Assembly (NCBI RefSeq): GCF_007995095.1
Contig: NZ_VOPY01000002.1
Coordinates: 620,001-684,000, forward strand
DNA from: Flavisphingopyxis soli
GTDB lineage: Bacteria > Pseudomonadota > Alphaproteobacteria > Sphingomonadales > Sphingomonadaceae
Direction of reading: 5' to 3'
DNA length: 64,000 bases
The notes beneath the pieces are model-generated. The model saw only the letters and a list, made by a program, of their open reading frames with translations. It did not search any database and was not told the origin of the DNA. Positions 1 through 64,000 of this stretch are shown here, one piece after another; within the stretch, counting starts at the first letter, position 1; every line of letters begins with the position of its first letter. A program made the position numbers and the translations under genes.

Positions 1-339
1 GTCGAAGGTCGAAAAAGCGATGAATTGGGTCTCAACTCCGGCCTGACCTTGGGCTATGATTTTGTCGGGCGTCGCAAACGTGACGAGAACTGGTTCCGGT
101 TCGAAGTCGAAGGGGGTTGGCGGCAAATCCTGAGCGGAGATCTTGGCGACACGACTGCGCATTTCCAGGGCGGGACAGACTTAACGCTGGTCGCTGATGC
201 TTCGACAAAGGGGGCTTATGGCCGACTTCGGGCACTCGGCGGCGTCGCGGGCTTCACCGTTGGTGGGGAACTCTCGGGCGAGGATCGCCACGGCAGCGTC
301 GACTTGGCGCTTCGCGGCAGCGTATCGGTGGCGTTCTGA
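1..339 (+). CDS. C-terminal part of an outer-membrane beta-barrel (autotransporter-like) protein, cut by window edge
   Basis: The frame is open from the first base, so the N-terminus lies outside the window; 112 residues are visible. The sequence alternates polar and apolar residues (for example [26 protein letters not shown]) with Gly and aromatic residues, and ends in VSVAF with a C-terminal phenylalanine, the usual BAM recognition signature of outer-membrane barrels. This fits the last strands of an autotransporter beta-domain or a similar barrel. No passenger domain can be seen, so the secreted function is unknown. The gene sits at the start of a block that contains decayed genes, but this fragment itself shows no frameshift. 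Confidence 0.6.
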
Positions 340-348
340 CATGAACAG

Positions 349-777
349 TTAGAAACGCGCACGCGATGACCTCTTGTCGGCATCGACATCCGCCTGCAGC
401 CTGCCAGCTCCGAAATGGTCGGCGAGGGGCCCCAATCCGACGAGATTGAGCGCATCCATGGGAGCATCGGATCGTCGGCGATTTCGGATATCAGCGCCTC
501 ATTCTCTCGCGCCGTCAGCGAGGCGACGAGATTGTAGAACTGGAAGACGAAACCCAGATGATGGCGGCCGTGTTCGGTCAGCGCGTCGTTATCACGACGT
601 AATTTCGAGGTCTTCGAAGCAAACTTGTCCGGCCGTCGCGCTGTCGAGTCCGCCCATGATGTTGAGGAAGGTCGATTTGCCCGACCCGCTGACGCCCAGC
701 AGGACGACCATGGCCCCTGCAGGAAGTCCGAGATCGATACCGCGCAGGGCGTGAATCGCCATCGTCCAGCCGGACAT
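349..777 (-). pseudogene. Decayed ABC transporter ATPase (LolD/MacB-like), two frameshifts, truncated
   Basis: The first 61 residues read as a normal ABC ATPase N-terminus with a Walker A motif (GVSGSGKST) and then stop (LEITS-stop near 595). Shifting frame restores [31 protein letters not shown] and SEIADDP, which carry the Q-loop region of the family. A second shift near 445 restores [16 protein letters not shown]. After that similarity is lost and the frame ends before any LSGG signature or Walker B motif. The protein cannot be a working ATPase. The family normally pairs with a FtsX-like permease for lipoprotein or exporter functions; no permease is in the window. The remnant shows that this accessory block has lost genes. 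Confidence 0.85.
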
Positions 778-847
778 GTATCTGTTATCCCGACGATTAT
801 TGCTATGCTTTAATGAGTACGTCGATCTACCTTCCGTCTTACTACGT

Positions 848-859
848 ATTCTCGAGAAT
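848..859. promoter_or_regulatory. 12-bp perfect palindrome upstream of the secreted-protein gene
   Basis: ATTCTCGAGAAT is a perfect inverted repeat 56 bases before the chosen start of the following gene. The spacing is right for an operator or activator site, but the 12 bases alone are not a match to a regulator I can name, and a single copy is seen. Confidence 0.2.
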
Positions 860-914
860 GCATTTGAGCGCCACTTGAATGGGCCGACTCAATCAAGCCC
901 TTCCAACAATGGGA

Positions 915-1376
915 ATGAAAATAATGCAATCTCGTCGCCAGAACATCCTTCAGGGTGTCTCCATCCTCGCAATCTGCGCCGCCGTACCGGTCGCCGCACA
1001 GACCACTCCGATCAACGGTGGTTTGCTGTTACCGAACCCGCTCACGACGCTTCCCACAGATGTGAATGTTGGCGGTGTCACGGCGACTGGAGCCGATCCT
1101 ATTGCGGAGGTTGTTGATCTGGACTCGGGTGAAGCCGCTCAAATTTCTGAAGATACCCCGCCCGTCTCGATCACCAATGGCGGTACGTTTGCCATCACGG
1201 CTGAGGCCACCGGCACGGGCACGGCAACTGCCGTGGTCGGCAACATCGGACCCGATGGCATGATTTCGTCGGAAGCCTTCGGCGAGACTCAGCTGCGCGT
1301 TCAGACGCTCGACGGCGTTCGCAACGACCAGAACCGTCGCGTGGAAATCACCTACGGTCCCGGTTCGGGCATGTAA
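915..1376 (+). CDS. Small secreted protein of unknown function
   Basis: The 153-residue product starts MKIMQSRRQN, followed by a hydrophobic stretch (ILQGVSILAICAAVPVAAQ) and a probable signal-peptidase site after AAQ, so a mature chain of about 125 residues should reach the periplasm or beyond. The mature part is rich in Thr, Gly, Val and Ala (TATGTGTATAV), has no Cys and no recognisable catalytic motif. I chose the ATG directly preceded by GGGA over an in-frame ATG 36 bases upstream because the longer form adds a polar stretch before the signal peptide. The gene is followed by a strong terminator, so it is probably a single transcription unit. I do not recognise the family. Confidence 0.6.
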   Translation: MKIMQSRRQNILQGVSILAICAAVPVAAQTTPINGGLLLPNPLTTLPTDVNVGGVTATGADPIAEVVDLDSGEAAQISEDTPPVSITNGGTFAITAEATGTGTATAVVGNIGPDGMISSEAFGETQLRVQTLDGVRNDQNRRVEITYGPGSGM

Positions 1377-1385
1377 TCATCACGC

Positions 1386-1443
1386 GTATCGCTTCGGCGA
1401 TACCGATGAACGAGAGGGCGGCCTTCGCGGGCCGCCCTTTTTT
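1386..1443 (+). terminator. Tandem hairpins, the second a Rho-independent terminator
   Basis: A first hairpin (GTATCGC, TTCG loop, GCGATAC at 1386-1403) is followed by a 9-bp GC-rich stem (AGGGCGGCC 1415-1423 with GGCCGCCCT 1430-1438) and a run of six T. It lies 39 bases after the stop of the secreted-protein gene and should end that transcript. Confidence 0.9.
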
Positions 1444-1530
1444 ATTTGTCCGCAGCACAGGACGTGCCTCGTTGGGTCCCGCCATCTATGTGTTGCTGCG
1501 AGATGATGGCCGTCCAGCGACTATCGGCGG

Positions 1531-1989
1531 ATGAGCGTATCGGATCCGATCAACGCTCTGCGCGACAATGCCCCTCATGTCGCTGCGCGGCTCCGGCTAC
1601 TCGCGCATGCCGATCGTCTGGCCATGCTCTGTCGGATGACGGTTGGCGAAGTCTCGGTCAGCGGACTGGTTGACTTGACCCGCCTCGCGCAATCGGGCGT
1701 ATCGCAGCATCTCGCCATGCTGCGCGAGGCGGATGCGGTCGCGGCACGAGCCTTAGCCCAAGTACGCCATTACCATATTGTCGAACCCCGCTGCTTCCCC
1801 GGCCTTTCCGAAGCTGTTACCCTGGCCCATCGTACATGGTTTCCCAGACTGGCTGTCGTTTCGGGCAGCCTTATCACCGCCTTCGCAAGCGGTCGGTTTG
1901 TCTGGGAAAACGCAGCGGCGATCGAACATCTGATGGATGAGGTCCGGCCTGTAAGCACGGCGATGACGAGAAAGGGCCGAGACCGATGA
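1531..1989 (+). CDS. ArsR-family winged-helix regulator with an atypical C-terminal tail
   Basis: Residues 1-85 match ArsR-type repressors: RLRLLAHADRLAMLCRM, then the recognition region LAQSGVSQHLAMLREADAV and a wing-like AQVRHYHI. ArsR proteins normally end soon after the wing (about 100 residues); here about 60 further residues (FPGLSEAV to RKGRDR) show no known similarity, which may be a real extension or the result of an old frameshift. No obvious metal-binding Cys cluster is seen in the DNA-binding helix. The stop codon overlaps the start of the P-type ATPase gene (ATGA), so the two are very likely co-translated, and control of the pump by this regulator is a reasonable inference. Confidence 0.75.
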   Translation: MSVSDPINALRDNAPHVAARLRLLAHADRLAMLCRMTVGEVSVSGLVDLTRLAQSGVSQHLAMLREADAVAARALAQVRHYHIVEPRCFPGLSEAVTLAHRTWFPRLAVVSGSLITAFASGRFVWENAAAIEHLMDEVRPVSTAMTRKGRDR

Positions 1990-4451
1990 AGCGGACCGTT
2001 CCCCCAGAAAGACGAACTCTCATTGAAACGCCGCCGAACCTTGGTTTGTCCGAGGAGGCCGCGACGCAGTTTCAACTGCGCTATGGCGACAATGCGATTG
2101 CCGAACGCCCTCAACGCTCGATAGGTTCGCTCGTGCGCAGCGCCGCAACCGATCCGATGATCTGGTTTCTTCTCGCCACGAGCGTATTGTTCGGCCTGCT
2201 GGGGCAAATCCGCGAGATGACCGTCCTGTTGGTGGCGATCATTCCCTTGCTGGGAATGGACTTCTACCTTCACCATCGCACCGAAGCATCCATCGCAGGT
2301 CTTGCCGGCGTTCTTGCCAGCGAAGCATGCGTTCTGCGCGATGGTGCGGAACGCAGAATCGGAGCCGATGCCGTCGTGCCAGGCGATCTGGCGATCGTTT
2401 CAGCCCAGGAAGCCTTTCCCGCGGACGGTGTCATTGTCGCTGGTGAAGGTCTCCAGGTAGAAGAGTCGTCACTCACCGGCGAGGCGTATCCGATCGCCAA
2501 AAAGGCATATTCGGGAATCGGAGAGCCCGATGAGGCGTCGTGGTGCTTTGCCGGCACCCGTCTTCTTACGGGAAGGGCGCACGTCCGGATCCTGTTCACT
2601 GGCTCGGACACGATCTACGGCGACATCGTCCAGTCGGTCATCGAAGGTCCGACGGACAGGACCCCGTTACAAGCGGCGGTCGGCGACCTCGTGCGGATAC
2701 TGGTCTATTGTTCGATCGCTCTGTGCGTGCTGCTTGCCGGTGTACGGGTGTGGCAGGGTTTCGGTCTGGTCGACGGAATACTTAGCGCGGCGACCCTGGC
2801 GGTCGCGGCCATTCCGGAAGAATTCCCGGTCGTCTTCAGCTTCTTCCTGGGTGTCGGCGTGTTCCGCTTGGCCAAATCCAAGGCTCTCGTCCGCCGGGCG
2901 GTGGCGGTCGAGAATATCGGTCGTGTGTCGGCGATATGCTCGGACAAGACGGGAACCATTACCGAAGGGCGCTTGGTATTCAGCGACGCCATTGCCGCTC
3001 CCGGAGTGGAAACGGAATGGGTGATGACGGTCGCCGCGATGGCCTCGCGGTCCAACTCGGGCGACCCGCTCGACCAGGCCATCCTTGCCCGCGCCGCGGA
3101 TCGACAGCCCGAATGGACCCGCGACCATTTCGTCCCCTTCACCGAAGGACGCCGGAGAGAAACCGCGCTCTGGCGCGGGCAACAGGGAGCTACCATGTGG
3201 ACAATGAAGGGCTCGCCCGAAACTGTCCTCGGCTTATGCGCGATGGATGAAGCCGAGCGGGATCATTGGCTTGATCGGGTAGGGCGGGCCGCCGCGACAG
3301 GGAAGAAGGTCATCGGTTGCGCCTGGTCGACCGACGGGGGGGATGGTGACGAGCCTGTCGATGGGTTTCGTCTGGCCGGCCTGATTACCGTCAGCGATCC
3401 CGTCCGCGCGGGCGTACAAGAGGCCATAAGCATGGCGCGCGAGGCCGGAATTCAAGTCATCATGATCACCGGCGATCATCCCAAAACAGCCATCGCGATT
3501 GCCCGTGATGCGGGTATCGCCGACGAACCCGAAATCATGCTGGGCGACGATCTCGATGCGAAGCTGGCGAAGGCAAGCCCCGCCGCGCTGAGGCGGTTGA
3601 GCATCGTCGCGCGCGCCAGCCCGGCCCAAAAGGTGTCGGTCGTTAAAGCCTTGCAGCAATCGGGCCGCATCGTCGCGGTGACCGGCGATGGCGTCAACGA
3701 CGCACCCGCGTTGCGCGCCGCCGACATCGGTATTGCCATGGGATTGCGCGGAACCCGTAGCGCGCGAGAAGTGGCAGCGATCGTGCTGATGGATGACAAT
3801 TTCCGTACGATCGTCACGGCTATCGGCGAAGGGCGGCAGCTGTTCAGCAACCTGCGAATGAGTTTTGCATTTTTGCTGATGATCCACCTGCCTCTGGTTG
3901 CCAGCGCGGCGCTCATTCCCCTGCTGGGATATCCGCTGCTCTATCTGCCGGTGCATATCGTGTGGCTGGAGATGTTGATCCATCCCGCCGCCATCCTGGG
4001 GTTTCAGGCTCTCGCGCCCAAGCGGCTGGACCCGCGCAGCGTATCCTCCCAAGCACGTTTCTTCGGGGCCGGTGCGTGGCTGGTGATTGCCGCAACGGGA
4101 ACGGGCATTGCGCTGGTCATCATCGCGATATTCATCCTCACGCTTCAGTCGGGGCAGTCGAGCGATTACGCCCGCGCGATGGCGCTGGTTGCGCTGATCG
4201 TCAGCCTTGCGGTCGTGCTGCTCGCACTGTCGCGTTTGCGCACGAGAGCTGCCATCGTGGTTGCTGGGGCCGGACTGGGCTCGGCGTTCCTGTTCGACCA
4301 GATACCTTCGCTGGCGGTCATTTTTGCAATTCAACCGCTCAAGTTAGGCGATTGGACGATCGCGGCAGTATTGGGCGCGTTGCCCGCGCTGGGCGCCTTG
4401 ATGCTTTCCAGGCGTTCCGACAAAGCTGCTCAGCGCTCGGGTTCTGGATGA
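1986..4451 (+). CDS. P-type cation-transporting ATPase with a PEEFP membrane motif
   Basis: The 821-residue protein has all soluble P-type hallmarks in order: actuator-loop TGE (SSLTGEAYPI), phosphorylation site CSDKTGTITEG, MITGDHP and hinge TGDGVNDAPAL. It starts with a short cation-ATPase N-domain and has about ten hydrophobic segments, as in the P2 class. The usual PEGLP of Ca2+ pumps is AAIPEEFPVV, and the later transmembrane segment that normally carries the N-x-x-x-D cation ligands reads WLEMLIHPAAI instead. The transported ion therefore cannot be assigned; Ca2+ or Mn2+ specificity should not be assumed. It is coupled to the upstream ArsR-like gene and its 3' end overlaps the convergent beta-CASP gene by 22 bases. 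Confidence 0.85.
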   Translation: MKRTVPPERRTLIETPPNLGLSEEAATQFQLRYGDNAIAERPQRSIGSLVRSAATDPMIWFLLATSVLFGLLGQIREMTVLLVAIIPLLGMDFYLHHRTEASIAGLAGVLASEACVLRDGAERRIGADAVVPGDLAIVSAQEAFPADGVIVAGEGLQVEESSLTGEAYPIAKKAYSGIGEPDEASWCFAGTRLLTGRAHVRILFTGSDTIYGDIVQSVIEGPTDRTPLQAAVGDLVRILVYCSIALCVLLAGVRVWQGFGLVDGILSAATLAVAAIPEEFPVVFSFFLGVGVFRLAKSKALVRRAVAVENIGRVSAICSDKTGTITEGRLVFSDAIAAPGVETEWVMTVAAMASRSNSGDPLDQAILARAADRQPEWTRDHFVPFTEGRRRETALWRGQQGATMWTMKGSPETVLGLCAMDEAERDHWLDRVGRAAATGKKVIGCAWSTDGGDGDEPVDGFRLAGLITVSDPVRAGVQEAISMAREAGIQVIMITGDHPKTAIAIARDAGIADEPEIMLGDDLDAKLAKASPAALRRLSIVARASPAQKVSVVKALQQSGRIVAVTGDGVNDAPALRAADIGIAMGLRGTRSAREVAAIVLMDDNFRTIVTAIGEGRQLFSNLRMSFAFLLMIHLPLVASAALIPLLGYPLLYLPVHIVWLEMLIHPAAILGFQALAPKRLDPRSVSSQARFFGAGAWLVIAATGTGIALVIIAIFILTLQSGQSSDYARAMALVALIVSLAVVLLALSRLRTRAAIVVAGAGLGSAFLFDQIPSLAVIFAIQPLKLGDWTIAAVLGALPALGALMLSRRSDKAAQRSGSG

Positions 4452-6037
4452 TGTCGGGCGATAGTTGCGGTGTAAGAATCGAGTACCTTGCGCATGTCCT
4501 CGATCGCCTTTTGCCGACGCTGTTCGTCCTGAATTCGACCAAGGTCGGCCTTCAGCCCGGTGATGAAATCGGCATAGCTGTTCTGCCAGTCGCGTCCGAC
4601 AACGCGTTGCACTTCAGTTCGTCCCGTCGCCGTCCGCTTGGCCGCCTTGGCGGGGGGCAGGCTGTAACGCTCGCCAATCTCGGGGAGGCGGACCGACTGT
4701 TCGGGCGCGCGCTGCTGCATTTCGCGCCGCAGTGTTTCGAGCGCGGCGGGTTCGCCATGGTCGAGGAAAAGGCTGCCCGCAATCGGCCCTCGCGCGGCGA
4801 TCCAGTCGAGCAGTTCGGCTTGATCGGCGTGCGCGGAATAGTTGTCCACACGACGTATCTGGGCCCTTACGCGGACATCGTTGCCTGAAATGCGCACTGT
4901 TTTCGCGCCTTCGAGGATGACGCGGCCGAGCGTACCTTGAGCCTGGTAACCTACAAACAGGATGGTCGAATCGCGGCGATGAAGATTATGGGTCAGGTGA
5001 TGACGGATGCGGCCCGCTTCGCACATTCCCGACGCGGCAAGGATGATGGCGCCCGAAATCGAATTCAAGCGAATGGACTCGGCCACATCGGTGGTGAAGT
5101 GAAAGGAGGGATGCTCGAATATGTTGGCCCCACCAGTGTCTTCCAACTGCGCAGCGTACTGGGCGAAAACGCCCGTAATCCTGTTGGCCAGAGGGGAGTC
5201 GACGAAGACCTGAATGTTGGGGATCGAACCGGATTGCAGGAGCGAGGCAATATCTAGCAGCAGTTCCTGGGTCCGTTCGAGCGCGAAGGACGGAATGATC
5301 AGGTTTCCGCCCCGGACAATGGCCGCGCGCACTTCGGCTTCCAAAAGCTGGCGTCTCTGCTCGATCGTCACATGTTCGCGCGCTCGGTCGCCATAGGTCG
5401 CTTCGCACACGACATGATCGAAACCCGACGGGCCGTCGGGATCGCGCTGGAAGGCCTTGTTGTCCGGACCAAGGTCGCCCGAGCACATGACCCGCGCTTC
5501 ACCCGCCTCCAGTTCAACCGACGCGGCGCCTAGGATGTGGCCAGCGTTCCAAAGCCGTACCCGGAAACCCTGTACAGGTTCGAACCATTGTTCGAGCGGA
5601 ACAGCTTTACACAACCGCCATGCGTCCAGCGCATCCTGTTCGGTATAGATTGGATCGAAGGGGACTTCGCCCGCCCTGTCACGGCGACGGTTTCTCCGCG
5701 CGACGTCGGCTTCCTGGATCCGGCCAGCATCGGCGAGCATGAACTCGAGCAGGTCGCGGGTCGGCTGCGTGCACCAGATCGCCCCTTTAAATCCCTGCGC
5801 CACAAGCTTTGGCAGCATTCCGCTATGATCGATATGGGCGTGGGTGAGGATCACCGCCTTTATCCGGGCGGGATCGAATTCGAATGTTGCCGTATTGAGC
5901 ATTTCGAGCGAGCGCGACCCTTGAAACATGCCGCAATCGACCAGAATCGACTGTTCGCCATGGTCGAACTGCATGCACGACCCGGTGACCGTGTGCGCCG
6001 CACCGTGAAAGGTCAGTGACAAGGATGCGTCGGCCAT
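4430..6037 (-). CDS. MBL-fold beta-CASP RNA-processing-type hydrolase
   Basis: The 535-residue protein begins LTFHGAAHTVTGSC and carries the zinc motif THAHIDHSG, a beta-CASP domain (SFALERTQELLL, ASGMCEAGRIRHHL) and the RNA-specificity motif SAHADQAELLDWI. This matches the bacterial CPSF73/YSH1-like branch, which is distinct from ribonuclease J, also present in this window. Family members are predicted zinc-dependent endo- or exoribonucleases in the cytoplasm. The C-terminal 70 residues are charged and helical. A good GAGGAAG ribosome site precedes the start. Such genes recur beside universal stress and fermentation genes in accessory blocks, as here; the RNA target is unknown. Confidence 0.85.
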   Translation of the reverse strand: MADASLSLTFHGAAHTVTGSCMQFDHGEQSILVDCGMFQGSRSLEMLNTATFEFDPARIKAVILTHAHIDHSGMLPKLVAQGFKGAIWCTQPTRDLLEFMLADAGRIQEADVARRNRRRDRAGEVPFDPIYTEQDALDAWRLCKAVPLEQWFEPVQGFRVRLWNAGHILGAASVELEAGEARVMCSGDLGPDNKAFQRDPDGPSGFDHVVCEATYGDRAREHVTIEQRRQLLEAEVRAAIVRGGNLIIPSFALERTQELLLDIASLLQSGSIPNIQVFVDSPLANRITGVFAQYAAQLEDTGGANIFEHPSFHFTTDVAESIRLNSISGAIILAASGMCEAGRIRHHLTHNLHRRDSTILFVGYQAQGTLGRVILEGAKTVRISGNDVRVRAQIRRVDNYSAHADQAELLDWIAARGPIAGSLFLDHGEPAALETLRREMQQRAPEQSVRLPEIGERYSLPPAKAAKRTATGRTEVQRVVGRDWQNSYADFITGLKADLGRIQDEQRRQKAIEDMRKVLDSYTATIARHHPEPER

Positions 6038-6115
6038 ATCTTCCTCACTTCAATTATCGACCTGCATTCGTCAGGTTGCCGGCATTGCGCCGCCTGTGCA
6101 CCTAATCTGGACGAT

Positions 6116-6712
6116 CTACGACCTTCTCGCCGGTTCTGCATCGTCCTTATCGAGGACCTTCTGCCAATCGATCCGGGTCAGCAAGACCAAGCCGGCAATT
6201 AGAATGACCTGAACCGCAATGCCCACGGGGTTGGTCAGCGTATCGGTCAGGAGCTGCCCGAATGACGATCTCTGTAAGCCCTTCGCCGTCAGTGCGTAGA
6301 TCGTATAAGAAACGATCCTGCCAAGGAAGAAAGCGACCGTGAAGGGGAGCAGCTTTATTCTCGCCAGCCCGGCCGCCTCGAACAGCTGAGCCGAGGGAAT
6401 GGGCGAAATAGCGAACAGGATAAGCGCCAATATTCCATTGCGCCGGTTGCGTTCGAACGCTGTGCGCGCCGCTCCGAGGTTGTTGCGCGTCTTTTCCGAC
6501 ACATGCTGGCCAAGCAACCGGAAACCGCTGCCAAGAAGGAAACGCCCCGACGCCGCCGCGACGGCACCGACCAGTATGATCGGAGCGATGGGGAGATCGG
6601 TATTGAGGCCGAACAGCACGATGACCGACCAGGTCGGCGGACCGAACGCAGGCATCAGGTTCACCGCCAGGACAATGGCGAAAAATATGAGGAATGAGGT
6701 TGGTAGATCCAT
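6116..6712 (-). CDS. Small integral membrane protein, possibly VTT/DedA-like
   Basis: The 198-residue product has about five or six hydrophobic segments (for example FLIFFAIVLAVNLMPAFGPP, APIILVGAVAAASGRFLLG, VGIAVQVILIAGLVLLT) and a central Arg-rich loop (ARTAFERNRRNG) followed by LFAISPIPSAQLFEAAGLA, which resembles the re-entrant Pro/Gly loops of VTT-type proteins. The function is not known with confidence; transport of lipids or small solutes is the family guess. The gene lies upstream of the beta-CASP gene on the same strand with a 78-base gap, so co-transcription is possible. Confidence 0.6.
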   Translation of the reverse strand: MDLPTSFLIFFAIVLAVNLMPAFGPPTWSVIVLFGLNTDLPIAPIILVGAVAAASGRFLLGSGFRLLGQHVSEKTRNNLGAARTAFERNRRNGILALILFAISPIPSAQLFEAAGLARIKLLPFTVAFFLGRIVSYTIYALTAKGLQRSSFGQLLTDTLTNPVGIAVQVILIAGLVLLTRIDWQKVLDKDDAEPARRS

Positions 6713-7079
6713 ATTGGAAGATTGCGTTCCTGACTCGTAAAGTCATGATTTATTGCCAATAATCATGGTGCCGCTGAAGCAATTCACGCATTATTGTGTC
6801 TGTGAAAGTCCACCCTCAAAGCACTCAGGCACGTGGATTGTATAAGGCGGTACATAAATTGATCGTTCGCTCCGCAAAGTCGGGGCTGAACCTCTTCAAG
6901 GCGCGGCACTAGGCGGCCCAAGATGGAGGCCACCAAGCCAGATGATATTTCTTTGTCAGCATGATCCTATCGATGGACCGCAGATATCTCCACTCAGCAC
7001 TAATACGTATGGTTCGCCGTCCCCCGCGAGGCCATCTTGTTTGAAGGCATGACCATCGCGAAAAGCAGGAGACGGATCG
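6713..7079. other. Intergenic region between divergent genes
   Basis: This gap should hold the promoters of the membrane-protein gene and of the alcohol dehydrogenase. Apart from the nested inverted repeat listed separately and an AGGAGA ribosome site just before 7080, I see no gene, RNA or repeat in it. No clear FNR-type TTGAT-N4-ATCAA box is present, although the neighbouring genes would fit oxygen control. Confidence 0.5.
6744..6767. promoter_or_regulatory. Nested inverted repeat, candidate operator
   Basis: CATGATT (6744-6750) pairs with AATCATG (6761-6767), and an inner ATTG (6752-6755) pairs with CAAT (6757-6760). It lies 32 to 55 bases upstream of the membrane-protein start, a fitting place for a regulator site. 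The regulator is unknown. Confidence 0.3.
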
Positions 7080-8156
7080 ATGCCCGAAAAAATGAAAGCG
7101 GCGATCTTCGTCGAGCCCGGTCGGATCATTCTCGGTGAAAAGCCGATTCCCGATGTCGGCCCGCTCGACGCGCTGATCAGGATCACGACTACGACCATCT
7201 GCGGCACCGACATCCACATCCTGAAGGGCGAATATCCGGTCGAAACCGGTTTGACGATCGGCCACGAGCCGGTCGGTATTATCGAGAAACTGGGATCGGC
7301 GGTCGCGGGATACGAGGAAGGCCAGCGGGTCATCGCCGGCGCCATCACCCCGTCGGGCACGTCTTACGCTTCGATGTGCGGATTCCATTCTCAATGCGGC
7401 GGCGCAAAGGGGCATGGCTGGAAGGCCATCGGCGGCTGGCGGTTCGGCAACACGATCGACGGCGCGCAGGCCGAATATCTCCTCGTCCCCGATGCGATGG
7501 CCAATCTCGCCCCGGTGCCCGACGGTCTGACGGACGAGCAGGTGCTGATGTGTCCTGATATCATGTCGACCGGCTTCGGCGGTGCGCAATCGGGGAGGAT
7601 CAAGATTGGTGACAGCGTCGCGATATTCGCCCAGGGGCCGATCGGACTGTGCGCGACGGCGGGTGCGAAGCTGATGGGCGCGACGACGATCATCGCCGTC
7701 GAATCGATCCCGGAGCGCGCGGCGATGGCGCGCAGGATGGGGGCCGACCATGTCGTCGACTTCAGCAAGACCGATCCGGTAGCGGAAATCATGAAGATCA
7801 CCGACTGTCGCGGGGTCGACGTCGCGATTGAGGCGCTGGGGACACAGGCAACCTTCGAAAGCGCCTTGCGGGTGTTGCGGCCGGGCGGGACATTGTCGTC
7901 GCTCGGCGTCTATTCGGAGGATTTGAAACTGCCGCTCGACGCGCTCGCCGCGGGACTCGGCGATCACAAGATCGTCACCACCCTGTGCCCCGGCGGCAAG
8001 GAGCGGATGCGGCGGCTGATGGAGGTGGTTTCGTCGGGGCGGCTCGACACCCGCCCGCTCGTCACGCACCGCTTCGCCCTCGACGATATCGAAACCGCCT
8101 ACGAGCTTTTCTCGCACCAGCGCGACGGCGTATTGAAAGTCGCGATCACGCCGTGA
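7080..8156 (+). CDS. Zinc-dependent secondary alcohol dehydrogenase (MDR family)
   Basis: The 358-residue protein follows the layout of the Thermoanaerobacter/Clostridium secondary alcohol dehydrogenases: CGTDIH and GHEPVG carry the catalytic zinc ligands, and CPDIMSTGFGGAQSG, LCPGGKERMRRL and a C-terminal LKVAI segment match that group. The long structural-zinc lobe typical of liver-type enzymes is absent. The nucleotide site reads IIAVESIPERAAMA; the acidic Glu at the end of the second strand points to NAD+ rather than NADP+ as cofactor, which is inference. The likely role is reversible oxidation of small alcohols or reduction of aldehydes and ketones for redox balance. AGGAGA precedes the ATG. 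The universal stress protein gene follows by 79 bases. Confidence 0.85.
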   Translation: MPEKMKAAIFVEPGRIILGEKPIPDVGPLDALIRITTTTICGTDIHILKGEYPVETGLTIGHEPVGIIEKLGSAVAGYEEGQRVIAGAITPSGTSYASMCGFHSQCGGAKGHGWKAIGGWRFGNTIDGAQAEYLLVPDAMANLAPVPDGLTDEQVLMCPDIMSTGFGGAQSGRIKIGDSVAIFAQGPIGLCATAGAKLMGATTIIAVESIPERAAMARRMGADHVVDFSKTDPVAEIMKITDCRGVDVAIEALGTQATFESALRVLRPGGTLSSLGVYSEDLKLPLDALAAGLGDHKIVTTLCPGGKERMRRLMEVVSSGRLDTRPLVTHRFALDDIETAYELFSHQRDGVLKVAITP

Positions 8157-8235
8157 TGCGAACGGCGCCGCTCCCGACCAAACCTCGCTCGACCGCCAAG
8201 GGCGATCATCATGCGCCTTACCTGGAGGGAAACCT

Positions 8236-9069
8236 GTGACAGAAGTACGATTCAAGATCATGGTTGCCACCGACCTGACCCAACGGTCCGAGGCGCCCTT
8301 CGCCCGCGCGATCTCACTCGCGCACCAGCTCGGCGGCGAGATCATCGTGGCGCATGTGGTGGCTCCTGGCAGCCGGAGCGATCGCGATATCGTGGAACGG
8401 AAAATGGCGGACTTGATCGATCGCCAGTCGGCGGGGGCGGGGGTTCCGATCGCGGCGAAGGTGCTGCAGGGATCGGTGCCCAGTGCCCTGGCGGAGGCGG
8501 CGCAGCAATGCGGCTGCGACCTGATCGTGACCGGGATTGCCCGCTACAACAGCATGGGCGATCATATCCTGGGTACCGCTGTCGATCATTTGGTGCGCCA
8601 TTCCAAGCTGCCGGTTCTGATCGTCAAGAACACTCCTGGCAGAAACTATGACCATCTGCTTGTTGCGACCGACCTCTCAAACTGTTCGCGCCATGCGCTG
8701 GTTTATGCCGCCGAGATGTTTGCCGATCCCCGGATCGATCTCGTCCATGTCTATCACGTGGCGTACAAACCGGTTCTGAGCTCCAAGCTCGTCGCGATAG
8801 ATGTACAGGCCGAGGCCGAGGAAGAATTGCAGGCCTTTATTGACGATCCCACAATTCCGGCGGACGTGCGTTCGCGGGTCAACGCAAAGGCCGTCAGAGG
8901 GGATTTGACCGAAGTTATCGATCAGCGAATGCGTGCCGACGATATCGACCTGCTCGTCCTTGGCACGCACGGGAGGAGCGGGCTTGTCCATGCAATGATC
9001 GGTAGCCGCGCGGCCGAGCTTTTGTCGTGGGTCCCCAGTGACGTACTGATGATTCGCGAAAGCAGTTGA
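8236..9069 (+). CDS. Tandem universal stress protein (two USP domains)
   Basis: The protein of 277 residues has two USP domains: residues 4-135 (FKIMVATDLTQRSE) and 138-275 (YDHLLVATDLSNCSRHA). Only the second has a clear ATP-binding pattern G-x2-G-x9-GS (GTHGRSGLVHAMIGS); in the first domain the motif is reduced to GIARYNSMGDHILGT. Tandem USPs with one active ATP site are common in stress and low-oxygen regulons. The start is GTG, chosen because a strong GGAGGGA lies six bases upstream. Context with alcohol dehydrogenase, pfkB remnant and P-type ATPase suggests a role under energy or oxygen limitation. Confidence 0.9.
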   Translation: MTEVRFKIMVATDLTQRSEAPFARAISLAHQLGGEIIVAHVVAPGSRSDRDIVERKMADLIDRQSAGAGVPIAAKVLQGSVPSALAEAAQQCGCDLIVTGIARYNSMGDHILGTAVDHLVRHSKLPVLIVKNTPGRNYDHLLVATDLSNCSRHALVYAAEMFADPRIDLVHVYHVAYKPVLSSKLVAIDVQAEAEEELQAFIDDPTIPADVRSRVNAKAVRGDLTEVIDQRMRADDIDLLVLGTHGRSGLVHAMIGSRAAELLSWVPSDVLMIRESS

Positions 9070-9137
9070 ATGGATGTCGGGCATGAGCAGGAGCCGGTTG
9101 CTATCGGTTTCATGGCCATGCTGAAAGATACGCAGCC

Positions 9138-9345
9138 ATGAAGACCATCGCGACCCTGACGCTCAATCCCGCGCGGGATTTCACGACCGGCAAGCCAGCC
9201 GTCCGCCCGACCGAAAGGTGCGGTGTAGCGCGCCGCGCTGCGATCCGGGCGGGGGCGGCATCAACGTTGCGCGGGTGGTCAAGATATTGGGCGGACAGTC
9301 GCTGGCGATTTTCCCGGTCTGGGGTCCAGCGGGCGATACCCCCAA
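9138..9345 (+). pseudogene. 5' fragment of a pfkB-type 1-phosphofructokinase gene, frameshifted and truncated
   Basis: The first 28 codons (MKTIATLTLNPARDFTTGKP, then VRPTER) match the start of PfkB-family sugar kinases. The frame is then lost near 9222, and a different frame gives CDPGGGGINVARVVKILGGQ followed by LAIFPVWGPAGD, which contains the conserved GGGGxNVAR substrate-binding motif. Similarity ends at about 9340, so more than two thirds of a normal kinase of about 310 residues is missing, including the C-terminal catalytic GAGD motif. No kinase can be made. The break coincides with a short direct repeat, which suggests a deletion or integration scar. Confidence 0.85.
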
Positions 9346-9369
9346 TCATCGATCTCAATACCCCCAATC
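9336..9369. repeat. 12-bp direct repeat at the pfkB break
   Basis: ATACCCCCAATC occurs at 9336-9347 and again at 9358-9369, a 22-base period. The first copy begins inside the last recognisable pfkB codons. It may mark a recombination or slipped-repair junction. Confidence 0.6.
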
Positions 9370-9395
9370 TACCCCGACTTGGCTTTGGCTATAGT

Positions 9396-9482
9396 CGGAT
9401 TGGTTCGGACTCGATAGGAATCGAAAACCTCTTACTTGTAGAGGTTTAGCGGTAATCTTGGACAGATCCGGATTGGTTCGGA
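9396..9482. repeat. 14-bp direct repeat flanking an inverted repeat next to tRNA-Ser
   Basis: CGGATTGGTTCGGA is found at 9396-9409 and 9469-9482. Between them lies an inverted repeat, AAACCTCT (9425-9432) with AGAGGTTT (9440-9447). The second copy ends nine bases from the tRNA-Ser 3' end. This arrangement is compatible with integrase arm or core sites of an excised or decayed element; no integrase gene is seen. Confidence 0.5.
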
Positions 9483-9490
9483 AATACTGG

Positions 9491-9580
<90 letters not shown>

Positions 9581-9747
9581 ACGACGCGCGCCCTGTTAAG
9601 CGAGGGGGCAGGTCCGCGTAAAGGGCCGTTGCGTCCATCGGCTCTCGCGCACGATTGGGCCGATCGCGGCAAGACGGACGTTTGCACGGCGGAAGCTTTG
9701 TGTAACAAGCGTGCCGACCAACATTTTTACCGATTTAGAGGCTTTCC

Positions 9748-10782
9748 ATGACGATCCGATCTGCGCTGCTCAAGGCTGGCATTGCGCTATTGGCGCTCGC
9801 GGTTCCCGCGCTTCCGGCGGCTGCACAGGATAATGCCGGGTTCCAGAGCTACCTGGCGTCGCTGCGCGGCAAGGCGATCGCACAGGGGATCAGTCCAACG
9901 ACGTTCGATTCGACCGTTGCGAATTTGACCTACAATGCCCGCGTCGTCGAACTCGATCGCGACCAGCCTGGCGGATCGACAAACTCGCCGATTCCTCCGT
10001 TCGCGCCATACAAGGCGACGCATGTCGACACGGCGCGGATCAGCGATGGGCGCACCAAATATCGCGCGCTGCGTCCGCTGCTCGCACAGATCGAACGCCA
10101 GACCGGCGTGCCCGAAAGCATCATGGTCGCGATCTATGGGCATGAAACGAATTACGGCCGTGTCCTCGGCGGTTTCGACCTGCCGCAGGCACTCGCGACG
10201 CTCGCTTATGAAGGCCGACGCCGCGACCTGTTCGAGGGAGAATTCCTCGCGACGCTGCAAATGATCGATCGCGGCGTGCCGCGCAGCGCGCTCAAGGGCA
10301 GTTGGGCGGGCGCTTTCGGCTATCCGCAGTTCCTGCCCTCGGTCTATCTGCGTCTCGCGGTCGATGGCGACGGCGACGGCGACAAGGAAATATGGTCGAG
10401 CGAGGCCGACGGGCTCGCCTCGATCGGCAATTATCTGGTCAACGCCGGCTGGCGTCCCAACGTGCCGTGGGGTGTCCCGGTCGGCGTTCCCGCCTCGCTC
10501 GATCGCGCCAGCCTCGGCAACAAGACCGTCCCGACGCGCTGCAGTCGCGTGCATGAGCGACACAGCCGCTGGATGACGATGGCCGAATGGCGCGCGCTCG
10601 GCGTCTATCCGGCCGAAGGGCGCTGGGCGCCCGACGATACGCTGGCGACCTTGCTCGAACCCGACGGCCCCGGCCAGCGCGCCTATCTGCTGACCAACAA
10701 TTATCGTGTGATCCTCGATTACAACTGCTCGAATTTCTATGCGCTGTCGGTCGGCTTGCTAGCCGACGAGGTATCGAAATGA
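9748..10782 (+). CDS. Lytic murein transglycosylase (MltB/GH103 type)
   Basis: The 344-residue protein has a signal peptide (ALLALAVPALPAAAQ) and a GH103 lytic transglycosylase domain, with the catalytic glutamate in IYGHETNYGRV and the typical GSWAGAFGYPQFLPSVYLRL and ADGLASIGNYLVNAGW segments. It cleaves peptidoglycan glycan strands non-hydrolytically to 1,6-anhydroMurNAc ends in the periplasm. There is no lipobox, so it should be soluble or loosely bound. It stands just before the D,D-carboxypeptidase gene (128-base gap); together they form a wall-remodelling pair. AGAGG lies before the ATG. Confidence 0.92.
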   Translation: MTIRSALLKAGIALLALAVPALPAAAQDNAGFQSYLASLRGKAIAQGISPTTFDSTVANLTYNARVVELDRDQPGGSTNSPIPPFAPYKATHVDTARISDGRTKYRALRPLLAQIERQTGVPESIMVAIYGHETNYGRVLGGFDLPQALATLAYEGRRRDLFEGEFLATLQMIDRGVPRSALKGSWAGAFGYPQFLPSVYLRLAVDGDGDGDKEIWSSEADGLASIGNYLVNAGWRPNVPWGVPVGVPASLDRASLGNKTVPTRCSRVHERHSRWMTMAEWRALGVYPAEGRWAPDDTLATLLEPDGPGQRAYLLTNNYRVILDYNCSNFYALSVGLLADEVSK

Positions 10783-10910
10783 AGAGCGAAACGCGCCGCC
10801 CGCGCCCGGCTTCGCACTAAAAAACCATTGGCCGCGCGGGCGGGTAGGGGGTATCGATCGCCATTGTTTCCGCCATCCGGCGCGCCATCAATTCGTCTCT
10901 CAGGAATCCC

Positions 10911-12083
10911 ATGACCATTATCTCCCGTCTTGCTGCATCGTCCGCTTTTGTCGCGCTGCTCGCGCTTCCCGCCAGCGCTGCCGCGCCGCCTTATGACAGC
11001 GAAGCGCCGATCGCCTATATGATCGACCTGTCATCGAATGCCGTGCTCTTCAGCCGCGATGCCGACCGCCGCATTCCGCCGGCCTCGATGACCAAGATGA
11101 TGTCGGTCTATGTCGCTTTCGACCTGATTTCGCGCGGCGAACTGTCGCTCGACAAGAAGATCACGGTGCGTCCCGAGACATGGCAGAAATGGCACGGCCC
11201 ATCGGCCGGCTCAACGATGTTCCTCTCGCCCGGCGAACAGGTTTCGGTTCGCAATCTGCTCGACGGCATCGTGACGCTCTCGGGCAACGACGCGTGCATC
11301 GTTCTGGCCGAGGGGATCGCGGGGACCGAAGAGGCGTTCGCCGGGCTGATGAATCAGAAGGCGAAAGAGCTCGGCCTGAAAAACAGCCATTTCGGCAACT
11401 CGATGGGCTGGCCCGACGAGGGCGTAACCTACAGCTCCGCGCACGATCTGGCGACGATCGCGGCAACGACGATCGAAAAATTCCCGCGCCTCTACAGCGA
11501 ATTTTACGGTCTGCGCGAATTCAGCTGGGGCAAGACGATGGGCGGCGAGGCGATCTCGCAGGGCAACCGCAATCCGTTGCTCGGCAAGGTCGCCGGCGCC
11601 GACGGCCTCAAGACGGGGCATACCGAAGAGGCGGGTTACGGCTTCACCGGATCGGCCGAACAGAATGGCCGACGGATCGTGATGGTCATCGCCGGGCTCG
11701 ACAGCTTCGGGGGACGCGCCAAGGAATCGGTCCGTTTCATGGATTGGGGCTTCCGCGCGTGGCAGACCAAGCCGTTGTTCGACAAGGGCGCGGTCGTCGG
11801 CACGGCTCAGGTCCAGATGGGCGACAGCGCGACGGTAGAACTCAAGGCACCGCGCAACCTCGCCGTGACCGTTCCTTCGGGAACCAGCCCCAATGTAACG
11901 ATGTCGATCGCGTATAACGGCCCGGTCAAGGCGCCGTTCAAGGCGGGCGACGCGATCGCCCAACTGGTCGTCCGGACCCCCGACATGCCGGTCCAGACGA
12001 TGCCGCTCGTCGCGGCGGAAACGGTCGATGAAGCAGGCTTTTTCCGGCGCGCATGGGTGGGATTCACCTCGCTCTTCACGTGA
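10911..12083 (+). CDS. D-alanyl-D-alanine carboxypeptidase (PBP5-like, S11)
   Basis: Signal peptide AALLALPASAAA-like at the N-terminus, then the three serine-peptidase motifs of the family: SMTK (in PASMTKMMSVYV), SGN (LSGNDAC) and KTG (GLKTGHTEEAGYG). A PBP5 C-terminal beta domain follows (about residues 285-365), and the last residues, FFRRAWVGFTSLF, form an amphipathic helix that in PBP5 anchors the enzyme to the outer face of the inner membrane. The enzyme trims the terminal D-Ala of stem peptides and so limits cross-linking. The length of 390 residues is normal. Its stop overlaps the GTG start of tmk. Confidence 0.93.
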   Translation: MTIISRLAASSAFVALLALPASAAAPPYDSEAPIAYMIDLSSNAVLFSRDADRRIPPASMTKMMSVYVAFDLISRGELSLDKKITVRPETWQKWHGPSAGSTMFLSPGEQVSVRNLLDGIVTLSGNDACIVLAEGIAGTEEAFAGLMNQKAKELGLKNSHFGNSMGWPDEGVTYSSAHDLATIAATTIEKFPRLYSEFYGLREFSWGKTMGGEAISQGNRNPLLGKVAGADGLKTGHTEEAGYGFTGSAEQNGRRIVMVIAGLDSFGGRAKESVRFMDWGFRAWQTKPLFDKGAVVGTAQVQMGDSATVELKAPRNLAVTVPSGTSPNVTMSIAYNGPVKAPFKAGDAIAQLVVRTPDMPVQTMPLVAAETVDEAGFFRRAWVGFTSLFT

Positions 12084-12706
12084 CCGCGCGCTTCATCACG
12101 CTCGAAGGCGGCGAGGGGGTCGGCAAATCGACCCAGCTTAGGCTGCTGGCGGAGCTGCTCGAAGAGCGCGGCATTGCCTGCGTTGCGACGCGCGAACCCG
12201 GCGGCAGTCCAGGTGCCGAACTGGTCCGGCAAGTGCTGCTCGGCGGCGATGTCGATCGCTGGAGCGCAGGACCAGAAGCGCTATTGTTCGCCGCCGCCCG
12301 CGGCGATCACGTCGAAAAGACGATCCGTCCCGCGATCGAGCGCGGCGCCTGGGTCATTTGCGATCGCTTCGTCGATAGCAGCCGCGCCTATCAGGGCATT
12401 GCCGGGCAGCTCGGCGACGACGCGATCATGGCGATGCACGCCATCGGCAGCGGCGGACTGTTGCCCGACCGGACGATCGTGCTTTCGCTTTCGGCCGACG
12501 AAGCGCGCCAGCGCGCGCGTGCACGCGATGCCGATGGCGGCGACAGGTTTGAACAGAAAGACCATGCTTATCATAAGGCTGTCGTCGATGCCTTTGAAAG
12601 TATAGCAGCAGGTGAAAGCAACCGTGTGCGGCTGGTCGATGCGACAGGAGACGTAGCAAAGGTCCACCGCCGGATCGTCGCCGAACTCGCCGATCTGCTA
12701 CCATGA
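12080..12706 (+). CDS. tmk: Thymidylate kinase
   Basis: The 208-residue enzyme phosphorylates dTMP to dTDP. It shows the P-loop FITLEGGEGVGKSTQ, the dTMP-site motif REPGGSPGAELVR, the DR(Y/F) motif CDRFVDSSRAYQG and a LID region rich in Arg (DEARQRARARDADGGDRFE). I chose GTG at 12080, which overlaps the stop of the upstream carboxypeptidase gene (GTGA), because an ATG 27 bases earlier lies inside that gene and adds nothing conserved. The stop overlaps holB. The pairing of tmk and holB is common in bacteria. Confidence 0.96.
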   Translation: MTARFITLEGGEGVGKSTQLRLLAELLEERGIACVATREPGGSPGAELVRQVLLGGDVDRWSAGPEALLFAAARGDHVEKTIRPAIERGAWVICDRFVDSSRAYQGIAGQLGDDAIMAMHAIGSGGLLPDRTIVLSLSADEARQRARARDADGGDRFEQKDHAYHKAVVDAFESIAAGESNRVRLVDATGDVAKVHRRIVAELADLLP

Positions 12707-13713
12707 CCTGGCTCGGACACGAAGCTGCCGAACAGGCGTTTCTCGACGCCTGGAACGGCGGACGGATGCACCACGCCTGGCTGTTGGCGGGGCCAAAAGG
12801 GCTTGGCAAGGCGGCGTTCGCGCTCCGCGCGGCGCGCTTCCTCCTCGCCCAGGGATCTGCGGCGGCTGACGCGGAGGACCGGACGGCGACCACGCTCGAA
12901 GGTTTCGACGACAGCGCCGCGAGTCATCTCATCGACGCCGGCGCACATCCCGAATTCAAGCGTCTCGAACGCCTTGAGAACGAAAAGACCGGCTCGTTGG
13001 CGCGGAGCATTTCGGTCGATCAGGTCCGCGCGGCCAGCGCGCTGCTGACATCGACGACGTCGATCAGCCGCTATCGAACGATCATCGTCGACAGCGCCGA
13101 CGACCTTGAAGCTGCCGGCGCCAATGCGCTGCTCAAGTCGCTCGAGGAACCGCCCGCCAATACCATCTTCTTCCTCGTCAGCCACAACAGCGGACGATTG
13201 CTGCCAACCATCCGCTCGCGCTGCAGATTGTTGAATTTCCGTGCGATTGGCGATGACGTCATGGCGTCATGGCTGCGCGAAACGATGCCCGATGCCGGGG
13301 CCGACGCGATTGCCTCGCTCACCGCGCTGGCGGGCGGAGCGCCGGCGCGCGCGCTGCGGTTTCGCGACAGCGATCTTGCCTCGGTGTGGCGCGACCTCGA
13401 ACGCCTGGGTGAACAGGGCGACGCCGATCTCTCGATCACCACGCGCCTGTCACAATCGCTTTCGCTCAAGGGCGCGAACGAAAGCTACGAAGCCTTTCTC
13501 GAACTCGCCCCGACATTGTTGTCGCGCGCCGCGCGCGCTGCCGACGGCCGCGGCGCGGCGCTGCTCGTCGATCGCTGGCGCGAGGCAAGCCGGATCGCCT
13601 CGTCGGCGATTGCCACGTCCCCCGACAAGGCCCTGACGGTGTTCGAATTGTGCCGCCTGCTGACGCATCGCAGCGACATGGCCGCCCTTTCCAACCAATT
13701 CGCGGCGGGCTAG
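12703..13713 (+). CDS. holB: DNA polymerase III subunit delta'
   Basis: The 336-residue protein starts with HHAWLLAGPKGLGKAAFALR, the P-loop-like segment of the clamp-loader delta' subunit, and contains ALLKSLEEPPANTIFFLVSH and IRSRCRLLNFR, the conserved central region with the SRC motif. It acts as the stator of the clamp loader that places the beta clamp on primed DNA. A zinc module is not evident. The start overlaps the tmk stop by four bases (ATGA). Confidence 0.93.
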   Translation: MTWLGHEAAEQAFLDAWNGGRMHHAWLLAGPKGLGKAAFALRAARFLLAQGSAAADAEDRTATTLEGFDDSAASHLIDAGAHPEFKRLERLENEKTGSLARSISVDQVRAASALLTSTTSISRYRTIIVDSADDLEAAGANALLKSLEEPPANTIFFLVSHNSGRLLPTIRSRCRLLNFRAIGDDVMASWLRETMPDAGADAIASLTALAGGAPARALRFRDSDLASVWRDLERLGEQGDADLSITTRLSQSLSLKGANESYEAFLELAPTLLSRAARAADGRGAALLVDRWREASRIASSAIATSPDKALTVFELCRLLTHRSDMAALSNQFAAG

Positions 13714-13722
13714 GGGAGGGCG

Positions 13723-15276
13723 ATGAACACAGATCCCGCCGTTGGCACCCCTTTCTACATCACCACGGCGATCAGCTATCCCAATGCTGCGCCGCATATC
13801 GGCCATGCCTATGAAGCCATCACGAGCGATGCGATCGCGCGCTTCCGCAAGGCGCAGGGCCAGGATGTCCGTTTCCAGACGGGCACCGATGAGCATGGCC
13901 TGAAAATGGCCAAGGCGGCGCGCGACCATGACCGCGATGTTGCCGATTATGCGCGCGAAATGACCGCGGAATTCAAGGCAATGTGCGATGGCCTGGATAT
14001 CGGTTATGATCGCTTTATCCGAACCACCGACGCGGACAACTACGCCGCCGCCACCGCGCTGTGGAAGGCGATGGCCGACAATGGCGACCTCTATCTCGGC
14101 CGGTATGAGGGCTGGTATTCGCTGCGCGACGAGGCGTTCTACGACGAGTCCGAACTGGTTACCGCGCAGACCGGCGAAAAGCTCTCGCCACAGGGCACCG
14201 CGGTCGAATGGACCGCCGAGGAAAGCTGGTTCTTTCGCCTGTCAAATTATCAGCAGAAACTGCTCGATCTTTATGATTCACGGCCGGATTTCGTGCGGCC
14301 GGCCGGACGGCTCAACGAAGTTCGGCGCTTCGTCGAGGGCGGGCTCAACGACCTGTCGATGTCGCGCACCAGCTTCGACTGGGGCGTGCCTGTGCCGGGC
14401 AGCGACGGCCATGTCATGTACGTCTGGGTCGATGCGCTGACCAACTATCTGACCGGTCTCGGCTATCCCGATAATCCCGATATGGTCGCACGTTACTGGC
14501 CACATTGCGTACACAATATCGGCAAGGACATCGTCCGCTTTCACGCCGTCTATTGGCCGGCCTTCCTGATGAGCGCGGGGATCGACCTGCCGCATGGCAT
14601 ATTCGGCCACGGCTTCATCCTTCATCGCGGTGAAAAGATGTCGAAATCCTCCGGTAACGTCATCGATCCGATGACCTTGGTCGAGCGCTATGGATCCGAC
14701 GCCGTCCGCTATTTCCTGCTGCGCGAAGTCGGCTTCGGCAACGACGGCAGCGCGTCGGAAGAAGCGATCGTTGCGCGCTGCAATGCCGATCTGGCCAACA
14801 ATCTCGGCAATCTGGCACAGCGCAGCCTGTCGATGATCGCCAAGAACTGCGACGGCGCGATCCCCGCTGCAACCTCACCCGACGCCGCCGACGCGGCATT
14901 GTTCGCTACCATTAATCGTTGTTACGGCGAAGCGGTTGAAAAAATGGCGGGTTTTGCGATCAACCAGGCGCTCGAGGCGATCTGGGAGGCAGCGTCTGCC
15001 GCGAACCAGTATTTCGCCGATCAGGCACCCTGGGCGCTGCGCAAGACCGATGCCGCGCGCGCCGATACCGTGCTTTACACCGCCGCAGAGGCGGTCCGTC
15101 GCCTCGCGATCATGGCGCGCTGGGCGATCCCGCGCTCGGCCGATGCCTTGCTCGACCAGCTTGCGGTCGGCGCCGGAGATCGCGACTTCGCCGCGCTCGA
15201 TCGACCGATCGAGTCCGGGACGCAACTGCCAGCACCGAACGGCGTTTTCCCCCGGCTCCAGCTGGTCGAGGCCTGA
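13723..15276 (+). CDS. metG: Methionyl-tRNA synthetase
   Basis: Class I synthetase with PHIGHAYE (HIGH) near residue 23 and GEKMSKSSGN (KMSKS) near residue 305. It belongs to the shorter form: 517 residues, no C-terminal tRNA-binding EMAP-like domain, and the connective peptide lacks the four-Cys zinc knuckle (AEESWFFRLSNYQQKLLD in its place). It charges tRNA-Met in the cytoplasm. It follows holB by nine bases and precedes tatD by four, all one transcription unit. Confidence 0.97.
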   Translation: MNTDPAVGTPFYITTAISYPNAAPHIGHAYEAITSDAIARFRKAQGQDVRFQTGTDEHGLKMAKAARDHDRDVADYAREMTAEFKAMCDGLDIGYDRFIRTTDADNYAAATALWKAMADNGDLYLGRYEGWYSLRDEAFYDESELVTAQTGEKLSPQGTAVEWTAEESWFFRLSNYQQKLLDLYDSRPDFVRPAGRLNEVRRFVEGGLNDLSMSRTSFDWGVPVPGSDGHVMYVWVDALTNYLTGLGYPDNPDMVARYWPHCVHNIGKDIVRFHAVYWPAFLMSAGIDLPHGIFGHGFILHRGEKMSKSSGNVIDPMTLVERYGSDAVRYFLLREVGFGNDGSASEEAIVARCNADLANNLGNLAQRSLSMIAKNCDGAIPAATSPDAADAALFATINRCYGEAVEKMAGFAINQALEAIWEAASAANQYFADQAPWALRKTDAARADTVLYTAAEAVRRLAIMARWAIPRSADALLDQLAVGAGDRDFAALDRPIESGTQLPAPNGVFPRLQLVEA

Positions 15277-15280
15277 CCGC

Positions 15281-16063
15281 ATGCTCGTCGACAGCCATTG
15301 CCACCTCAATTACGAAGGTCTTGTCGACGATCAGGCTGGCGCGATCGAACGCGCACAAGCTGCTGGAATAAAAACGATTCTTAACATCTCCACCCGCCAG
15401 TCGGAGTGGGATGCGGTGATCGCCACCGCCGATCGCCATGATAATGTCTGGGCGACCGTCGGCATCCATCCGCACGAAGCCGATTCCCATGTCGACATCG
15501 ATACCGCTCTCCTGATCGATTCCACCAGCCACCCTCGCGTCGTCGGAATCGGCGAGACCGGGCTCGATTATTATTACGACCACAGCGACCGCGAACAGCA
15601 GAAACGCTCGTTTCGCGCACATATCGCTGCCTCGCGTGCTACCGGCCTGCCGCTAATCGTCCATACCCGCGATGCCGAGGACGACACCGCCGCGATCATG
15701 GCCGAGGAGATGGGGAAGGGGGCCTTCCCCGCCGTTATCCACTGTTTCACCGCGAGTGCCGATTTCGCCCGCAAGGCGCTCGACCTGGGCGCCTATATCT
15801 CGCTTTCGGGGATCGTGACGTTCAAGAACGCGCGCGACCTGCAGGATACGGCCAAGACGATCCCGCTCGACCGGCTGCTGGTCGAAACCGATTCACCCTT
15901 CCTGTCACCGGTGCCGCATCGCGGTCGACCGTGCGAGCCGGCCTATACCGCCGACACCGCGCGCTTCCTCGCGACCTTACGCGAAACCGAATTCGACGCG
16001 TTGGCACAGGCGACGAGCGCCAATTTCTTTCGCCTGTTCGCCAAGGCAACCGCGCCCGCATGA
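15281..16063 (+). CDS. tatD: TatD-family metal-dependent nuclease
   Basis: The 260-residue TIM-barrel hydrolase has DSHCHLNY, VGIHPHEAD, GIGETGLDYYYD, IVHTRDAEDD, IHCFTAS and ETDSPFLSP, which supply the metal-binding His, Glu and Asp residues of the family. TatD-type enzymes are Mg2+-dependent DNases with roles in repair or decay. The start ATG lies four bases after the metG stop; a much longer open frame runs upstream but is inside metG. The stop overlaps the following gene (ATGA). The metG-tatD-MBL order is common in alphaproteobacteria. Confidence 0.93.
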   Translation: MLVDSHCHLNYEGLVDDQAGAIERAQAAGIKTILNISTRQSEWDAVIATADRHDNVWATVGIHPHEADSHVDIDTALLIDSTSHPRVVGIGETGLDYYYDHSDREQQKRSFRAHIAASRATGLPLIVHTRDAEDDTAAIMAEEMGKGAFPAVIHCFTASADFARKALDLGAYISLSGIVTFKNARDLQDTAKTIPLDRLLVETDSPFLSPVPHRGRPCEPAYTADTARFLATLRETEFDALAQATSANFFRLFAKATAPA

Positions 16064-16824
16064 AGGCGACCGTTCTCGGTTGTGGAACATCGTCGGGTGT
16101 CCCGCGGATCGGCAACGACTGGGGCGATTGCGATCCGAACGAGCCGCGCAACACCCGCAGCCGTCCGTCGATCGTCGTCGAAAGCGCGACAACCCGGATC
16201 CTGGTCGATACCTCGCCCGACCTGCGCGGGCAGCTCCTCGCTGCCCGGATCGACCGCGTCGACGCAGTGATCTGGACGCACGACCATGCCGACCATTGCC
16301 ACGGCATCGACGACCTGCGGCAGCTCTATCACGTCAGCGGCACACCGGTTCAGGGCTTCGCGCGGCGCGCCACGCTCGACAGCCTGACGCGGCGCTTCGC
16401 CTATGTCTTTGCGGGCAATGCGGGTTATCCGGCGACCTGTGAACCGCACTTGCTCGAGGACGTGGTGCGGGTTGGTGACATCGACGTTGGCGTGATCGAT
16501 CTGCCGCATGGCCCGATCACGACCGCGGGACTGCGCTTTGTGGGCGAGGACGGAACGATCGGCTATGCAACCGACTTTTCCGCGCTCGACGACGACGCGA
16601 TCGCCTTCTTTTCCGGCCTTGATGCCTGGATCGTTGATGCGCTGCGCGAACGCGAGCATCCAACGCATCCGCACCTTGCACTGACGCTCGCCGCGATCGA
16701 GCGATGCCAGCCCAAACAGGCCATCCTCACACATATGGATCAATCGATGGATTATGCGCGACTGATCGACACCCTCCCCGGCGGCATTGTCCCGGGGCAT
16801 GACGGGCTGGTGGTAACGGCATGA
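16060..16824 (+). CDS. MBL-fold metallohydrolase (PhnP-like)
   Basis: The 254-residue protein starts MKATVLGCGTSSGVPRIGND and has the zinc motif WTHDHADHCHGIDDLR. These, with YATDFSALDDDA and ILTHMDQSMDY, place it near the PhnP cyclic-phosphodiesterase branch of the metallo-beta-lactamase fold. No phn genes are near, so a phosphonate role is not supported; it may act on a cyclic phosphate or nucleotide. It overlaps tatD at the start and the protease gene at the end, both by ATGA. Confidence 0.85.
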   Translation: MKATVLGCGTSSGVPRIGNDWGDCDPNEPRNTRSRPSIVVESATTRILVDTSPDLRGQLLAARIDRVDAVIWTHDHADHCHGIDDLRQLYHVSGTPVQGFARRATLDSLTRRFAYVFAGNAGYPATCEPHLLEDVVRVGDIDVGVIDLPHGPITTAGLRFVGEDGTIGYATDFSALDDDAIAFFSGLDAWIVDALREREHPTHPHLALTLAAIERCQPKQAILTHMDQSMDYARLIDTLPGGIVPGHDGLVVTA

Positions 16825-17420
16825 ACGGCGATCAGTGGCCCGAACTGGTCTGGTATGTTGGCGCGCTCGTGCTGGTCGGCAGCGCACTTATTGCCAGGCG
16901 AGTAAAGTTCTCAGCCATGCTACGTTACATATTGGTCTGGATAGCTATTTTCATGGCTGCCTATGGTCTGTTTCTGTTCCGCGACGACCTCGCCAGCGTC
17001 TGGGCGCGGGCGCGCGCCGACCTTGGCGGTGCGCCCGAAGCGAGCGTGTCCGGCAGCGAGGTAATCATCCGGCGCGATCCCGACGGGCATTTCTGGGTCA
17101 ATGCCAGCGTCAACGGCCTGGCAACACGCTTCCTGATCGACAGCGGCGCGACAACGACTTCGGTTTCGCGCGAATTTGCCGAGCGCGTGAAGCTGAATGT
17201 CGATAATGACGGTTACCCGGTGCTTGTCGATACCGCCAATGGCGAAGCAGTTATGCGCCGCGGCAAGATTGACCAGCTCGTTGTCGGATCGATCGTGGTA
17301 GAAGGCCATCACGTGCTGGTCGGCGATGCGATTGGCGATGTCGGTGTGCTAGGAATGAATTTCCTGTCGGGGCTCAAGTCATGGCGGGTGGAAGGGGCGT
17401 CGTTGACGCTCACGCCGTGA
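16821..17420 (+). CDS. Membrane-anchored retropepsin-like aspartic protease (TIGR02281 type)
   Basis: There are two hydrophobic segments (about residues 8-25 and 34-52) and then a periplasmic domain with the single catalytic motif FLIDSGATTTSVS and a hydrophobic GVLGMNFL near the C-terminus, as in the bacterial clan AA proteases that work as dimers. At 199 residues the size is normal. Related sphingomonad and rhizobial proteins have been called perP-like or retropepsin-like; a substrate cannot be named. Start overlaps the MBL gene stop. Confidence 0.85.
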   Translation: MNGDQWPELVWYVGALVLVGSALIARRVKFSAMLRYILVWIAIFMAAYGLFLFRDDLASVWARARADLGGAPEASVSGSEVIIRRDPDGHFWVNASVNGLATRFLIDSGATTTSVSREFAERVKLNVDNDGYPVLVDTANGEAVMRRGKIDQLVVGSIVVEGHHVLVGDAIGDVGVLGMNFLSGLKSWRVEGASLTLTP

Positions 17421-17447
17421 CACCCCCGGTACCAGCCTGTATTTTAC

Positions 17448-17461
17448 ATAATATATATTAT
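17448..17461. promoter_or_regulatory. AT-only 14-bp palindrome before mazG
   Basis: ATAATATATATTAT is a perfect palindrome and stands out in this GC-rich DNA. It ends 11 bases before the mazG ATG, so it may be part of the promoter or an operator covering the start. No regulator can be assigned. Confidence 0.3.
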
Positions 17462-17472
17462 CGGACTAATTG

Positions 17473-18303
17473 ATGGAAACCAAGAGCGACGATCATATGG
17501 CTTCCGGCCATCCCCTGTCGCAGCTCATTGCGATCATGAAGCGGCTGCGCGATCCCGATGGTGGCTGCCCGTGGGATCTTGAACAGGATTTCGCGTCGAT
17601 CGCGCCCTATACGATCGAGGAAGCCTATGAAGTCGCCGACGCGATCGCGCGCAACGACATGGCCGATCTGCGCGACGAACTCGGCGACCTGCTGTTCCAG
17701 GTCGTCTTCCACGCGCAAATGGCATCCGAGCGTGGAGCGTTCGACATCGCCGATGTCGCCGACGCAATCGTCACCAAGATGATCCGCCGCCATCCGCACG
17801 TGTTCGATCCCGCCAACGACGGTAGCGCGATCGCCACCGCGGGCGACCAGATCAAGGCATGGGAGGTGATGAAGGCGGCCGAACGTGGCGGCGCCGATGC
17901 CGGTACGCTCGCCGGCGTCGCGCAGGGCCTCCCTGCCCTGATGCGCGCGCAGAAGATCCAGCGCCGCGCCGCGCGCACCGGCTTCGACTGGCCCGATGTC
18001 GCCGGTCCGCGCGCCAAGATCGTCGAGGAACTGGCCGAAACAGACGCCGCCACGAACGACGCGGAACGCCACGAAGAGCTCGGCGACCTGCTCTTCTCTG
18101 TTGTCAATTATGCGCGCCATATCGGCGTCGATGCCGAACACGCGCTGCGCGACGCCACCATTAAGTTCGAACGCCGCTTCAATGCGGTCGAGCGCGACCA
18201 TGACGGAGCCCTCACCGACCTGTCGCCCGAGGCGCTCGACACGCTGTGGGAACAGGCCAAGGCCTCGCTACGTGACGATCAGGCTCGGTCGCGGACTTCC
18301 TAG
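17473..18303 (+). CDS. mazG: Nucleoside triphosphate pyrophosphohydrolase MazG
   Basis: This 276-residue protein has two MazG domains, with EEAYEV and DELGDLLFQVVFHAQM in the first and EELGDLLFSVVNYARHIG, then FERRF, in the second; these Glu/Asp residues bind Mg2+. The C-terminal domain is the active one in Escherichia coli. It hydrolyses NTPs and dNTPs to monophosphates and pyrophosphate and may clear oxidised or unusual nucleotides. I prefer the ATG at 17473 over an in-frame TTG just before it; neither has a good ribosome site. Its stop codon shares CTAG with the stop of the convergent barrel gene. Confidence 0.95.
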   Translation: METKSDDHMASGHPLSQLIAIMKRLRDPDGGCPWDLEQDFASIAPYTIEEAYEVADAIARNDMADLRDELGDLLFQVVFHAQMASERGAFDIADVADAIVTKMIRRHPHVFDPANDGSAIATAGDQIKAWEVMKAAERGGADAGTLAGVAQGLPALMRAQKIQRRAARTGFDWPDVAGPRAKIVEELAETDAATNDAERHEELGDLLFSVVNYARHIGVDAEHALRDATIKFERRFNAVERDHDGALTDLSPEALDTLWEQAKASLRDDQARSRTS

Positions 18304-20774
18304 AACTGCTTGCGCAGGCTGATCTCCACATAGCGGCCGACGGGGTCGACGAAGCCTCGCTGATAGCTGAGCGGGACGATGCCGTTCTCGTCGCTGACAC
18401 GCTGGTAACTGTTGGTCAGGTTGTTGACCGACAGGCGCAGGCGCGTGTGCTTGAGCCAGGGGTGCGCCTCGACCAGCTTTTCCTTCTGGTCGAAGTCGAA
18501 AAAGGCGCGCAGGTCGAGGTTGAACTTGCTGCCGAAATCGAGCGTCGAGCCGGCCGGAGCGATCGCGGTACCGCCATCGACACGGGTCGCGCTGCCGTAC
18601 GAGAGCCGCAGGAAACCGCCCAAACCGTCGTAGAACGCCCCGGCGTCCGTGCTAACCGTATGGCGCGCCTGCCCGCCGCCCGATCCCGTCGCCGAGCCGT
18701 CCAGCAAATCGAGCACGGGCAGGCCGTCGCGGATGAATATCCGGTCACGCAGATAGACAGTGTCGTAGAGCGAAAACCGATAGTTGAGCTTGGGTTTTTC
18801 AGCTGGGCCGCCACCGGGCCGTCCCCTCCCCATCATTGGCGGTCCGCCTCCGCGTCCACCGCCGCTCGAATAATTGAGGCCAACGCGGATGCGATCGGTC
18901 TCTTCGCGCTGGAAATTGATCGGTCGCAAATCGACCGAGATTAGTTGGCCAGCGGAATCGCGGACGACGCGGTCTGGAAAGGCCGACTGGATTGCGGCGG
19001 TCAACGTGGGGAAAGACGAGATCGGGTTGTCGTTCCGCTCGCGGATGTAGTTGGCGACGAGCGACAGGCCATCGGGTTTCTTGAGACGAACGTTGATGCC
19101 GAAGTCGAGAACGTTGCGCCTGTCGGCGGTCAGCGCAGGATTGCCGCCGGTGATCGTCGGGATGACGACGGTGGTATTGGTGACGTAATCGAAGACGAAA
19201 CTGTTGGGATTCACGATGACCGGGCTGCCGAGCTGCGACAGGCTGGGCGCGCCCTGTTCGGTCGACGACGAGGCAGTGAACTGGACCGCGTCGATCGGCG
19301 CGAAATTGAGGCCGTAGCCATAGGTGGTCAGGCCGCCGAAATCGCTGAGGTCACGATAGGCGATGTTGGCGTTGACCGACAGCGAGCGGGCAAAGCCGAG
19401 CACCCCTTCGCCATCGCGGGCGAGCGGGATATCGAGGCTGGCCTGCGCGTTCTTTTGCCCGCGCGTCAGGTCGGCGGTAGCAACCGCGCCGCTGCGGACC
19501 GATCGACTGCGAATATTGAACTGCTGGAACCCCGTTGCGAGCGACAGGTTCACCGGGCCGGCGGCGGTATCGAATACCGGGCCATTGGCATTGGCGACGA
19601 TTTCGAACGTACGGTTCCTGCTGTCCGCAGTATCGGGATCGCGTGAAACCAGAGCAACTGGCGGGAAGATGGCGTTCAGATCGCCCCCGCCCGCAATATA
19701 AGCCTGCGCCGCGACCGGATCGAGGCCGCGCTGCGTTATGGTCGTGCTGTGGACGATATCGTAATTGCCTGTCAGCGAGCCCTTCCATTTGCCCAGCGAA
19801 CTGTCGACCAGCGCGCCGAGATGACCCGTTGTCGTCCGGCTCGACTGGTCGAGCGCGCCATATTCGGGAAAGCTGCGCGTGAAGACGCTGTCGTCGCTCT
19901 GGGTGAAGGGCACCGACGCCAGGCCGAGCAGCGGATTGCGGCTGGCCAGCTCGAGCGTGGCGTTAAGCGTCGCCGAAGTAACGTCGCCGAAATAGCGATT
20001 GACGGTGCCTTCGAGAGTGAAATCGTCCGATGCGCTCTGCAGCGTGCGATAGGGCGTCTGGTCGATGGCGTCGCTGGTCGTGGGCACGGTCGCAATGCCG
20101 CGCTGCGCCTGCGTGATCGCATTGTCGCGCTTGTATTCGCTCGACAGGTTGATCCGCGAGTTGGGCGCCAGCTTGACCACCGAGCCTTCGTATTGCTGGT
20201 GAAATCCGCCCCCTCCGTCGGTCGGGGCTCCGGCCTCGACCTCAAGCGTGACCGCCGCGAAATTGGGCTTGAGGATGAAATTGACGACGCGCTGGTCGGC
20301 CGCATAGCCGAATTTCAGCGCGACCTGTTCGGGCAGGACATCGACCCTCAGGATAGCCTCGGACGGAATGTTGCGCAGCTCGCGAAAGCTCGAAATGCGT
20401 CGCCCGCTGAGCAGGATGACGGGCTGTCCGCCGCCCCTCCCCCGCCCGCCTCCTACCTGCGGCGCAATTGCCGCGAGCAAATCGCCGATCGACGACGCGC
20501 CGTATGAGGCGACGTCCTTTTCGCTGAGCTGCAGTTCGGGTTTGACGTCGGTGTCGACCGCGCCGCGGATCCGCTGGCCAACCACGACGATATCGCCCGG
20601 CTGCGTCTCGCTTGCCGGGGCGTCGCCGGACTCAGCCGTCTTGGCGGCGTCGTCGGCAGGAGGTTCTTCGGACGAGGACGGCGGCGTGACCTGCGCCATC
20701 GCGGGAGCCGAGGCGCCACTCGCCAGAAGAATCGCAAGCGTAAGGAGCGACGTGCATGCAGACAGGGTTTTCAT
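18300..20774 (-). CDS. TonB-dependent receptor-like outer-membrane protein with Gly/Arg-rich segments
   Basis: The 824-residue product has a signal peptide ending near PAMAQ, an acidic and Pro-rich linker, a plug-like domain (about 60-180: DIVVVGQRI, IGDLLAAIAPQVGGG, PVILLSGRRISSFRELRNIP, VNFILKP) and a long beta-barrel ending in ISLRKQF with C-terminal Phe. No clear TonB box is seen beyond DIVVVGQR, a segment that precedes the plug in sphingomonad receptors. Two glycine/arginine-rich stretches are odd: GGGRGRGGGQP in the plug and GGGRGGGPPMMGRGRPGGG in the barrel. The cargo is unknown. It is monocistronic, convergent with mazG. Confidence 0.8.
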   Translation of the reverse strand: MKTLSACTSLLTLAILLASGASAPAMAQVTPPSSSEEPPADDAAKTAESGDAPASETQPGDIVVVGQRIRGAVDTDVKPELQLSEKDVASYGASSIGDLLAAIAPQVGGGRGRGGGQPVILLSGRRISSFRELRNIPSEAILRVDVLPEQVALKFGYAADQRVVNFILKPNFAAVTLEVEAGAPTDGGGGFHQQYEGSVVKLAPNSRINLSSEYKRDNAITQAQRGIATVPTTSDAIDQTPYRTLQSASDDFTLEGTVNRYFGDVTSATLNATLELASRNPLLGLASVPFTQSDDSVFTRSFPEYGALDQSSRTTTGHLGALVDSSLGKWKGSLTGNYDIVHSTTITQRGLDPVAAQAYIAGGGDLNAIFPPVALVSRDPDTADSRNRTFEIVANANGPVFDTAAGPVNLSLATGFQQFNIRSRSVRSGAVATADLTRGQKNAQASLDIPLARDGEGVLGFARSLSVNANIAYRDLSDFGGLTTYGYGLNFAPIDAVQFTASSSTEQGAPSLSQLGSPVIVNPNSFVFDYVTNTTVVIPTITGGNPALTADRRNVLDFGINVRLKKPDGLSLVANYIRERNDNPISSFPTLTAAIQSAFPDRVVRDSAGQLISVDLRPINFQREETDRIRVGLNYSSGGGRGGGPPMMGRGRPGGGPAEKPKLNYRFSLYDTVYLRDRIFIRDGLPVLDLLDGSATGSGGGQARHTVSTDAGAFYDGLGGFLRLSYGSATRVDGGTAIAPAGSTLDFGSKFNLDLRAFFDFDQKEKLVEAHPWLKHTRLRLSVNNLTNSYQRVSDENGIVPLSYQRGFVDPVGRYVEISLRKQF

Positions 20775-20847
20775 GAGATGTTCGATCCAGCCAGTGTTCG
20801 AACAACCCGCTATGGCCGAGATGTGTCAGACATTCGCCAGCCTTGGA

Positions 20848-22173
20848 CTAGCCTGCGACATTTTCCTGTATCGCGGTGAAGCGGGCGTGATCGGCCCGTG
20901 ACAGGCGGACTCTTACCACCAGCCCGCCTTCGCCATCGGCGGTTTCCTCAAGCACTTCGCCGTTCTGGTGCAGCCAGGCGCGCGCGCGGCCGTCATTGGC
21001 CGGTATCGAAAGCGTGTATTCGGGGCTGAGTGCGGTCAGCGCGGCAGACATCGCCTCGCGCAGCGACGCGATCCCCTCGCCCGTGATTGCCGACACGACG
21101 GCGCTATCGACGCTATGTGCCGCAAGTTCCACAATCGCTGCGCGCCGCTCGGGGTCCTCGACGAGGTCGATCTTGTTCAGCACTTCGATATAGGCCGCTG
21201 CATCCTCGCCGGCGAAATCCATGCCGAGCTCGGTGAGAACGGTCATTACGTCATCGCGCTGCAGTTCGCTGTCGGGATGCGCGATATCGCGGACATGGAC
21301 GACGAGGTCGGCCGACAGCACCTCTTCGAGCGTCGCGCGAAACGACGCGACGAGTTGCGTCGGCAGGTCTGACACGAAGCCGACGGTGTCCGACAATATC
21401 GCCTTGTCGATGCCCGGCAGCGATATCGCGCGCATCGTCGGATCGAGCGTTGCGAACAGCATGTCGGCGGCGAGCACGTCGCCCCCGGTCAGCGCGTTGA
21501 ACAGCGTCGATTTGCCCGCATTGGTATAACCGACGAGCGCGATCACCGGCCACGGCGCACGCTGGCGCCGGTCGCGATGGAGCGCGCGGGTGCGCTTGAC
21601 CGTCTCGAGTTCACGACGCAGCCGCGCCATGCGATCGCGGATCATCCGGCGATCGGCCTCGATTTGCGTCTCGCCGGGGCCGCCGAGGAATCCGAAGCCG
21701 CCGCGCTGGCGTTCGAGATGCGTCCAGCTGCGCACCAGGCGCCCCTGTTGGTAATCAAGATGCGCGAGTTCGACCTGCAGCCGGCCCTCGGCGCTGACCG
21801 CGCGCTCGCCGAAAATTTCCAGGATCAGGCCGGTGCGATCGATCACCTTGGCGCCGAACGCCTCTTCCAGATTGCGCTGCTGAACCGGGGTCAGCGCGGC
21901 GTCGACGACGACGAGCTCGATTTCGCGCTGCGCATAGTCAGCCTTGAGCGTGTCGATCTGCCCCGAGCCGAGATAGGTTGCTGGGCGGATCGTGCGGACA
22001 CGCAATACGTCGCGCGCCACGATGGTCACCGCGATCGCTTCGGCGAGACCGCAAATCTCTTCGAGCCGCGCATCGCCTCCGCGGGCACCGGCCTCACTCG
22101 AATCGGGAACGATGACAGCGGTTTTCGCGCCGCGCGCGACCTCGCTGCGCTCATCGCCGGGTTGTGCGCTCAA
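20848..22173 (-). CDS. hflX: Ribosome-associated GTPase HflX
   Basis: The protein of 441 residues has an N-terminal HflX domain, a central coiled-coil (residues about 160-200, with [18 protein letters not shown]) and a GTPase domain with G1 [12 protein letters not shown]3 [10 protein letters not shown] and G4 NKIDLV, followed by a short C-terminal domain. HflX splits stalled ribosomes, notably after heat or antibiotic stress. Its start overlaps the hfq stop (ATGA), the widespread hfq-hflX pairing. Confidence 0.96.
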
Positions 22174-22697
22174 GCGTCGTCATCCCCGGATGCGTCATTC
22201 GTCGCGGCATCGTCGGCATCGTCATCGTCGGGCACGGCCGCCAGCTTGACCGGCGACTGAGGCTGGACGGTCGAAACCGCATGCTTGTATACGAGCTGAT
22301 AATGACCGTCGCGTTCGAGCAATATGCAGAACAGGTCGAACGCTGCGATCCGGCCCTGCAGCATGACGCCGTTGACGAGGAACATCGTGACCGGCTCTTC
22401 TTCGCCCTGCACCGCGCCGAGGAATATCTCCTGGAGCGAAGGCGTGCGCCCGGCAGGCCGCGCGGACAGGTTGAGATCGTCGAAACCGTCCCACTGCGTC
22501 GGCATGACGGTGGAAATGGCGTGCTTGTAAACCAGCTGAGACTGGCCGTCGCGACGCAGCAACACCGAAAAATTGTCAAACCAGGTGACAATACCCTGCA
22601 GCTTGACGCCCTTGACCAGGAACATCGTTACCGGCGCCTTGGTCTTGCGCAGCGAATTGAGGAACACATCCTGCAAATTGTTCTGTTTATCGGGCAT
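22170..22697 (-). CDS. hfq: RNA chaperone Hfq with two tandem Sm-like domains
   Basis: The 175-residue protein contains two full Hfq domains exactly 80 residues apart: 8-66 ([35 protein letters not shown]) and 88-146 ([35 protein letters not shown]). Both keep the Y-K-H motif and the Gln of the U-binding proximal face. The basic rim patch is kept only in the first (RKTK, residues 17-20); the second has QGEEE (97-101). The tail is strongly acidic (DDDDADD and DDD), like an exaggerated version of the acidic tip of enterobacterial Hfq. A pseudo-hexamer made of three chains is the likely assembly. It binds small RNAs and mRNAs; no other hfq is in the window. Confidence 0.96.
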
Positions 22698-22815
22698 CGT
22701 CGGTCCTTAACGATGGCGGCAGGCCGCGCGCAGCAAACACCGCTGCAGCACAGGCAAGTTACGCCTCTGTGCCTAGTATAGGTCGCCGCTGCTCACTTTA
22801 ACAGGGGCCGCGCGC

Positions 22816-24210
22816 TTACTCGGTGGCATCCTCATCGGCAGCACCGCGAATTTCCGCGATCCCGAGCGTCTTGAGCTTGCGATGCAGCGCCGATCGCTCC
22901 ATCCCGATGAACGCCGCAGTGCGCGAAACATTGCCCGAAAAGCGCTTGATCTGGACGCGCAGATATTCGCGTTCGAACGATTCGCGCGCTTCGCGCAGCG
23001 GCGCACCGACCATGAACATCTGGGCGTTGGCGTTCTCGCCGCTTTCTCCGGTGATTTCCGACGGCAGCATGTCGACGGTGATATTGCCAAGATCCTCGAC
23101 CGGGTTGAGGATCATGACCCGCTCGATGACGTTGCGCAGTTGGCGGACATTGCCCGGCCAGTCGTGCGCTTCGAGCGCGCCGATCGCATCGGGCGACAGC
23201 GCTGGCGGGCCAAGCCGTCGGTCGGCGGCAAATCGCGCGAGGAAATGATCGGCGAGCGTGGCGATATCGTCGCGCCGGTCCTTGAGCGGCGGCAGGATGA
23301 CGGGCACCACATTGAGCCGGTAATAAAGATCCTCGCGAAAGGCTCCTTGCGCTATTTCGGCTTCGAGATCGCGCGACGTGCCCGATACGATCCGGACATC
23401 GACATGGACCTGACGACTGCCGCCAACACGGGTAAATGCCTGGTCGGTCAGCACGCGCAGTATCTTGCCCTGCGTGGTCAGCGGCATGTCGGCGACCTCG
23501 TCGAGGAACAACGTGCCGCCGTGGGCCTGTTCGAGCAGGCCCGGACGGACCAGTTCGCCCTGCTCCTCGACCCCGAACAGTTCCTCCTCGACGGTGTCGG
23601 GCGACATGCGCGCCGCGGTCACGATGTGAAACGCCGCCGCATTGCGCCCGCTCCAGCTGTGCAGCATCCGCGCGGCAACCTCTTTGCCCACCCCCGACGG
23701 GCCCGAAATCAGGACGCGGCTACCGGTCCCCGCAACGCGTTTGAGCGTGGCGCGCACCGCGTTGATCGGCACGCTGTTTCCCGTCAGTTCGTCGACCTGC
23801 CCGACCCGGGCCTTGAGCCGGCGGTTCTCGTCCTTGAGCTGTTCGGTTTCGGTCGCGCGCGTAACGAGGTGGAGCAATCGCTCGGCCTCGAACGGTTTTT
23901 CGATGAAGTCGGCGGCGCCCTTGCGCACGGCGGCAACCGCGGTGTCGATATTGCCATGGCCCGATACGACGAGCACGGGCAGCGTCGGATCGCGCGCCTT
24001 GATCTCATCAAGCAGGTCAAGACCGTCGAGCCGCGATCCCTGCAGCCAGACGTCGAGCAGAACGAGCGACGGCCGGCGTTCGAGGATTGCCTGCAACGCG
24101 CCGTCGCTGTCGGCGGCCGATCGTGCGGTATAGCCTTCGTCTTCGAGCACCCCCGTGACGAGATCACGGATGTCCTTTTCATCGTCGACGATCAGGATAT
24201 CGAGCGTCAT
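22816..24210 (-). CDS. ntrX: Two-component response regulator NtrX
   Basis: The 464-residue regulator has a receiver domain (ILIVDDEKDIRDLV, phospho-acceptor in LVLLDVWLQGS), an AAA+ domain (Walker A ISGPSGVGKEVAAR, Walker B GTLFLDEVADMP) and a Fis-type helix-turn-helix (GNVSRTAAFIGMERSALHRK). The sigma-54 contact motif GAFTGA is missing: the region reads ELFGVEEQGELVRPG. That is normal for many alphaproteobacterial NtrX proteins, which can act at sigma-70 promoters. I used the ATG at 24210, the start of MTLDILIVDDE, rather than an ATG 99 bases upstream. It follows ntrY by four bases. Confidence 0.95.
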   Translation of the reverse strand: MTLDILIVDDEKDIRDLVTGVLEDEGYTARSAADSDGALQAILERRPSLVLLDVWLQGSRLDGLDLLDEIKARDPTLPVLVVSGHGNIDTAVAAVRKGAADFIEKPFEAERLLHLVTRATETEQLKDENRRLKARVGQVDELTGNSVPINAVRATLKRVAGTGSRVLISGPSGVGKEVAARMLHSWSGRNAAAFHIVTAARMSPDTVEEELFGVEEQGELVRPGLLEQAHGGTLFLDEVADMPLTTQGKILRVLTDQAFTRVGGSRQVHVDVRIVSGTSRDLEAEIAQGAFREDLYYRLNVVPVILPPLKDRRDDIATLADHFLARFAADRRLGPPALSPDAIGALEAHDWPGNVRQLRNVIERVMILNPVEDLGNITVDMLPSEITGESGENANAQMFMVGAPLREARESFEREYLRVQIKRFSGNVSRTAAFIGMERSALHRKLKTLGIAEIRGAADEDATE

Positions 24211-24214
24211 CTGG

Positions 24215-26455
24215 CTAACTTCCTTGCTGCGTTTCGTCGTCTTCGGCACCCGTTGCGTCGGCATCGCTGCCGAGTGCCGCGAGCTGGTCGCGATCGAAGA
24301 TGATCGCAACCAATGCGCCGCCGCCGTCGCGGTCGGAAAAAGCGATCGTGCCCTTGTGATCTTCGACGATTTTCTTGACGATCGCGAGGCCCAGGCCGGT
24401 GCCGCCTTCGCGCGTCGTCATATAGGGTTCAACCAGCGTATCGCGCTGCTGCGGCAGACCGACCCCGCTATCAGCCACGCCGATGACGAGCGTCGAGCCG
24501 CTTTCGACCAGGCTCACCTCGATCGTCTTGTCCGACGATTTGGGATTGCGCTGAATCGCCTCCACCGCATTTTTGACGACGTTGGTTAGCGCCTGGGTCA
24601 ATTGGCGCCGGTCACAAACCACAGGTCGCAAATCATCGGCCGAAGCGAGCGAGAAATCGATCTCCGGATGCGCAACTTCGTGAAGAAAGACCGCCTGGCG
24701 AACGATATCAACGAGGTTTTCGGCATGAAAGACGGGTTTGGGCATGCGCGCAAAGCTTGAAAATTCATCGACCATGCGGCGCAGGTCGCCGACTTGGCGG
24801 ACGATCGTGCCGGTCAGCTTGGCAAAGGTGCCGTCGTCTTCGATCGTCCGGCCATAGCGGCGCTGCAAACGCTCGGCGGCAAGCTGGATCGGCGTCAACG
24901 GGTTCTTGATCTCATGCGCGATGCGACGTGCCACATCGGCCCAGGCGGCGCGGCGCTGGTCGGTCAATTGCTGGGTAATGTCTTCAAAGGTGACAACATG
25001 GCCCTGATGATCGCTCGACACGCGCACGGCCAGCGTCCGCTCGTCGGCACCCGAACCGATATTGACGATCGCCCGCTTGTCGCCACTCGCCACGACATCG
25101 GCAAGCTCGGGGCGCAGGCTGGCAAGCGTCTGGCCCACGGCCCGCTCCTGGTCGGTATCGAGCAGATCCTGTGCGCCGACATTGAGCAACTGCACGCGCC
25201 CGTCGCGACCGATCGAGAGGACCCCTGCCGATACGCCCGACAGGACCGCCTCGATCAGCGCGCGGCGGCTTTCGATCTGGCTGTTGGCGTCGAGCAAGGC
25301 GCGCGTCTGGACGCCGAGTTGCTCGGTCATGCGGTTGAATGCGGTCGACAGCGCGCCAATCTCATCGGGCTGGGCGCTGTGTTCGACGCGCGCTTCGAGG
25401 TCGCCCGACGCGACCCGCCGCGCCGCGGTGACAAGTTCGGTGATCGGTCGGACAAGGCGGTCGGCAACGACAAGCGCGGTCCAGACCGCGAACCCGACAA
25501 GGATCAGCGATACGATGTAGATCGACAGGTTGAACTGCAACTGAAGCTGACGCGAACGGGCGAACAGCGCGTTATAGTCGGTCAGCACCGCCTGCGCGGT
25601 CTCGATCTGGTTGAGCCCGAGCGAATTGGCATCGCGGCTGGCGTACAGGAATATCCGGCGCTCGCGGTCGAACAGCGTCGCGGCGGCAATCCGGTTCGAA
25701 TCGGCGACGACGATAACGCCCTCGCCGGCCATGAGGCGGTTGGCGACATCGGGCGGGATAAGATTGTCGGCCTCGCGATTTTCGGGATCGATCAGCGACA
25801 GGGCGCGGGCAATGCCATCATCGCCGATCTGGATGATCGCCGACCGCGTCAGGTTGCGCGCGACCATCTGGTAGAGATAATAATCGGTAAAATCGCTGCT
25901 GCCGATCGGCGAGCGCTGACTCCACTGGGCGAGGTCTTTCGCCATTTGCGGCGTGTTGTCTCGCACTGCGTTGACGTTCTCGTCGTAATATCCCTGCGCC
26001 AGGCTGGCAGCATTTTCGAGCATCCCGCGCGACCGGTCGGAGAACCAGAAATCGACGCCGTACTGGAACAATAACGAGGCGAAGATCGCGACGAGCAGCG
26101 TCGGCACCGCCGCAACGAGGCTGAACAGGGCGACGAGCCGGACGTGCAGGCTGTGGCGACCGGTCTGAGCATGCGGCGTCCGTCGCCGCGCGATCCGGCG
26201 GCCGAGCAGGACCATCAACGCCATCGCCGGGACCAGATTGGCGACGAGCAACACGGCGACGAGCGGCGGGGTCAGCAATGCGCCCGATTGGCCCTTGGCC
26301 ATGACGACGAAATAGGAGATCGCCGCCATCGCGACCATCGTCGCCAGAGTGACAAATTCGACTATGCGGGCGGGGGGAAGTCGATCCTGCAAAATCGTGG
26401 TCGTGCGGTGAAGCCAGCCAGCCCGCGCGACAGGTGTTGCATTTTGGCCATCCAT
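24215..26455 (-). CDS. ntrY: Membrane sensor histidine kinase NtrY
   Basis: The protein of 746 residues has three to four N-terminal transmembrane segments, an extracytoplasmic loop (about 125-290), a HAMP domain (RLVRPITELVTAARRVASGD), a PAS domain, the phospho-acceptor box [20 protein letters not shown] and an ATPase domain with NVVKNAVEAI (N box), DSGVGLP (G1) and GTGLGLAIVKKI (G2). It phosphorylates NtrX; in relatives the pair responds to nitrogen and to redox or oxygen state. AAGGG precedes the ATG. It lies 70 bases after ntrC. Confidence 0.95.
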   Translation of the reverse strand: MDGQNATPVARAGWLHRTTTILQDRLPPARIVEFVTLATMVAMAAISYFVVMAKGQSGALLTPPLVAVLLVANLVPAMALMVLLGRRIARRRTPHAQTGRHSLHVRLVALFSLVAAVPTLLVAIFASLLFQYGVDFWFSDRSRGMLENAASLAQGYYDENVNAVRDNTPQMAKDLAQWSQRSPIGSSDFTDYYLYQMVARNLTRSAIIQIGDDGIARALSLIDPENREADNLIPPDVANRLMAGEGVIVVADSNRIAAATLFDRERRIFLYASRDANSLGLNQIETAQAVLTDYNALFARSRQLQLQFNLSIYIVSLILVGFAVWTALVVADRLVRPITELVTAARRVASGDLEARVEHSAQPDEIGALSTAFNRMTEQLGVQTRALLDANSQIESRRALIEAVLSGVSAGVLSIGRDGRVQLLNVGAQDLLDTDQERAVGQTLASLRPELADVVASGDKRAIVNIGSGADERTLAVRVSSDHQGHVVTFEDITQQLTDQRRAAWADVARRIAHEIKNPLTPIQLAAERLQRRYGRTIEDDGTFAKLTGTIVRQVGDLRRMVDEFSSFARMPKPVFHAENLVDIVRQAVFLHEVAHPEIDFSLASADDLRPVVCDRRQLTQALTNVVKNAVEAIQRNPKSSDKTIEVSLVESGSTLVIGVADSGVGLPQQRDTLVEPYMTTREGGTGLGLAIVKKIVEDHKGTIAFSDRDGGGALVAIIFDRDQLAALGSDADATGAEDDETQQGS

Positions 26456-26525
26456 GTTGCCCTTTTACGACTTTTGCCGGGCTTGCAAAGGATATAGCGG
26501 CGATCGGTTCACCGCACCGCGGCGA

Positions 26526-27923
26526 TCACGGCAAATCGTGGCGCGCCAGTCGCTTGCGCAGCGTGTTGCGATTGATCCCGAGCCGCTCGGCTGCGCGCAA
26601 TTGATTGCCTCCGGTTTCGCCCAGAACGTACTCGAACAACGGCCGCTCGATTCGGGCGAGCAGGTCGTCATAAAGCGCGCCGGTAGCGCTCGGCGCTCGA
26701 TCCGCCAGCCAGCCGGCGATCGCACCGTCGATACCGTCGACGTCACCACCCGACTCATCCGTGGCTGTGACGAACTGGGCGCGGACATCGCTCACCCCGA
26801 ACGTGTCACCGCGCGCTAGCACGCACATGCGATAGACAAAATTCTCGAGCTCGCGGACATTGCCTGGCCAGTCCTGTCGTTCGATCAGTTTCAGCGCGGC
26901 TGCACTGATCGTCTTGGCGGGCAGGCCGCGATCCTGCGCCCCGACCATGAAATGCCGGCACAGGCCGGCGATATCACCGCGCCGCTCGCGTAGCGCGGGT
27001 ACCGCGACGGGAACGACGTTGAGACGATAGAACAGGTCTTCGCGAAACCGCCCCTCGGCGACGAGGTCGGGCAGCGAGCGATGCGAGGCGGCGATGATGC
27101 GGACGTCCGAGCGACGCACCTCCGACCCGCCAACCGGCGAATATTCGCCTGACTGGAGGACGCGCAGGAGCCGTGTTTGCGCATCGAGCGGCATGTCGCC
27201 GATCTCGTCGAGGAACAACGTGCCGCCTTCAGCCTGGCCGAAGCGTCCCTCTGTGCGTGCGTTCGCGCCAGTGAAGGCGCCCCTTTCGTGGCCGAACAGC
27301 TCCGATTCGACGAGATCACGAGGGATTGCCGCCATGTTGATCGCGACGAACGGTCGTTGCGCGCGCTGTCCCGATTGATGGATCGCACGCGCGACGAGTT
27401 CTTTGCCCGTGCCCGATTCGCCGCCAATCAGGACCGCGAGATCATTGTCGGCGAGCCGCGCGATCACGCGGTAGAGCGCTTGCATCGGCGGCGTGCGGCC
27501 AATCAGCAATTGCTCGCCGCCATCGGGGTCCTGCGCCGGTTCGGCCGCCGAGGCTTCGCGGTGCATCGCCGCAGCGGTGGTTTTCAACAGTTCGTCGAGA
27601 TCGAACGGCTTGGGCAGATAGTCGTAACTGCCGAGCCGCGCTGCGCGGATCGCGGTATCGAGCGTGTTCTGCGCCGACACGACGATCACCGAACAGCCAT
27701 CCGTATTTGCCAGCGCGTCGGCCAGCGTGTCGAAGCCGTTACCGTCGGGAAAAACAACGTCGGTAATCAGCAGGTCGTATGCCGCGCCCGCCAGCATCGC
27801 ATCGCGAGCCGCGCGCGTTTCGGCCAATGCGACGCGGTAACCCGCCCCTTCGAGCGAGGCCTGGATGACCGTCGCGACCGCATTGTCGTCCTCGGCAAGC
27901 AGGATGTGGGGCGAACCGCTCAC
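26526..27923 (-). CDS. ntrC: Nitrogen regulator NtrC (sigma-54 activator)
   Basis: The 465-residue activator has a receiver domain (HILLAEDDNAVATV, acceptor in LLITDVVFPDGNG), an AAA+ domain with Walker A GGESGTGKELVAR, an intact sigma-54 contact motif GAFTGA (ERGAFTGANAR), Walker B GTLFLDEIGDMP and a C-terminal Fis-type helix-turn-helix (NQLRAAERLGINRNTLRKR). I chose GTG at 27923, which overlaps the ntrB stop (GTGA); an upstream extension would run inside ntrB. It activates nitrogen-assimilation promoters when phosphorylated by NtrB. Confidence 0.95.
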   Translation of the reverse strand: MSGSPHILLAEDDNAVATVIQASLEGAGYRVALAETRAARDAMLAGAAYDLLITDVVFPDGNGFDTLADALANTDGCSVIVVSAQNTLDTAIRAARLGSYDYLPKPFDLDELLKTTAAAMHREASAAEPAQDPDGGEQLLIGRTPPMQALYRVIARLADNDLAVLIGGESGTGKELVARAIHQSGQRAQRPFVAINMAAIPRDLVESELFGHERGAFTGANARTEGRFGQAEGGTLFLDEIGDMPLDAQTRLLRVLQSGEYSPVGGSEVRRSDVRIIAASHRSLPDLVAEGRFREDLFYRLNVVPVAVPALRERRGDIAGLCRHFMVGAQDRGLPAKTISAAALKLIERQDWPGNVRELENFVYRMCVLARGDTFGVSDVRAQFVTATDESGGDVDGIDGAIAGWLADRAPSATGALYDDLLARIERPLFEYVLGETGGNQLRAAERLGINRNTLRKRLARHDLP

Positions 27924-28966
27924 TCTGCCCTCGCCAGCATCAGGCGGAAATGACTCAGCCCTCGTGTGTCGTCGCGGGCATATTCGATCGTCCCGCCCAT
28001 GTCGCGCGCGAGCCGGTCGACCAAAGCCAGGCCCAAGCCGGTGCCGCCGCTGCGCCCGCTGGCGAAGGGGCGAAAGAGGTCGGGCAGGATCGCCGCGGGG
28101 ACGCCGGGGCCGTTGTCGCTGACGCAAATCATGATCGGTGCATCGCGCGGGCGATCGTCGGGACCGCGCCCGGCGCTGTGGCCGTGGCGATAGCCGGTCG
28201 ACACGATAATCTTCGCATCGTCCTGCCCGGCTAGCGTCTCCGCCGCGTTTTTCACAAGGTTGAGCAATATCTGGACGAATGCATCCTCATCGAGCGACGC
28301 CTTCGGCAACGACGGATCGTGGCGTTCCTCGATCGCAATATCGGCAGCAAAGCCCGCGCGCGCGAGATCGAGCGCATGGCGGATCAACGGGAAGATGCTG
28401 GCCCCATGGAGATCGAGCGAGCGCTGCGACGAGAGAATTTCCATCCGGTCGATCAGCGCGGCAATCCGATCGACCTCGCGGCAGATCAGCATCGTGAAGC
28501 GCGCCGGGTCAGGCGTGCCGCTGGCGATCAGCTGCGCCGCGCCGCGGATGCCCGACAGCGGATTCTTGATCTCGTGGGCGAGGATCACCGCCGCGCCCTG
28601 AGCCGAGGGCTGCGCAGCTGCGGCGCGCGTTGCATCAGCACTCCGTGCTGGCAAAAGCGCGACGACGGTCCGCCCCGCCTCGTCGGTCTCGGCGAGAATA
28701 TCGAGCGCCAGCGTGCGACCGGGGAGCGCCAGCGCGACGTCGAACGCGCGCATGACCTGCGACGCCGGATACTCTCGTCCGGCAAAATCGGGCGCGATGT
28801 CGCTGAAATGTCGCCCGACGAGCTGGCGATCGGCCAGTCCGAGCTGGTTCTGGGCGGCAGGGTTGACCGCAATGATCGTGCCCGTCGGGTCGAGCATCAT
28901 CGTCGCGACCGGATGCGCGTCGAATTGCCTGCCCTCGCCGTCTCTCGCGGGGGCAAGCGTCGTCAC
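27920..28966 (-). CDS. ntrB: Nitrogen sensor kinase NtrB
   Basis: The soluble 348-residue kinase has a PAS domain (residues 15-110), the H box [19 protein letters not shown], the N box [15 protein letters not shown]1 DNGPGVP and G2 [14 protein letters not shown]. It phosphorylates or dephosphorylates NtrC according to PII status, established for the family. Its start overlaps the dusB stop and its stop overlaps the ntrC GTG, so dusB-ntrB-ntrC are co-translated. Confidence 0.95.
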
Positions 28967-30006
28967 GCCGCCGCCTGCGCCGGTGCGGGCCCGGCGAGCA
29001 GCGGGGTGTAGAATGCCTCGAGCATATCGAGCACCTTCGCCGCCGCGGGCACCTGGTTGACCGCATTGCGGAACTCGGCAGATCCGGTCAGCCCCTTGGT
29101 ATACCAGCCGATATGCTTGCGCGCGAGATTAACCCCGGTCATTTCGCCGTAATGGTCGAGCATCGCGCGATAATGTTCGACGATCAGCGCATATTGTTCG
29201 GCAAGGCTGGGATCGGCACGCCGCTCCCCGGTCGCCAGCCAGTGCATCATCTGGCCAAGCAGCCAGGGCCGGCCATAGCAGCCGCGGCCGATCATGACGC
29301 CGTCGGCACCCGACTGGTCGAGCGCGGTCGCGACGTCCTCGATGCTCGTAATATCGCCATTGACGATGACCGGCACCGAAACCGCGTCCTTGACCGAGCG
29401 AACGAACGACCAGTCGGCGCTGCCACGATACATCTGGCAACGCGTGCGGCCGTGGACGGTGATCATCTTGGCACCCAGGTCCTCGGCAATGTGCGCGAGT
29501 TCGGGTGCGTTGAGGCTGTCATGGTCCCAGCCCATCCGCATCTTGACGGTGACGGGAACCGAGACCGCCTCGACCGTCGCCTTGATCAGCGCCGCGGCGA
29601 GCTTGGGGACGCGCATCAGCGCCGATCCCGCATCGCCGTTGACGACCTTCTTGACCGGACACCCCATGTTGATGTCGATGATCGCCGCGCCGCGCTGTTC
29701 ATTGAGCTTGGCCGCCTCGGCCATCTCATCGGGGTTACAGCCGGCAAGCTGGAGCGAGACAGGCTCTTCGAGCGGATGCCACGCTGCCTTCTGCAGCGAC
29801 TGGCGCGTTTCGCGGATCATCGCCGGGCTGGCGATCATCTCGGTGACGTTGAGACCCGACCCATAGCGCCGGACGAGCGTACGGAACGGCATGTCGGTCA
29901 CCCCGGTCATCGGCGCGAGGATGACGGGCATGGCAATATCGATATTGCCGACCCGGATCGGGCCGACCGCAGGATGCGGGGTCGAAAGAGGTTGTGGGCT
30001 GGTCAT
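28963..30006 (-). CDS. dusB: tRNA-dihydrouridine synthase
   Basis: The 347-residue FMN enzyme carries [12 protein letters not shown], the catalytic cysteine in [28 protein letters not shown] and [13 protein letters not shown]. It reduces specific uridines in tRNA. It heads the operon with the ntr genes, the arrangement known from rhizobia and other alphaproteobacteria as nifR3-ntrB-ntrC. I used the ATG at 30006; an earlier ATG adds only residues without similarity. The promoter should lie in the 80 bases before ispDF, which is divergent. Confidence 0.94.
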
Positions 30007-30086
30007 ATGCTGCTCAAAATTTAGGCACGGGCCTCTAACCCTATTCGCTCTGGCGGGCAAGCGCGCCCTGCGCTAGGCGCGCAAGC

Positions 30087-31262
30087 ATGACGGCCCCCAT
30101 AACGATCCCCAGTATCGCTGCGATCGTCCTTGCTGCCGGCAAGGGCGTGCGCGCAGGCGGCAGCGCGCCCAAGCAGTTCGCGCGGCTGGCGGGCAAGCCC
30201 GTGCTCCGCTGGAGCGTCGAGACGCTGGCGCGCGATCCTCGAATAGGATCGGTCGTCGTTGTAACGCACCCCGATAACCGCGACGACGCGGTCACGATCC
30301 TCGAAGGCATACCAGGACTGACATTCGCCGATGGCGGCGCCACGCGGCGCGAGAGTGTCGCAAGTGGCTTGGCAGCGATCGATGGCGATCTCGTCATGGT
30401 GCACGATGCGGCGCGACCCTTGCTCCCCGTACGCGTTCTCGATCGGCTGATTGCCGCGATGGACGACGGCGAGCTTGCGGGGGCGGCCCCTGCCCTGCCA
30501 ATCGCCGACACGCTGGCGGAGCGCGACAATGCGGCACTCGGCGCGGTCGTCGATCGCGGCGCGCTGGTCCGCATCCAGACACCGCAGATTTTCCGCACCG
30601 ATGCGCTCATGGCCGCCCATCGCGACTGGCAAGGCGAAGAGCCCACCGACGATGCGCAGATGGTGCGGCAGGGGGGCGAAAGTGTCGGTATCGTCAAAGG
30701 GGCAGCGATGCTCGACAAGATCACCTGGCCCGACGATCTCGCCCGGCTGGCGGCGCAGGTCGGCGCCAACCGCCGGATCGCGACAGGCATGGGTTTCGAC
30801 GTCCATCGCCTCGTCGCGGGTGAGGAATTGTGGCTCGGCGGCGTCCAGATCGCGCACGACAGGGGACTCGCCGGACACAGCGACGCCGATGTCGCGCTTC
30901 ACGCGCTGACCGACGCGATCCTCGGCGCGATCGGCGCGGGCGATATTGGCGTACATTTCCCGCCAAGCGACCAGCAATGGCGCGGCGCACGATCTGACCG
31001 ATTCCTGAAGCATGCCGGCGATCTCGTTGCCGCCGCCAATGGAGCGATCCAGTCGATCGATCTCACGATCATCTGCGAGGAACCCAAGATCGGACCCTAT
31101 CGCGAAGCCATGCGTATTAGGATAGCAGAGATACTCGAGATGAGCGTAACGCAGGTCAGCGTGAAAGCCACGACGACCGAAGGACTGGGCTACGCCGGAC
31201 GAGGCGAAGGCATCGCCGCCCAGGCGATCGCTACCTTACAGATCACGGAACCACCGATATGA
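30087..31262 (+). CDS. ispDF: Bifunctional MEP cytidylyltransferase / MECDP synthase
   Basis: The 391-residue fusion joins two non-consecutive steps of the non-mevalonate isoprenoid pathway. The N-terminal IspD part (to about residue 225) has VLAAGKGVRAGGSAPKQF and HDAARPLL; the C-terminal IspF part has MGFDVHRL, GHSDADVALHALTDAILGA and KATTTEGLGYAGRGEG, with the zinc-binding Asp and His residues. Fusion is usual in alphaproteobacteria. The stop overlaps pncC (ATGA). Confidence 0.96.
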   Translation: MTAPITIPSIAAIVLAAGKGVRAGGSAPKQFARLAGKPVLRWSVETLARDPRIGSVVVVTHPDNRDDAVTILEGIPGLTFADGGATRRESVASGLAAIDGDLVMVHDAARPLLPVRVLDRLIAAMDDGELAGAAPALPIADTLAERDNAALGAVVDRGALVRIQTPQIFRTDALMAAHRDWQGEEPTDDAQMVRQGGESVGIVKGAAMLDKITWPDDLARLAAQVGANRRIATGMGFDVHRLVAGEELWLGGVQIAHDRGLAGHSDADVALHALTDAILGAIGAGDIGVHFPPSDQQWRGARSDRFLKHAGDLVAAANGAIQSIDLTIICEEPKIGPYREAMRIRIAEILEMSVTQVSVKATTTEGLGYAGRGEGIAAQAIATLQITEPPI

Positions 31263-31804
31263 CCGATCCGATCTTCAACCTGCCACGTGAACTGATCGAC
31301 ACCGCCGCGCGGGTGATCGACGAGAATCGCGTGGCGGGACGCACCGTGGCACTGGCCGAAAGCTGCACCGGCGGGCTCGTCGCCGCCTGCCTGACCGCGG
31401 TATCGGGCAGTTCGGACGTTTTCACCGAGGGCTTCGTCAGCTATTCGAACGACGCCAAGGTGCGCATGCTCGGCGTCAGTTCGGAGATTATCGAGACGTT
31501 CGGCGCGGTCAGCCTGGCCGGCGCGTGGGCGATGGCGCTCGGCGCGCTCAAGAATTCGGACGCCGATATCGCTGTCGCGGTCACCGGGATTGCCGGACCG
31601 ACCGGTGGCAGCGATCAGAAACCCGTCGGGACGGTCGTGTTCGCCCGTGCCATCCGCGGGCAGAATCCCGACAATATCTATGCCGAACGGATGCACTTCG
31701 ATCTCGACGATCGCGGTGCGATCCGGCGTCAGGCCACGCTGTTCGCGCTCGAGCTGCTGTCGCCATCCAAGGATGCCGAGTGTGCTGCCAGCCCTTCGCC
31801 GTAA
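31259..31804 (+). CDS. pncC: Nicotinamide-nucleotide amidohydrolase (CinA C-terminal domain only)
   Basis: The 181-residue protein has the CinA-domain core AESCTGGLVAACLT, SSDVFTEGFVSYSNDAKVRMLGV and AVTGIAGPTGGSDQKPVGTV. It deamidates NMN to nicotinate mononucleotide in NAD salvage; the N-terminal COG1058 domain of full CinA is absent, as is usual for stand-alone PncC. The last 15 or so residues (SPSKDAECAASPSP) lie beyond the conserved end and overlap the convergent ratA gene by 76 bases. Confidence 0.93.
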   Translation: MTDPIFNLPRELIDTAARVIDENRVAGRTVALAESCTGGLVAACLTAVSGSSDVFTEGFVSYSNDAKVRMLGVSSEIIETFGAVSLAGAWAMALGALKNSDADIAVAVTGIAGPTGGSDQKPVGTVVFARAIRGQNPDNIYAERMHFDLDDRGAIRRQATLFALELLSPSKDAECAASPSP

Positions 31805-32226
31805 AGCGCATCGGCGCGTGTTTCGAACGCGCCGATCATCTTGCGCAGCGCCGAATCGAACATCGCCCCGGCAAGCTGGTTGAACAGGCCCGACTTGAAC
31901 GCGAAATCGACGCAGAAATCGACCTCGCAGCCCCCCTGCCCGTCGTCGCTGAAGATCCATTCGTTGTGCAGGTACTTCAACGGACCGTCGAGGTAATCGA
32001 CACAGATGCTGCTCGGCCGTTGCTTGACGACGCGGCTGGTGAACTGTTCGCGTAGCGCCTTGAAGCCGACGATCAGGTCGGCGACCATTTCGGTCTCGCT
32101 GTCCGAGCGCACGCGCACCGCCATCACCCAGGGGAGGAACTCGTCATAGGCGCCGACATCGGCGACGAGCGCGTACATCTGCTCGGGCGTGTACGGCAGG
32201 TGCCGGGTTTCGTGGTGGCGGGGCAT
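31729..32226 (-). CDS. ratA: RatA/COQ10-type START-like (SRPBCC) protein
   Basis: The 165-residue protein shows the family layout: HLPYTPEQMYALVADVGAYDEFLPW, VVKQRPSSICVDYLDGPLKYLHNEW and VDFAFKSGLFNQLAGAMFD. Relatives bind ubiquinone or its precursors (COQ10) and one E. coli member was named for ribosome association; a quinone-related role is the safer reading. The C-terminal 24 residues, rich in Ser, Ala and Gly, come from the overlap with pncC. It follows lipA by two bases, the common alphaproteobacterial lipA-ratA pair. Confidence 0.9.
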   Translation of the reverse strand: MPRHHETRHLPYTPEQMYALVADVGAYDEFLPWVMAVRVRSDSETEMVADLIVGFKALREQFTSRVVKQRPSSICVDYLDGPLKYLHNEWIFSDDGQGGCEVDFCVDFAFKSGLFNQLAGAMFDSALRKMIGAFETRADALYGEGLAAHSASLDGDSSSSANSVA

Positions 32227-32228
32227 CG

Positions 32229-33173
32229 TCAGCCGCGTGCGGACTGCGCCGCCAGCCTGGCCTCGCGTGCCGCCTTCATCTGGGCGAAATCGTCGCCGGC
32301 ATGGTAGCTCGAGCGCGTCAGCGGCGACGATGCGACCTGGAGGAAGCCCTTGGCGCGGGCGATCTGGGCATAGGCGTCGAACGCCTGCGGGGTGACGAAA
32401 TCGATCACCTTGGCGTGCCGCGGGGTCGGCTGGAGATACTGGCCCATCGTCAGGAAATCGACATCGGCGCTGCGCATGTCGTCCATCACCTGGTGCACTT
32501 CCAGTCGCTCTTCGCCGAGGCCGAGCATGATGCCCGACTTGGTGAAGATCGTCGGGTCGAGCCGCTTGACCGTCTCGAGCAGGCGGAGCGAGGCGTAATA
32601 GCGCGCTCCGGGACGGATCGTCGGATAGAGCCGCGGGACGGTCTCGAGATTGTGGTTGTAGACGTCGGGCCGCGCGGCAACGATCGCTTCGACCGCGGCC
32701 ATCGACTTGTTGCGGAAATCGGGGGTCAGGATCTCGATCGTCGTGTCGGGCGTCGACCGGCGCAGCGCCTCGATCACCTTGACGAACTGCGACGCACCGC
32801 CGTCGGGCAGGTCGTCGCGATCGACCGAAGTGATGACGATATGCTTCAGACCGAGCTTGGCCGCAGCCTCGGCGGTATGTTCGGGCTCGAATGGGTCGAC
32901 CGCGCGCGGCATGCCCGTCTTGACGTTGCAGAAGGCGCAGGCGCGCGTGCAGACGTCGCCCAGGATCATCACCGTCGCGTGCTTCTTGGTCCAGCACTCG
33001 CCGATATTGGGGCAGGCCGCCTCTTCGCACACGGTATTGAGGCTGAGGTCACGCATCAGCTTGCGCGTTTCGGCAAAGCCGGTGCCGCCGGGTGCCTTGA
33101 CGCGAATCCAGTCGGGTTTGCGCTGGCGTTCGGGACGGGCGGGAGCGGCGATGACAGGTGCGGGATCGTTCAT
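32229..33173 (-). CDS. lipA: Lipoyl synthase
   Basis: The 314-residue radical-SAM enzyme has both iron-sulfur clusters: the auxiliary site [12 protein letters not shown] and the SAM site CTRACAFC, plus the C-terminal [15 protein letters not shown] with the Ser that ligates the auxiliary cluster. It inserts two sulfur atoms into octanoyl-protein to make lipoyl groups for the 2-oxo acid dehydrogenases. I used the ATG at 33173 ([11 protein letters not shown]) as start; 12 extra upstream residues look non-coding. ratA follows directly. Confidence 0.97.
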
Positions 33174-33253
33174 GCCTGCGCAGATAGCGATGGTCCGCTT
33201 GCTTCTCAACCTAAGTCTTGCGCGACGCGGCGGTTGACGGCAAATGAGCGGCC

Positions 33254-33901
33254 ATGACCGAATTTGTCGAACTGCTGGCGGGCTATCGCCGTTTCCGTGA
33301 CACTGGCTGGCGCGAACAGCGCGCGCGCTGGGATGAACTCAAGGACGGCCAGGCGCCCAAGACGATGATTATCGCCTGTTCGGACAGCCGCGTCGATCCG
33401 GCGCAGATATTCGATACCAATCCGGGCGAGATGTTCGTCGTGCGCAACGTCGCCAATCTCGTCCCCCCGTTCGAACAGGGCGGCGGTCGCCACGGCGTTT
33501 CGGCCGCGCTCGAGTTCGCCGTGACCCAGCTCAAGGTCGCCGACATCGTCGTCATGGGCCACGGCGCCTGCGGCGGCTGCGAAGCGGCCTTTACCGGATC
33601 GTTCGCCGATGCCGAGGAAGGCAGCGGCGGCTTCATCGCGCACTGGGTCGACATGCTCGACGACGCAGTGGCCCGCGTCCGCGAAGAGCATGGCAGCGAA
33701 AAAAGCCGCACCGCGCTGCGTGCGGTCGAACATGAAGCGGTGCGGGTCAGCCTGGCCAATTTGCGCAGCTTCCCGTTCGTCTGCGATGCCGAGGCGAACG
33801 GTACGCTGGCGCTGCACGGAGCGTGGTTCGCGATCTCCGACGGGATCCTCCACCGGCTCGACGAAACGCGCGGCACCTTCGCGGCCGAACCGGTCGAATA
33901 A
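33254..33901 (+). CDS. Beta-class carbonic anhydrase
   Basis: The 215-residue enzyme shows the zinc ligands of the beta class: Cys in [11 protein letters not shown], and His and Cys in [29 protein letters not shown] and the internal [15 protein letters not shown] are also conserved. It interconverts CO2 and bicarbonate in the cytoplasm. It is divergent from lipA, with 80 bases between them for both promoters, and is followed by a palindromic repeat element. Confidence 0.94.
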
Positions 33902-33907
33902 ATTAAT

Positions 33908-34065
33908 CGTCATTGCGAGCGGCGCAGCCGCGCGGCAATCTCTGCGACAGCTGCTTCGGTAGTTCTGGGCGTTCGAGGACAAGGAATTCCCGATACTGTC
34001 GCAACCGGTCAACGCTTTGCCCTCTCGGGAGATTGCTTCGTCGCCTTCGACTCCTCGCAATGACG
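33908..34065. repeat. 158-bp imperfect palindromic intergenic element
   Basis: The element begins with CGTCATTGCGAG (33908-33919) and ends with its exact inverse CTCGCAATGACG (34054-34065). Inside, both arms carry GCAATCTC at similar depth, then a unique middle of about 60 bases follows. Termini of this type occur in dispersed non-coding repeats of several alphaproteobacteria, so it is probably a small mobile palindromic element or its relic. It lies only between genes and has no open frame. Confidence 0.75.
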
Positions 34066-34096
34066 GATTAGGTTGATTTCCTCCCGGCGCCAAGCG

Positions 34097-34840
34097 ATGA
34101 CGCTGGCCATGTCCGACACCGATCACCGCAATTCACCCAACATCGTCCTGCTGATCGACGCCGATAACGCGTCGCCCTCGGGTATCGACCCGGTACTGAC
34201 GGTCCTGGCCGAACTGGGCTCGGTCAATATCCGCCGCGTCTATGGCAACTGGCGCAAGCAGAGCCTCAAGGGCTGGGCCGATATCGTCCACCGCTTCGGC
34301 ATCGAGCCACAGCAGCAGTTCGACCTGACCAAGGGCAAGAACGCGACCGACATGAAGATGACGATCGACGCGATGGACCTGTTGTTTCGCGACCGCGTCG
34401 ATGGCTTCGGCATCATGTCGAGTGACAGCGACTTCACCCCGCTGGCCATGCGGATCAAACAGGCGGGCGTGCCCGTTTACGGCTTCGGCAGCGCCAAGAC
34501 GCCCGAGGCATTCAAGCAGGCGTGCAGCCGCTGGATCGACGTCGACGAGCTGATCCGTGCGGCCAAGGAAGACGACAGCCCCAAAGGTCACGGCGGCGAA
34601 AAGAAACGCGCGGTGACCAAGGAGCTGATCGACCTGTTGCTCGACGCCTATGGCCAGTCGAAGCGCGACGAGCGTGGCTTTACCAAGCTGTCCGAAGTCG
34701 GCCAGCGCGCGGGCAACCGTTCGAGTTTCGACACGCGCAATTTCGGCTTTGCGCGCCTGTCCGACCTGATCGCCGAAGTGCCCAATTTCACCGCCGAACG
34801 GCGTGACGACGGGCAAATGTGGGTAAAGAGGCTGAGATGA
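34097..34840 (+). CDS. NYN-domain (PIN-like) protein with C-terminal OST-HTH/LOTUS domain
   Basis: The 247-residue protein has an N-terminal NYN nuclease-like domain: NIVLLIDADNAS carries the first metal-binding Asp, TKGKNATDMKMTIDAMDLL the second, and SSDSDFTPLAMRIKQAG the third acidic patch. A LOTUS-like domain follows (about 175-247: ELIDLLLDAYGQ, LSEVGQRAGNRSSFDTRNFG). NYN domains are related to PIN ribonucleases and LOTUS domains bind RNA, so RNA cleavage or sensing is likely but untested for this type. Another ATG at 34109 (MSDTDHRN) is an equally possible start. The stop overlaps the acylphosphatase start. Confidence 0.85.
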   Translation: MTLAMSDTDHRNSPNIVLLIDADNASPSGIDPVLTVLAELGSVNIRRVYGNWRKQSLKGWADIVHRFGIEPQQQFDLTKGKNATDMKMTIDAMDLLFRDRVDGFGIMSSDSDFTPLAMRIKQAGVPVYGFGSAKTPEAFKQACSRWIDVDELIRAAKEDDSPKGHGGEKKRAVTKELIDLLLDAYGQSKRDERGFTKLSEVGQRAGNRSSFDTRNFGFARLSDLIAEVPNFTAERRDDGQMWVKRLR

Positions 34841-35118
34841 GCGAAACCGCCGTCAGGGTCATGATAGCCGGCCGCGTGCAAGGCATCGGCTATCGCATGT
34901 GGGCGCAGGGCAAGGCGCGCGGGCTCGGCCTGCTCGGCTGGGTGCGCAATCGCCAGGACGGCACTGTCGAGGCGCTTGTCCAGGGCGCGAGCGACAAGGT
35001 CGAGGCATTCCTCACCGCATCGGAAAAGGGCCCGCGCGGCGCCCGCGTCGACGATGTCATGGCGGTACCCGAGGCGACCCAGCAGCTGTCGAACTTCGAA
35101 ATCGTCCCCGACGCCTGA
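34837..35118 (+). CDS. Acylphosphatase
   Basis: At 93 residues this is a standard acylphosphatase with the catalytic Arg in GRVQGIGYRMW and the catalytic Asn in WVRNRQDGTVEALVQG. It hydrolyses carboxyl-phosphate bonds in small metabolites. The ATG overlaps the stop of the NYN-LOTUS gene, so the two are made together. Confidence 0.93.
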   Translation: MSETAVRVMIAGRVQGIGYRMWAQGKARGLGLLGWVRNRQDGTVEALVQGASDKVEAFLTASEKGPRGARVDDVMAVPEATQQLSNFEIVPDA

Positions 35119-35121
35119 ACG

Positions 35122-35283
35122 TCAGACGGCGTCTAGGTCCCTGCTCAGCAAGTCGATCCGCTTGCGATAGAGATCGGCAAGCTCGCGATGGACCTTGGCG
35201 ATCACCGCGCTTTCCGCCGCATCGGCCGCCCGCTCCTCGCGCTCGGCGCGCGAGCGGTAATATTCGCTGTCGTAGATCTTCAT
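35122..35283 (-). CDS. Small charged helical protein, 53 residues
   Basis: The frame starts MKIYDSEYYRSRAEREER and ends LLSRDLDAV. It is almost entirely predicted helix, rich in Arg, Glu and Ala (RAEREERAADAAESA), with no Cys and no membrane segment. The codon third positions are GC-rich as in neighbouring genes and the gene fills the space between acylphosphatase and the ettA region without overlap, which supports it as real. Function unknown. It is convergent with acylphosphatase, stop to stop with three bases between. Confidence 0.6.
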   Translation of the reverse strand: MKIYDSEYYRSRAEREERAADAAESAVIAKVHRELADLYRKRIDLLSRDLDAV

Positions 35284-35456
35284 AACACGTCCCCACCCAG
35301 AGGTTCCGCTTAGTGCGACGGCGATACACCCGTCATCGGAGTCGCACCCACCGATTTGTTATGCCTGCGCAACAAGCCGGTGGCGCAGTCTCGTCTAGCG
35401 CGGCCGTACGACTCTTTCATGTCGGATCGGAGACGGCATGGACTGATTGGGGGAAA

Positions 35457-37130
<1,674 letters not shown>

Positions 37131-37317
37131 GCTGTGTCCTTCAGACGATTTTGCGTAGGGCTGAACGGGTCGACTATCGGTGGTGCGTCGCGTGTGATGC
37201 AGTTCGAGCGGTCCAGGGCTACGGAGAGGGTTGAATTTGCCGCCTCCCCTAGCGGTGGCGGCGGCGCGCATCAACCGACCATTGGCAATGCGGCTTCGAG
37301 CGGTTAGCACTGCGCGC

Positions 37318-38748
37318 ATGAAAACACTCAGGCTCGCGCTCGTCGCCTCCGTCGCCAGTCTCGCGCTGGTCCTCCCCTCGATCGCCCTGGCGCAGACAGC
37401 AGCACCCAAGCCGCCGACGCCGGGCGAGGTCACTGCGGCCAAGGCGGTCGCGGAAGCCCGCGACGCCGCGCTTGCCGACGACACGGTGGCATGGGACATC
37501 GTCGAAGGCCTGACGACCGAGGTTGGCCAGCGGATGGCGGGAACCGAGGCCGAAGCGCGTGCGCGTGCCTGGGCCAAGGCCAGGCTCGACAGCCTCGACT
37601 TCAAATCGGTCCGCATCGAACCCTATAATATGCAGACTTGGGTGCGCGGTGCCGAAACCGCCGAGATCGTCTCGCCCTTCCCGCAGAAGATGGCGATCAC
37701 CGCGCTGGGCCGCAGCGGCGCGACGCCGCCCGAGGGCATTACCGCCCCGATCGCCTACTTCCCGACCTACGCCGATCTCGCCGCCGCGCCTGCCGGGAGT
37801 CTCAAGGGCAAGATCGCCTTTATCAGCCACAACATGCAGCCGACGCAGGACGGATCGGGCTATGGCTTTGCCGGCCCCGCGCGCTGGACCGCACCCGCGC
37901 TCGCCGCCTCGAAGGGCGCGATTGCAACCGTGATCAAGTCGGTCGGCACCGATCTTCATCGCAATCCGCATACCGGCAACACCGGCTGGGCCGACGGCCA
38001 GACGGCGACCGCAGCGGGCGCACTGAGCCGGCCCGACGCCGAGAATCTCGAGCGGATGCTGGCGCGCGGGAAGCCGGTGACGATGAAGCTCGTGTTGACC
38101 CCGCGCTGGCTCGGCGAGACGCAGTCGGGCAATGTCATCGCCGAAGTGCCCGGCACCGACCCCAGGGCGGGTGCGATCGTTATCGCCTGCCATCTCGACA
38201 GCTGGGACCTCGGCACCGGCGCAATCGACGATGCCAGCGGCTGCGCGATCATCACCGCGGCGGCCAAGCGGATCATGGCGGCGGGCGGCACGCGCCACCC
38301 GATCCGCCTGCTGTGGGCCGGCGCCGAGGAAGTCGGCGTGTTCGGCGGCGCGGCCTATGGCAAGGCGCATGGCGGCGAAGCCCATGTCCTCGCGATGGAA
38401 AGCGACTTCGGCGCCGACCGCGTCTGGCGGGTCAATTTCAACCTTGCCGACGAAGCGCTCAAGACCAGGGTCGCACAGGCGCTCGCACCGCTCGGCATCA
38501 CCCGCGGGACCGGCGAAGCGCATGGCGGCGCCGACGTCGGCGCGATCATCGAGGCACAGCAAACGGCGGTCGTCGATCTGAGCCAGGACGGAACGCATTA
38601 TTTCGACCTGCATCACACCTCCGACGACACGCTCGACAAGATCGACCCGGCCGACTTGCGCCAGAATGTCGCGGCATGGGTCGCGGCACTGATGGTTCTG
38701 GGCAACGCCCCGGAGCTTGCCCCTGCCGTAGCGCCGCACGGCGAATGA
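37318..38748 (+). CDS. Secreted M28-family zinc peptidase
   Basis: The 476-residue product has a signal peptide (ALVASVASLALVLPSIALAQ), a PA-domain insertion (about 130-260) and an M28 catalytic domain with the zinc ligands in CHLDSWDLG, GAIDDASGCA, WAGAEEVGVFGG, MESDFGAD and GTHYFDLHHTSDDT. The Glu pair AEE holds the general base. It should act as an aminopeptidase or carboxypeptidase in the periplasm. I chose the ATG at 37318, directly before the signal peptide. The stop overlaps the following lipoprotein gene (ATGA). Confidence 0.92.
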   Translation: MKTLRLALVASVASLALVLPSIALAQTAAPKPPTPGEVTAAKAVAEARDAALADDTVAWDIVEGLTTEVGQRMAGTEAEARARAWAKARLDSLDFKSVRIEPYNMQTWVRGAETAEIVSPFPQKMAITALGRSGATPPEGITAPIAYFPTYADLAAAPAGSLKGKIAFISHNMQPTQDGSGYGFAGPARWTAPALAASKGAIATVIKSVGTDLHRNPHTGNTGWADGQTATAAGALSRPDAENLERMLARGKPVTMKLVLTPRWLGETQSGNVIAEVPGTDPRAGAIVIACHLDSWDLGTGAIDDASGCAIITAAAKRIMAAGGTRHPIRLLWAGAEEVGVFGGAAYGKAHGGEAHVLAMESDFGADRVWRVNFNLADEALKTRVAQALAPLGITRGTGEAHGGADVGAIIEAQQTAVVDLSQDGTHYFDLHHTSDDTLDKIDPADLRQNVAAWVAALMVLGNAPELAPAVAPHGE

Positions 38749-38933
38749 CGCGGGCGTCCATCGTCGCACTCGGCCTGGTGCTTGCCGGCTGCGGCAATGG
38801 CGGCACCGTCGACGAAGCGCAGATTGATGCGACCGCCAGCCAGATTTCGGCGGATACCGAGGCGCTGGTCAAAGCGCGCGTTGCCGAAGCAGATGCACGC
38901 GGCAACGAAGCGAGTGCAACAATGCCCGACTAG
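38745..38933 (+). CDS. Small predicted lipoprotein
   Basis: The 62-residue protein starts MTRASIVALGLVLAGCGNGG: a short signal peptide with lipobox LAGC, so the mature chain of about 46 residues should be lipidated at Cys16. The mature part is Ala, Glu and Asp rich and probably helical. The ATG overlaps the stop of the peptidase gene and the codon use fits, which supports expression. Function unknown; a link with the peptidase is only suggested by coupling. Confidence 0.65.
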   Translation: MTRASIVALGLVLAGCGNGGTVDEAQIDATASQISADTEALVKARVAEADARGNEASATMPD

Positions 38934-38974
38934 TGCTTGCCTCGCGCCGCGCCGCGCTCTAGGGGCGCAGGCGT

Positions 38975-39089
<115 letters not shown>

Positions 39090-39327
39090 CCCAAGACGCG
39101 AATGCGTCGAGGGCTGGCAACGCCGCTATCCACGCCAGTCCAGCGCGACGCATCTGCAAAGCACGCGCCCCTAGCCCTTCATAACCCCGCTCTCTCCCCC
39201 ATGACCTCCTGTGCGTGCCCGCATCATGGCCGTCGACAATTGGGGGTTGGCAAACCTCCCCTTTTGCCGAACACTGCCAACTGGATGTGCGTCAGCCACG
39301 CTGCGCAAGAAACAGGGGAGCCGACTT

Positions 39328-41481
39328 ATGATCGATTTGCACAGAGTTTTCACGGCACGCGCGGGGACTTGCTCGCTTGCGGCGGTGCTGCTGGCCTCGG
39401 CATCCCCCTTGCTTGCCCAGAGCGCACCGATCGTGCAGCCCGGCGCGCTCGGCGAGGCGCCGCGCGTCGTGACCAAGGAACAGGCGCTTAAGCTGGCCGG
39501 TCAGCAATATACCGCCGCCGACGTCGATTTCATGCAGCAGATGATCGTCCATCACCGCCAGGCGGTCGAAATGGCCGCGCTGGTCGGTGACCGCACCAGT
39601 CGCGCGGAAATCGTCGCAGTCGCCGGTCGCATCGACAAGGGCCAGGCCGATGAAATGGCATTCATGGAGAAATGGCTGGCCGATCGCGGCGAACCGACGG
39701 CGATGGCGGGCATGGGTCACGCCGACCATTCGGGCATGAAGGGCATGGCCAGCGCCGAAGGTCTCGCGCGCCTCGCCGCTGCGCGCGGCGCCGCCTTCGA
39801 CCGGCAGTTCCTGACGCTGATGATCGCTCACCACCAGGGCGCAGTCGACATGGTCGATGCGCTGCTCGGCCATGCGGGGACCGCTTATGATCCCGTCACG
39901 CTCGAATTTACCGACGACGTCAAGAACGACCAGAATGCCGAAATCGAGCGGATGACCGCCTTGCTCGAAAGCCTGTCGGACGACCCGCGCGCGACGCTGG
40001 CCGCAGGGCTGACCGATGCCGGCCAGGCGATCAGCCACCTGCGTCTCGTCGCGGCGCTTGGCAAGCCGGCGGGCTTTTTCGACCCCGCCAATCCCGGCGG
40101 ACTGCAACCGCGCAAGCCGACCGAAGATGCCAAACCCGACGACAAACCCGAATTCGGCGAACGCTCCCCGCTGCTCTCGTTCGCCAACACCGACATGGCC
40201 TTTTCGGGCGACCTGCTCGTCGCGGGCAATTACCATGGCTTCAATGCCTATCGCCTGGGCAAGGACGGCGTTCCGCGCCTCGTCAGCTCGGTCGTCTGCC
40301 CCGGCGGCCAGGGCGACGTGTCGATCGTCGGCAACCTGCTCTTGATGAGCGTTCAGGACAATCGCGCGCGGACCGATTGCGGCCTGCAGGGCGTCAACGA
40401 GAAGGTCAGCAAGGAGCGCTTCCGCGGACTGCGCATTTTCGACATTTCGGACATCACTCGCCCGGTCCAGGTCGGCCAGGTCCAGACCTGTCGCGGATCG
40501 CATACCCATTCGGTCGTCAAGAAAACCGCGACTTCGCTGATCGTCTATAATTCTGGCACCTCGCGCGTGCGCGACGAAGCCGAACTGGCGGGCTGCATCG
40601 GCGACGTACCCGGCGATGATCGGACTGCGTTGTTCCGCATCGACGTCATCGAAATTCCGCTGGCCGATCCATCGCAGGCACGGATCGTTGACAGTCCTGC
40701 GGTATTTGCCGATCCCAAGACCGGTCGCCTTGCCGGCCTCTGGCAAGGCGGTGACCATGGCGACGATACACAGCAAACCAGCCGCACCGACCAGTGCCAC
40801 GACATCACGGTGTTCCCGACCAAGAACATCGCCGCGGGCGCCTGTTCGGGCAATGGCGTGATCTTCGACATCTCCGATCCGCGCAAACCCAAACGGATCG
40901 ACGAGGTCGTCGACAAGGGGTTCGCCTATTGGCATTCGGCGACATTCAACAACGACGGCACGCTGGTCCTGTTCACCGACGAGTGGGGCGGCGGCGGGCG
41001 ACCGCGCTGCCGAGCATCGGATCCGCAGAACTGGGGCGCCGACGCGATCTACGAAATCGTCGACGGCAAACTCGAATTTCGCAGCACCTACAAACTCTCG
41101 GCGCCGCAGGGCGACAAGGAAAACTGCGTCGCGCACAACGGATCGATCATCCCGGTTCCGGGACGTAATATCTTCGTTCAGGCCTGGTATCAGGGCGGAA
41201 TATCGGTGATGGATTTCACCGATCCAAAAAATCCGTTTGAAATCGCCTATTTCGATCGCGGACCTATCGACAAGGATCAACTCGTCACAGGCGGATACTG
41301 GTCGGCCTATTGGTACAAGGGCCGGATTTACGCGACCGAGATCGCGCGCGGGCTCGACGTCTTCGCGCTCGAGCCGAGCGAGTTCCTCTCGGCGAGCGAA
41401 ATCGCCGCGGCCGAACGCGCCGACCAGGGCGGATCGTTCAATCCACAGCAGCAATTCCCGGTAACCTGGCCGAAAAAATAG
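39328..41481 (+). CDS. Periplasmic DUF305 plus LVIVD-type beta-propeller protein
   Basis: The 717-residue protein has a signal peptide (LAAVLLASASPLLAQ), a DUF305 region (about 50-215) with FMQQMIVHHRQAVEMAALV and FLTLMIAHHQGAVDMVDALL joined by a Met/His-rich linker (MGHADHSGMKGM), and a large C-terminal region with repeated GLRIFDISDITRP, GVIFDISDPRKPK and GISVMDFTDPKNPFE segments typical of LVIVD beta-propellers. DUF305 proteins are often near copper or other metal genes; paired HH motifs and the Met/His linker suggest metal binding. CAGGGGAG precedes the chosen ATG. It is probably a single-gene unit. Confidence 0.8.
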   Translation: MIDLHRVFTARAGTCSLAAVLLASASPLLAQSAPIVQPGALGEAPRVVTKEQALKLAGQQYTAADVDFMQQMIVHHRQAVEMAALVGDRTSRAEIVAVAGRIDKGQADEMAFMEKWLADRGEPTAMAGMGHADHSGMKGMASAEGLARLAAARGAAFDRQFLTLMIAHHQGAVDMVDALLGHAGTAYDPVTLEFTDDVKNDQNAEIERMTALLESLSDDPRATLAAGLTDAGQAISHLRLVAALGKPAGFFDPANPGGLQPRKPTEDAKPDDKPEFGERSPLLSFANTDMAFSGDLLVAGNYHGFNAYRLGKDGVPRLVSSVVCPGGQGDVSIVGNLLLMSVQDNRARTDCGLQGVNEKVSKERFRGLRIFDISDITRPVQVGQVQTCRGSHTHSVVKKTATSLIVYNSGTSRVRDEAELAGCIGDVPGDDRTALFRIDVIEIPLADPSQARIVDSPAVFADPKTGRLAGLWQGGDHGDDTQQTSRTDQCHDITVFPTKNIAAGACSGNGVIFDISDPRKPKRIDEVVDKGFAYWHSATFNNDGTLVLFTDEWGGGGRPRCRASDPQNWGADAIYEIVDGKLEFRSTYKLSAPQGDKENCVAHNGSIIPVPGRNIFVQAWYQGGISVMDFTDPKNPFEIAYFDRGPIDKDQLVTGGYWSAYWYKGRIYATEIARGLDVFALEPSEFLSASEIAAAERADQGGSFNPQQQFPVTWPKK

Positions 41482-41516
41482 GGGCCGGGTTTTCCGGCGC
41501 CAGGGCTTGCCGGGCC

Positions 41517-42398
41517 TTACCGCCCGGCAAACGCCTCGGCGCGCGCGATCAGGCGCTCTGCCTGGACGAGATGCGGACGGTCGATCATCTTGCCGTCCAG
41601 GCCGATCGTCCCGGCATCGGGCTGGGCGGCGAACGCCTCGACAATACGCCGCGCGGCATCGATGGAGGCGGGCGACGGGAGATAGGCAGCGTTGATGACC
41701 GCGACCTGCGCCGGGTGGATCGCGAGCCGGCCGGTAAAGCCTTCGATCGCGCTGCGTTCGGAATCGGCGCGCAGGCCGTCGCTGTCGCGGAAGTCGGCGT
41801 AGAGCGTGTCGATCGCCTGGACGCCTGCCGCATGCGCGGCAAGCAACGTCAGCGATCGAACCATACGAAACGTCTCGTGAAACCTGCCGTCGGGCCAGCG
41901 GTTGCCCGAGGCACCGATCGCCGCGCCGAGGTCTTCGGCTCCCCAGGTCAGGCCCGCGAGGCGCGGATCGGCATCACCTGCATAATCGCCCAGCGCGAAC
42001 ACCGCGGCTGGCGTCTCGGTTGCAACCGGAAGGATGGCGCCGGGCGTGTCACCGAGCGCCTCGGCCAAAGTGGCAACGTCGGCGGGTCCGGCACATTTGG
42101 GCAGCATGTAGCCGTCGGGGCGAGCACCGACGACGGCGGCCAGATCGACCTTCCAGTCATCGCCGTCGAGCGGATTGATCCGCACCCATAGCTGGCTTGC
42201 GCGCACGCCACTCGGGCGCTGCGTGAGGAAATCGGCGGTCAGTGCGCGCGCAGCGGGCCGTGCCGCGGCGGCAACCGAATCCTCGAGATCGATGATCACC
42301 GCGTCGGCGCCGCAGTCGTCGGCCTTGCCGAGCTTCTTCGCGCTGTCGCCAGGAATGAACAACCAGCTGCGCGGTTCGGGGCGGCGCGTTGACGCCAT
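41517..42398 (-). CDS. HpcH/HpaI-type CoA lyase (CitE-like)
   Basis: The 293-residue TIM-barrel enzyme has SWLFIPGDSAKKLGKADDCG and ADAVIIDLEDSVA, with the Mg2+-binding acidic residues of the citrate lyase beta / malyl-CoA lyase family, and AIHPAQVAVINAAY. In alphaproteobacteria such proteins are malyl-CoA or methylmalyl-CoA lyases or thioesterases, or act on citramalyl-CoA. The exact substrate cannot be fixed. It starts two bases after the maoC stop, so the pair probably works on the same CoA ester pathway. Confidence 0.85.
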   Translation of the reverse strand: MASTRRPEPRSWLFIPGDSAKKLGKADDCGADAVIIDLEDSVAAAARPAARALTADFLTQRPSGVRASQLWVRINPLDGDDWKVDLAAVVGARPDGYMLPKCAGPADVATLAEALGDTPGAILPVATETPAAVFALGDYAGDADPRLAGLTWGAEDLGAAIGASGNRWPDGRFHETFRMVRSLTLLAAHAAGVQAIDTLYADFRDSDGLRADSERSAIEGFTGRLAIHPAQVAVINAAYLPSPASIDAARRIVEAFAAQPDAGTIGLDGKMIDRPHLVQAERLIARAEAFAGR

Positions 42399-42400
42399 CG

Positions 42401-42859
42401 TCAGGCGGCCGGCGTGCAATGGATCAGGCCGCTGCGCTTGCAGATGCCGACGAGCTCGTCGCGCTGGTTGAAGGCGCGGTGTTCGAACACGACAATCCCC
42501 TGCCCCGGGCGCGATTTGGAGGGCCGCGTTTCGAGGATCTCGGTCTCGATATGGATCGTATCGCCGTGGAACAGCGGCTTGGGAAAGCGCACCTCATCCC
42601 AGCCGAGATTGGCGACCGCGGTGCCCATTGTCGTTTCACCGACCGAAATGCCGACCATGAACGACAGGGTCAGGCAGCTGTTGACGAGCCGCTGGCCATA
42701 TTCGGTCTGCGTCCGGCAATATTCCTCGTCGAGATGGAGAGCTGCAGGATTATGCGTCATCGCCGAAAAGAATACGTTGTCCGCCTCGGTGATCGTCCGG
42801 CGGATGGGATGCTGGATGACGGTCCCGACCGTCATTTCGTCGAACCACAGACCGGGCAT
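42401..42859 (-). CDS. MaoC-family enoyl-CoA hydratase/dehydratase
   Basis: The 152-residue hot-dog-fold protein has [24 protein letters not shown], holding the catalytic Asp and His of MaoC hydratases (D..N.H), and a [17 protein letters not shown] strand. With the neighbouring CitE-like lyase this resembles the mesaconyl-CoA hydratase plus lyase pairing. I used the ATG with AAGGA upstream; a longer reading would run into the 60-bp repeats beside the tRNA and is rejected. Confidence 0.85.
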
Positions 42860-42892
42860 GGCAATCCTTTTCAAGTTCGTTACGCAACGCAT

Positions 42893-43002
42893 TCGAAACA
42901 TGCGTTTCTCGGACCATAGAAATCCAGTCCCCCGGACTGGATCCTTTGAGCCTCGAAACATGCGTTTCTCGGACCATAGAAATCCAGTCCCCCGGACTGG
43001 AT
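42893..43002. repeat. Two tandem 50-bp direct repeats (60-bp period) each with a hairpin
   Basis: A 50-base unit that begins TCGAAACATGCGTTTCTCGG and ends GGACTGGAT occurs at 42893-42942 and 42953-43002 without a mismatch. Each contains ATCCAGTCC paired with GGACTGGAT over a CCC loop. The copy next to the tRNA has the longer stem. Only two copies occur. Confidence 0.9.
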
Positions 43003-43010
43003 TTCTATGG
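42974..43010 (-). terminator. 17-bp perfect hairpin fused to the CCA end of the CAU tRNA
   Basis: CCATAGAAATCCAGTCC pairs perfectly with GGACTGGATTTCTATGG over a three-base loop. On the tRNA strand the stem begins with the CCA of the tRNA itself. No T-run follows. It may protect or define the tRNA 3' end, stop transcription, or be a repeat element. Confidence 0.6.
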
Positions 43011-43084
43011 TGGGCCCGGAGGGACTCGAACCCCCGACCTAGCCGTTATGAGCGGCCAGCTCTAACCAACTGAGCTACAGGCCC
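43008..43084 (-). tRNA. tRNA with CAU anticodon, probably tRNA-Ile2 (lysidine type)
   Basis: The - strand reads GGGCCTGTAGCTCAGTTGG, anticodon loop CTCATAA (CAU), T-arm GGGGGTTCGAGTCCC and acceptor CGGGCCCA plus encoded CCA. It begins with a G1-C72 pair, unlike initiator tRNA. The acceptor has C4-G69 and C5-G68, the pairs used by TilS for lysidine modification in E. coli, which favours Ile2 over elongator Met; this assignment is inference. Confidence 0.85.
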
Positions 43085-43116
43085 ATGTTCGAGAGACTTT
43101 TACCGCCCCCGAACGC

Positions 43117-44160
43117 TCACGGCGATAGCGGAGCCCGCGAGCGCTTGGCAAGCGGTGAGCTTTCCCCGTCCGGGCATATCGCCGACAGGATCTGATCGAG
43201 CGACGCGGCGGCATAGCCGTGATCGCTCAACGCGCGCAGCACCTTGTCCCACCAGCCATAGAATTTCGCGAGATCGGCCGCGTCGCGAACATAGGGCGTA
43301 TTGCCCGGCGCGAGCGACGGCGAATGGAACGACAGGACGAGGACAGGCAGATCGAGCGCGGCGCATTCGGCGATTGCCGCCACGGCCTCGGCTGCAGTCG
43401 TGCCCTCGGGCGTCAGCGGGACGCGTTCGACCAGCCGCAATCGCGACAGCAGCGATCGCACACGCGAACGATCCGTCACACTGTGGAAAAGCGGACCGCC
43501 GAAACGCCGTAACAGGCCGACATACGGGCTTGTCAGAGGCAGTTCAGCGATGCTGTTATCGGGGCCCGTCCAGAACGGTCGCAGCGGCGCGGTGCTGTAA
43601 TCGGGGCCGCCGGCAGCGCGATAATCGTAATGCGCGCGCACCGACGTGTCGCAGGCAACGCCAAGCTCTGCGAGTATCGCCATCGTCTCGCTCCCCAACC
43701 CATAACGCCCGGCACGATACGATCGTGGCTGGACCGCGAAACCCTCGACCGCCGCATCGTACAGTGCGCGCAGCTTGGCGCGTTCGAGCGCGGCGGGAAG
43801 GTTCCCGGTGTAGCTGTTGTGCGCGTTGACTGCCTCTTCGAACGGCGGCGTTACCCATGGATGGAGCTGGAGACCGATTTCGGCCTCGCCATCGGCAGCG
43901 GCGCGGCCGAGGATATCGCGCGCGGTCGTATCAAAGGCGACGGGATAATCGACGAGATAAAGCGGATTGACCCCTGCGCCATGAAAATAGGTCTGTCCCT
44001 CGGCCAGCGCCGCGGTCGAGGCGAGCGAGTGCGCGGTGCGCGAAAACGGCGCTCCCCAGTCGAAATCCTCTTCGGTGTCGATCGTAACGAGGAAGCGACG
44101 GCCCAGCGCGGGATCGAAACCGATCGCGGGTCCCTGGCGATAGACTGGCTGTGGCCGCAC
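43117..44160 (-). CDS. Polysaccharide deacetylase-like protein (WalW type)
   Basis: The 347-residue protein has FLVTIDTEEDFDWG near the N-terminus, HPWVTPPFEE, SYRAGRYGLG and LVLSFHSPSLAPG, which match the metal-binding Asp and His and the catalytic segments of the NodB-like deacetylase fold. Genes of this type often sit in exopolysaccharide or glycan regions, but none is nearby here. The start is GTG, the first possible codon after the upstream kinase gene; it is not strongly supported. Cytoplasmic location is likely, as no signal peptide is seen. Confidence 0.75.
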   Translation of the reverse strand: MRPQPVYRQGPAIGFDPALGRRFLVTIDTEEDFDWGAPFSRTAHSLASTAALAEGQTYFHGAGVNPLYLVDYPVAFDTTARDILGRAAADGEAEIGLQLHPWVTPPFEEAVNAHNSYTGNLPAALERAKLRALYDAAVEGFAVQPRSYRAGRYGLGSETMAILAELGVACDTSVRAHYDYRAAGGPDYSTAPLRPFWTGPDNSIAELPLTSPYVGLLRRFGGPLFHSVTDRSRVRSLLSRLRLVERVPLTPEGTTAAEAVAAIAECAALDLPVLVLSFHSPSLAPGNTPYVRDAADLAKFYGWWDKVLRALSDHGYAAASLDQILSAICPDGESSPLAKRSRAPLSP

Positions 44161-44194
44161 CCGTTCCCCCTTCGGACCCGTGGCCCCTCGCTTG

Positions 44195-45832
44195 TCAGCC
44201 GATTGTCTGGTCGACGCGTCGGGCTGCAGTATCGCCGGGCAGTCTTAAAATCAGCTTATCTTCAACCATCATCAGCGTGCCGCCCACCTGATCGAGCGCG
44301 CGATCGACCAGCCGCAGGACGAAGGCGAGCGCAAGTCGCGCGGGCGCAGCACCCGACTCGTCTTCATGGGGCGGATCGCGCAAGGCATCGGATGACAGCC
44401 CCGCCAGCGGCATCGGCAGCGCGATGGCCAGCACCGCCCCCTGCCCCTGTTGTCCTTCACCGATTGCCATCGCGATCTTCGAACCCGGATCTGCTGCCTG
44501 GATCAGCACGCTGACCAGCCGCACCAGCGGACGATGTGCCATATCTGCGGCAATCCCGACGACCGCGTCGCGATTCTCCCGGGCGAGGTCGATCTCGACA
44601 TCGCGTTCGCTTGCCGCACCGGCAAGGTCGCCGATCGCTGCCGACGCAACTTCGCCGATCGTGCATTTGCCGCCATTGTTGTCCACCGGCGCGTCATGCG
44701 GTGCCAGCGCGAGATCGAGGCTGTCGATCATCGCCAGCGAGGCGGCGGCATCGCTGGCAATGCGGTCGGCGATATTTCGATAGCGGTCGCTCGCGGGCCC
44801 CATCATCTGAGCCTCGATCATCTGCGCGAAGCCCGAGATGGCATTGAGCGGCGTCCGCAGTTCGTGGACGAGCTGGCGCATGGCGTCGCCGCGATCGATC
44901 GCCGCTTCGACGACCGCGATGCGCGCATCTTCGCCGGGGGCCGCTCGCCGGACCGTTCCGCGATACCCCTCGAACCGTCCGCTCGTGGGATCGAACATCG
45001 GAATCGCCGAAAAGCGCCAGCTGCCGGCGAAACCGGGAAGCGGGGGGAGCACGATTCGCGCATCGTGGATCTGGCCCCGATGACGGAATGCGCCGACCGC
45101 GCCGGCATCCGGCCCACTTAGCCCGCCGCTTGCCGGGGTCGCGATATCGAGGCCGATCAGCGCGCCGCGTGGCGCGCCGGCGACCCAGTTGATCGCGCCA
45201 TCGGGGCCGGTGGTGAATTGAAAGGCATGAATGCCAAGCGGTTCGTCGACGCGGCGCGCGGCAACGCTTTCGCGCGATTCGCGAAACGCGTCGATGCGGC
45301 GGACCAGCTCGCGAATCTGGTCGCTTTCGGGTGCGGGTTGATCCTGCGGCTCTTCGATTTCCTTGGCAACCGCGACCTCTGCAACGACGCTGGTATCGGT
45401 CAGCCGCATGTCGCTCGGCCCCATCGCGTCGAGGGCGCGTCGGGCGGCTGCCGACAGGTCGTCGCGCGCGCGCAAAGTCGCTCGCCCGCTGGGTCCGAGC
45501 GCGGGGATCACGATCGTCCAGTCGGCGTCTGGCAGGCTGACCGAGCGCAACATCGCGCGCGCAACATCAGGAGCATCGTGCGCGAACAGCGCGACGATCG
45601 GCGCGAATCGCGCATGCGACGCGAGCGCGTGCGCGGTCGCGATGCGGTCCGCAAGCGGGATCGACTCGCGTTCGCGCGCCAGTTCGGCAAGCGCACGCGC
45701 CGTTATCCTGCGTTCAATCAGGGCGCCTTTTTGCGCAACTATGTCGGCGATCTGGCGCCATCTGTTCCGGCGCAGAAAGGGTGACGCGGGGTCACTTGCG
45801 ATCACGGTCGCCAGCATGTCGTCGAACCGCAT
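44195..45832 (-). CDS. Histidine kinase-like protein with degraded ATP-binding domain
   Basis: The 545-residue soluble protein has a helical N-terminal region, a PAS-like middle (about 200-300) and a clear dimerisation/phospho-acceptor box QLVHELRTPLNAISGFAQMI. The region after it should be the HATPase domain, but the N-box Asn is missing (LVRLVSVLIQAADPGSKI), no DxGxG G1 box is seen and the last segment retains only a LVDRALDQVGGTL-like end. It may transfer phosphate or act as a scaffold rather than autophosphorylate. No cognate regulator lies beside it. Confidence 0.75.
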   Translation of the reverse strand: MRFDDMLATVIASDPASPFLRRNRWRQIADIVAQKGALIERRITARALAELARERESIPLADRIATAHALASHARFAPIVALFAHDAPDVARAMLRSVSLPDADWTIVIPALGPSGRATLRARDDLSAAARRALDAMGPSDMRLTDTSVVAEVAVAKEIEEPQDQPAPESDQIRELVRRIDAFRESRESVAARRVDEPLGIHAFQFTTGPDGAINWVAGAPRGALIGLDIATPASGGLSGPDAGAVGAFRHRGQIHDARIVLPPLPGFAGSWRFSAIPMFDPTSGRFEGYRGTVRRAAPGEDARIAVVEAAIDRGDAMRQLVHELRTPLNAISGFAQMIEAQMMGPASDRYRNIADRIASDAAASLAMIDSLDLALAPHDAPVDNNGGKCTIGEVASAAIGDLAGAASERDVEIDLARENRDAVVGIAADMAHRPLVRLVSVLIQAADPGSKIAMAIGEGQQGQGAVLAIALPMPLAGLSSDALRDPPHEDESGAAPARLALAFVLRLVDRALDQVGGTLMMVEDKLILRLPGDTAARRVDQTIG

Positions 45833-45989
45833 TGCCTATGCCTATGCCGATTGGTTAGCGAATGGATAATCTCTAGGCCGCTTGCCCTGCTTGCGATAGG
45901 GGGCCGTCGCGCACGTAGCAATGTGGCACAATTGCAAAAGCCAGAAATTAAATTATTACGTGGGTCCTTATTTGATGGGATAATTACCT

Positions 45990-46460
45990 ATGGCTTTCGT
46001 AAAGTTCGACGATATCGACCTCGCCATCCTGCGTGAACTGCAAGCCGACGGTCGCATGACCAACGTCGAACTCGCCCAGCGCGTCGGCCTGACAGCGCCG
46101 CCGTGCCTGCGCCGTGTCCGCAGTCTCGAAAAGGCTGGTGTCATCGAGGGGTATCACGCCGATCTCAATGGCACCGCGCTCGGATACTCGATCACCGTGT
46201 TTGCAATGATCAGCCTGTCGTCGCAGTCCGACGCCGCGCTCAAGGCCTTCGAAGCGCATATCGCGGCGATCCCCGAGGTCCGCGAATGCCATATGCTGAA
46301 TGGCGAGATCGATTACCTGATCAAGATCGTCGCGCAGGACCTGAGGAGCTTCCAGGAGTTGTTGACCTCGAAGCTGACGTCCGCACCGCATGTCGCGAGC
46401 GTCAAAACCTCGCTGACGATCCGCCGTTCAAAATACGATCCGGGCTTCCCGATCGATTGA
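45990..46460 (+). CDS. Lrp/AsnC-family transcriptional regulator
   Basis: The 156-residue regulator has the winged helix DDIDLAILRELQADGRMTNV then LAQRVGLTAPPCLRRVRSLEKAGVI, and a C-terminal RAM ligand domain with VRECHMLNGEIDYLIKI. Its ligand is probably an amino acid, and it should form octamers. The TAPPCLRRV recognition helix is that of the Lrp subgroup common in alphaproteobacteria. It is divergent from the kinase-like gene with 157 bases between them. Confidence 0.92.
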   Translation: MAFVKFDDIDLAILRELQADGRMTNVELAQRVGLTAPPCLRRVRSLEKAGVIEGYHADLNGTALGYSITVFAMISLSSQSDAALKAFEAHIAAIPEVRECHMLNGEIDYLIKIVAQDLRSFQELLTSKLTSAPHVASVKTSLTIRRSKYDPGFPID

Positions 46461-46481
46461 TCACGGGCGCGGCCGAACGCA

Positions 46482-46509
46482 AAACGGGGCGCATCGCTGC
46501 GCCCCGTTT
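46482..46509. terminator. Bidirectional hairpin between convergent lrp-like and TPR genes
   Basis: AAACGGGGCGCA (46482-46493) pairs with TGCGCCCCGTTT (46498-46509) over a TCGC loop, a 12-bp perfect stem with A and T at its ends, so it can work from both sides. Confidence 0.85.
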
Positions 46510-46529
46510 CGTTAGGATATTGCTGTTTC

Positions 46530-47807
46530 TTAGCTCGCCGGAGTCGTCGCGGTAGCCGCGGCGGACGCAGCAAGCTTCTGGGCGACATAGGCCGACCACA
46601 GTCGCGCGAGGCTGGCACGCGGGCCGGTAACCGCTGCGAAAGCCTGCTGGGCGCCAACGTCGTCGCCCGACTGCGCCAACGCGATGCCGAGACGCGTATT
46701 GGTAGCCTCCAAATCGACACCGCCCTTCTGCAACGCCAGGCGATACATTGCGACAGCCTTTGCGTAATCGCCATAACCGAGCCACGCATCGCCGGTCGCA
46801 CTGGCAATCTTGCCGGTTGCCGACGCTGCTGCAGCACGCTCCGCTTCGCCGAGTTCGCCCTTGTCCTTCGCGATTTCGCTGGCCTGGTCTTTCGACAATT
46901 TGGCGAATTCGGCATCCGATTTTGCAATCGCGCCGGCTTTCAATCCAGCCTCATAGGCCTTCACCGATTCGCCTGGCAGGCCGGAATCGGCCGCTACGGT
47001 CGCCCATTCGTAGAACTCCTGACGCGTCTGCATCGCGCCCGTGGCATCAAGCAGCCGCAGCGCATCCAGCGTCGTGCCCTTTTCAGGCTTGAACGCCTGG
47101 AGATACAGGATCGTCGAATTGCGCCAGTTTTCCGGTGTCGGATACGACTGGTTGCGCAACGCGAGGAAATCGATGAAATCGGCCGAACGCCCGGCTTTCT
47201 GCGCCGCGCTTGCGGGACGGTTGAACCAGTCGACGGGGACCTGCTCGCCCGCCGCACGCGCCGTAGCGATCGCCTTGCGAGCAATCGCAAACGCCTCGTC
47301 GAGACGGTTCGTCTTGAGGTAGGATTCGGCCAGCATCAGCTGCGCGTTGTTCTTGGTGTAGCCGAGTTCAAGCGCCTTGGTCAGGCGTTCGGTGGCGAGC
47401 TCATACTTGCCGTCGGCAAAGGCAAAATTGCCTGCGTAGAAATACATCGCGGGCAGCTCGGCGGGATCGGCCTGACCGGTCGAAAGAATCGTTTCGACAG
47501 CTTTGAACTGCTGCGCAGTATCGCCGAGGCTGGCTGCGATCTGAAGGCGGAAATGGGCCGCGACATATTTCTCATATGGCGTAACCGCAGCGGCCTCAAG
47601 CGCACCGATCCCGGCATTAGCAGTGGCGAAATCCTTGGCGGCAATCGCCTTTTCAACCGGCTCGCCGGCGGCACGGAATGCGGTGCTGATCTCGGGCGCT
47701 TTAACCTCATTGCTCTTCTTGTCCTTGGCCATCGCAGGGGTGGCCACTAGCGCCAGACTTCCGACCATCATCGTGCAGGCCAGCAGGCGTCCAGAAATAC
47801 GTCGCAT
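46530..47807 (-). CDS. Secreted TPR-like repeat protein
   Basis: The 425-residue product has a signal peptide (LLACTMMVGSLALVATPAMA) and mostly helical repeats (ELATERLTKALELGY, QLMLAESYLKTNRLDEAFAIA, YAKAVAMYRLALQKG), matching tetratricopeptide-type repeats for protein binding in the periplasm. I set the start at 47807 because AGGAG then lies seven bases upstream; an ATG at 47813 would overlap that site almost directly. Partners are unknown. The region between it and the next gene (47808-48010) holds its promoter and a weak GCCCCT/AGGGGC hairpin. Confidence 0.8.
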   Translation of the reverse strand: MRRISGRLLACTMMVGSLALVATPAMAKDKKSNEVKAPEISTAFRAAGEPVEKAIAAKDFATANAGIGALEAAAVTPYEKYVAAHFRLQIAASLGDTAQQFKAVETILSTGQADPAELPAMYFYAGNFAFADGKYELATERLTKALELGYTKNNAQLMLAESYLKTNRLDEAFAIARKAIATARAAGEQVPVDWFNRPASAAQKAGRSADFIDFLALRNQSYPTPENWRNSTILYLQAFKPEKGTTLDALRLLDATGAMQTRQEFYEWATVAADSGLPGESVKAYEAGLKAGAIAKSDAEFAKLSKDQASEIAKDKGELGEAERAAAASATGKIASATGDAWLGYGDYAKAVAMYRLALQKGGVDLEATNTRLGIALAQSGDDVGAQQAFAAVTGPRASLARLWSAYVAQKLAASAAATATTPAS

Positions 47808-48010
47808 AATCATCTCCTGAAAAATTCTCTCGCGTCGCATCTGCACGCGAATTCCAACAACTAACGCACAATTGCGATAAACGGTCCGGCGGGTGCGAAT
47901 GATCGCGGGCTAGCCGATTGCCCCTGTTATATGAGGGGCGGCATGAACCATTTTTGAATGGGATCGACAAGCCCAACTTTACCGGCGGTGTCGCCGATCA
48001 ATCCGCCGCG

Positions 48011-48304
48011 TTATAATTGATCGAGGTGCCGCGTCAGGTCCATCAGCACGCGCGGGTCGCCGGGGGCACCGTCGAGCGCGGTATCGGCTAGCGCAACGAG
48101 ATCGTCGAGACCAAAGGTCTCGGCCAGGCTCTTTAGCCGTCGGGCCGACATGATCCAGTTGGCATCGCAGCGCGATCGCCGGAGCAGATCGACATGGCCC
48201 TGCGCACTGGCAATCACCGAGCCGCGCAGCTCATCCGCCAACGCGGCATCGTCACCTGCCGCTGCGGCAAGCAGGGCATTAAACGGGGTGGATTCGACTG
48301 CCAT
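48011..48304 (-). CDS. HPt-like four-helix protein lacking the phospho-histidine
   Basis: The 97-residue protein resembles a histidine phosphotransfer domain: FNALLAAAAGDDAALADELR, then SARRLKSLAETFGLDDLVALAD in the place where active HPt domains read HxLKG. The acceptor position is Arg55, and the only His in the protein (His37) lies outside this site. It may be a degenerate or inhibitory relative. It is divergent from the large coiled-coil gene, 71 bases apart, so the two could share regulation. Family assignment is moderate. Confidence 0.6.
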   Translation of the reverse strand: MAVESTPFNALLAAAAGDDAALADELRGSVIASAQGHVDLLRRSRCDANWIMSARRLKSLAETFGLDDLVALADTALDGAPGDPRVLMDLTRHLDQL

Positions 48305-48375
48305 GTCCGTGCCCTTAGCAGTTTCGTGGTTAACTTAGCGTTTCGCCCCCGGTCAAAAGGCGATACAGTGCGCCC

Positions 48376-50763
48376 ATGGCAGGGGAATCCAAAATCATCG
48401 GCATATGGCCGCGTTCCAACCAGACCGGGTCCGACATGGACGATCCGGCCACAATTGACGAGGCGCCGGCTCCGCTAGGCGACAATGGCGACGCCCTTGC
48501 GACCATGACGGCATCCGACGAAGGCTTTGCCACAGCGCCAGCCGAACCGGACAGCCAGCCGTGGACCGATTCCGCCTGGGACGACGCCGATTCCCCGGAA
48601 ACCGGGGCTGGAACGCCGTGGGCCGCGATCCTGATCGGCGTCGCGGCGGCGGGTTGGACGGGCTTCTACGCATGGCTGCTGGTGCGGGGCGACATCGCCC
48701 TCACCGACGCGGCCGCCTGGGCCAGCGCACTGGCGACGGCGAGCATCCCGCTGATCCTGCTCGCTGCGCTCTATCTCATTTTCCAGCGGTCGAGCGCTGC
48801 CGAGACCAACCGCTATGGCCGGTTGATCCGCGACCTCGATAGCCAAACCGGCGCACTGAACAGCAAGCTCGAGGCGGTCAACGCGTCGCTCGCGCTCGCC
48901 CACCGCCAGATGCGCGACGACGGCGAGCGGCTGAGCGCATTGGGCATCGATGTCGGCGGCCGGATCGTCGAGGCAAGCGAACGCATTCGCGGCGAAATGA
49001 CCGCAACGCTGGGCGCCAGCGACACCATGGCGCAGCGCGCGAAAAGCGCATTCGATCAGGTCGAGGGACTGCTTGCGGGCCTGCCGCGGGTCGACGCGGT
49101 TGCCGCGCGCCTGACCGAGAACCTGCGCCAGGCCGGACTGGCCGCTCACCAGCACGGATCGGCGCTGCAGGCGCAGATCGCAACCTTGGAGGAAACTGCG
49201 GCGCAGTCCGAACAGGGGCTGTCCGCCAGTACCGTCGCGCTGGCCGCCCAAATCGAGGAACTCGGCGAGCAGAGCGATGGCCTGACCAAACGGCTCGATG
49301 CGACGCAGGGCGAATTGCTGGCGACGATCGGCGCCTCGTTGACCAATATCGAGCAGGCGCTGACGAGTGCGCGCGACTCTGCGCGCGCTGAGATCGAGGC
49401 GATGGTTCGCGAAGCCGAAAGCGCGCGGGACCGGCTCGTTGCGGCGGGCGACGGCTTGGCCGAAACGACCCGCGAACGGCTTGCCGAATGCGACGACGTC
49501 GTCGCGGCGATCGGCGATCGGTTGAACGAGCAGACCGACCAGGCCGACAGCATCGTCGAAGGCTTTGCCCAAGGCATCGAACAATCGCGCGAGGCGATGG
49601 CGACGCTCGATTCGGACTGGACCGCCACGCTCGGGGGGCTCGGTGCGGCAATCGAGACGCTGAGCGGCAAGACAGAAACGATGGCGGCCCGGCTGTCGGA
49701 CAGCGAAACCATTGCCCAACGGTTGCTGTCGCGCTCGGAGGACCTGATGCTCGCGCTCGATTCGGTGGCGCGCGAGATCGACGAGACGCTGCCGCGCGCG
49801 CTTGCACGACTCGATGGCACGATCGGCCAGAGCCGCACGCTGATGAACGATATCGCCCCCGCGGTCGAAACGATGGAAGCGGTCGGCAACGCCGCCCTCG
49901 AACGGCTCAAGGAAGCGCAGGCGCTGCTTGCCAACCAGAGCGAGGAAACCGAACGCCAGCGCGACATATTGGGAGAGCTCGCGACCGCCAACGGCAACGC
50001 CCTGCGCGACATGAAAACGCTGATCGCCGACATCGAAAGCGGATCGCAGTCGGTCGCCGACAGCGCCGCGCCGCAGCTTGTCGAGGCGATGGTGCGCGTC
50101 AAGGAAACCGCCGGCCAGGCGATCGCGCACGCGCGCACCGCGCTCGCCAGCGTCGTCGCCGATGCCGCCGACACGATGCGCGAAGCGACGATGAAGGGCC
50201 TCAGCGAAACGCTCGAGGCCGGTGTCGCCGACCGGATGAGAGAGATCACCCAGGGGTCGCAGCGCGCGGTCGAGGCGGCGCGTGCGGCAACCGAACTGCT
50301 GATGCAGCAGATGACCACGATCTCGGATGCCAGCTCGGCCATCGAGGCGCGCGTCGCCGATGCCCGCGCCGCGGTCAGCGATGCCGATCACGAAAGTCTC
50401 AGCCGCCACGTCACCTTGCTGACCGAATCGCTCAAATCGACCGCGATCGATGTCACCAAGATCCTGTCGAATGAGGTCACCGACACCGCCTGGGCGGCAT
50501 ATCTGAAGGGCGATCGCGGCGTTTTCACCCGCCGCGCGGTCCGCCTGCTCGATGCGACCGACGCGCGCGAAATCCTCGCTTATTACGAAAACGACGCGGA
50601 TTTCCGCGAGTATGTCAATCGCTACATCCACGATTTCGAGGCAATGCTGCGCACGCTGCTCGGCACGCGCGATGGCCAGGCGCTCAGCGTTACGCTGCTG
50701 TCGTCGGACATGGGTAAACTCTATGTCGCACTGGCCCAGGCAATCGAACGCCTGCGCGACTGA
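48376..50763 (+). CDS. Large membrane-anchored coiled-coil protein
   Basis: The protein of 795 residues has an acidic, disordered N-terminus (1-78), two transmembrane segments (about 80-103 TPWAAILIGVAAAGWTGFYA and 112-136 SALATASIPLILLAALYLIF) and about 570 residues of predicted helix and coiled coil rich in Ala, Glu, Leu and Arg. A compact C-terminal domain (about 690-795) is more varied and may be globular (GVFTRRAVRLLDATDA, YVNRYIHDFEAMLRTLLG). Both ends should be cytoplasmic. The layout recalls polarity, division or chemoreceptor-like scaffold proteins, but no receptor signalling hairpin or GTP/ATP motif is seen. Function unknown. Confidence 0.75.
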   Translation: MAGESKIIGIWPRSNQTGSDMDDPATIDEAPAPLGDNGDALATMTASDEGFATAPAEPDSQPWTDSAWDDADSPETGAGTPWAAILIGVAAAGWTGFYAWLLVRGDIALTDAAAWASALATASIPLILLAALYLIFQRSSAAETNRYGRLIRDLDSQTGALNSKLEAVNASLALAHRQMRDDGERLSALGIDVGGRIVEASERIRGEMTATLGASDTMAQRAKSAFDQVEGLLAGLPRVDAVAARLTENLRQAGLAAHQHGSALQAQIATLEETAAQSEQGLSASTVALAAQIEELGEQSDGLTKRLDATQGELLATIGASLTNIEQALTSARDSARAEIEAMVREAESARDRLVAAGDGLAETTRERLAECDDVVAAIGDRLNEQTDQADSIVEGFAQGIEQSREAMATLDSDWTATLGGLGAAIETLSGKTETMAARLSDSETIAQRLLSRSEDLMLALDSVAREIDETLPRALARLDGTIGQSRTLMNDIAPAVETMEAVGNAALERLKEAQALLANQSEETERQRDILGELATANGNALRDMKTLIADIESGSQSVADSAAPQLVEAMVRVKETAGQAIAHARTALASVVADAADTMREATMKGLSETLEAGVADRMREITQGSQRAVEAARAATELLMQQMTTISDASSAIEARVADARAAVSDADHESLSRHVTLLTESLKSTAIDVTKILSNEVTDTAWAAYLKGDRGVFTRRAVRLLDATDAREILAYYENDADFREYVNRYIHDFEAMLRTLLGTRDGQALSVTLLSSDMGKLYVALAQAIERLRD

Positions 50764-50882
50764 TACTCACCCCCGGCCTGTCCGCTCATTAGGCGGCAGG
50801 CTTTCCCTAGCCCGTCTCGGCCGACAAAGCCGGGCCTTTGGTATGACCTACCGGCTCGATTGCCGATCGGGTGCGGTTACTG

Positions 50883-51140
50883 TCAGGTCCGGCTGAACGC
50901 CAGCACTTCGATCCAGCGATAGACGAAGTTGAGATAGAACAGGCCGAACAACAGTCCCGATAGCGCCGTGGTCAACAGGATAACGCGGCCGGGGCGAAAG
51001 TTGGCTGGCGCGCTGTCGGCCTGTCCCGGCACCTTCTCTTCGCCGAGCTCGTCCGAAGTTCGCACCCCGATCGGCAGGACCATGAAGGCGCAGACAACCC
51101 AAAACAGGATGTAAATGGCGAGTGCGGAATACCAGGGCAT
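50883..51140 (-). CDS. DUF1467 small membrane protein
   Basis: The 85-residue product has two transmembrane helices (ALAIYILFWVVCAFMVLPIG and ILLTTALSGLLFGLFYLNFV) with a charged middle loop (GVRTSDELGEEKVPGQ), matching the DUF1467 family. It regularly follows the nuo, birA, coaX and ribonuclease J genes in alphaproteobacteria. Function unknown; a role in membrane or respiratory assembly is suggested only by position. It is convergent with the coiled-coil gene. Confidence 0.8.
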   Translation of the reverse strand: MPWYSALAIYILFWVVCAFMVLPIGVRTSDELGEEKVPGQADSAPANFRPGRVILLTTALSGLLFGLFYLNFVYRWIEVLAFSRT

Positions 51141-51211
51141 CGTGTTCTCTCTCTACTTGGCCACCATGGCGAAGGGGCCGAAATCAGGATCGCTTACAGT
51201 CGCATCGCGCC

Positions 51212-52861
51212 TCAGATCTCGACGAGCAGGACGTCGACGATCGGCTTGTTGCCTGTCCAGTCGGTTGCGACGCGGCGGACGGCGAGGCGTAGCGCTTCGC
51301 GGAACGCGTCGTCGCCCTTGCTTTTGGCCTTGTGGCGCTGGTTGAAGACCTGCTCGACCGCGCTGCCGAGATCGGCAACGAACTGTTCGCGCTCGTCCTC
51401 GACGGGCACGCCGAGCATGCGAAATTCGGGCGTTCCTGCCAGATTGCCGTCCGAATCGCGTGCGACTGCGGCCGAGATATGCCCGCTCAGCGACAATTTG
51501 CGCCGCTCGTTCATCACCGGGCCGTCGGCGGCGAGGATGACGTCGCCATCGAGGACGAGGCGCCCGACCGTGACTTCGTCGATCTTCTTCGGCTTGCCGG
51601 GCGCAAGGCGAATGACGTCGCCGTTCTTCTGGAACACCGCCTTGGGGATGCCCTGCGACAGGCCAAAGCGCTCATGCTCCTTCATGTGGCGGATCTCGCC
51701 ATGGACGGGGACAAGGATTTCGGGCCGGATCCATTCGTACATCGCAGCCAGTTCGGGGCGGCCGGGATGGCCCGAGACATGGATATGCGCCTGGCGTTCG
51801 GTGACCATGACGATGCCGCGTTCGGCGAGCCGGTTCTGGATCCGGCCGATCGCCATTTCGTTGCCCGGGATCTGTTTCGACGAGAAGACGACCCAGTCGT
51901 CCTCGGCGAGCGCGAGCTGGTGGTTGCCCTCGGCAATGCGAGCCAGCGCGGCGCGCGATTCGCCCTGCCCGCCAGTGGCGACGATCATCACCTTGTCGCG
52001 CGGCAGCTTCATCGCGGTCTGGAAATCGACCGTGTCGGGAAACTCGCCAAGATAGTCGTTTTCCTGCGCGATGCCGATGATCCGGTCGAGGCTGCGCCCG
52101 GCGACGCACAATTGCCGCCCGGTCTGCTTGGCGACCCAGCCGAGCGTGCGCAGTCGCGCGGCGTTCGAGGCAAAGGTCGTGACGAGGACGCGGTTGGGCG
52201 CTTCCTTGATCACCTTGAGCAGATTGTCGCGAACGTCGCCCTCGCTGCCCGAGACATCCTCGTTGAACACGTTGGTCGAATCGCAGACGAGCGCGAGGAC
52301 GCCCTCATCACCAATCTCGCGCAATTCGCCCTCGGAGGACGGCTCGCCCATCTGCGGGTCCTCGTCGAGCTTCCAGTCGCCCGAATGAAAGACGTTGCCA
52401 TAGGGCGTGCGGATCAATGCTGCACACATGTCGGGGATCGAATGCGCCAACGGGACGAAGCGGATGCCGAAATTGCCGACGGTGAAATCGGCGTCGAGGT
52501 CCTGGACGTGAACCTTGACCTTCTTGGTCAGCCCTTCCTCGGCAAGCTTGGTCGCGATCAGGCCCGCGGTGAAGCGGTTGGCGTACAGCGGCACGCCCAA
52601 ATCGGCGGCGAGATAGGGCAGCGCACCGATATGGTCTTCATGACCATGCGTCAGGACGATGCCGGCGAGCAAATGCTTGTTGTCCTCGATGAACTGGATG
52701 TCGGGCAGGACGATGTCGATGCCGGGATATTCGGGCGTGCCGAAGCTGATGCCGAGATCGACCATCAGCCATTGGCCGTCGCAACCATAGAGGTTGACGT
52801 TCATGCCGATTTCGCCCGATCCGCCGAGTGCGACGAAGAGCAGTTCCTTGCCGGGAGTCAT
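51212..52861 (-). CDS. rnj: Ribonuclease J
   Basis: The 549-residue MBL/beta-CASP enzyme has the zinc motif LTHGHEDHIGAL, VFHSGDWKLDEDP, LVCDSTNVF, the beta-CASP segment VTTFASNAARLRTLG and HVSGHPGRPELAAMYEWI near the C-terminus, with LVPVHGEIRHMKEH. It acts as a 5'-exonuclease and endonuclease in RNA turnover and rRNA maturation in alphaproteobacteria. It is 50 bases from coaX and probably part of the long nuo transcription unit. Confidence 0.95.
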   Translation of the reverse strand: MTPGKELLFVALGGSGEIGMNVNLYGCDGQWLMVDLGISFGTPEYPGIDIVLPDIQFIEDNKHLLAGIVLTHGHEDHIGALPYLAADLGVPLYANRFTAGLIATKLAEEGLTKKVKVHVQDLDADFTVGNFGIRFVPLAHSIPDMCAALIRTPYGNVFHSGDWKLDEDPQMGEPSSEGELREIGDEGVLALVCDSTNVFNEDVSGSEGDVRDNLLKVIKEAPNRVLVTTFASNAARLRTLGWVAKQTGRQLCVAGRSLDRIIGIAQENDYLGEFPDTVDFQTAMKLPRDKVMIVATGGQGESRAALARIAEGNHQLALAEDDWVVFSSKQIPGNEMAIGRIQNRLAERGIVMVTERQAHIHVSGHPGRPELAAMYEWIRPEILVPVHGEIRHMKEHERFGLSQGIPKAVFQKNGDVIRLAPGKPKKIDEVTVGRLVLDGDVILAADGPVMNERRKLSLSGHISAAVARDSDGNLAGTPEFRMLGVPVEDEREQFVADLGSAVEQVFNQRHKAKSKGDDAFREALRLAVRRVATDWTGNKPIVDVLLVEI

Positions 52862-52911
52862 GATATTTCCTTCTGGCGCTCGGTCTGCGAGCGCGGGGGG
52901 TATGGGATAAT

Positions 52912-53688
52912 TCAGTCGCTCGCCCGCTGCGCCAGCAGCCGAAGGCCGTGGAGCGTGAGGTCGGGCTCGACCTGATCGAACAGGTCGGTCTTTCCGTCGA
53001 ATAGCACGGCAAGCCCCCCCGTGGCGATGACCTTTGCAGGGCGGCCGATTTCGGCGCGCATCCGCACGATCAACCCTTCCATCATCGCGACATAGCCCCA
53101 GAAGACGCCGATCAGCATCTGGTCCTCGGTATTGCGGCCTAGGACGCTCTTGCCCGCGGGCGCCTCGATCGCGATGCGCGGCAGCTTGGCGGTCGCGCCG
53201 ACCAGCGCGTCGAGCGACAGATTGAGCCCCGGCGCGATGATGCCGCCCTTGTAGCTGCCCGAATAATCGATGAAATCGAACGTCGTCGCGGTGCCGAAAT
53301 CGACGACGATCGCGTCGCCGGGATGCTGCGCATGGACCGCGATGGCGTTGAGCGCGCGGTCGGCGCCGAGGCTGGCGGGCTCGTCGACATCGACGAGGAA
53401 GCCCCAGTCGGCCCTGCCCTGCCCCGCCACGATCGGCGTTGTGCCGAAATACTTCTCGGCGAGGACGGTGAGGTTGTGCATCGCGCGCGGGACGACGCTG
53501 CCGAGGATGACCGATCCGACATCGGCGCGGTCAAAGCCTTCGAGCTCCATCAGCTGGAGCAGCCAGACGGCATATTCGTCGCCGGTCCGGCGCGGATCGC
53601 TCGTGATCCGCCAGCGCGCCTTGATCGCATCGCCGTCGAACAGCGCAAAAACGACGTTGGTGTTACCGACATCGACGGCAAGCAGCAT
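52912..53688 (-). CDS. coaX: Type III pantothenate kinase
   Basis: The 258-residue protein belongs to the ASKHA fold: [20 protein letters not shown] (phosphate 1), [12 protein letters not shown] (phosphate 2) and [13 protein letters not shown] are conserved. It phosphorylates pantothenate, the first step to coenzyme A, and is not inhibited by CoA in known members. It follows birA by three bases. Confidence 0.95.
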
Positions 53689-53691
53689 AAA

Positions 53692-54405
53692 TTATCCTTC
53701 GGTCAGCAGGTCGACATCGCCGGCGGTCACCGTCATCCGGCTCCCATCCGCCAGCCGCAGGACGAGCGCACCGCTTTCGTCGAGCGTTTCGAACAGTCCG
53801 TCGTGCCGGCGGCCGTCCTCGCCATGATAGCCGAGCGGCGATCCCGGCGCCAGCGCGCGCGCCAGCCAGCGGCGACGCGTTTCGGCCAACCCGGCATCGC
53901 GCCAGGTCGCAAGTTCGCGCGCGAAGGTGTCGGCCAGCGTTTCGCAAAAGGTGGTCGCCTCGGGCGCCGGACCAAGATCGGCGAGCGCGGCAGTCGCTCG
54001 GCCCTCGATCGCTGGCGCCTGCATGAGATTGCCCCCGATGCCGACGATCACCGCATCATTATGGCGTTCGAGCAATATGCCCGCGAGCTTGGCCCGATCG
54101 AGCAGCAGGTCGTTGGGCCACTTGATCCTGAGGCTCTCGTGATCGGGAAGCGATAGCGCGACCGCCTCCCACATCGCGATGCCCGCGACGAGCGCGAGCG
54201 TCGGCGCGGGCGGGTCGCCATCGCGCAGGCGCACGAGCGTCGAAGCATAGAGATTGCCCGGCGGGCTTTCCCAGCGACGCCCCTGGCGCCCCTTGCCCCC
54301 GGTCTGTCGATCGGCGCGGACCCAGCTGCCTTCGGGCACACCTTCGGCGGCACGATCGGCCAGCAGGCGGTTCGTCGAATCTGTCTCGGCGAGGTGTTCG
54401 ATCAA
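53692..54405 (-). CDS. birA: Biotin--[acetyl-CoA-carboxylase] ligase
   Basis: The 237-residue ligase shows ETDSTNRLLADRAAEG, ADRQTGGKGRQGRRWESPPG, RIKWPNDLLLDRAKLAGILLE and VGIGGNLMQAP, the biotinyl-AMP site. The N-terminal DNA-binding domain of E. coli BirA is missing, as usual here, so it is an enzyme only. No ATG exists in the right place; I infer a TTG start that overlaps the nuoN stop (TTGA), giving translational coupling. Confidence 0.9.
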   Translation of the reverse strand: MIEHLAETDSTNRLLADRAAEGVPEGSWVRADRQTGGKGRQGRRWESPPGNLYASTLVRLRDGDPPAPTLALVAGIAMWEAVALSLPDHESLRIKWPNDLLLDRAKLAGILLERHNDAVIVGIGGNLMQAPAIEGRATAALADLGPAPEATTFCETLADTFARELATWRDAGLAETRRRWLARALAPGSPLGYHGEDGRRHDGLFETLDESGALVLRLADGSRMTVTAGDVDLLTEG

Positions 54406-55874
54406 CGAAACAGCGCGAGCGCGGCGTTGCCCGAGAGATAGGCGAGCGGCGCGATGGCAAGATAGCCGAGCGGCGAAATCGCGGTGGCGGTAAAGCCGAT
54501 CAGCCCGGTCTCGACCGCATTGCCCTCGGCGGTCCACTGCGGCGCGTCGGCGGGCGCTTCATCGAAAGCCATCGTCTTGATCACCTTGAGATAATAGAAG
54601 GCGCTGATCACCGAGCTCAGTGCGCCGATGATCGCCAGCGGCAACAGCCCCGCGCGAACCGCGGCATCGAAGACGAGGAACTTGGGCCAGAAACCGAACA
54701 GCGGCGGAATGCCCGCTAGGCTGAACATGAACAGCGCGATGGCCCCGACGAGCCACGGCCGCGCCTTGCCGAGACCCGCCATCCGCGCGATATCCTCGAC
54801 ATAGGCGCCGCCCGCATCGCGCAGTTGCAGGATGCACAGGAAGCTGCCGAGCGTCATCACGACATAGACCGCCATGTAGCTCATCGTTGCCGCGACACCC
54901 GCTTCGCTACCGGCGGCGAGGCCGATCAATGCAAAGCCGACATTGTTGATCGACGAATATGCGAGCAGTCGCTTGATGTTGCGCTGGCCGATCGCGCCGA
55001 CCGCGCCGAGGATCGTCGATGCGAGCGCGAGGAAAATGATGATCTGCTGCCAGTCGAGCGTCGTCGGTCCGAACGCCTCGATGCAGACGCGCACGGTCAG
55101 CGCCATCGCCGCGACCTTGGGCGCGCTGGCGAAGAAGGCAGTGACCGGCGTCGGCGCGCCTTCGTAAACGTCGGGCGTCCACATGTGGAACGGCACCGCG
55201 CTGATCTTGAAGGCCAGGCCGGCGAGGACGAAGACGAGGCCGAAGACAAGCCCGCCCGAGAAATCGGCCCCCATCGCGGCGGCGATGCCCGCGAAATTCG
55301 TCGTGCCGCTGAACCCGTAGAGCAGGCTCATGCCATAAAGCAGGATGCCGCTGGCGAGCGCGCCGAGAACGAAATATTTGAGGCCCGCCTCGGCCGAGCG
55401 CGTATCGGTGCGGATAAAGCTCGCCAGGACATAGGCCGCGAGGCTGTTCATCTCGAGCCCGACATAGAGCGTCATCAGGTCGGTTGCCGAAACCATCATC
55501 CCCATGCCGACCGCGGCAAAGACGATCAGGATCGGATATTCGGCGCGCATCAACCCGTGCCCGCCCGGCGTGTGCGCGCGGAAAAAGCGCGGCGCGATGA
55601 TGATCGCGACGGCTGCGGCGAAATAGATCAGGACGTGCGCGAAGGTCGAAAAAGCATCGACGCGGGCAAGGCCGTCAAAGGCGTTGCCGCCAGCGGCGGG
55701 CGCAAGCGAGGTCAGCGCGCCCGCGCCAACCAGCGCGGCGACTGCGGCGATGCTGATGCCGGTCGCGTGGCGATCGCCGAAGAAGGCCGCCCAGATCAGC
55801 AAGGCGAGACCGGCAAGCGTCAGGGTCAGTTCGGGCGCAACGAGCAAGAGCGAGGCGGACATATCGTGGTTCAT
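54402..55874 (-). CDS. nuoN: NADH-quinone oxidoreductase subunit N
   Basis: The 490-residue antiporter-like membrane subunit has about 14 helices. EMNSLAAYVLASF and FKISAVPFHMWTPDVYEGAPTPVT carry the essential Glu and Lys, and FSLAGIPPLFGFWPKF is the typical end of the family. It pumps protons in complex I. It starts one base after the nuoM stop, and its own stop overlaps birA. Confidence 0.96.
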   Translation of the reverse strand: MNHDMSASLLLVAPELTLTLAGLALLIWAAFFGDRHATGISIAAVAALVGAGALTSLAPAAGGNAFDGLARVDAFSTFAHVLIYFAAAVAIIIAPRFFRAHTPGGHGLMRAEYPILIVFAAVGMGMMVSATDLMTLYVGLEMNSLAAYVLASFIRTDTRSAEAGLKYFVLGALASGILLYGMSLLYGFSGTTNFAGIAAAMGADFSGGLVFGLVFVLAGLAFKISAVPFHMWTPDVYEGAPTPVTAFFASAPKVAAMALTVRVCIEAFGPTTLDWQQIIIFLALASTILGAVGAIGQRNIKRLLAYSSINNVGFALIGLAAGSEAGVAATMSYMAVYVVMTLGSFLCILQLRDAGGAYVEDIARMAGLGKARPWLVGAIALFMFSLAGIPPLFGFWPKFLVFDAAVRAGLLPLAIIGALSSVISAFYYLKVIKTMAFDEAPADAPQWTAEGNAVETGLIGFTATAISPLGYLAIAPLAYLSGNAALALFR

Positions 55875-55875
55875 C

Positions 55876-57429
55876 TCAATGGCCCTCGCCGGTTGCGGCG
55901 CCGTGCAGCGCTTCGCCCTTGGGCGTCAGCTTCGGCTTGCCGATCGCAAGATGCGCGTCGCCGGCAGGTGCGGTCGCGGCAAGGCGCGCGGTCAGCGCGG
56001 TGACGTCGCCGCGGATCGGCGCGAGGAAACTTTCGGGATAGACGCCCATCCACAGGACGGCGGCGGCGATCGGCGCGAGCAACGCCCATTCGCGAATGGA
56101 AAGATCGGGCATCGCGCGAACGTCGTCATGGACGAGCTCGCCAAAGACGACGCGGCGATAGAGGTAGAGCATGTAGGCAGCGCCCAGGATGATTCCCGTC
56201 GTCGCGACAAATGCCATCCAGCTCGATGCCTGATAGATACCCATGATGCCGAGGAATTCGCCGACGAAGTTGCTCGTCCCCGGCAGGCCGACGCTGGCCA
56301 TGGTGAACAGCATGAAGAACAGCGCATAACGCGGCATGTTGATCGCCAGGCCGCCATAGCGCGCGATCTCGCGCGTGTGGAGCCGGTCGTAGATCACGCC
56401 GACGCAGAGGAACAACGCGCCCGAAACGAGACCGTGGCCGAGCATGACCATGATCGCGCCCTCGATGCCCTGCTGGTTGAACGCGAACAGCCCGGCGGTG
56501 ACGATCGCCATGTGCGCTACGCTCGAATAGGCAATCAGCTTCTTCATGTCCGACTGCACCAGCGCGACAAGGCTGGTGTAGACCACCGCGACCATCGACA
56601 GGCCAAAGATCAGCCACATGAACTGCGCACTGGCATCGGGGAACATCGGCAGGCTGAAGCGCAGGAAGCCGTAACCGCCCATCTTGAGCAGCACGCCGGC
56701 CAGGATCACCGAGCCCGCGGTCGGCGCCTGGACGTGTGCGTCGGGCAGCCAGGTGTGAACCGGCCACATCGGCATCTTGACCGCAAAGCTGGCGAAGAAG
56801 GCGAGCCACAGCCAGGTCTGCGCCTGCGCCGGGAAATCATATTGCATCAGCGTCGGGATGTCGGTCGTACCCGCAGCATTGGCCATCCACAGCATCGCGA
56901 TCAGCATCAGCACCGATCCGAGCAGCGTGTAGAGGAAGAACTTGTAGCTGGCGTAGATCCGGTTGGTTCCGCCCCAGATGCCGATGATCAGGTACATCGG
57001 GATCAGCCCGGCCTCGAACAGGATATAGAACAGGAACAGGTCCTGCGCCGCGAATACGCCGATCATCAGCGTTTCCATCAGCAGGAAACACGCCATGTAG
57101 AGGCCGACGCGAGTCTTGATCGCCACCCAGCTGGCGCCGATGCAGATCGGCATCAGGAAGACGCTGAGCATGATCAGCATCAGCGCGATGCCATCGATGC
57201 CGAGCGCCCATTTGAAGGTTCCGAACAGGGCGATGCTTTCGACAAACTGCCACTGAGCGCCGCCAATGTCGTAATTCGCCCACAGCACGGCGCCGAGCGC
57301 AAGATCGACCAGCGTCGCGATGAGCGCGATCCAGCGTGCGGCACGATCACCGACGAACAGGCAGGCGAGCGCCGCCACAAACGGCACCGCGAGCATCAGG
57401 CTGAGGATAGGGAGACTGGACTCGATCAT
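55876..57429 (-). CDS. nuoM: NADH-quinone oxidoreductase subunit M
   Basis: The 517-residue membrane subunit has EAGLIPMYLIIGIWGG with the conserved Glu, FAVKMPMWPVHTWLPDAHVQAP with the conserved Lys and the discontinuous-helix Pro, and VGLPGTSNFVGEFL. It is one of the three antiporter-like proton channels of complex I. It follows nuoL by one base. Confidence 0.97.
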   Translation of the reverse strand: MIESSLPILSLMLAVPFVAALACLFVGDRAARWIALIATLVDLALGAVLWANYDIGGAQWQFVESIALFGTFKWALGIDGIALMLIMLSVFLMPICIGASWVAIKTRVGLYMACFLLMETLMIGVFAAQDLFLFYILFEAGLIPMYLIIGIWGGTNRIYASYKFFLYTLLGSVLMLIAMLWMANAAGTTDIPTLMQYDFPAQAQTWLWLAFFASFAVKMPMWPVHTWLPDAHVQAPTAGSVILAGVLLKMGGYGFLRFSLPMFPDASAQFMWLIFGLSMVAVVYTSLVALVQSDMKKLIAYSSVAHMAIVTAGLFAFNQQGIEGAIMVMLGHGLVSGALFLCVGVIYDRLHTREIARYGGLAINMPRYALFFMLFTMASVGLPGTSNFVGEFLGIMGIYQASSWMAFVATTGIILGAAYMLYLYRRVVFGELVHDDVRAMPDLSIREWALLAPIAAAVLWMGVYPESFLAPIRGDVTALTARLAATAPAGDAHLAIGKPKLTPKGEALHGAATGEGH

Positions 57430-57430
57430 G

Positions 57431-59524
57431 TCAGAAACGCACCATTGCCCAGGTCGCGAGACCGGCGAGACCCAGCAGCATCACGAGCGCATAGGTATAA
57501 AGAAAACCCGACTGGAGCCGTCCGGTCAGGACGCTGCCGCCCTGCACCGCGCGCGCTGCGCCATCGGGGCCGAAACGGTCGATGATACCGACGTCGCCAC
57601 GCTGCCAGAACAGGCGACCGAACCAGAAAGCGGGTCGCACGAAGATGACGTTGTAGAGCTCGTCGAAATACCATTTGTTGAGCAGGAAGGTGTAGAGCGG
57701 TCCGAACATCGCGGTGAAGCGCGCAGGCGCGCCCGGATCGCGGATATAGTTGTTGTACGCTATCCACAGACCGGTCAGCATCACGACGAACGGCGTGAAC
57801 ATCACCCAGGTCGGCACTTCGTGGCTGGCGTGCGCGAGATGCGCGTCGAACGCGATGCTGCCGTTCCAGAAGGCGAGACCGCCCTCGGGATCGACGAAGA
57901 CATGGTGGAACACCTGTCCGGCGGCGACCGCACCGATCGACAGGACGATCAACGGGACAAGCATCGACCATGGGCTTTCGTGCGGGTGATAGCCGCCGGT
58001 TCCGTCGCTCAGGCCAGCTGCAGCGGGGCCATGTTGCGCGGGTTCGTGCCCGGCATCTTCCTGCGACGGAGGATTGTCGTGATCGCTGTCGGCGTGATGA
58101 TCGCCATGCGCATCATGCAGCGCGTGCGCGATATGCTCGCTCTGCGTCCAGCGCGCCTTGCCGAAGAACGTCAGGAAGATCAGCCGCCAGCTGTAGAAGC
58201 TCGTCAGGAGAGCGGCGAACGCGCCGACGAGGAAGGCGAGATGGCCGCCTTCGACGCCGAGCGATCCGGCCGCCCAGGCGCTTTCGAGGATCGCATCCTT
58301 CGACCAGAATCCGGCGAAACCGACCGCAAGTCCGGGAATGCCGACACCGGTGATCGCCAGCGTACCGGCAACCATCGCCCAGAAGGTCAGCGGGATGCGT
58401 TTCCGCAGCGCGCCGTAATAGCGCATGTCCTGTTCATGGTGCATCGCATGGATCACGCTGCCCGCGCCAAGGAACAGCAGCGCCTTGAAGAACGCGTGGG
58501 TGAACAGATGGAACATCGCCGCGCCATAGGCTCCGACGCCCGCGGCGAAGAACATGTAACCCAATTGGCTGCAGGTCGAATAGGCGATGACGCGCTTGAT
58601 GTCGGTCTGCGTCGTCGCGACGGTGGCAGCGAACAGGCAGGTCGCCGCGCCGATGAAAATAACGAAGCCCTGCGCGACGGGCGCGGCTTCGAACATCGGC
58701 GACAGGCGGCAGACCATGAACACGCCTGCGGTGACCATCGTCGCGGCGTGGATCAGCGCGCTGACCGGGGTCGGGCCTTCCATTGCGTCGGGCAGCCAGG
58801 TGTGGAGGCCAAGCTGTGCCGACTTGCCCATCGCGCCAACGAACAGCAGCAGGGTGAGGATCGTCATCGTGTCGAGCCGCATGCCGAGGAAGGTGATCGC
58901 GCTGCCCGCCATGCCCGGTGCGGCGGCGAGGATGTCGGGGATCGAGACCGTCCCGAAAACAAGGAAGGTGCCGAAGATACCCAGCATGAAGCCGAGATCG
59001 CCGACACGGTTGACGACGAACGCCTTGATCGCGGCGGCGTTGGCGCTGGGCTTCTTGAACCAGAACCCGATCAGCAGATACGAGGCCAGGCCGACGCCTT
59101 CCCAGCCGAAGAACATCTGGACCAGGTTGTTGGCGGTGACCAGCATCAGCATCGCGAAAGTGAACAGCGACAGATAGGCAAAGAAGCGCGGTTGGTCGGG
59201 GTCTTCGTCCATATAGCCCCAGCTGTAGATATGGACGAGGCTCGACACGCTCGTGACGACGACGAGCATCACCGCGGTCAGCGTATCGACGCGCAGGCTC
59301 CAGGCGATATCGAGACCGCCCGACTGCATCCAGGTGAACAGCGGCGTGACGCTTGGCGATGCGTTACCCGCGACGAAGGCGAGGAAGATCGGCCAGCTCA
59401 GCGCGCACGAGGTCAGCAGCGCGCCGGTCGTGATCGCCTTGGCGACGACATTGCCGATCATGCGGTTGCCGAGCCCGGCGACGAGCGCGGCGAGCAGCGG
59501 CAGGAAAACGATAAGCTTGATCAC
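57431..59524 (-). CDS. nuoL: NADH-quinone oxidoreductase subunit L
   Basis: The protein of 697 residues is the largest antiporter-like subunit: [17 protein letters not shown] and [21 protein letters not shown] hold the channel residues, and the long C-terminal amphipathic helix follows after a His/Asp-rich loop ([14 protein letters not shown] near residue 470) that may bind metal or simply be flexible. About 16 membrane segments are visible. Confidence 0.97.
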
Positions 59525-59531
59525 GCCGGAT

Positions 59532-59837
59532 CTATCCCTTCATCCGGTTGACGTCGTCGACGGCGATCGTGCCGCGGCCACGGAAATAGATGACGAGGAT
59601 GGCAAGCCCGATCGCCGCCTCGCCCGCCGCGACGGTGAGGACGAACATCGAAAACACCTGCCCGACGAGATCGCCGAGATAGGCGCTGAAGGCGACGAGG
59701 TTGATGTTCACGCTAAGCAGGATCAGCTCGATCGCCATCAGGATGATGATCACGTTCTTGCGGTTGATGAAGATGCCGAGCACGCCGAGCACGAACAGGA
59801 TCGCGCCGACGACGAGGTAATGCGTCAAACCAATCAC
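59532..59837 (-). CDS. nuoK: NADH-quinone oxidoreductase subunit K
   Basis: The 101-residue subunit has three helices with the two conserved buried glutamates ([13 protein letters not shown] and GEAAIGLAI) of the proton path. The start is GTG, overlapping the nuoJ stop (GTGA); no ATG is in frame at a fitting place. Confidence 0.96.
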
Positions 59838-60445
59838 AGTTCTACCCCCTGCCCGCTTTCGGGCCGCGTCAGGCGCGTTGCGTCTTCGGGTCGACGGCGG
59901 ACCTGGTGGCCGATATCTTGCGGCTTGACGCCGCCACGCTTGCGATGGGTCAGGACAATCGCGCCGACCATCGCGACGAGCAGGATGATCCCTGCTGCCT
60001 CGAACAGGAAGATGTAGCGCGTATAGAGCAATTGCCCGATCGCCTGCGTGTTCGAAACGTCGCTCGCCACCGGTGCGATCCGCGCGCCCATGTTGATCGC
60101 GCCCGCGCTCCACGCGCCGATGGCAAAGACGATCTCGACCGCCAGCACGATCGCAAGCAAGGCCCCGAGCGGCAGGTAGCGCACGAAACCGGCGCGCAAT
60201 TCGGCAAAATCGACGTCGAGCATCATGACGACGAACAGGAACAGCACCGCGACCGCGCCGACATAGACGATGATCAGCAGCATCGCGATGAACTCGGCAC
60301 CGAGTAGGATCATCAATCCTGCCGCGTTGAAGAAGGCGAGGATCAACCACAGCACTGAATGGACCGGATTGCGCGCGAACACCGTCAGCGCCCCGCTGGC
60401 GATGACCAGCGTAGCGAACAGGTAAAAGGCGATCGTCTGGATCAC
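59834..60445 (-). CDS. nuoJ: NADH-quinone oxidoreductase subunit J
   Basis: The 203-residue membrane subunit has five helices, including [20 protein letters not shown] with the pi-bulge region and [12 protein letters not shown]. It joins the Q-module to the proton channels. A 36-base gap separates it from nuoI. Confidence 0.95.
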
Positions 60446-60481
60446 GTGATTCTGGTGCCCCTTTTGAGTCGTGCGAGCCGG

Positions 60482-60964
60482 TTAGCGATAGGGCGCATCG
60501 GCGGCAAGGTTCGCGGCGATTGCGCGTTCCCATTTGTCGCCGTTCTCAAGCAATTTGCCCTTGTCGTAGATCAGTTCTTCGCGGGTTTCGGTCGAATATT
60601 CGAAATTGGGCCCCTCGACGATCGCGTCGACCGGGCACGCTTCCTGGCAAAAGCCGCAATAGATGCACTTGGTCATGTCGATGTCATAGCGCGTCGTCCG
60701 ACGGCTGCCGTCGTCGCGCGGCTCGGCCTCGATCGTGATCGCCTGCGCCGGGCACACCGCCTCGCACAATTTGCACGCGATGCAGCGTTCCTCGCCATTG
60801 GGATAGCGGCGCAGCGCATGCTCGCCGCGAAAACGCGGGCTGAGCGGGTTCTTCTCGTACGGATAGTTGATCGTCGCCTTGGGCTTGAAGAAATACTTCA
60901 AGGTCAGCCAGTGCGCCTTGACGAACTCGACGAGGAAGAAGGATTTGAAGAGGTGGGCGATCAT
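60482..60964 (-). CDS. nuoI: NADH-quinone oxidoreductase subunit I
   Basis: The 160-residue peripheral subunit carries two 4Fe-4S ferredoxin motifs, [12 protein letters not shown] and [12 protein letters not shown], clusters N6a and N6b. The ATG overlaps the nuoH stop by one base (TAATG), which decides it over an upstream ATG in frame. Confidence 0.97.
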
Positions 60965-62007
60965 TACGAGTACCTTGTCAGCATTAGCCAACCCGACACG
61001 AGGCAGACCCAGAACAGCGAAATCGGCAGGAAGACCTTCCAGCCCAGCCGCATCAGCTGGTCATAGCGGTAGCGCGGGACGGTCGCCTTGACCCAGCTGA
61101 AGATGAAAAAGAAAAGGAGTATCTTGGCGAACAGCCAGATGATCCCAGGCACGGCATAGAGCGGCGCCCAGTCGACCGGCGGCAGCCAGCCGCCCCAGAA
61201 CAGGATCGCGTTCAGTGCGCACATCAGGATGACGTTGGCGTATTCGCCGAGCCAGAACAAAGCGAAGCTCATCGACGAATATTCGGTCTGGTAGCCCGCG
61301 ACGAGCTCGCTCTCGGCCTCGGTCAGGTCGAACGGCGCGCGCGCGGTTTCGGCCATCGAGCTGATCAGGAACATCACCGAAATCGGGAACAGCAGCGGGT
61401 TGAGGCCATTGGCGCTGAATATTCCGAGGATGTTGCCCTTCTGCGCCAGCGTGATGACGCTCAGATTGAATGAGCCGGCATAGAGCACGACCGAAATCAG
61501 GATGAAGCCGATCGAGACTTCGTAGCTGATCATCTGCGCGGCGGCGCGCAGCGCGGAAAAGAACGGGTATTTCGAATTCGACGCCCAGCCCGAGATGACG
61601 ACGCCGTAGACGCCCAGCGAACTGATCGCGAGGATGTAGAGCAGGCCGACGTTGATATTGGCCAGCACCACGCCCGCCTGGAACGGGATCACCGCCCACG
61701 CCATCAGTGCGACGGTAAAGGTGATGATCGGTGCGATCAGGAACAGCCCACGATTGGCGCCCGACGGGATGATCGTTTCCTGCAGGAACACCTTGAGGCC
61801 GTCGGCGAACGATTGCAGCAAGCCGAACGGACCGACGACGTTGGGCCCGCGACGCAGCGCGATCGCCGCCCAGATCTTGCGATCGGCGTAGATGATCATT
61901 GCCACCGCGAGCATCAGCGGCAACGCGATCGCGAGGATGCCGACGATGGTGGCGACAAGCCACGCAGCTTCGTAGGTCAGGCCCCAGCTTGCGAACCAGG
62001 CGGTCAT
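60964..62007 (-). CDS. nuoH: NADH-quinone oxidoreductase subunit H
   Basis: The 347-residue subunit has about eight helices and the quinone-site loops [20 protein letters not shown] and [18 protein letters not shown], and the acidic [19 protein letters not shown]. It forms the quinone pocket floor. Start overlaps nuoG (ATGA). Confidence 0.97.
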
Positions 62008-64000
62008 TCCGCGGCCTCCAGCATCTCGTCGCCGTGGAGGATTTCGGACGAGCAGCGCTGCATCGTCGGACTGGCGCGGCAGATCGCGTTGGTCAGGTAG
62101 AAATCGGCGATCGGATAGGCGATTTCGCCCCCGAGCTTCATCTGCGCTTTCGCATCGAGTTTGGGCGCGCTGAAGTCGTATCCGGCAAGACCTTCACGGC
62201 CGAGTGCGGGCACCGCAGTGATCATCGCGGCGCGCAGCCCGTCGAAACTGTCGAAGCCGACATCGACGCCGCAGGCATCGGCGAGAGCGCGCAATATGCT
62301 CCAGTCCTCGCGCGCGTCGCCGGGCGCGAACACCGCCTTGTCGGAATACTGCACGCGGCCTTCGGTATTGACCCAGGTGCCGTGCTTTTCGGCATAGCTC
62401 GCGCCGGGCAGGACGACATCGGCGGCATGCGCGCCGGCATCGCCGTGATGGCCGATATAGACCTTGAAGCTGCCCTCGAAGCCCGAATAATCGACCTCGT
62501 CGGCGCCGAGGAAGAACGCGAGTCTGGGTTTCGCCGCAACGATGTCGGCAATGCCGCCCGTCTGCGCAAAGCCGAGCATCAGTCCGCCCATCCGGCTCGC
62601 GCTGGTGTGGACAACGTTGAAGCCGTTCCAGCCCTCGGAGACGAGCTTGAGCGTCTTGATCAGGCCCATCGCCGCGCCCTGCACGCCGTCGAGCTTGAGC
62701 GCACCGCCGCCGACGATGACCATCGGACGCTTGGCGTCCTTGAACGCGTCGGTCGCAGCCTTGGGCAGCTTGGCGATCAGCGATGCATCGTTGCCGAACC
62801 ATTCGACCGCATAGGTCAAATCGACCTCGGGGCCGATGCCGAACACCCTGGCACCGCGCTTGATTGCCTTGCGCACGCGCGTGTTGATCAACGGCGCTTC
62901 CCAGCGCAGGTTGCTGCCGATCAGCAGGATCGCGTCGGCATCCTCGACGCCCGCGATCGTGCTGTTGAAATTGACCGCGCCAAGGTTCGACACGTCGTAA
63001 GCCAAACCGGTCTGGCGGCCTTCGAGCATGTCCGAACCGAGCGCCTTGACCAGCGATTTGGCGGCGAACATCGTCTCGCAATCGACCTGGTCACCGGCGA
63101 TCGCGGCGACCGAGCCCTTGGCCGACCTGGCGACCTTGGCGATGGCGGCAAACGCCTCGTCCCAGCTCGCCGCGACGAGCTTGCCACCCTGGCGAACAAA
63201 TGGCTTGTCGAGCCGGCGACGAACGAGACCGTCGACATGGTGGCGCGTCTTGTCGTGCGCCCATTCCTCGTTGACGTCCTCGTTGATCCGCGGGAGCACG
63301 CGCAGCACCTGGCGGCCGCGGCTGTCGAGGCGGATGTTGCTGCCGACGCCGTCCATGACGTCGATCGCGAGCGTCTTCTTGAGCTCCCACGGCCGCGCTT
63401 CGAACGCGTAGGGCTTCGATGTCAGCGCGCCGACGGGGCACAGATCGACAACATTGCCCGCCAGCTCGCTCTGGATCGCGTGCTCGAGATAGGTCGTGAT
63501 CTGCATGTCTTCGCCGCGATAGAGTGCGCCGATGTCCTCGACCCCGGCGACCTCCTCGGCAAAGCGGATGCAGCGCGTGCACTGGATGCAGCGCGTCATC
63601 ACCGTCTTGACGATCGGCCCCATGTATTTCTCGGTCACCGCGCGCTTGTTGGCGTCGTAGCGGCTGTGGCCGCGGCCGTAAGCGATCGACTGGTCCTGCA
63701 AATCGCATTCGCCGCCCTGGTCGCAGATCGGGCAGTCGAGCGGATGGTTGATCAGGAGGAATTCCATCACGCCTTCGCGCGCATGCTTGACCATCGGCGT
63801 GTCGGTACGGATTTCCTGCCCCTCGGTCGCGGGCAGCGCACAGCTCGCCTGCGGCTTGGGCGGACCGGGCTTCACCTCGACCAGGCACATGCGGCAATTG
63901 CCCGCGATGCTCAGCCGTTCGTGGTAGCAGAAGCGCGGGATTTCCTTGCCGGCAAGCTCGCACGCCTGCAGCACGGTCGCGCCGTCGGGTACGGCGATCG
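62004..64000 (-). CDS. nuoG: NADH-quinone oxidoreductase subunit G, N-terminus cut by window edge
   Basis: About 665 codons are visible, continuing past the window end. The 2Fe-2S and 4Fe-4S ligands are seen in [37 protein letters not shown] and [10 protein letters not shown] plus [18 protein letters not shown], followed by the molybdopterin-oxidoreductase-like domain. The missing part should be only about a dozen residues. nuoEF should lie just beyond the window on the same strand. Confidence 0.96.

Follow-up and report, generated by a model that had tools for sequence, protein, structure and literature searches.

The window analyzed here, a stretch of 64,000 nucleotides, encodes a protein in which a DUF305 domain is followed by a β-propeller. 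The question raised by this locus is whether such a pairing constitutes a metal-dependent unit and, if so, what each part contributes. The gene (39328..41481, plus strand, as are all features of the gene given below) is an open frame of 717 amino acids, which its orthologues match over the full length. Residues 1–30 (39328..39417) form an export signal peptide, read by eye and ending in ...PLLA-Q, in agreement with the secretion proposed in the initial annotation. Pfam identified a tandem DUF305 domain (PF03713; residues 65–213; 39520..39966) with E = 1.3e-42 and 145.9 bits against a gathering cut-off of 27, covering profile positions 1–151 of 151, and a genome search placed the domain identically. 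Conservation delimited within it HH motif 1 (H75 and H76; 39550..39555; M72 and M82 nearby), the Met/His linker MGHADHSGMKGM (residues 129–140; 39712..39747), and HH motif 2 (H168 and H169; 39829..39834; M165 and M175 nearby). Because one full-length PF03713 match covers both HH motifs and the linker, the two HH-containing DUF305 halves described earlier, although both motifs are present, are halves of one tandem domain rather than two domains. Two AlphaFold2 models (mean pLDDT 78.1 and 73.5) showed the C-terminal part as a β-propeller of seven blades (40024..41370), with blades from residue 287 and closing strands at residues 233–245. The modeled blades extend over approximately residues 287–681, so that some 395 residues, rather than the approximately 450 first estimated, belong to the propeller repeats.

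The joining of the two parts in one frame is real. All 80 orthologues kept, which ranked highest among the 372 confirmed relatives in a scan of genome contigs, share this architecture and are 65–83% identical to the window protein, which ruled out an assembly or frame error as the origin of the fusion. Upstream of the gene are an M28 peptidase gene, a short frame ending near 38933, and a tRNA-Pro gene (38975-39051, plus strand) that ends 277 bases before it; the downstream neighbor is a CitE-like gene on the opposite strand. The position of the tRNA-Pro gene, together with the patchy distribution described below, hints that the fusion gene was inserted behind tRNA genes. A tRNA gene also lies just upstream of the match in loci L052 and L058, and tRNAs in all 80 loci numbered only 7. 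A MAFFT comparison of 19 upstream regions gave no defensible copper-responsive motif common to relatives; a TTGAC-like −35 box appeared in the upstream regions of several relatives and was not clear in the window, where the single site returned by a promoter scan, against 0.7 expected, was on the minus strand. Elsewhere in the window, the long frames 18300-20774, 22882-24303, and 48376-50763 had no Pfam match above cut-off, and 22882-24303 may be spurious because another long frame lies opposite.

The DUF305 part carried a conserved set of potential metal ligands. M72, H75, H76, E109, M113, M165, H168, H169, M175, and E205 showed no variation across the DUF305 rows, 81 fused and 39 split, and M82 was conserved at 0.98 and 1.00, respectively. 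The linker, on whose conservation the initial annotation had made its metal reading depend, was kept: M137 and M140 were present at 0.99 in the fused and 1.00 in the split rows, which ruled out chance as the source of the linker composition. H134 was conserved at 0.94 in the 81 fused rows, and the remainder of the linker varied in length and letters while being His-rich throughout. In an alignment read by eye, M72, H75, H76, M82, M113, M137, M140, M165, H168, H169, and M175 had the same letter in CopM (PDB ID: 5ffa); this alignment and the conservation placed in the fusion protein the two HH motifs and the conserved Met set expected of a CopM protein. Judged from these residues, the DUF305 part likely binds copper. 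CopM binds Cu(I) at approximately 1:1 with a KDapp of 3.7e-16 (PMC4335983). This stoichiometry of approximately one copper per protein lends no support to the binuclear site that the HH motifs had been suggested to build.

The propeller carried a conserved set of its own. The conservation alignment comprised 127 rows, 81 fused and 46 split, with 41 of the 46 split propellers drawn from the 40 regions of the G811 phylum described below; four long fused X_ rows were aligned and uncounted, and the start of L011 is unresolved. H392, H394, H491, H536, H603, D289, D330, D492, D551, E552, and eight Cys residues were each conserved at 0.96 or above in both the fused and the split propellers. In terms of the AlphaFold2 strands, H392-T-H394 is located at the inner-strand entry of blade 3 (40501..40509; H392 in 127/127 rows, H394 in 126/127), H491-D492 in the inner strand of blade 4 (40798..40803; H491 in 126/127 rows, the remaining row having X, and D492 in 127/127), H536 in the inner strand of blade 5 (40933..40935; 127/127), D551-E552 at the end of strand b and in loop b–c of blade 5 (40978..40983; 127/127), and H603 in the inner strand of blade 6 (41134..41136; 127/127). 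One actinomycete paralogue had Leu at the position of H394.

In the first AlphaFold2 model, H394, H491, H536, and H603 were each second in the inner strands of successive blades 3–6, and residues second in propeller inner strands line the central channel; in the other model, H394 was first in its strand, not second. A metal site in the propeller is probable, and these four inner-strand His residues would plausibly form it, the site being derived from the strand register of the models and not from coordinates. None of the 15 His and Cys residues between residues 287 and 681 was located in an a–b or c–d loop. General conservation of the top face was not detected, as the top loops were not more conserved than the bottom loops (47/161 vs 14/59 positions; Fisher p = 0.50). 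H303 and H477 were rejected as core ligands, since they were invariant in the 81 fused rows but occurred in only 0.35 and 0.85 of the 46 split rows.

The distribution of the two parts indicated that they belong together beyond the fused form. Within the order of the window, the propeller was found in 144 of the 396 genomes sampled, and the listed matches were open frames of at least 732 residues, apart from a 98-residue fragment at the edge of a contig; these fusions were judged by frame length alone, and two frames read through one stop. Among 398 genomes drawn from the window's phylum, 18 matched, five of them weakly. Four genomes from a single group within the class (L093, L094, L100, and L101, the layout of L093 being judged by tblastn alone) encoded DUF305 and propeller in separate adjacent frames, and two of the four had a fused copy as well. 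The phylum of G811, an Acidobacteria-titled genome, contained 49 matching genomes out of 247, three of them weak, and 39 of the 49 provided 40 regions for comparison; the excluded matching genomes were G811, G823, G832, G869, G895, G914, G947, G966, G987, and G1056, with G832, G914, and G947 being weak matches. Of these 40 regions, 4 were fused and 35 had a separate DUF305 gene that preceded the propeller gene in the same orientation; the remaining one, L159, had none and is the second copy within its genome. These counts were based on a separate upstream DUF305 gene instead of the 'DUF+PROP' labels, some of which derive from the conserved stretch after DUF305 (query 217–240).

The 35 split pairs were closely spaced. 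With the first start codon used for each gene, 16 of the 35 overlapped by 4 bases, and 29 had gaps between −20 and +60 bases; gaps of −343, −313, and −307 arose from starts taken too far upstream, and the remaining ones were 64, 276, and 349. No neighbor beyond the pair was common to more than 5 of the 40 regions, giving no indication of a conserved third gene. In the actinomycete Nonomuraea gerenzanensis, the gene for a DUF305 lipoprotein points away from two propeller genes, whose products are 46% identical to the propeller of the window protein. Two or three tandem propeller genes were found behind one DUF305 gene in L129, L130, L131, and L132. As other phyla make both parts as neighboring genes, the fusion is probably no accident, and the pair would be a unit that handles or uses copper.

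In a tree of 74 propellers (24 of the 81 fused rows, the full set of 46 split rows, and 4 X_ rows, all within the gap limit; quick method with midpoint root), the 28 fused rows were located on one side of one branch with support of 99, and the long fused rows of the G811 phylum branched first within this group. This single grouping suggested that the fusion probably arose once, and the probable order of events is a two-gene form first, followed by a single fusion and then spread. Two fused proteins, L164 4205-7765 and L166 4075-7398, comprised 1186 and 1107 residues, the first 370–440 of which, before DUF305, had no Pfam match at 0.01; their starts were set at the first start codon, and these lengths may be too great. 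The DUF305–propeller unit is real, conserved, and composed of two parts.

To relate this unit to copper, we focused on the genes surrounding the fusion loci. The initial annotation had noted no adjacent copper genes, which holds for the frames scanned in the window but does not extend to the family. Pfam found no copper family in 28 other frames of the window, all located from 18.3 to 64 kb and including the nearest large frames on both sides but not the short one ending near 38933. Across the family, copA–copB homologues were located within 8 kb of 9 of the 80 fused loci (L009, L019, L021, L023, L032, L059, L064, L070, and L078; proteins confirmed by Pfam in L009, L032, and L059), and the other 71 loci had no copAB in their flanks. 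The nine observed cases compared with 0.48 expected (Poisson P 3e-9), an expectation derived from 51 CopB places, among which two pieces in G422 are one gene, in 40 chosen genomes that include 8 of the 9 copAB loci. The copAB label required at least eight changes on the tree of 81, so that it is not one simply inherited block, although this count cannot separate gains from losses; seven of the nine loci shared the same tail-to-tail arrangement, indicating that the adjacency may partly be inheritance with losses. The genome of the window has its own copper cluster (L169 5565-13180), approximately 455 kb from the fusion gene, encoding CopB, a multicopper oxidase, a P-type ATPase with YHS and HMBD, DUF411, and a short DUF305 protein. 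On an Arthrobacter plasmid (L106 8824-10961), a DUF305 gene is followed, near merA, by genes for a glycosylhydrolase of the F510_1955 family and a copper-binding protein of the four-helix bundle type.

Such neighborhoods are also what would be expected of a protein that only sequesters copper, in which both parts would bind excess envelope copper, as thought for CopM, with the propeller serving as a non-catalytic scaffold or source of extra ligands. The conserved CopM residue set, the copAB genes flanking 9/80 loci, and a linker that is His-rich and variable in length are consistent with this reading. The conservation of propeller His, Asp, Glu, and Cys residues over 127 rows, by contrast, suggests a specific site, and CopB was present in 115 of the 130 fused genomes within the window's family but in 0 of the 14 outside it among the 144 of the order (the 130 counted by script and the 14 by eye). 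We consider sequestration alone unlikely. This CopB distribution and the 71 loci with no copAB also speak against any tight link of the fusion to copper genes.

We tentatively favor, with slightly less than even confidence, an exported copper unit in which a CopM-like Cu(I) donor or buffer acts in cis on a propeller with a metal site of its own, the propeller being most likely a copper enzyme. The tandem DUF305 would form a CopM-type helical bundle binding Cu(I) via its invariant Met and HH residues together with the linker MxxM. This bundle would be held beside a further metal site, located where the propeller channel opens and built as a single site from H392/H394, H491, H536, and H603 with D551/E552 near, and would pass its metal, which we infer to be copper, to the propeller. 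Catalysis by the propeller, on whatever substrate, is possible, and the arrangement would resemble that proposed for methanethiol oxidase and its SCO1/SenC partner. Of the earlier interpretation, the suggestion of a metal protein beyond storage is supported: the Met and His residues of DUF305 correspond, by eye, to those of CopM, and a near-invariant group of His residues is present in the propeller as well. The broader proposal of a new copper-dependent family of propeller enzymes with its own CopM-type metallochaperone, supplied in cis or co-translated, arising first as an operon and fused once, appears rather doubtful as a whole.

The structural comparisons bear on a different possibility, a non-copper metallohydrolase with a Zn- or Mn-type propeller site like that of the Sphingobium TCM1 phosphotriesterase, where DUF305 would serve another metal or stability only. 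TCM1 (PDB ID: 5hrm) was the first Foldseek match for both models (E 4.1e-13 and 2.9e-12; TM 0.52–0.53) and is the closest solved fold among the matches listed; TCM1 (5hrm and 5ioj) was also the sole PDB molecule that a search with the propeller profile matched (E 0.0007 and 0.0013). The title of the TCM1 paper reportedly mentions a binuclear metal centre in a seven-bladed propeller. However, the profile match consists of only two short LVIVD-like stretches, and the structural match, which contains no DUF305, is 12–14% identical and followed by many other propellers. In the VIA-align and viral comparisons, the matches listed were generic propellers. As the DUF305 part has the soft-metal residues of CopM, a metallohydrolase of this kind seems quite unlikely.

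Profile resemblances were also seen to another group of propellers. The choice-of-anchor B model TIGR04312 gave E = 3e-15 (NCBIfam), with 54.1 bits for the whole protein and 56.3 bits for the propeller alone against a cut-off of 100, and a profile comparison with six choice-of-anchor-B-like proteins gave a firm match, with a probability of 97 and E 7e-11. In that alignment, H536, D551/E552, and H603 met His, Asp/Glu, and His, respectively, and H491 was unaligned; in four sequences read by eye, the HD, HS, HDE, and DHN motifs resembled H491, H536, D551/E552, and H603. The window propeller scored 16.5 bits for LVIVD (PF08309), under the Pfam cut-off of 20.2, and an actinomycete relative reached 29 bits. 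The choice-of-anchor B propellers are related, and the unit might be a non-catalytic binding or surface module, an attachment propeller of the LVIVD or choice-of-anchor-B type with DUF305 as a metal-dependent accessory. Long members, such as L018 8832-10403, are extended at the C terminus by a part whose weak, sub-threshold resemblance to FIMAH would fit surface attachment. The window protein lacks this extension and matches choice-of-anchor B proteins, whose frames comprise 914–932 residues, in its propeller part only. We regard the surface module as improbable in view of the near-invariance of the metal-type residues, several of which recur in choice-of-anchor B as aligned above.

The exported copper unit that we favor was further compared with the copper enzymes of propeller fold. 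MtoX is an exported copper enzyme with a propeller fold and four nitrogen ligands, and its gene adjoins that of a SCO1/SenC copper chaperone proposed to serve this methanethiol oxidase (PMC5739008). For SELENBP1, activity was lost upon change of propeller His, Asp, and Glu, and HH and HxxH copper motifs were discussed (PMC10362175). The window protein resembles MtoX/SBP56 in how it may work, as an exported propeller whose gene is beside, or here joined to, that of a copper-protein partner, and the seven-bladed fold was found in both models, a fold common to many families. It differs in that its partner is DUF305, that its propeller has no HH pair, having HxH (392–394) and single His residues instead, and that its scores were far under the cut-offs (MtoX, 12.1 of 650 bits; SBP56, 14.6 of 34 bits), which ruled out membership among methanethiol oxidases. 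Within the window's family, none of 199 genomes had an SBP56 score above cut-off. The 50 matches listed in each PDB comparison contained neither methanethiol oxidase nor nitrous oxide reductase, an absence that excludes neither.

CopM demonstrates that Cu(I) binding is within the reach of DUF305 proteins; to our knowledge, no client of CopM-type DUF305 proteins has been named. The conserved DUF305–propeller pair, encoded by two genes in some lineages and fused in those 144 of 396 genomes of the order, suggests such a client, and its occurrence as one soluble protein makes enzyme loading by a CopM-type domain testable. If the propeller is truly a copper enzyme, it is one that every Pfam and NCBIfam model missed at cut-off in the window protein. 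Like CopM of Synechocystis (PDB IDs: 5ffa and 5fej), the fusion protein is exported and has a tandem DUF305, two HH motifs, a Met-rich linker with a GMxGM stretch, and 11 conserved Met/His residues in common. Unlike CopM, the DUF305 part of this family is fused to, or paired with, a propeller, and it scored 68.8 bits (E = 2.9e-19; NCBIfam) against the cut-off of 90 for the CopM equivalog NF049983.

A literature search, with most subscription papers outside its reach, listed no entry that describes a DUF305–propeller fusion; PMC6813330 proved unrelated, and PMC4520260 matched only through DUF3050. The nearest precedent is the pairing of the two parts in Starkeya novella, where the DUF305 gene Snov_0990 and the YVTN β-propeller gene Snov_0991 are 12 bp apart and likely share one promoter, and Snov_0991 is highly expressed on tetrathionate (PMC6527743). 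A sulfur role for the unit is, by this analogy, only a lead. Like the fusion gene, Snov_0990 and Snov_0991 place a DUF305 protein together with a propeller, but they do so as separate genes.
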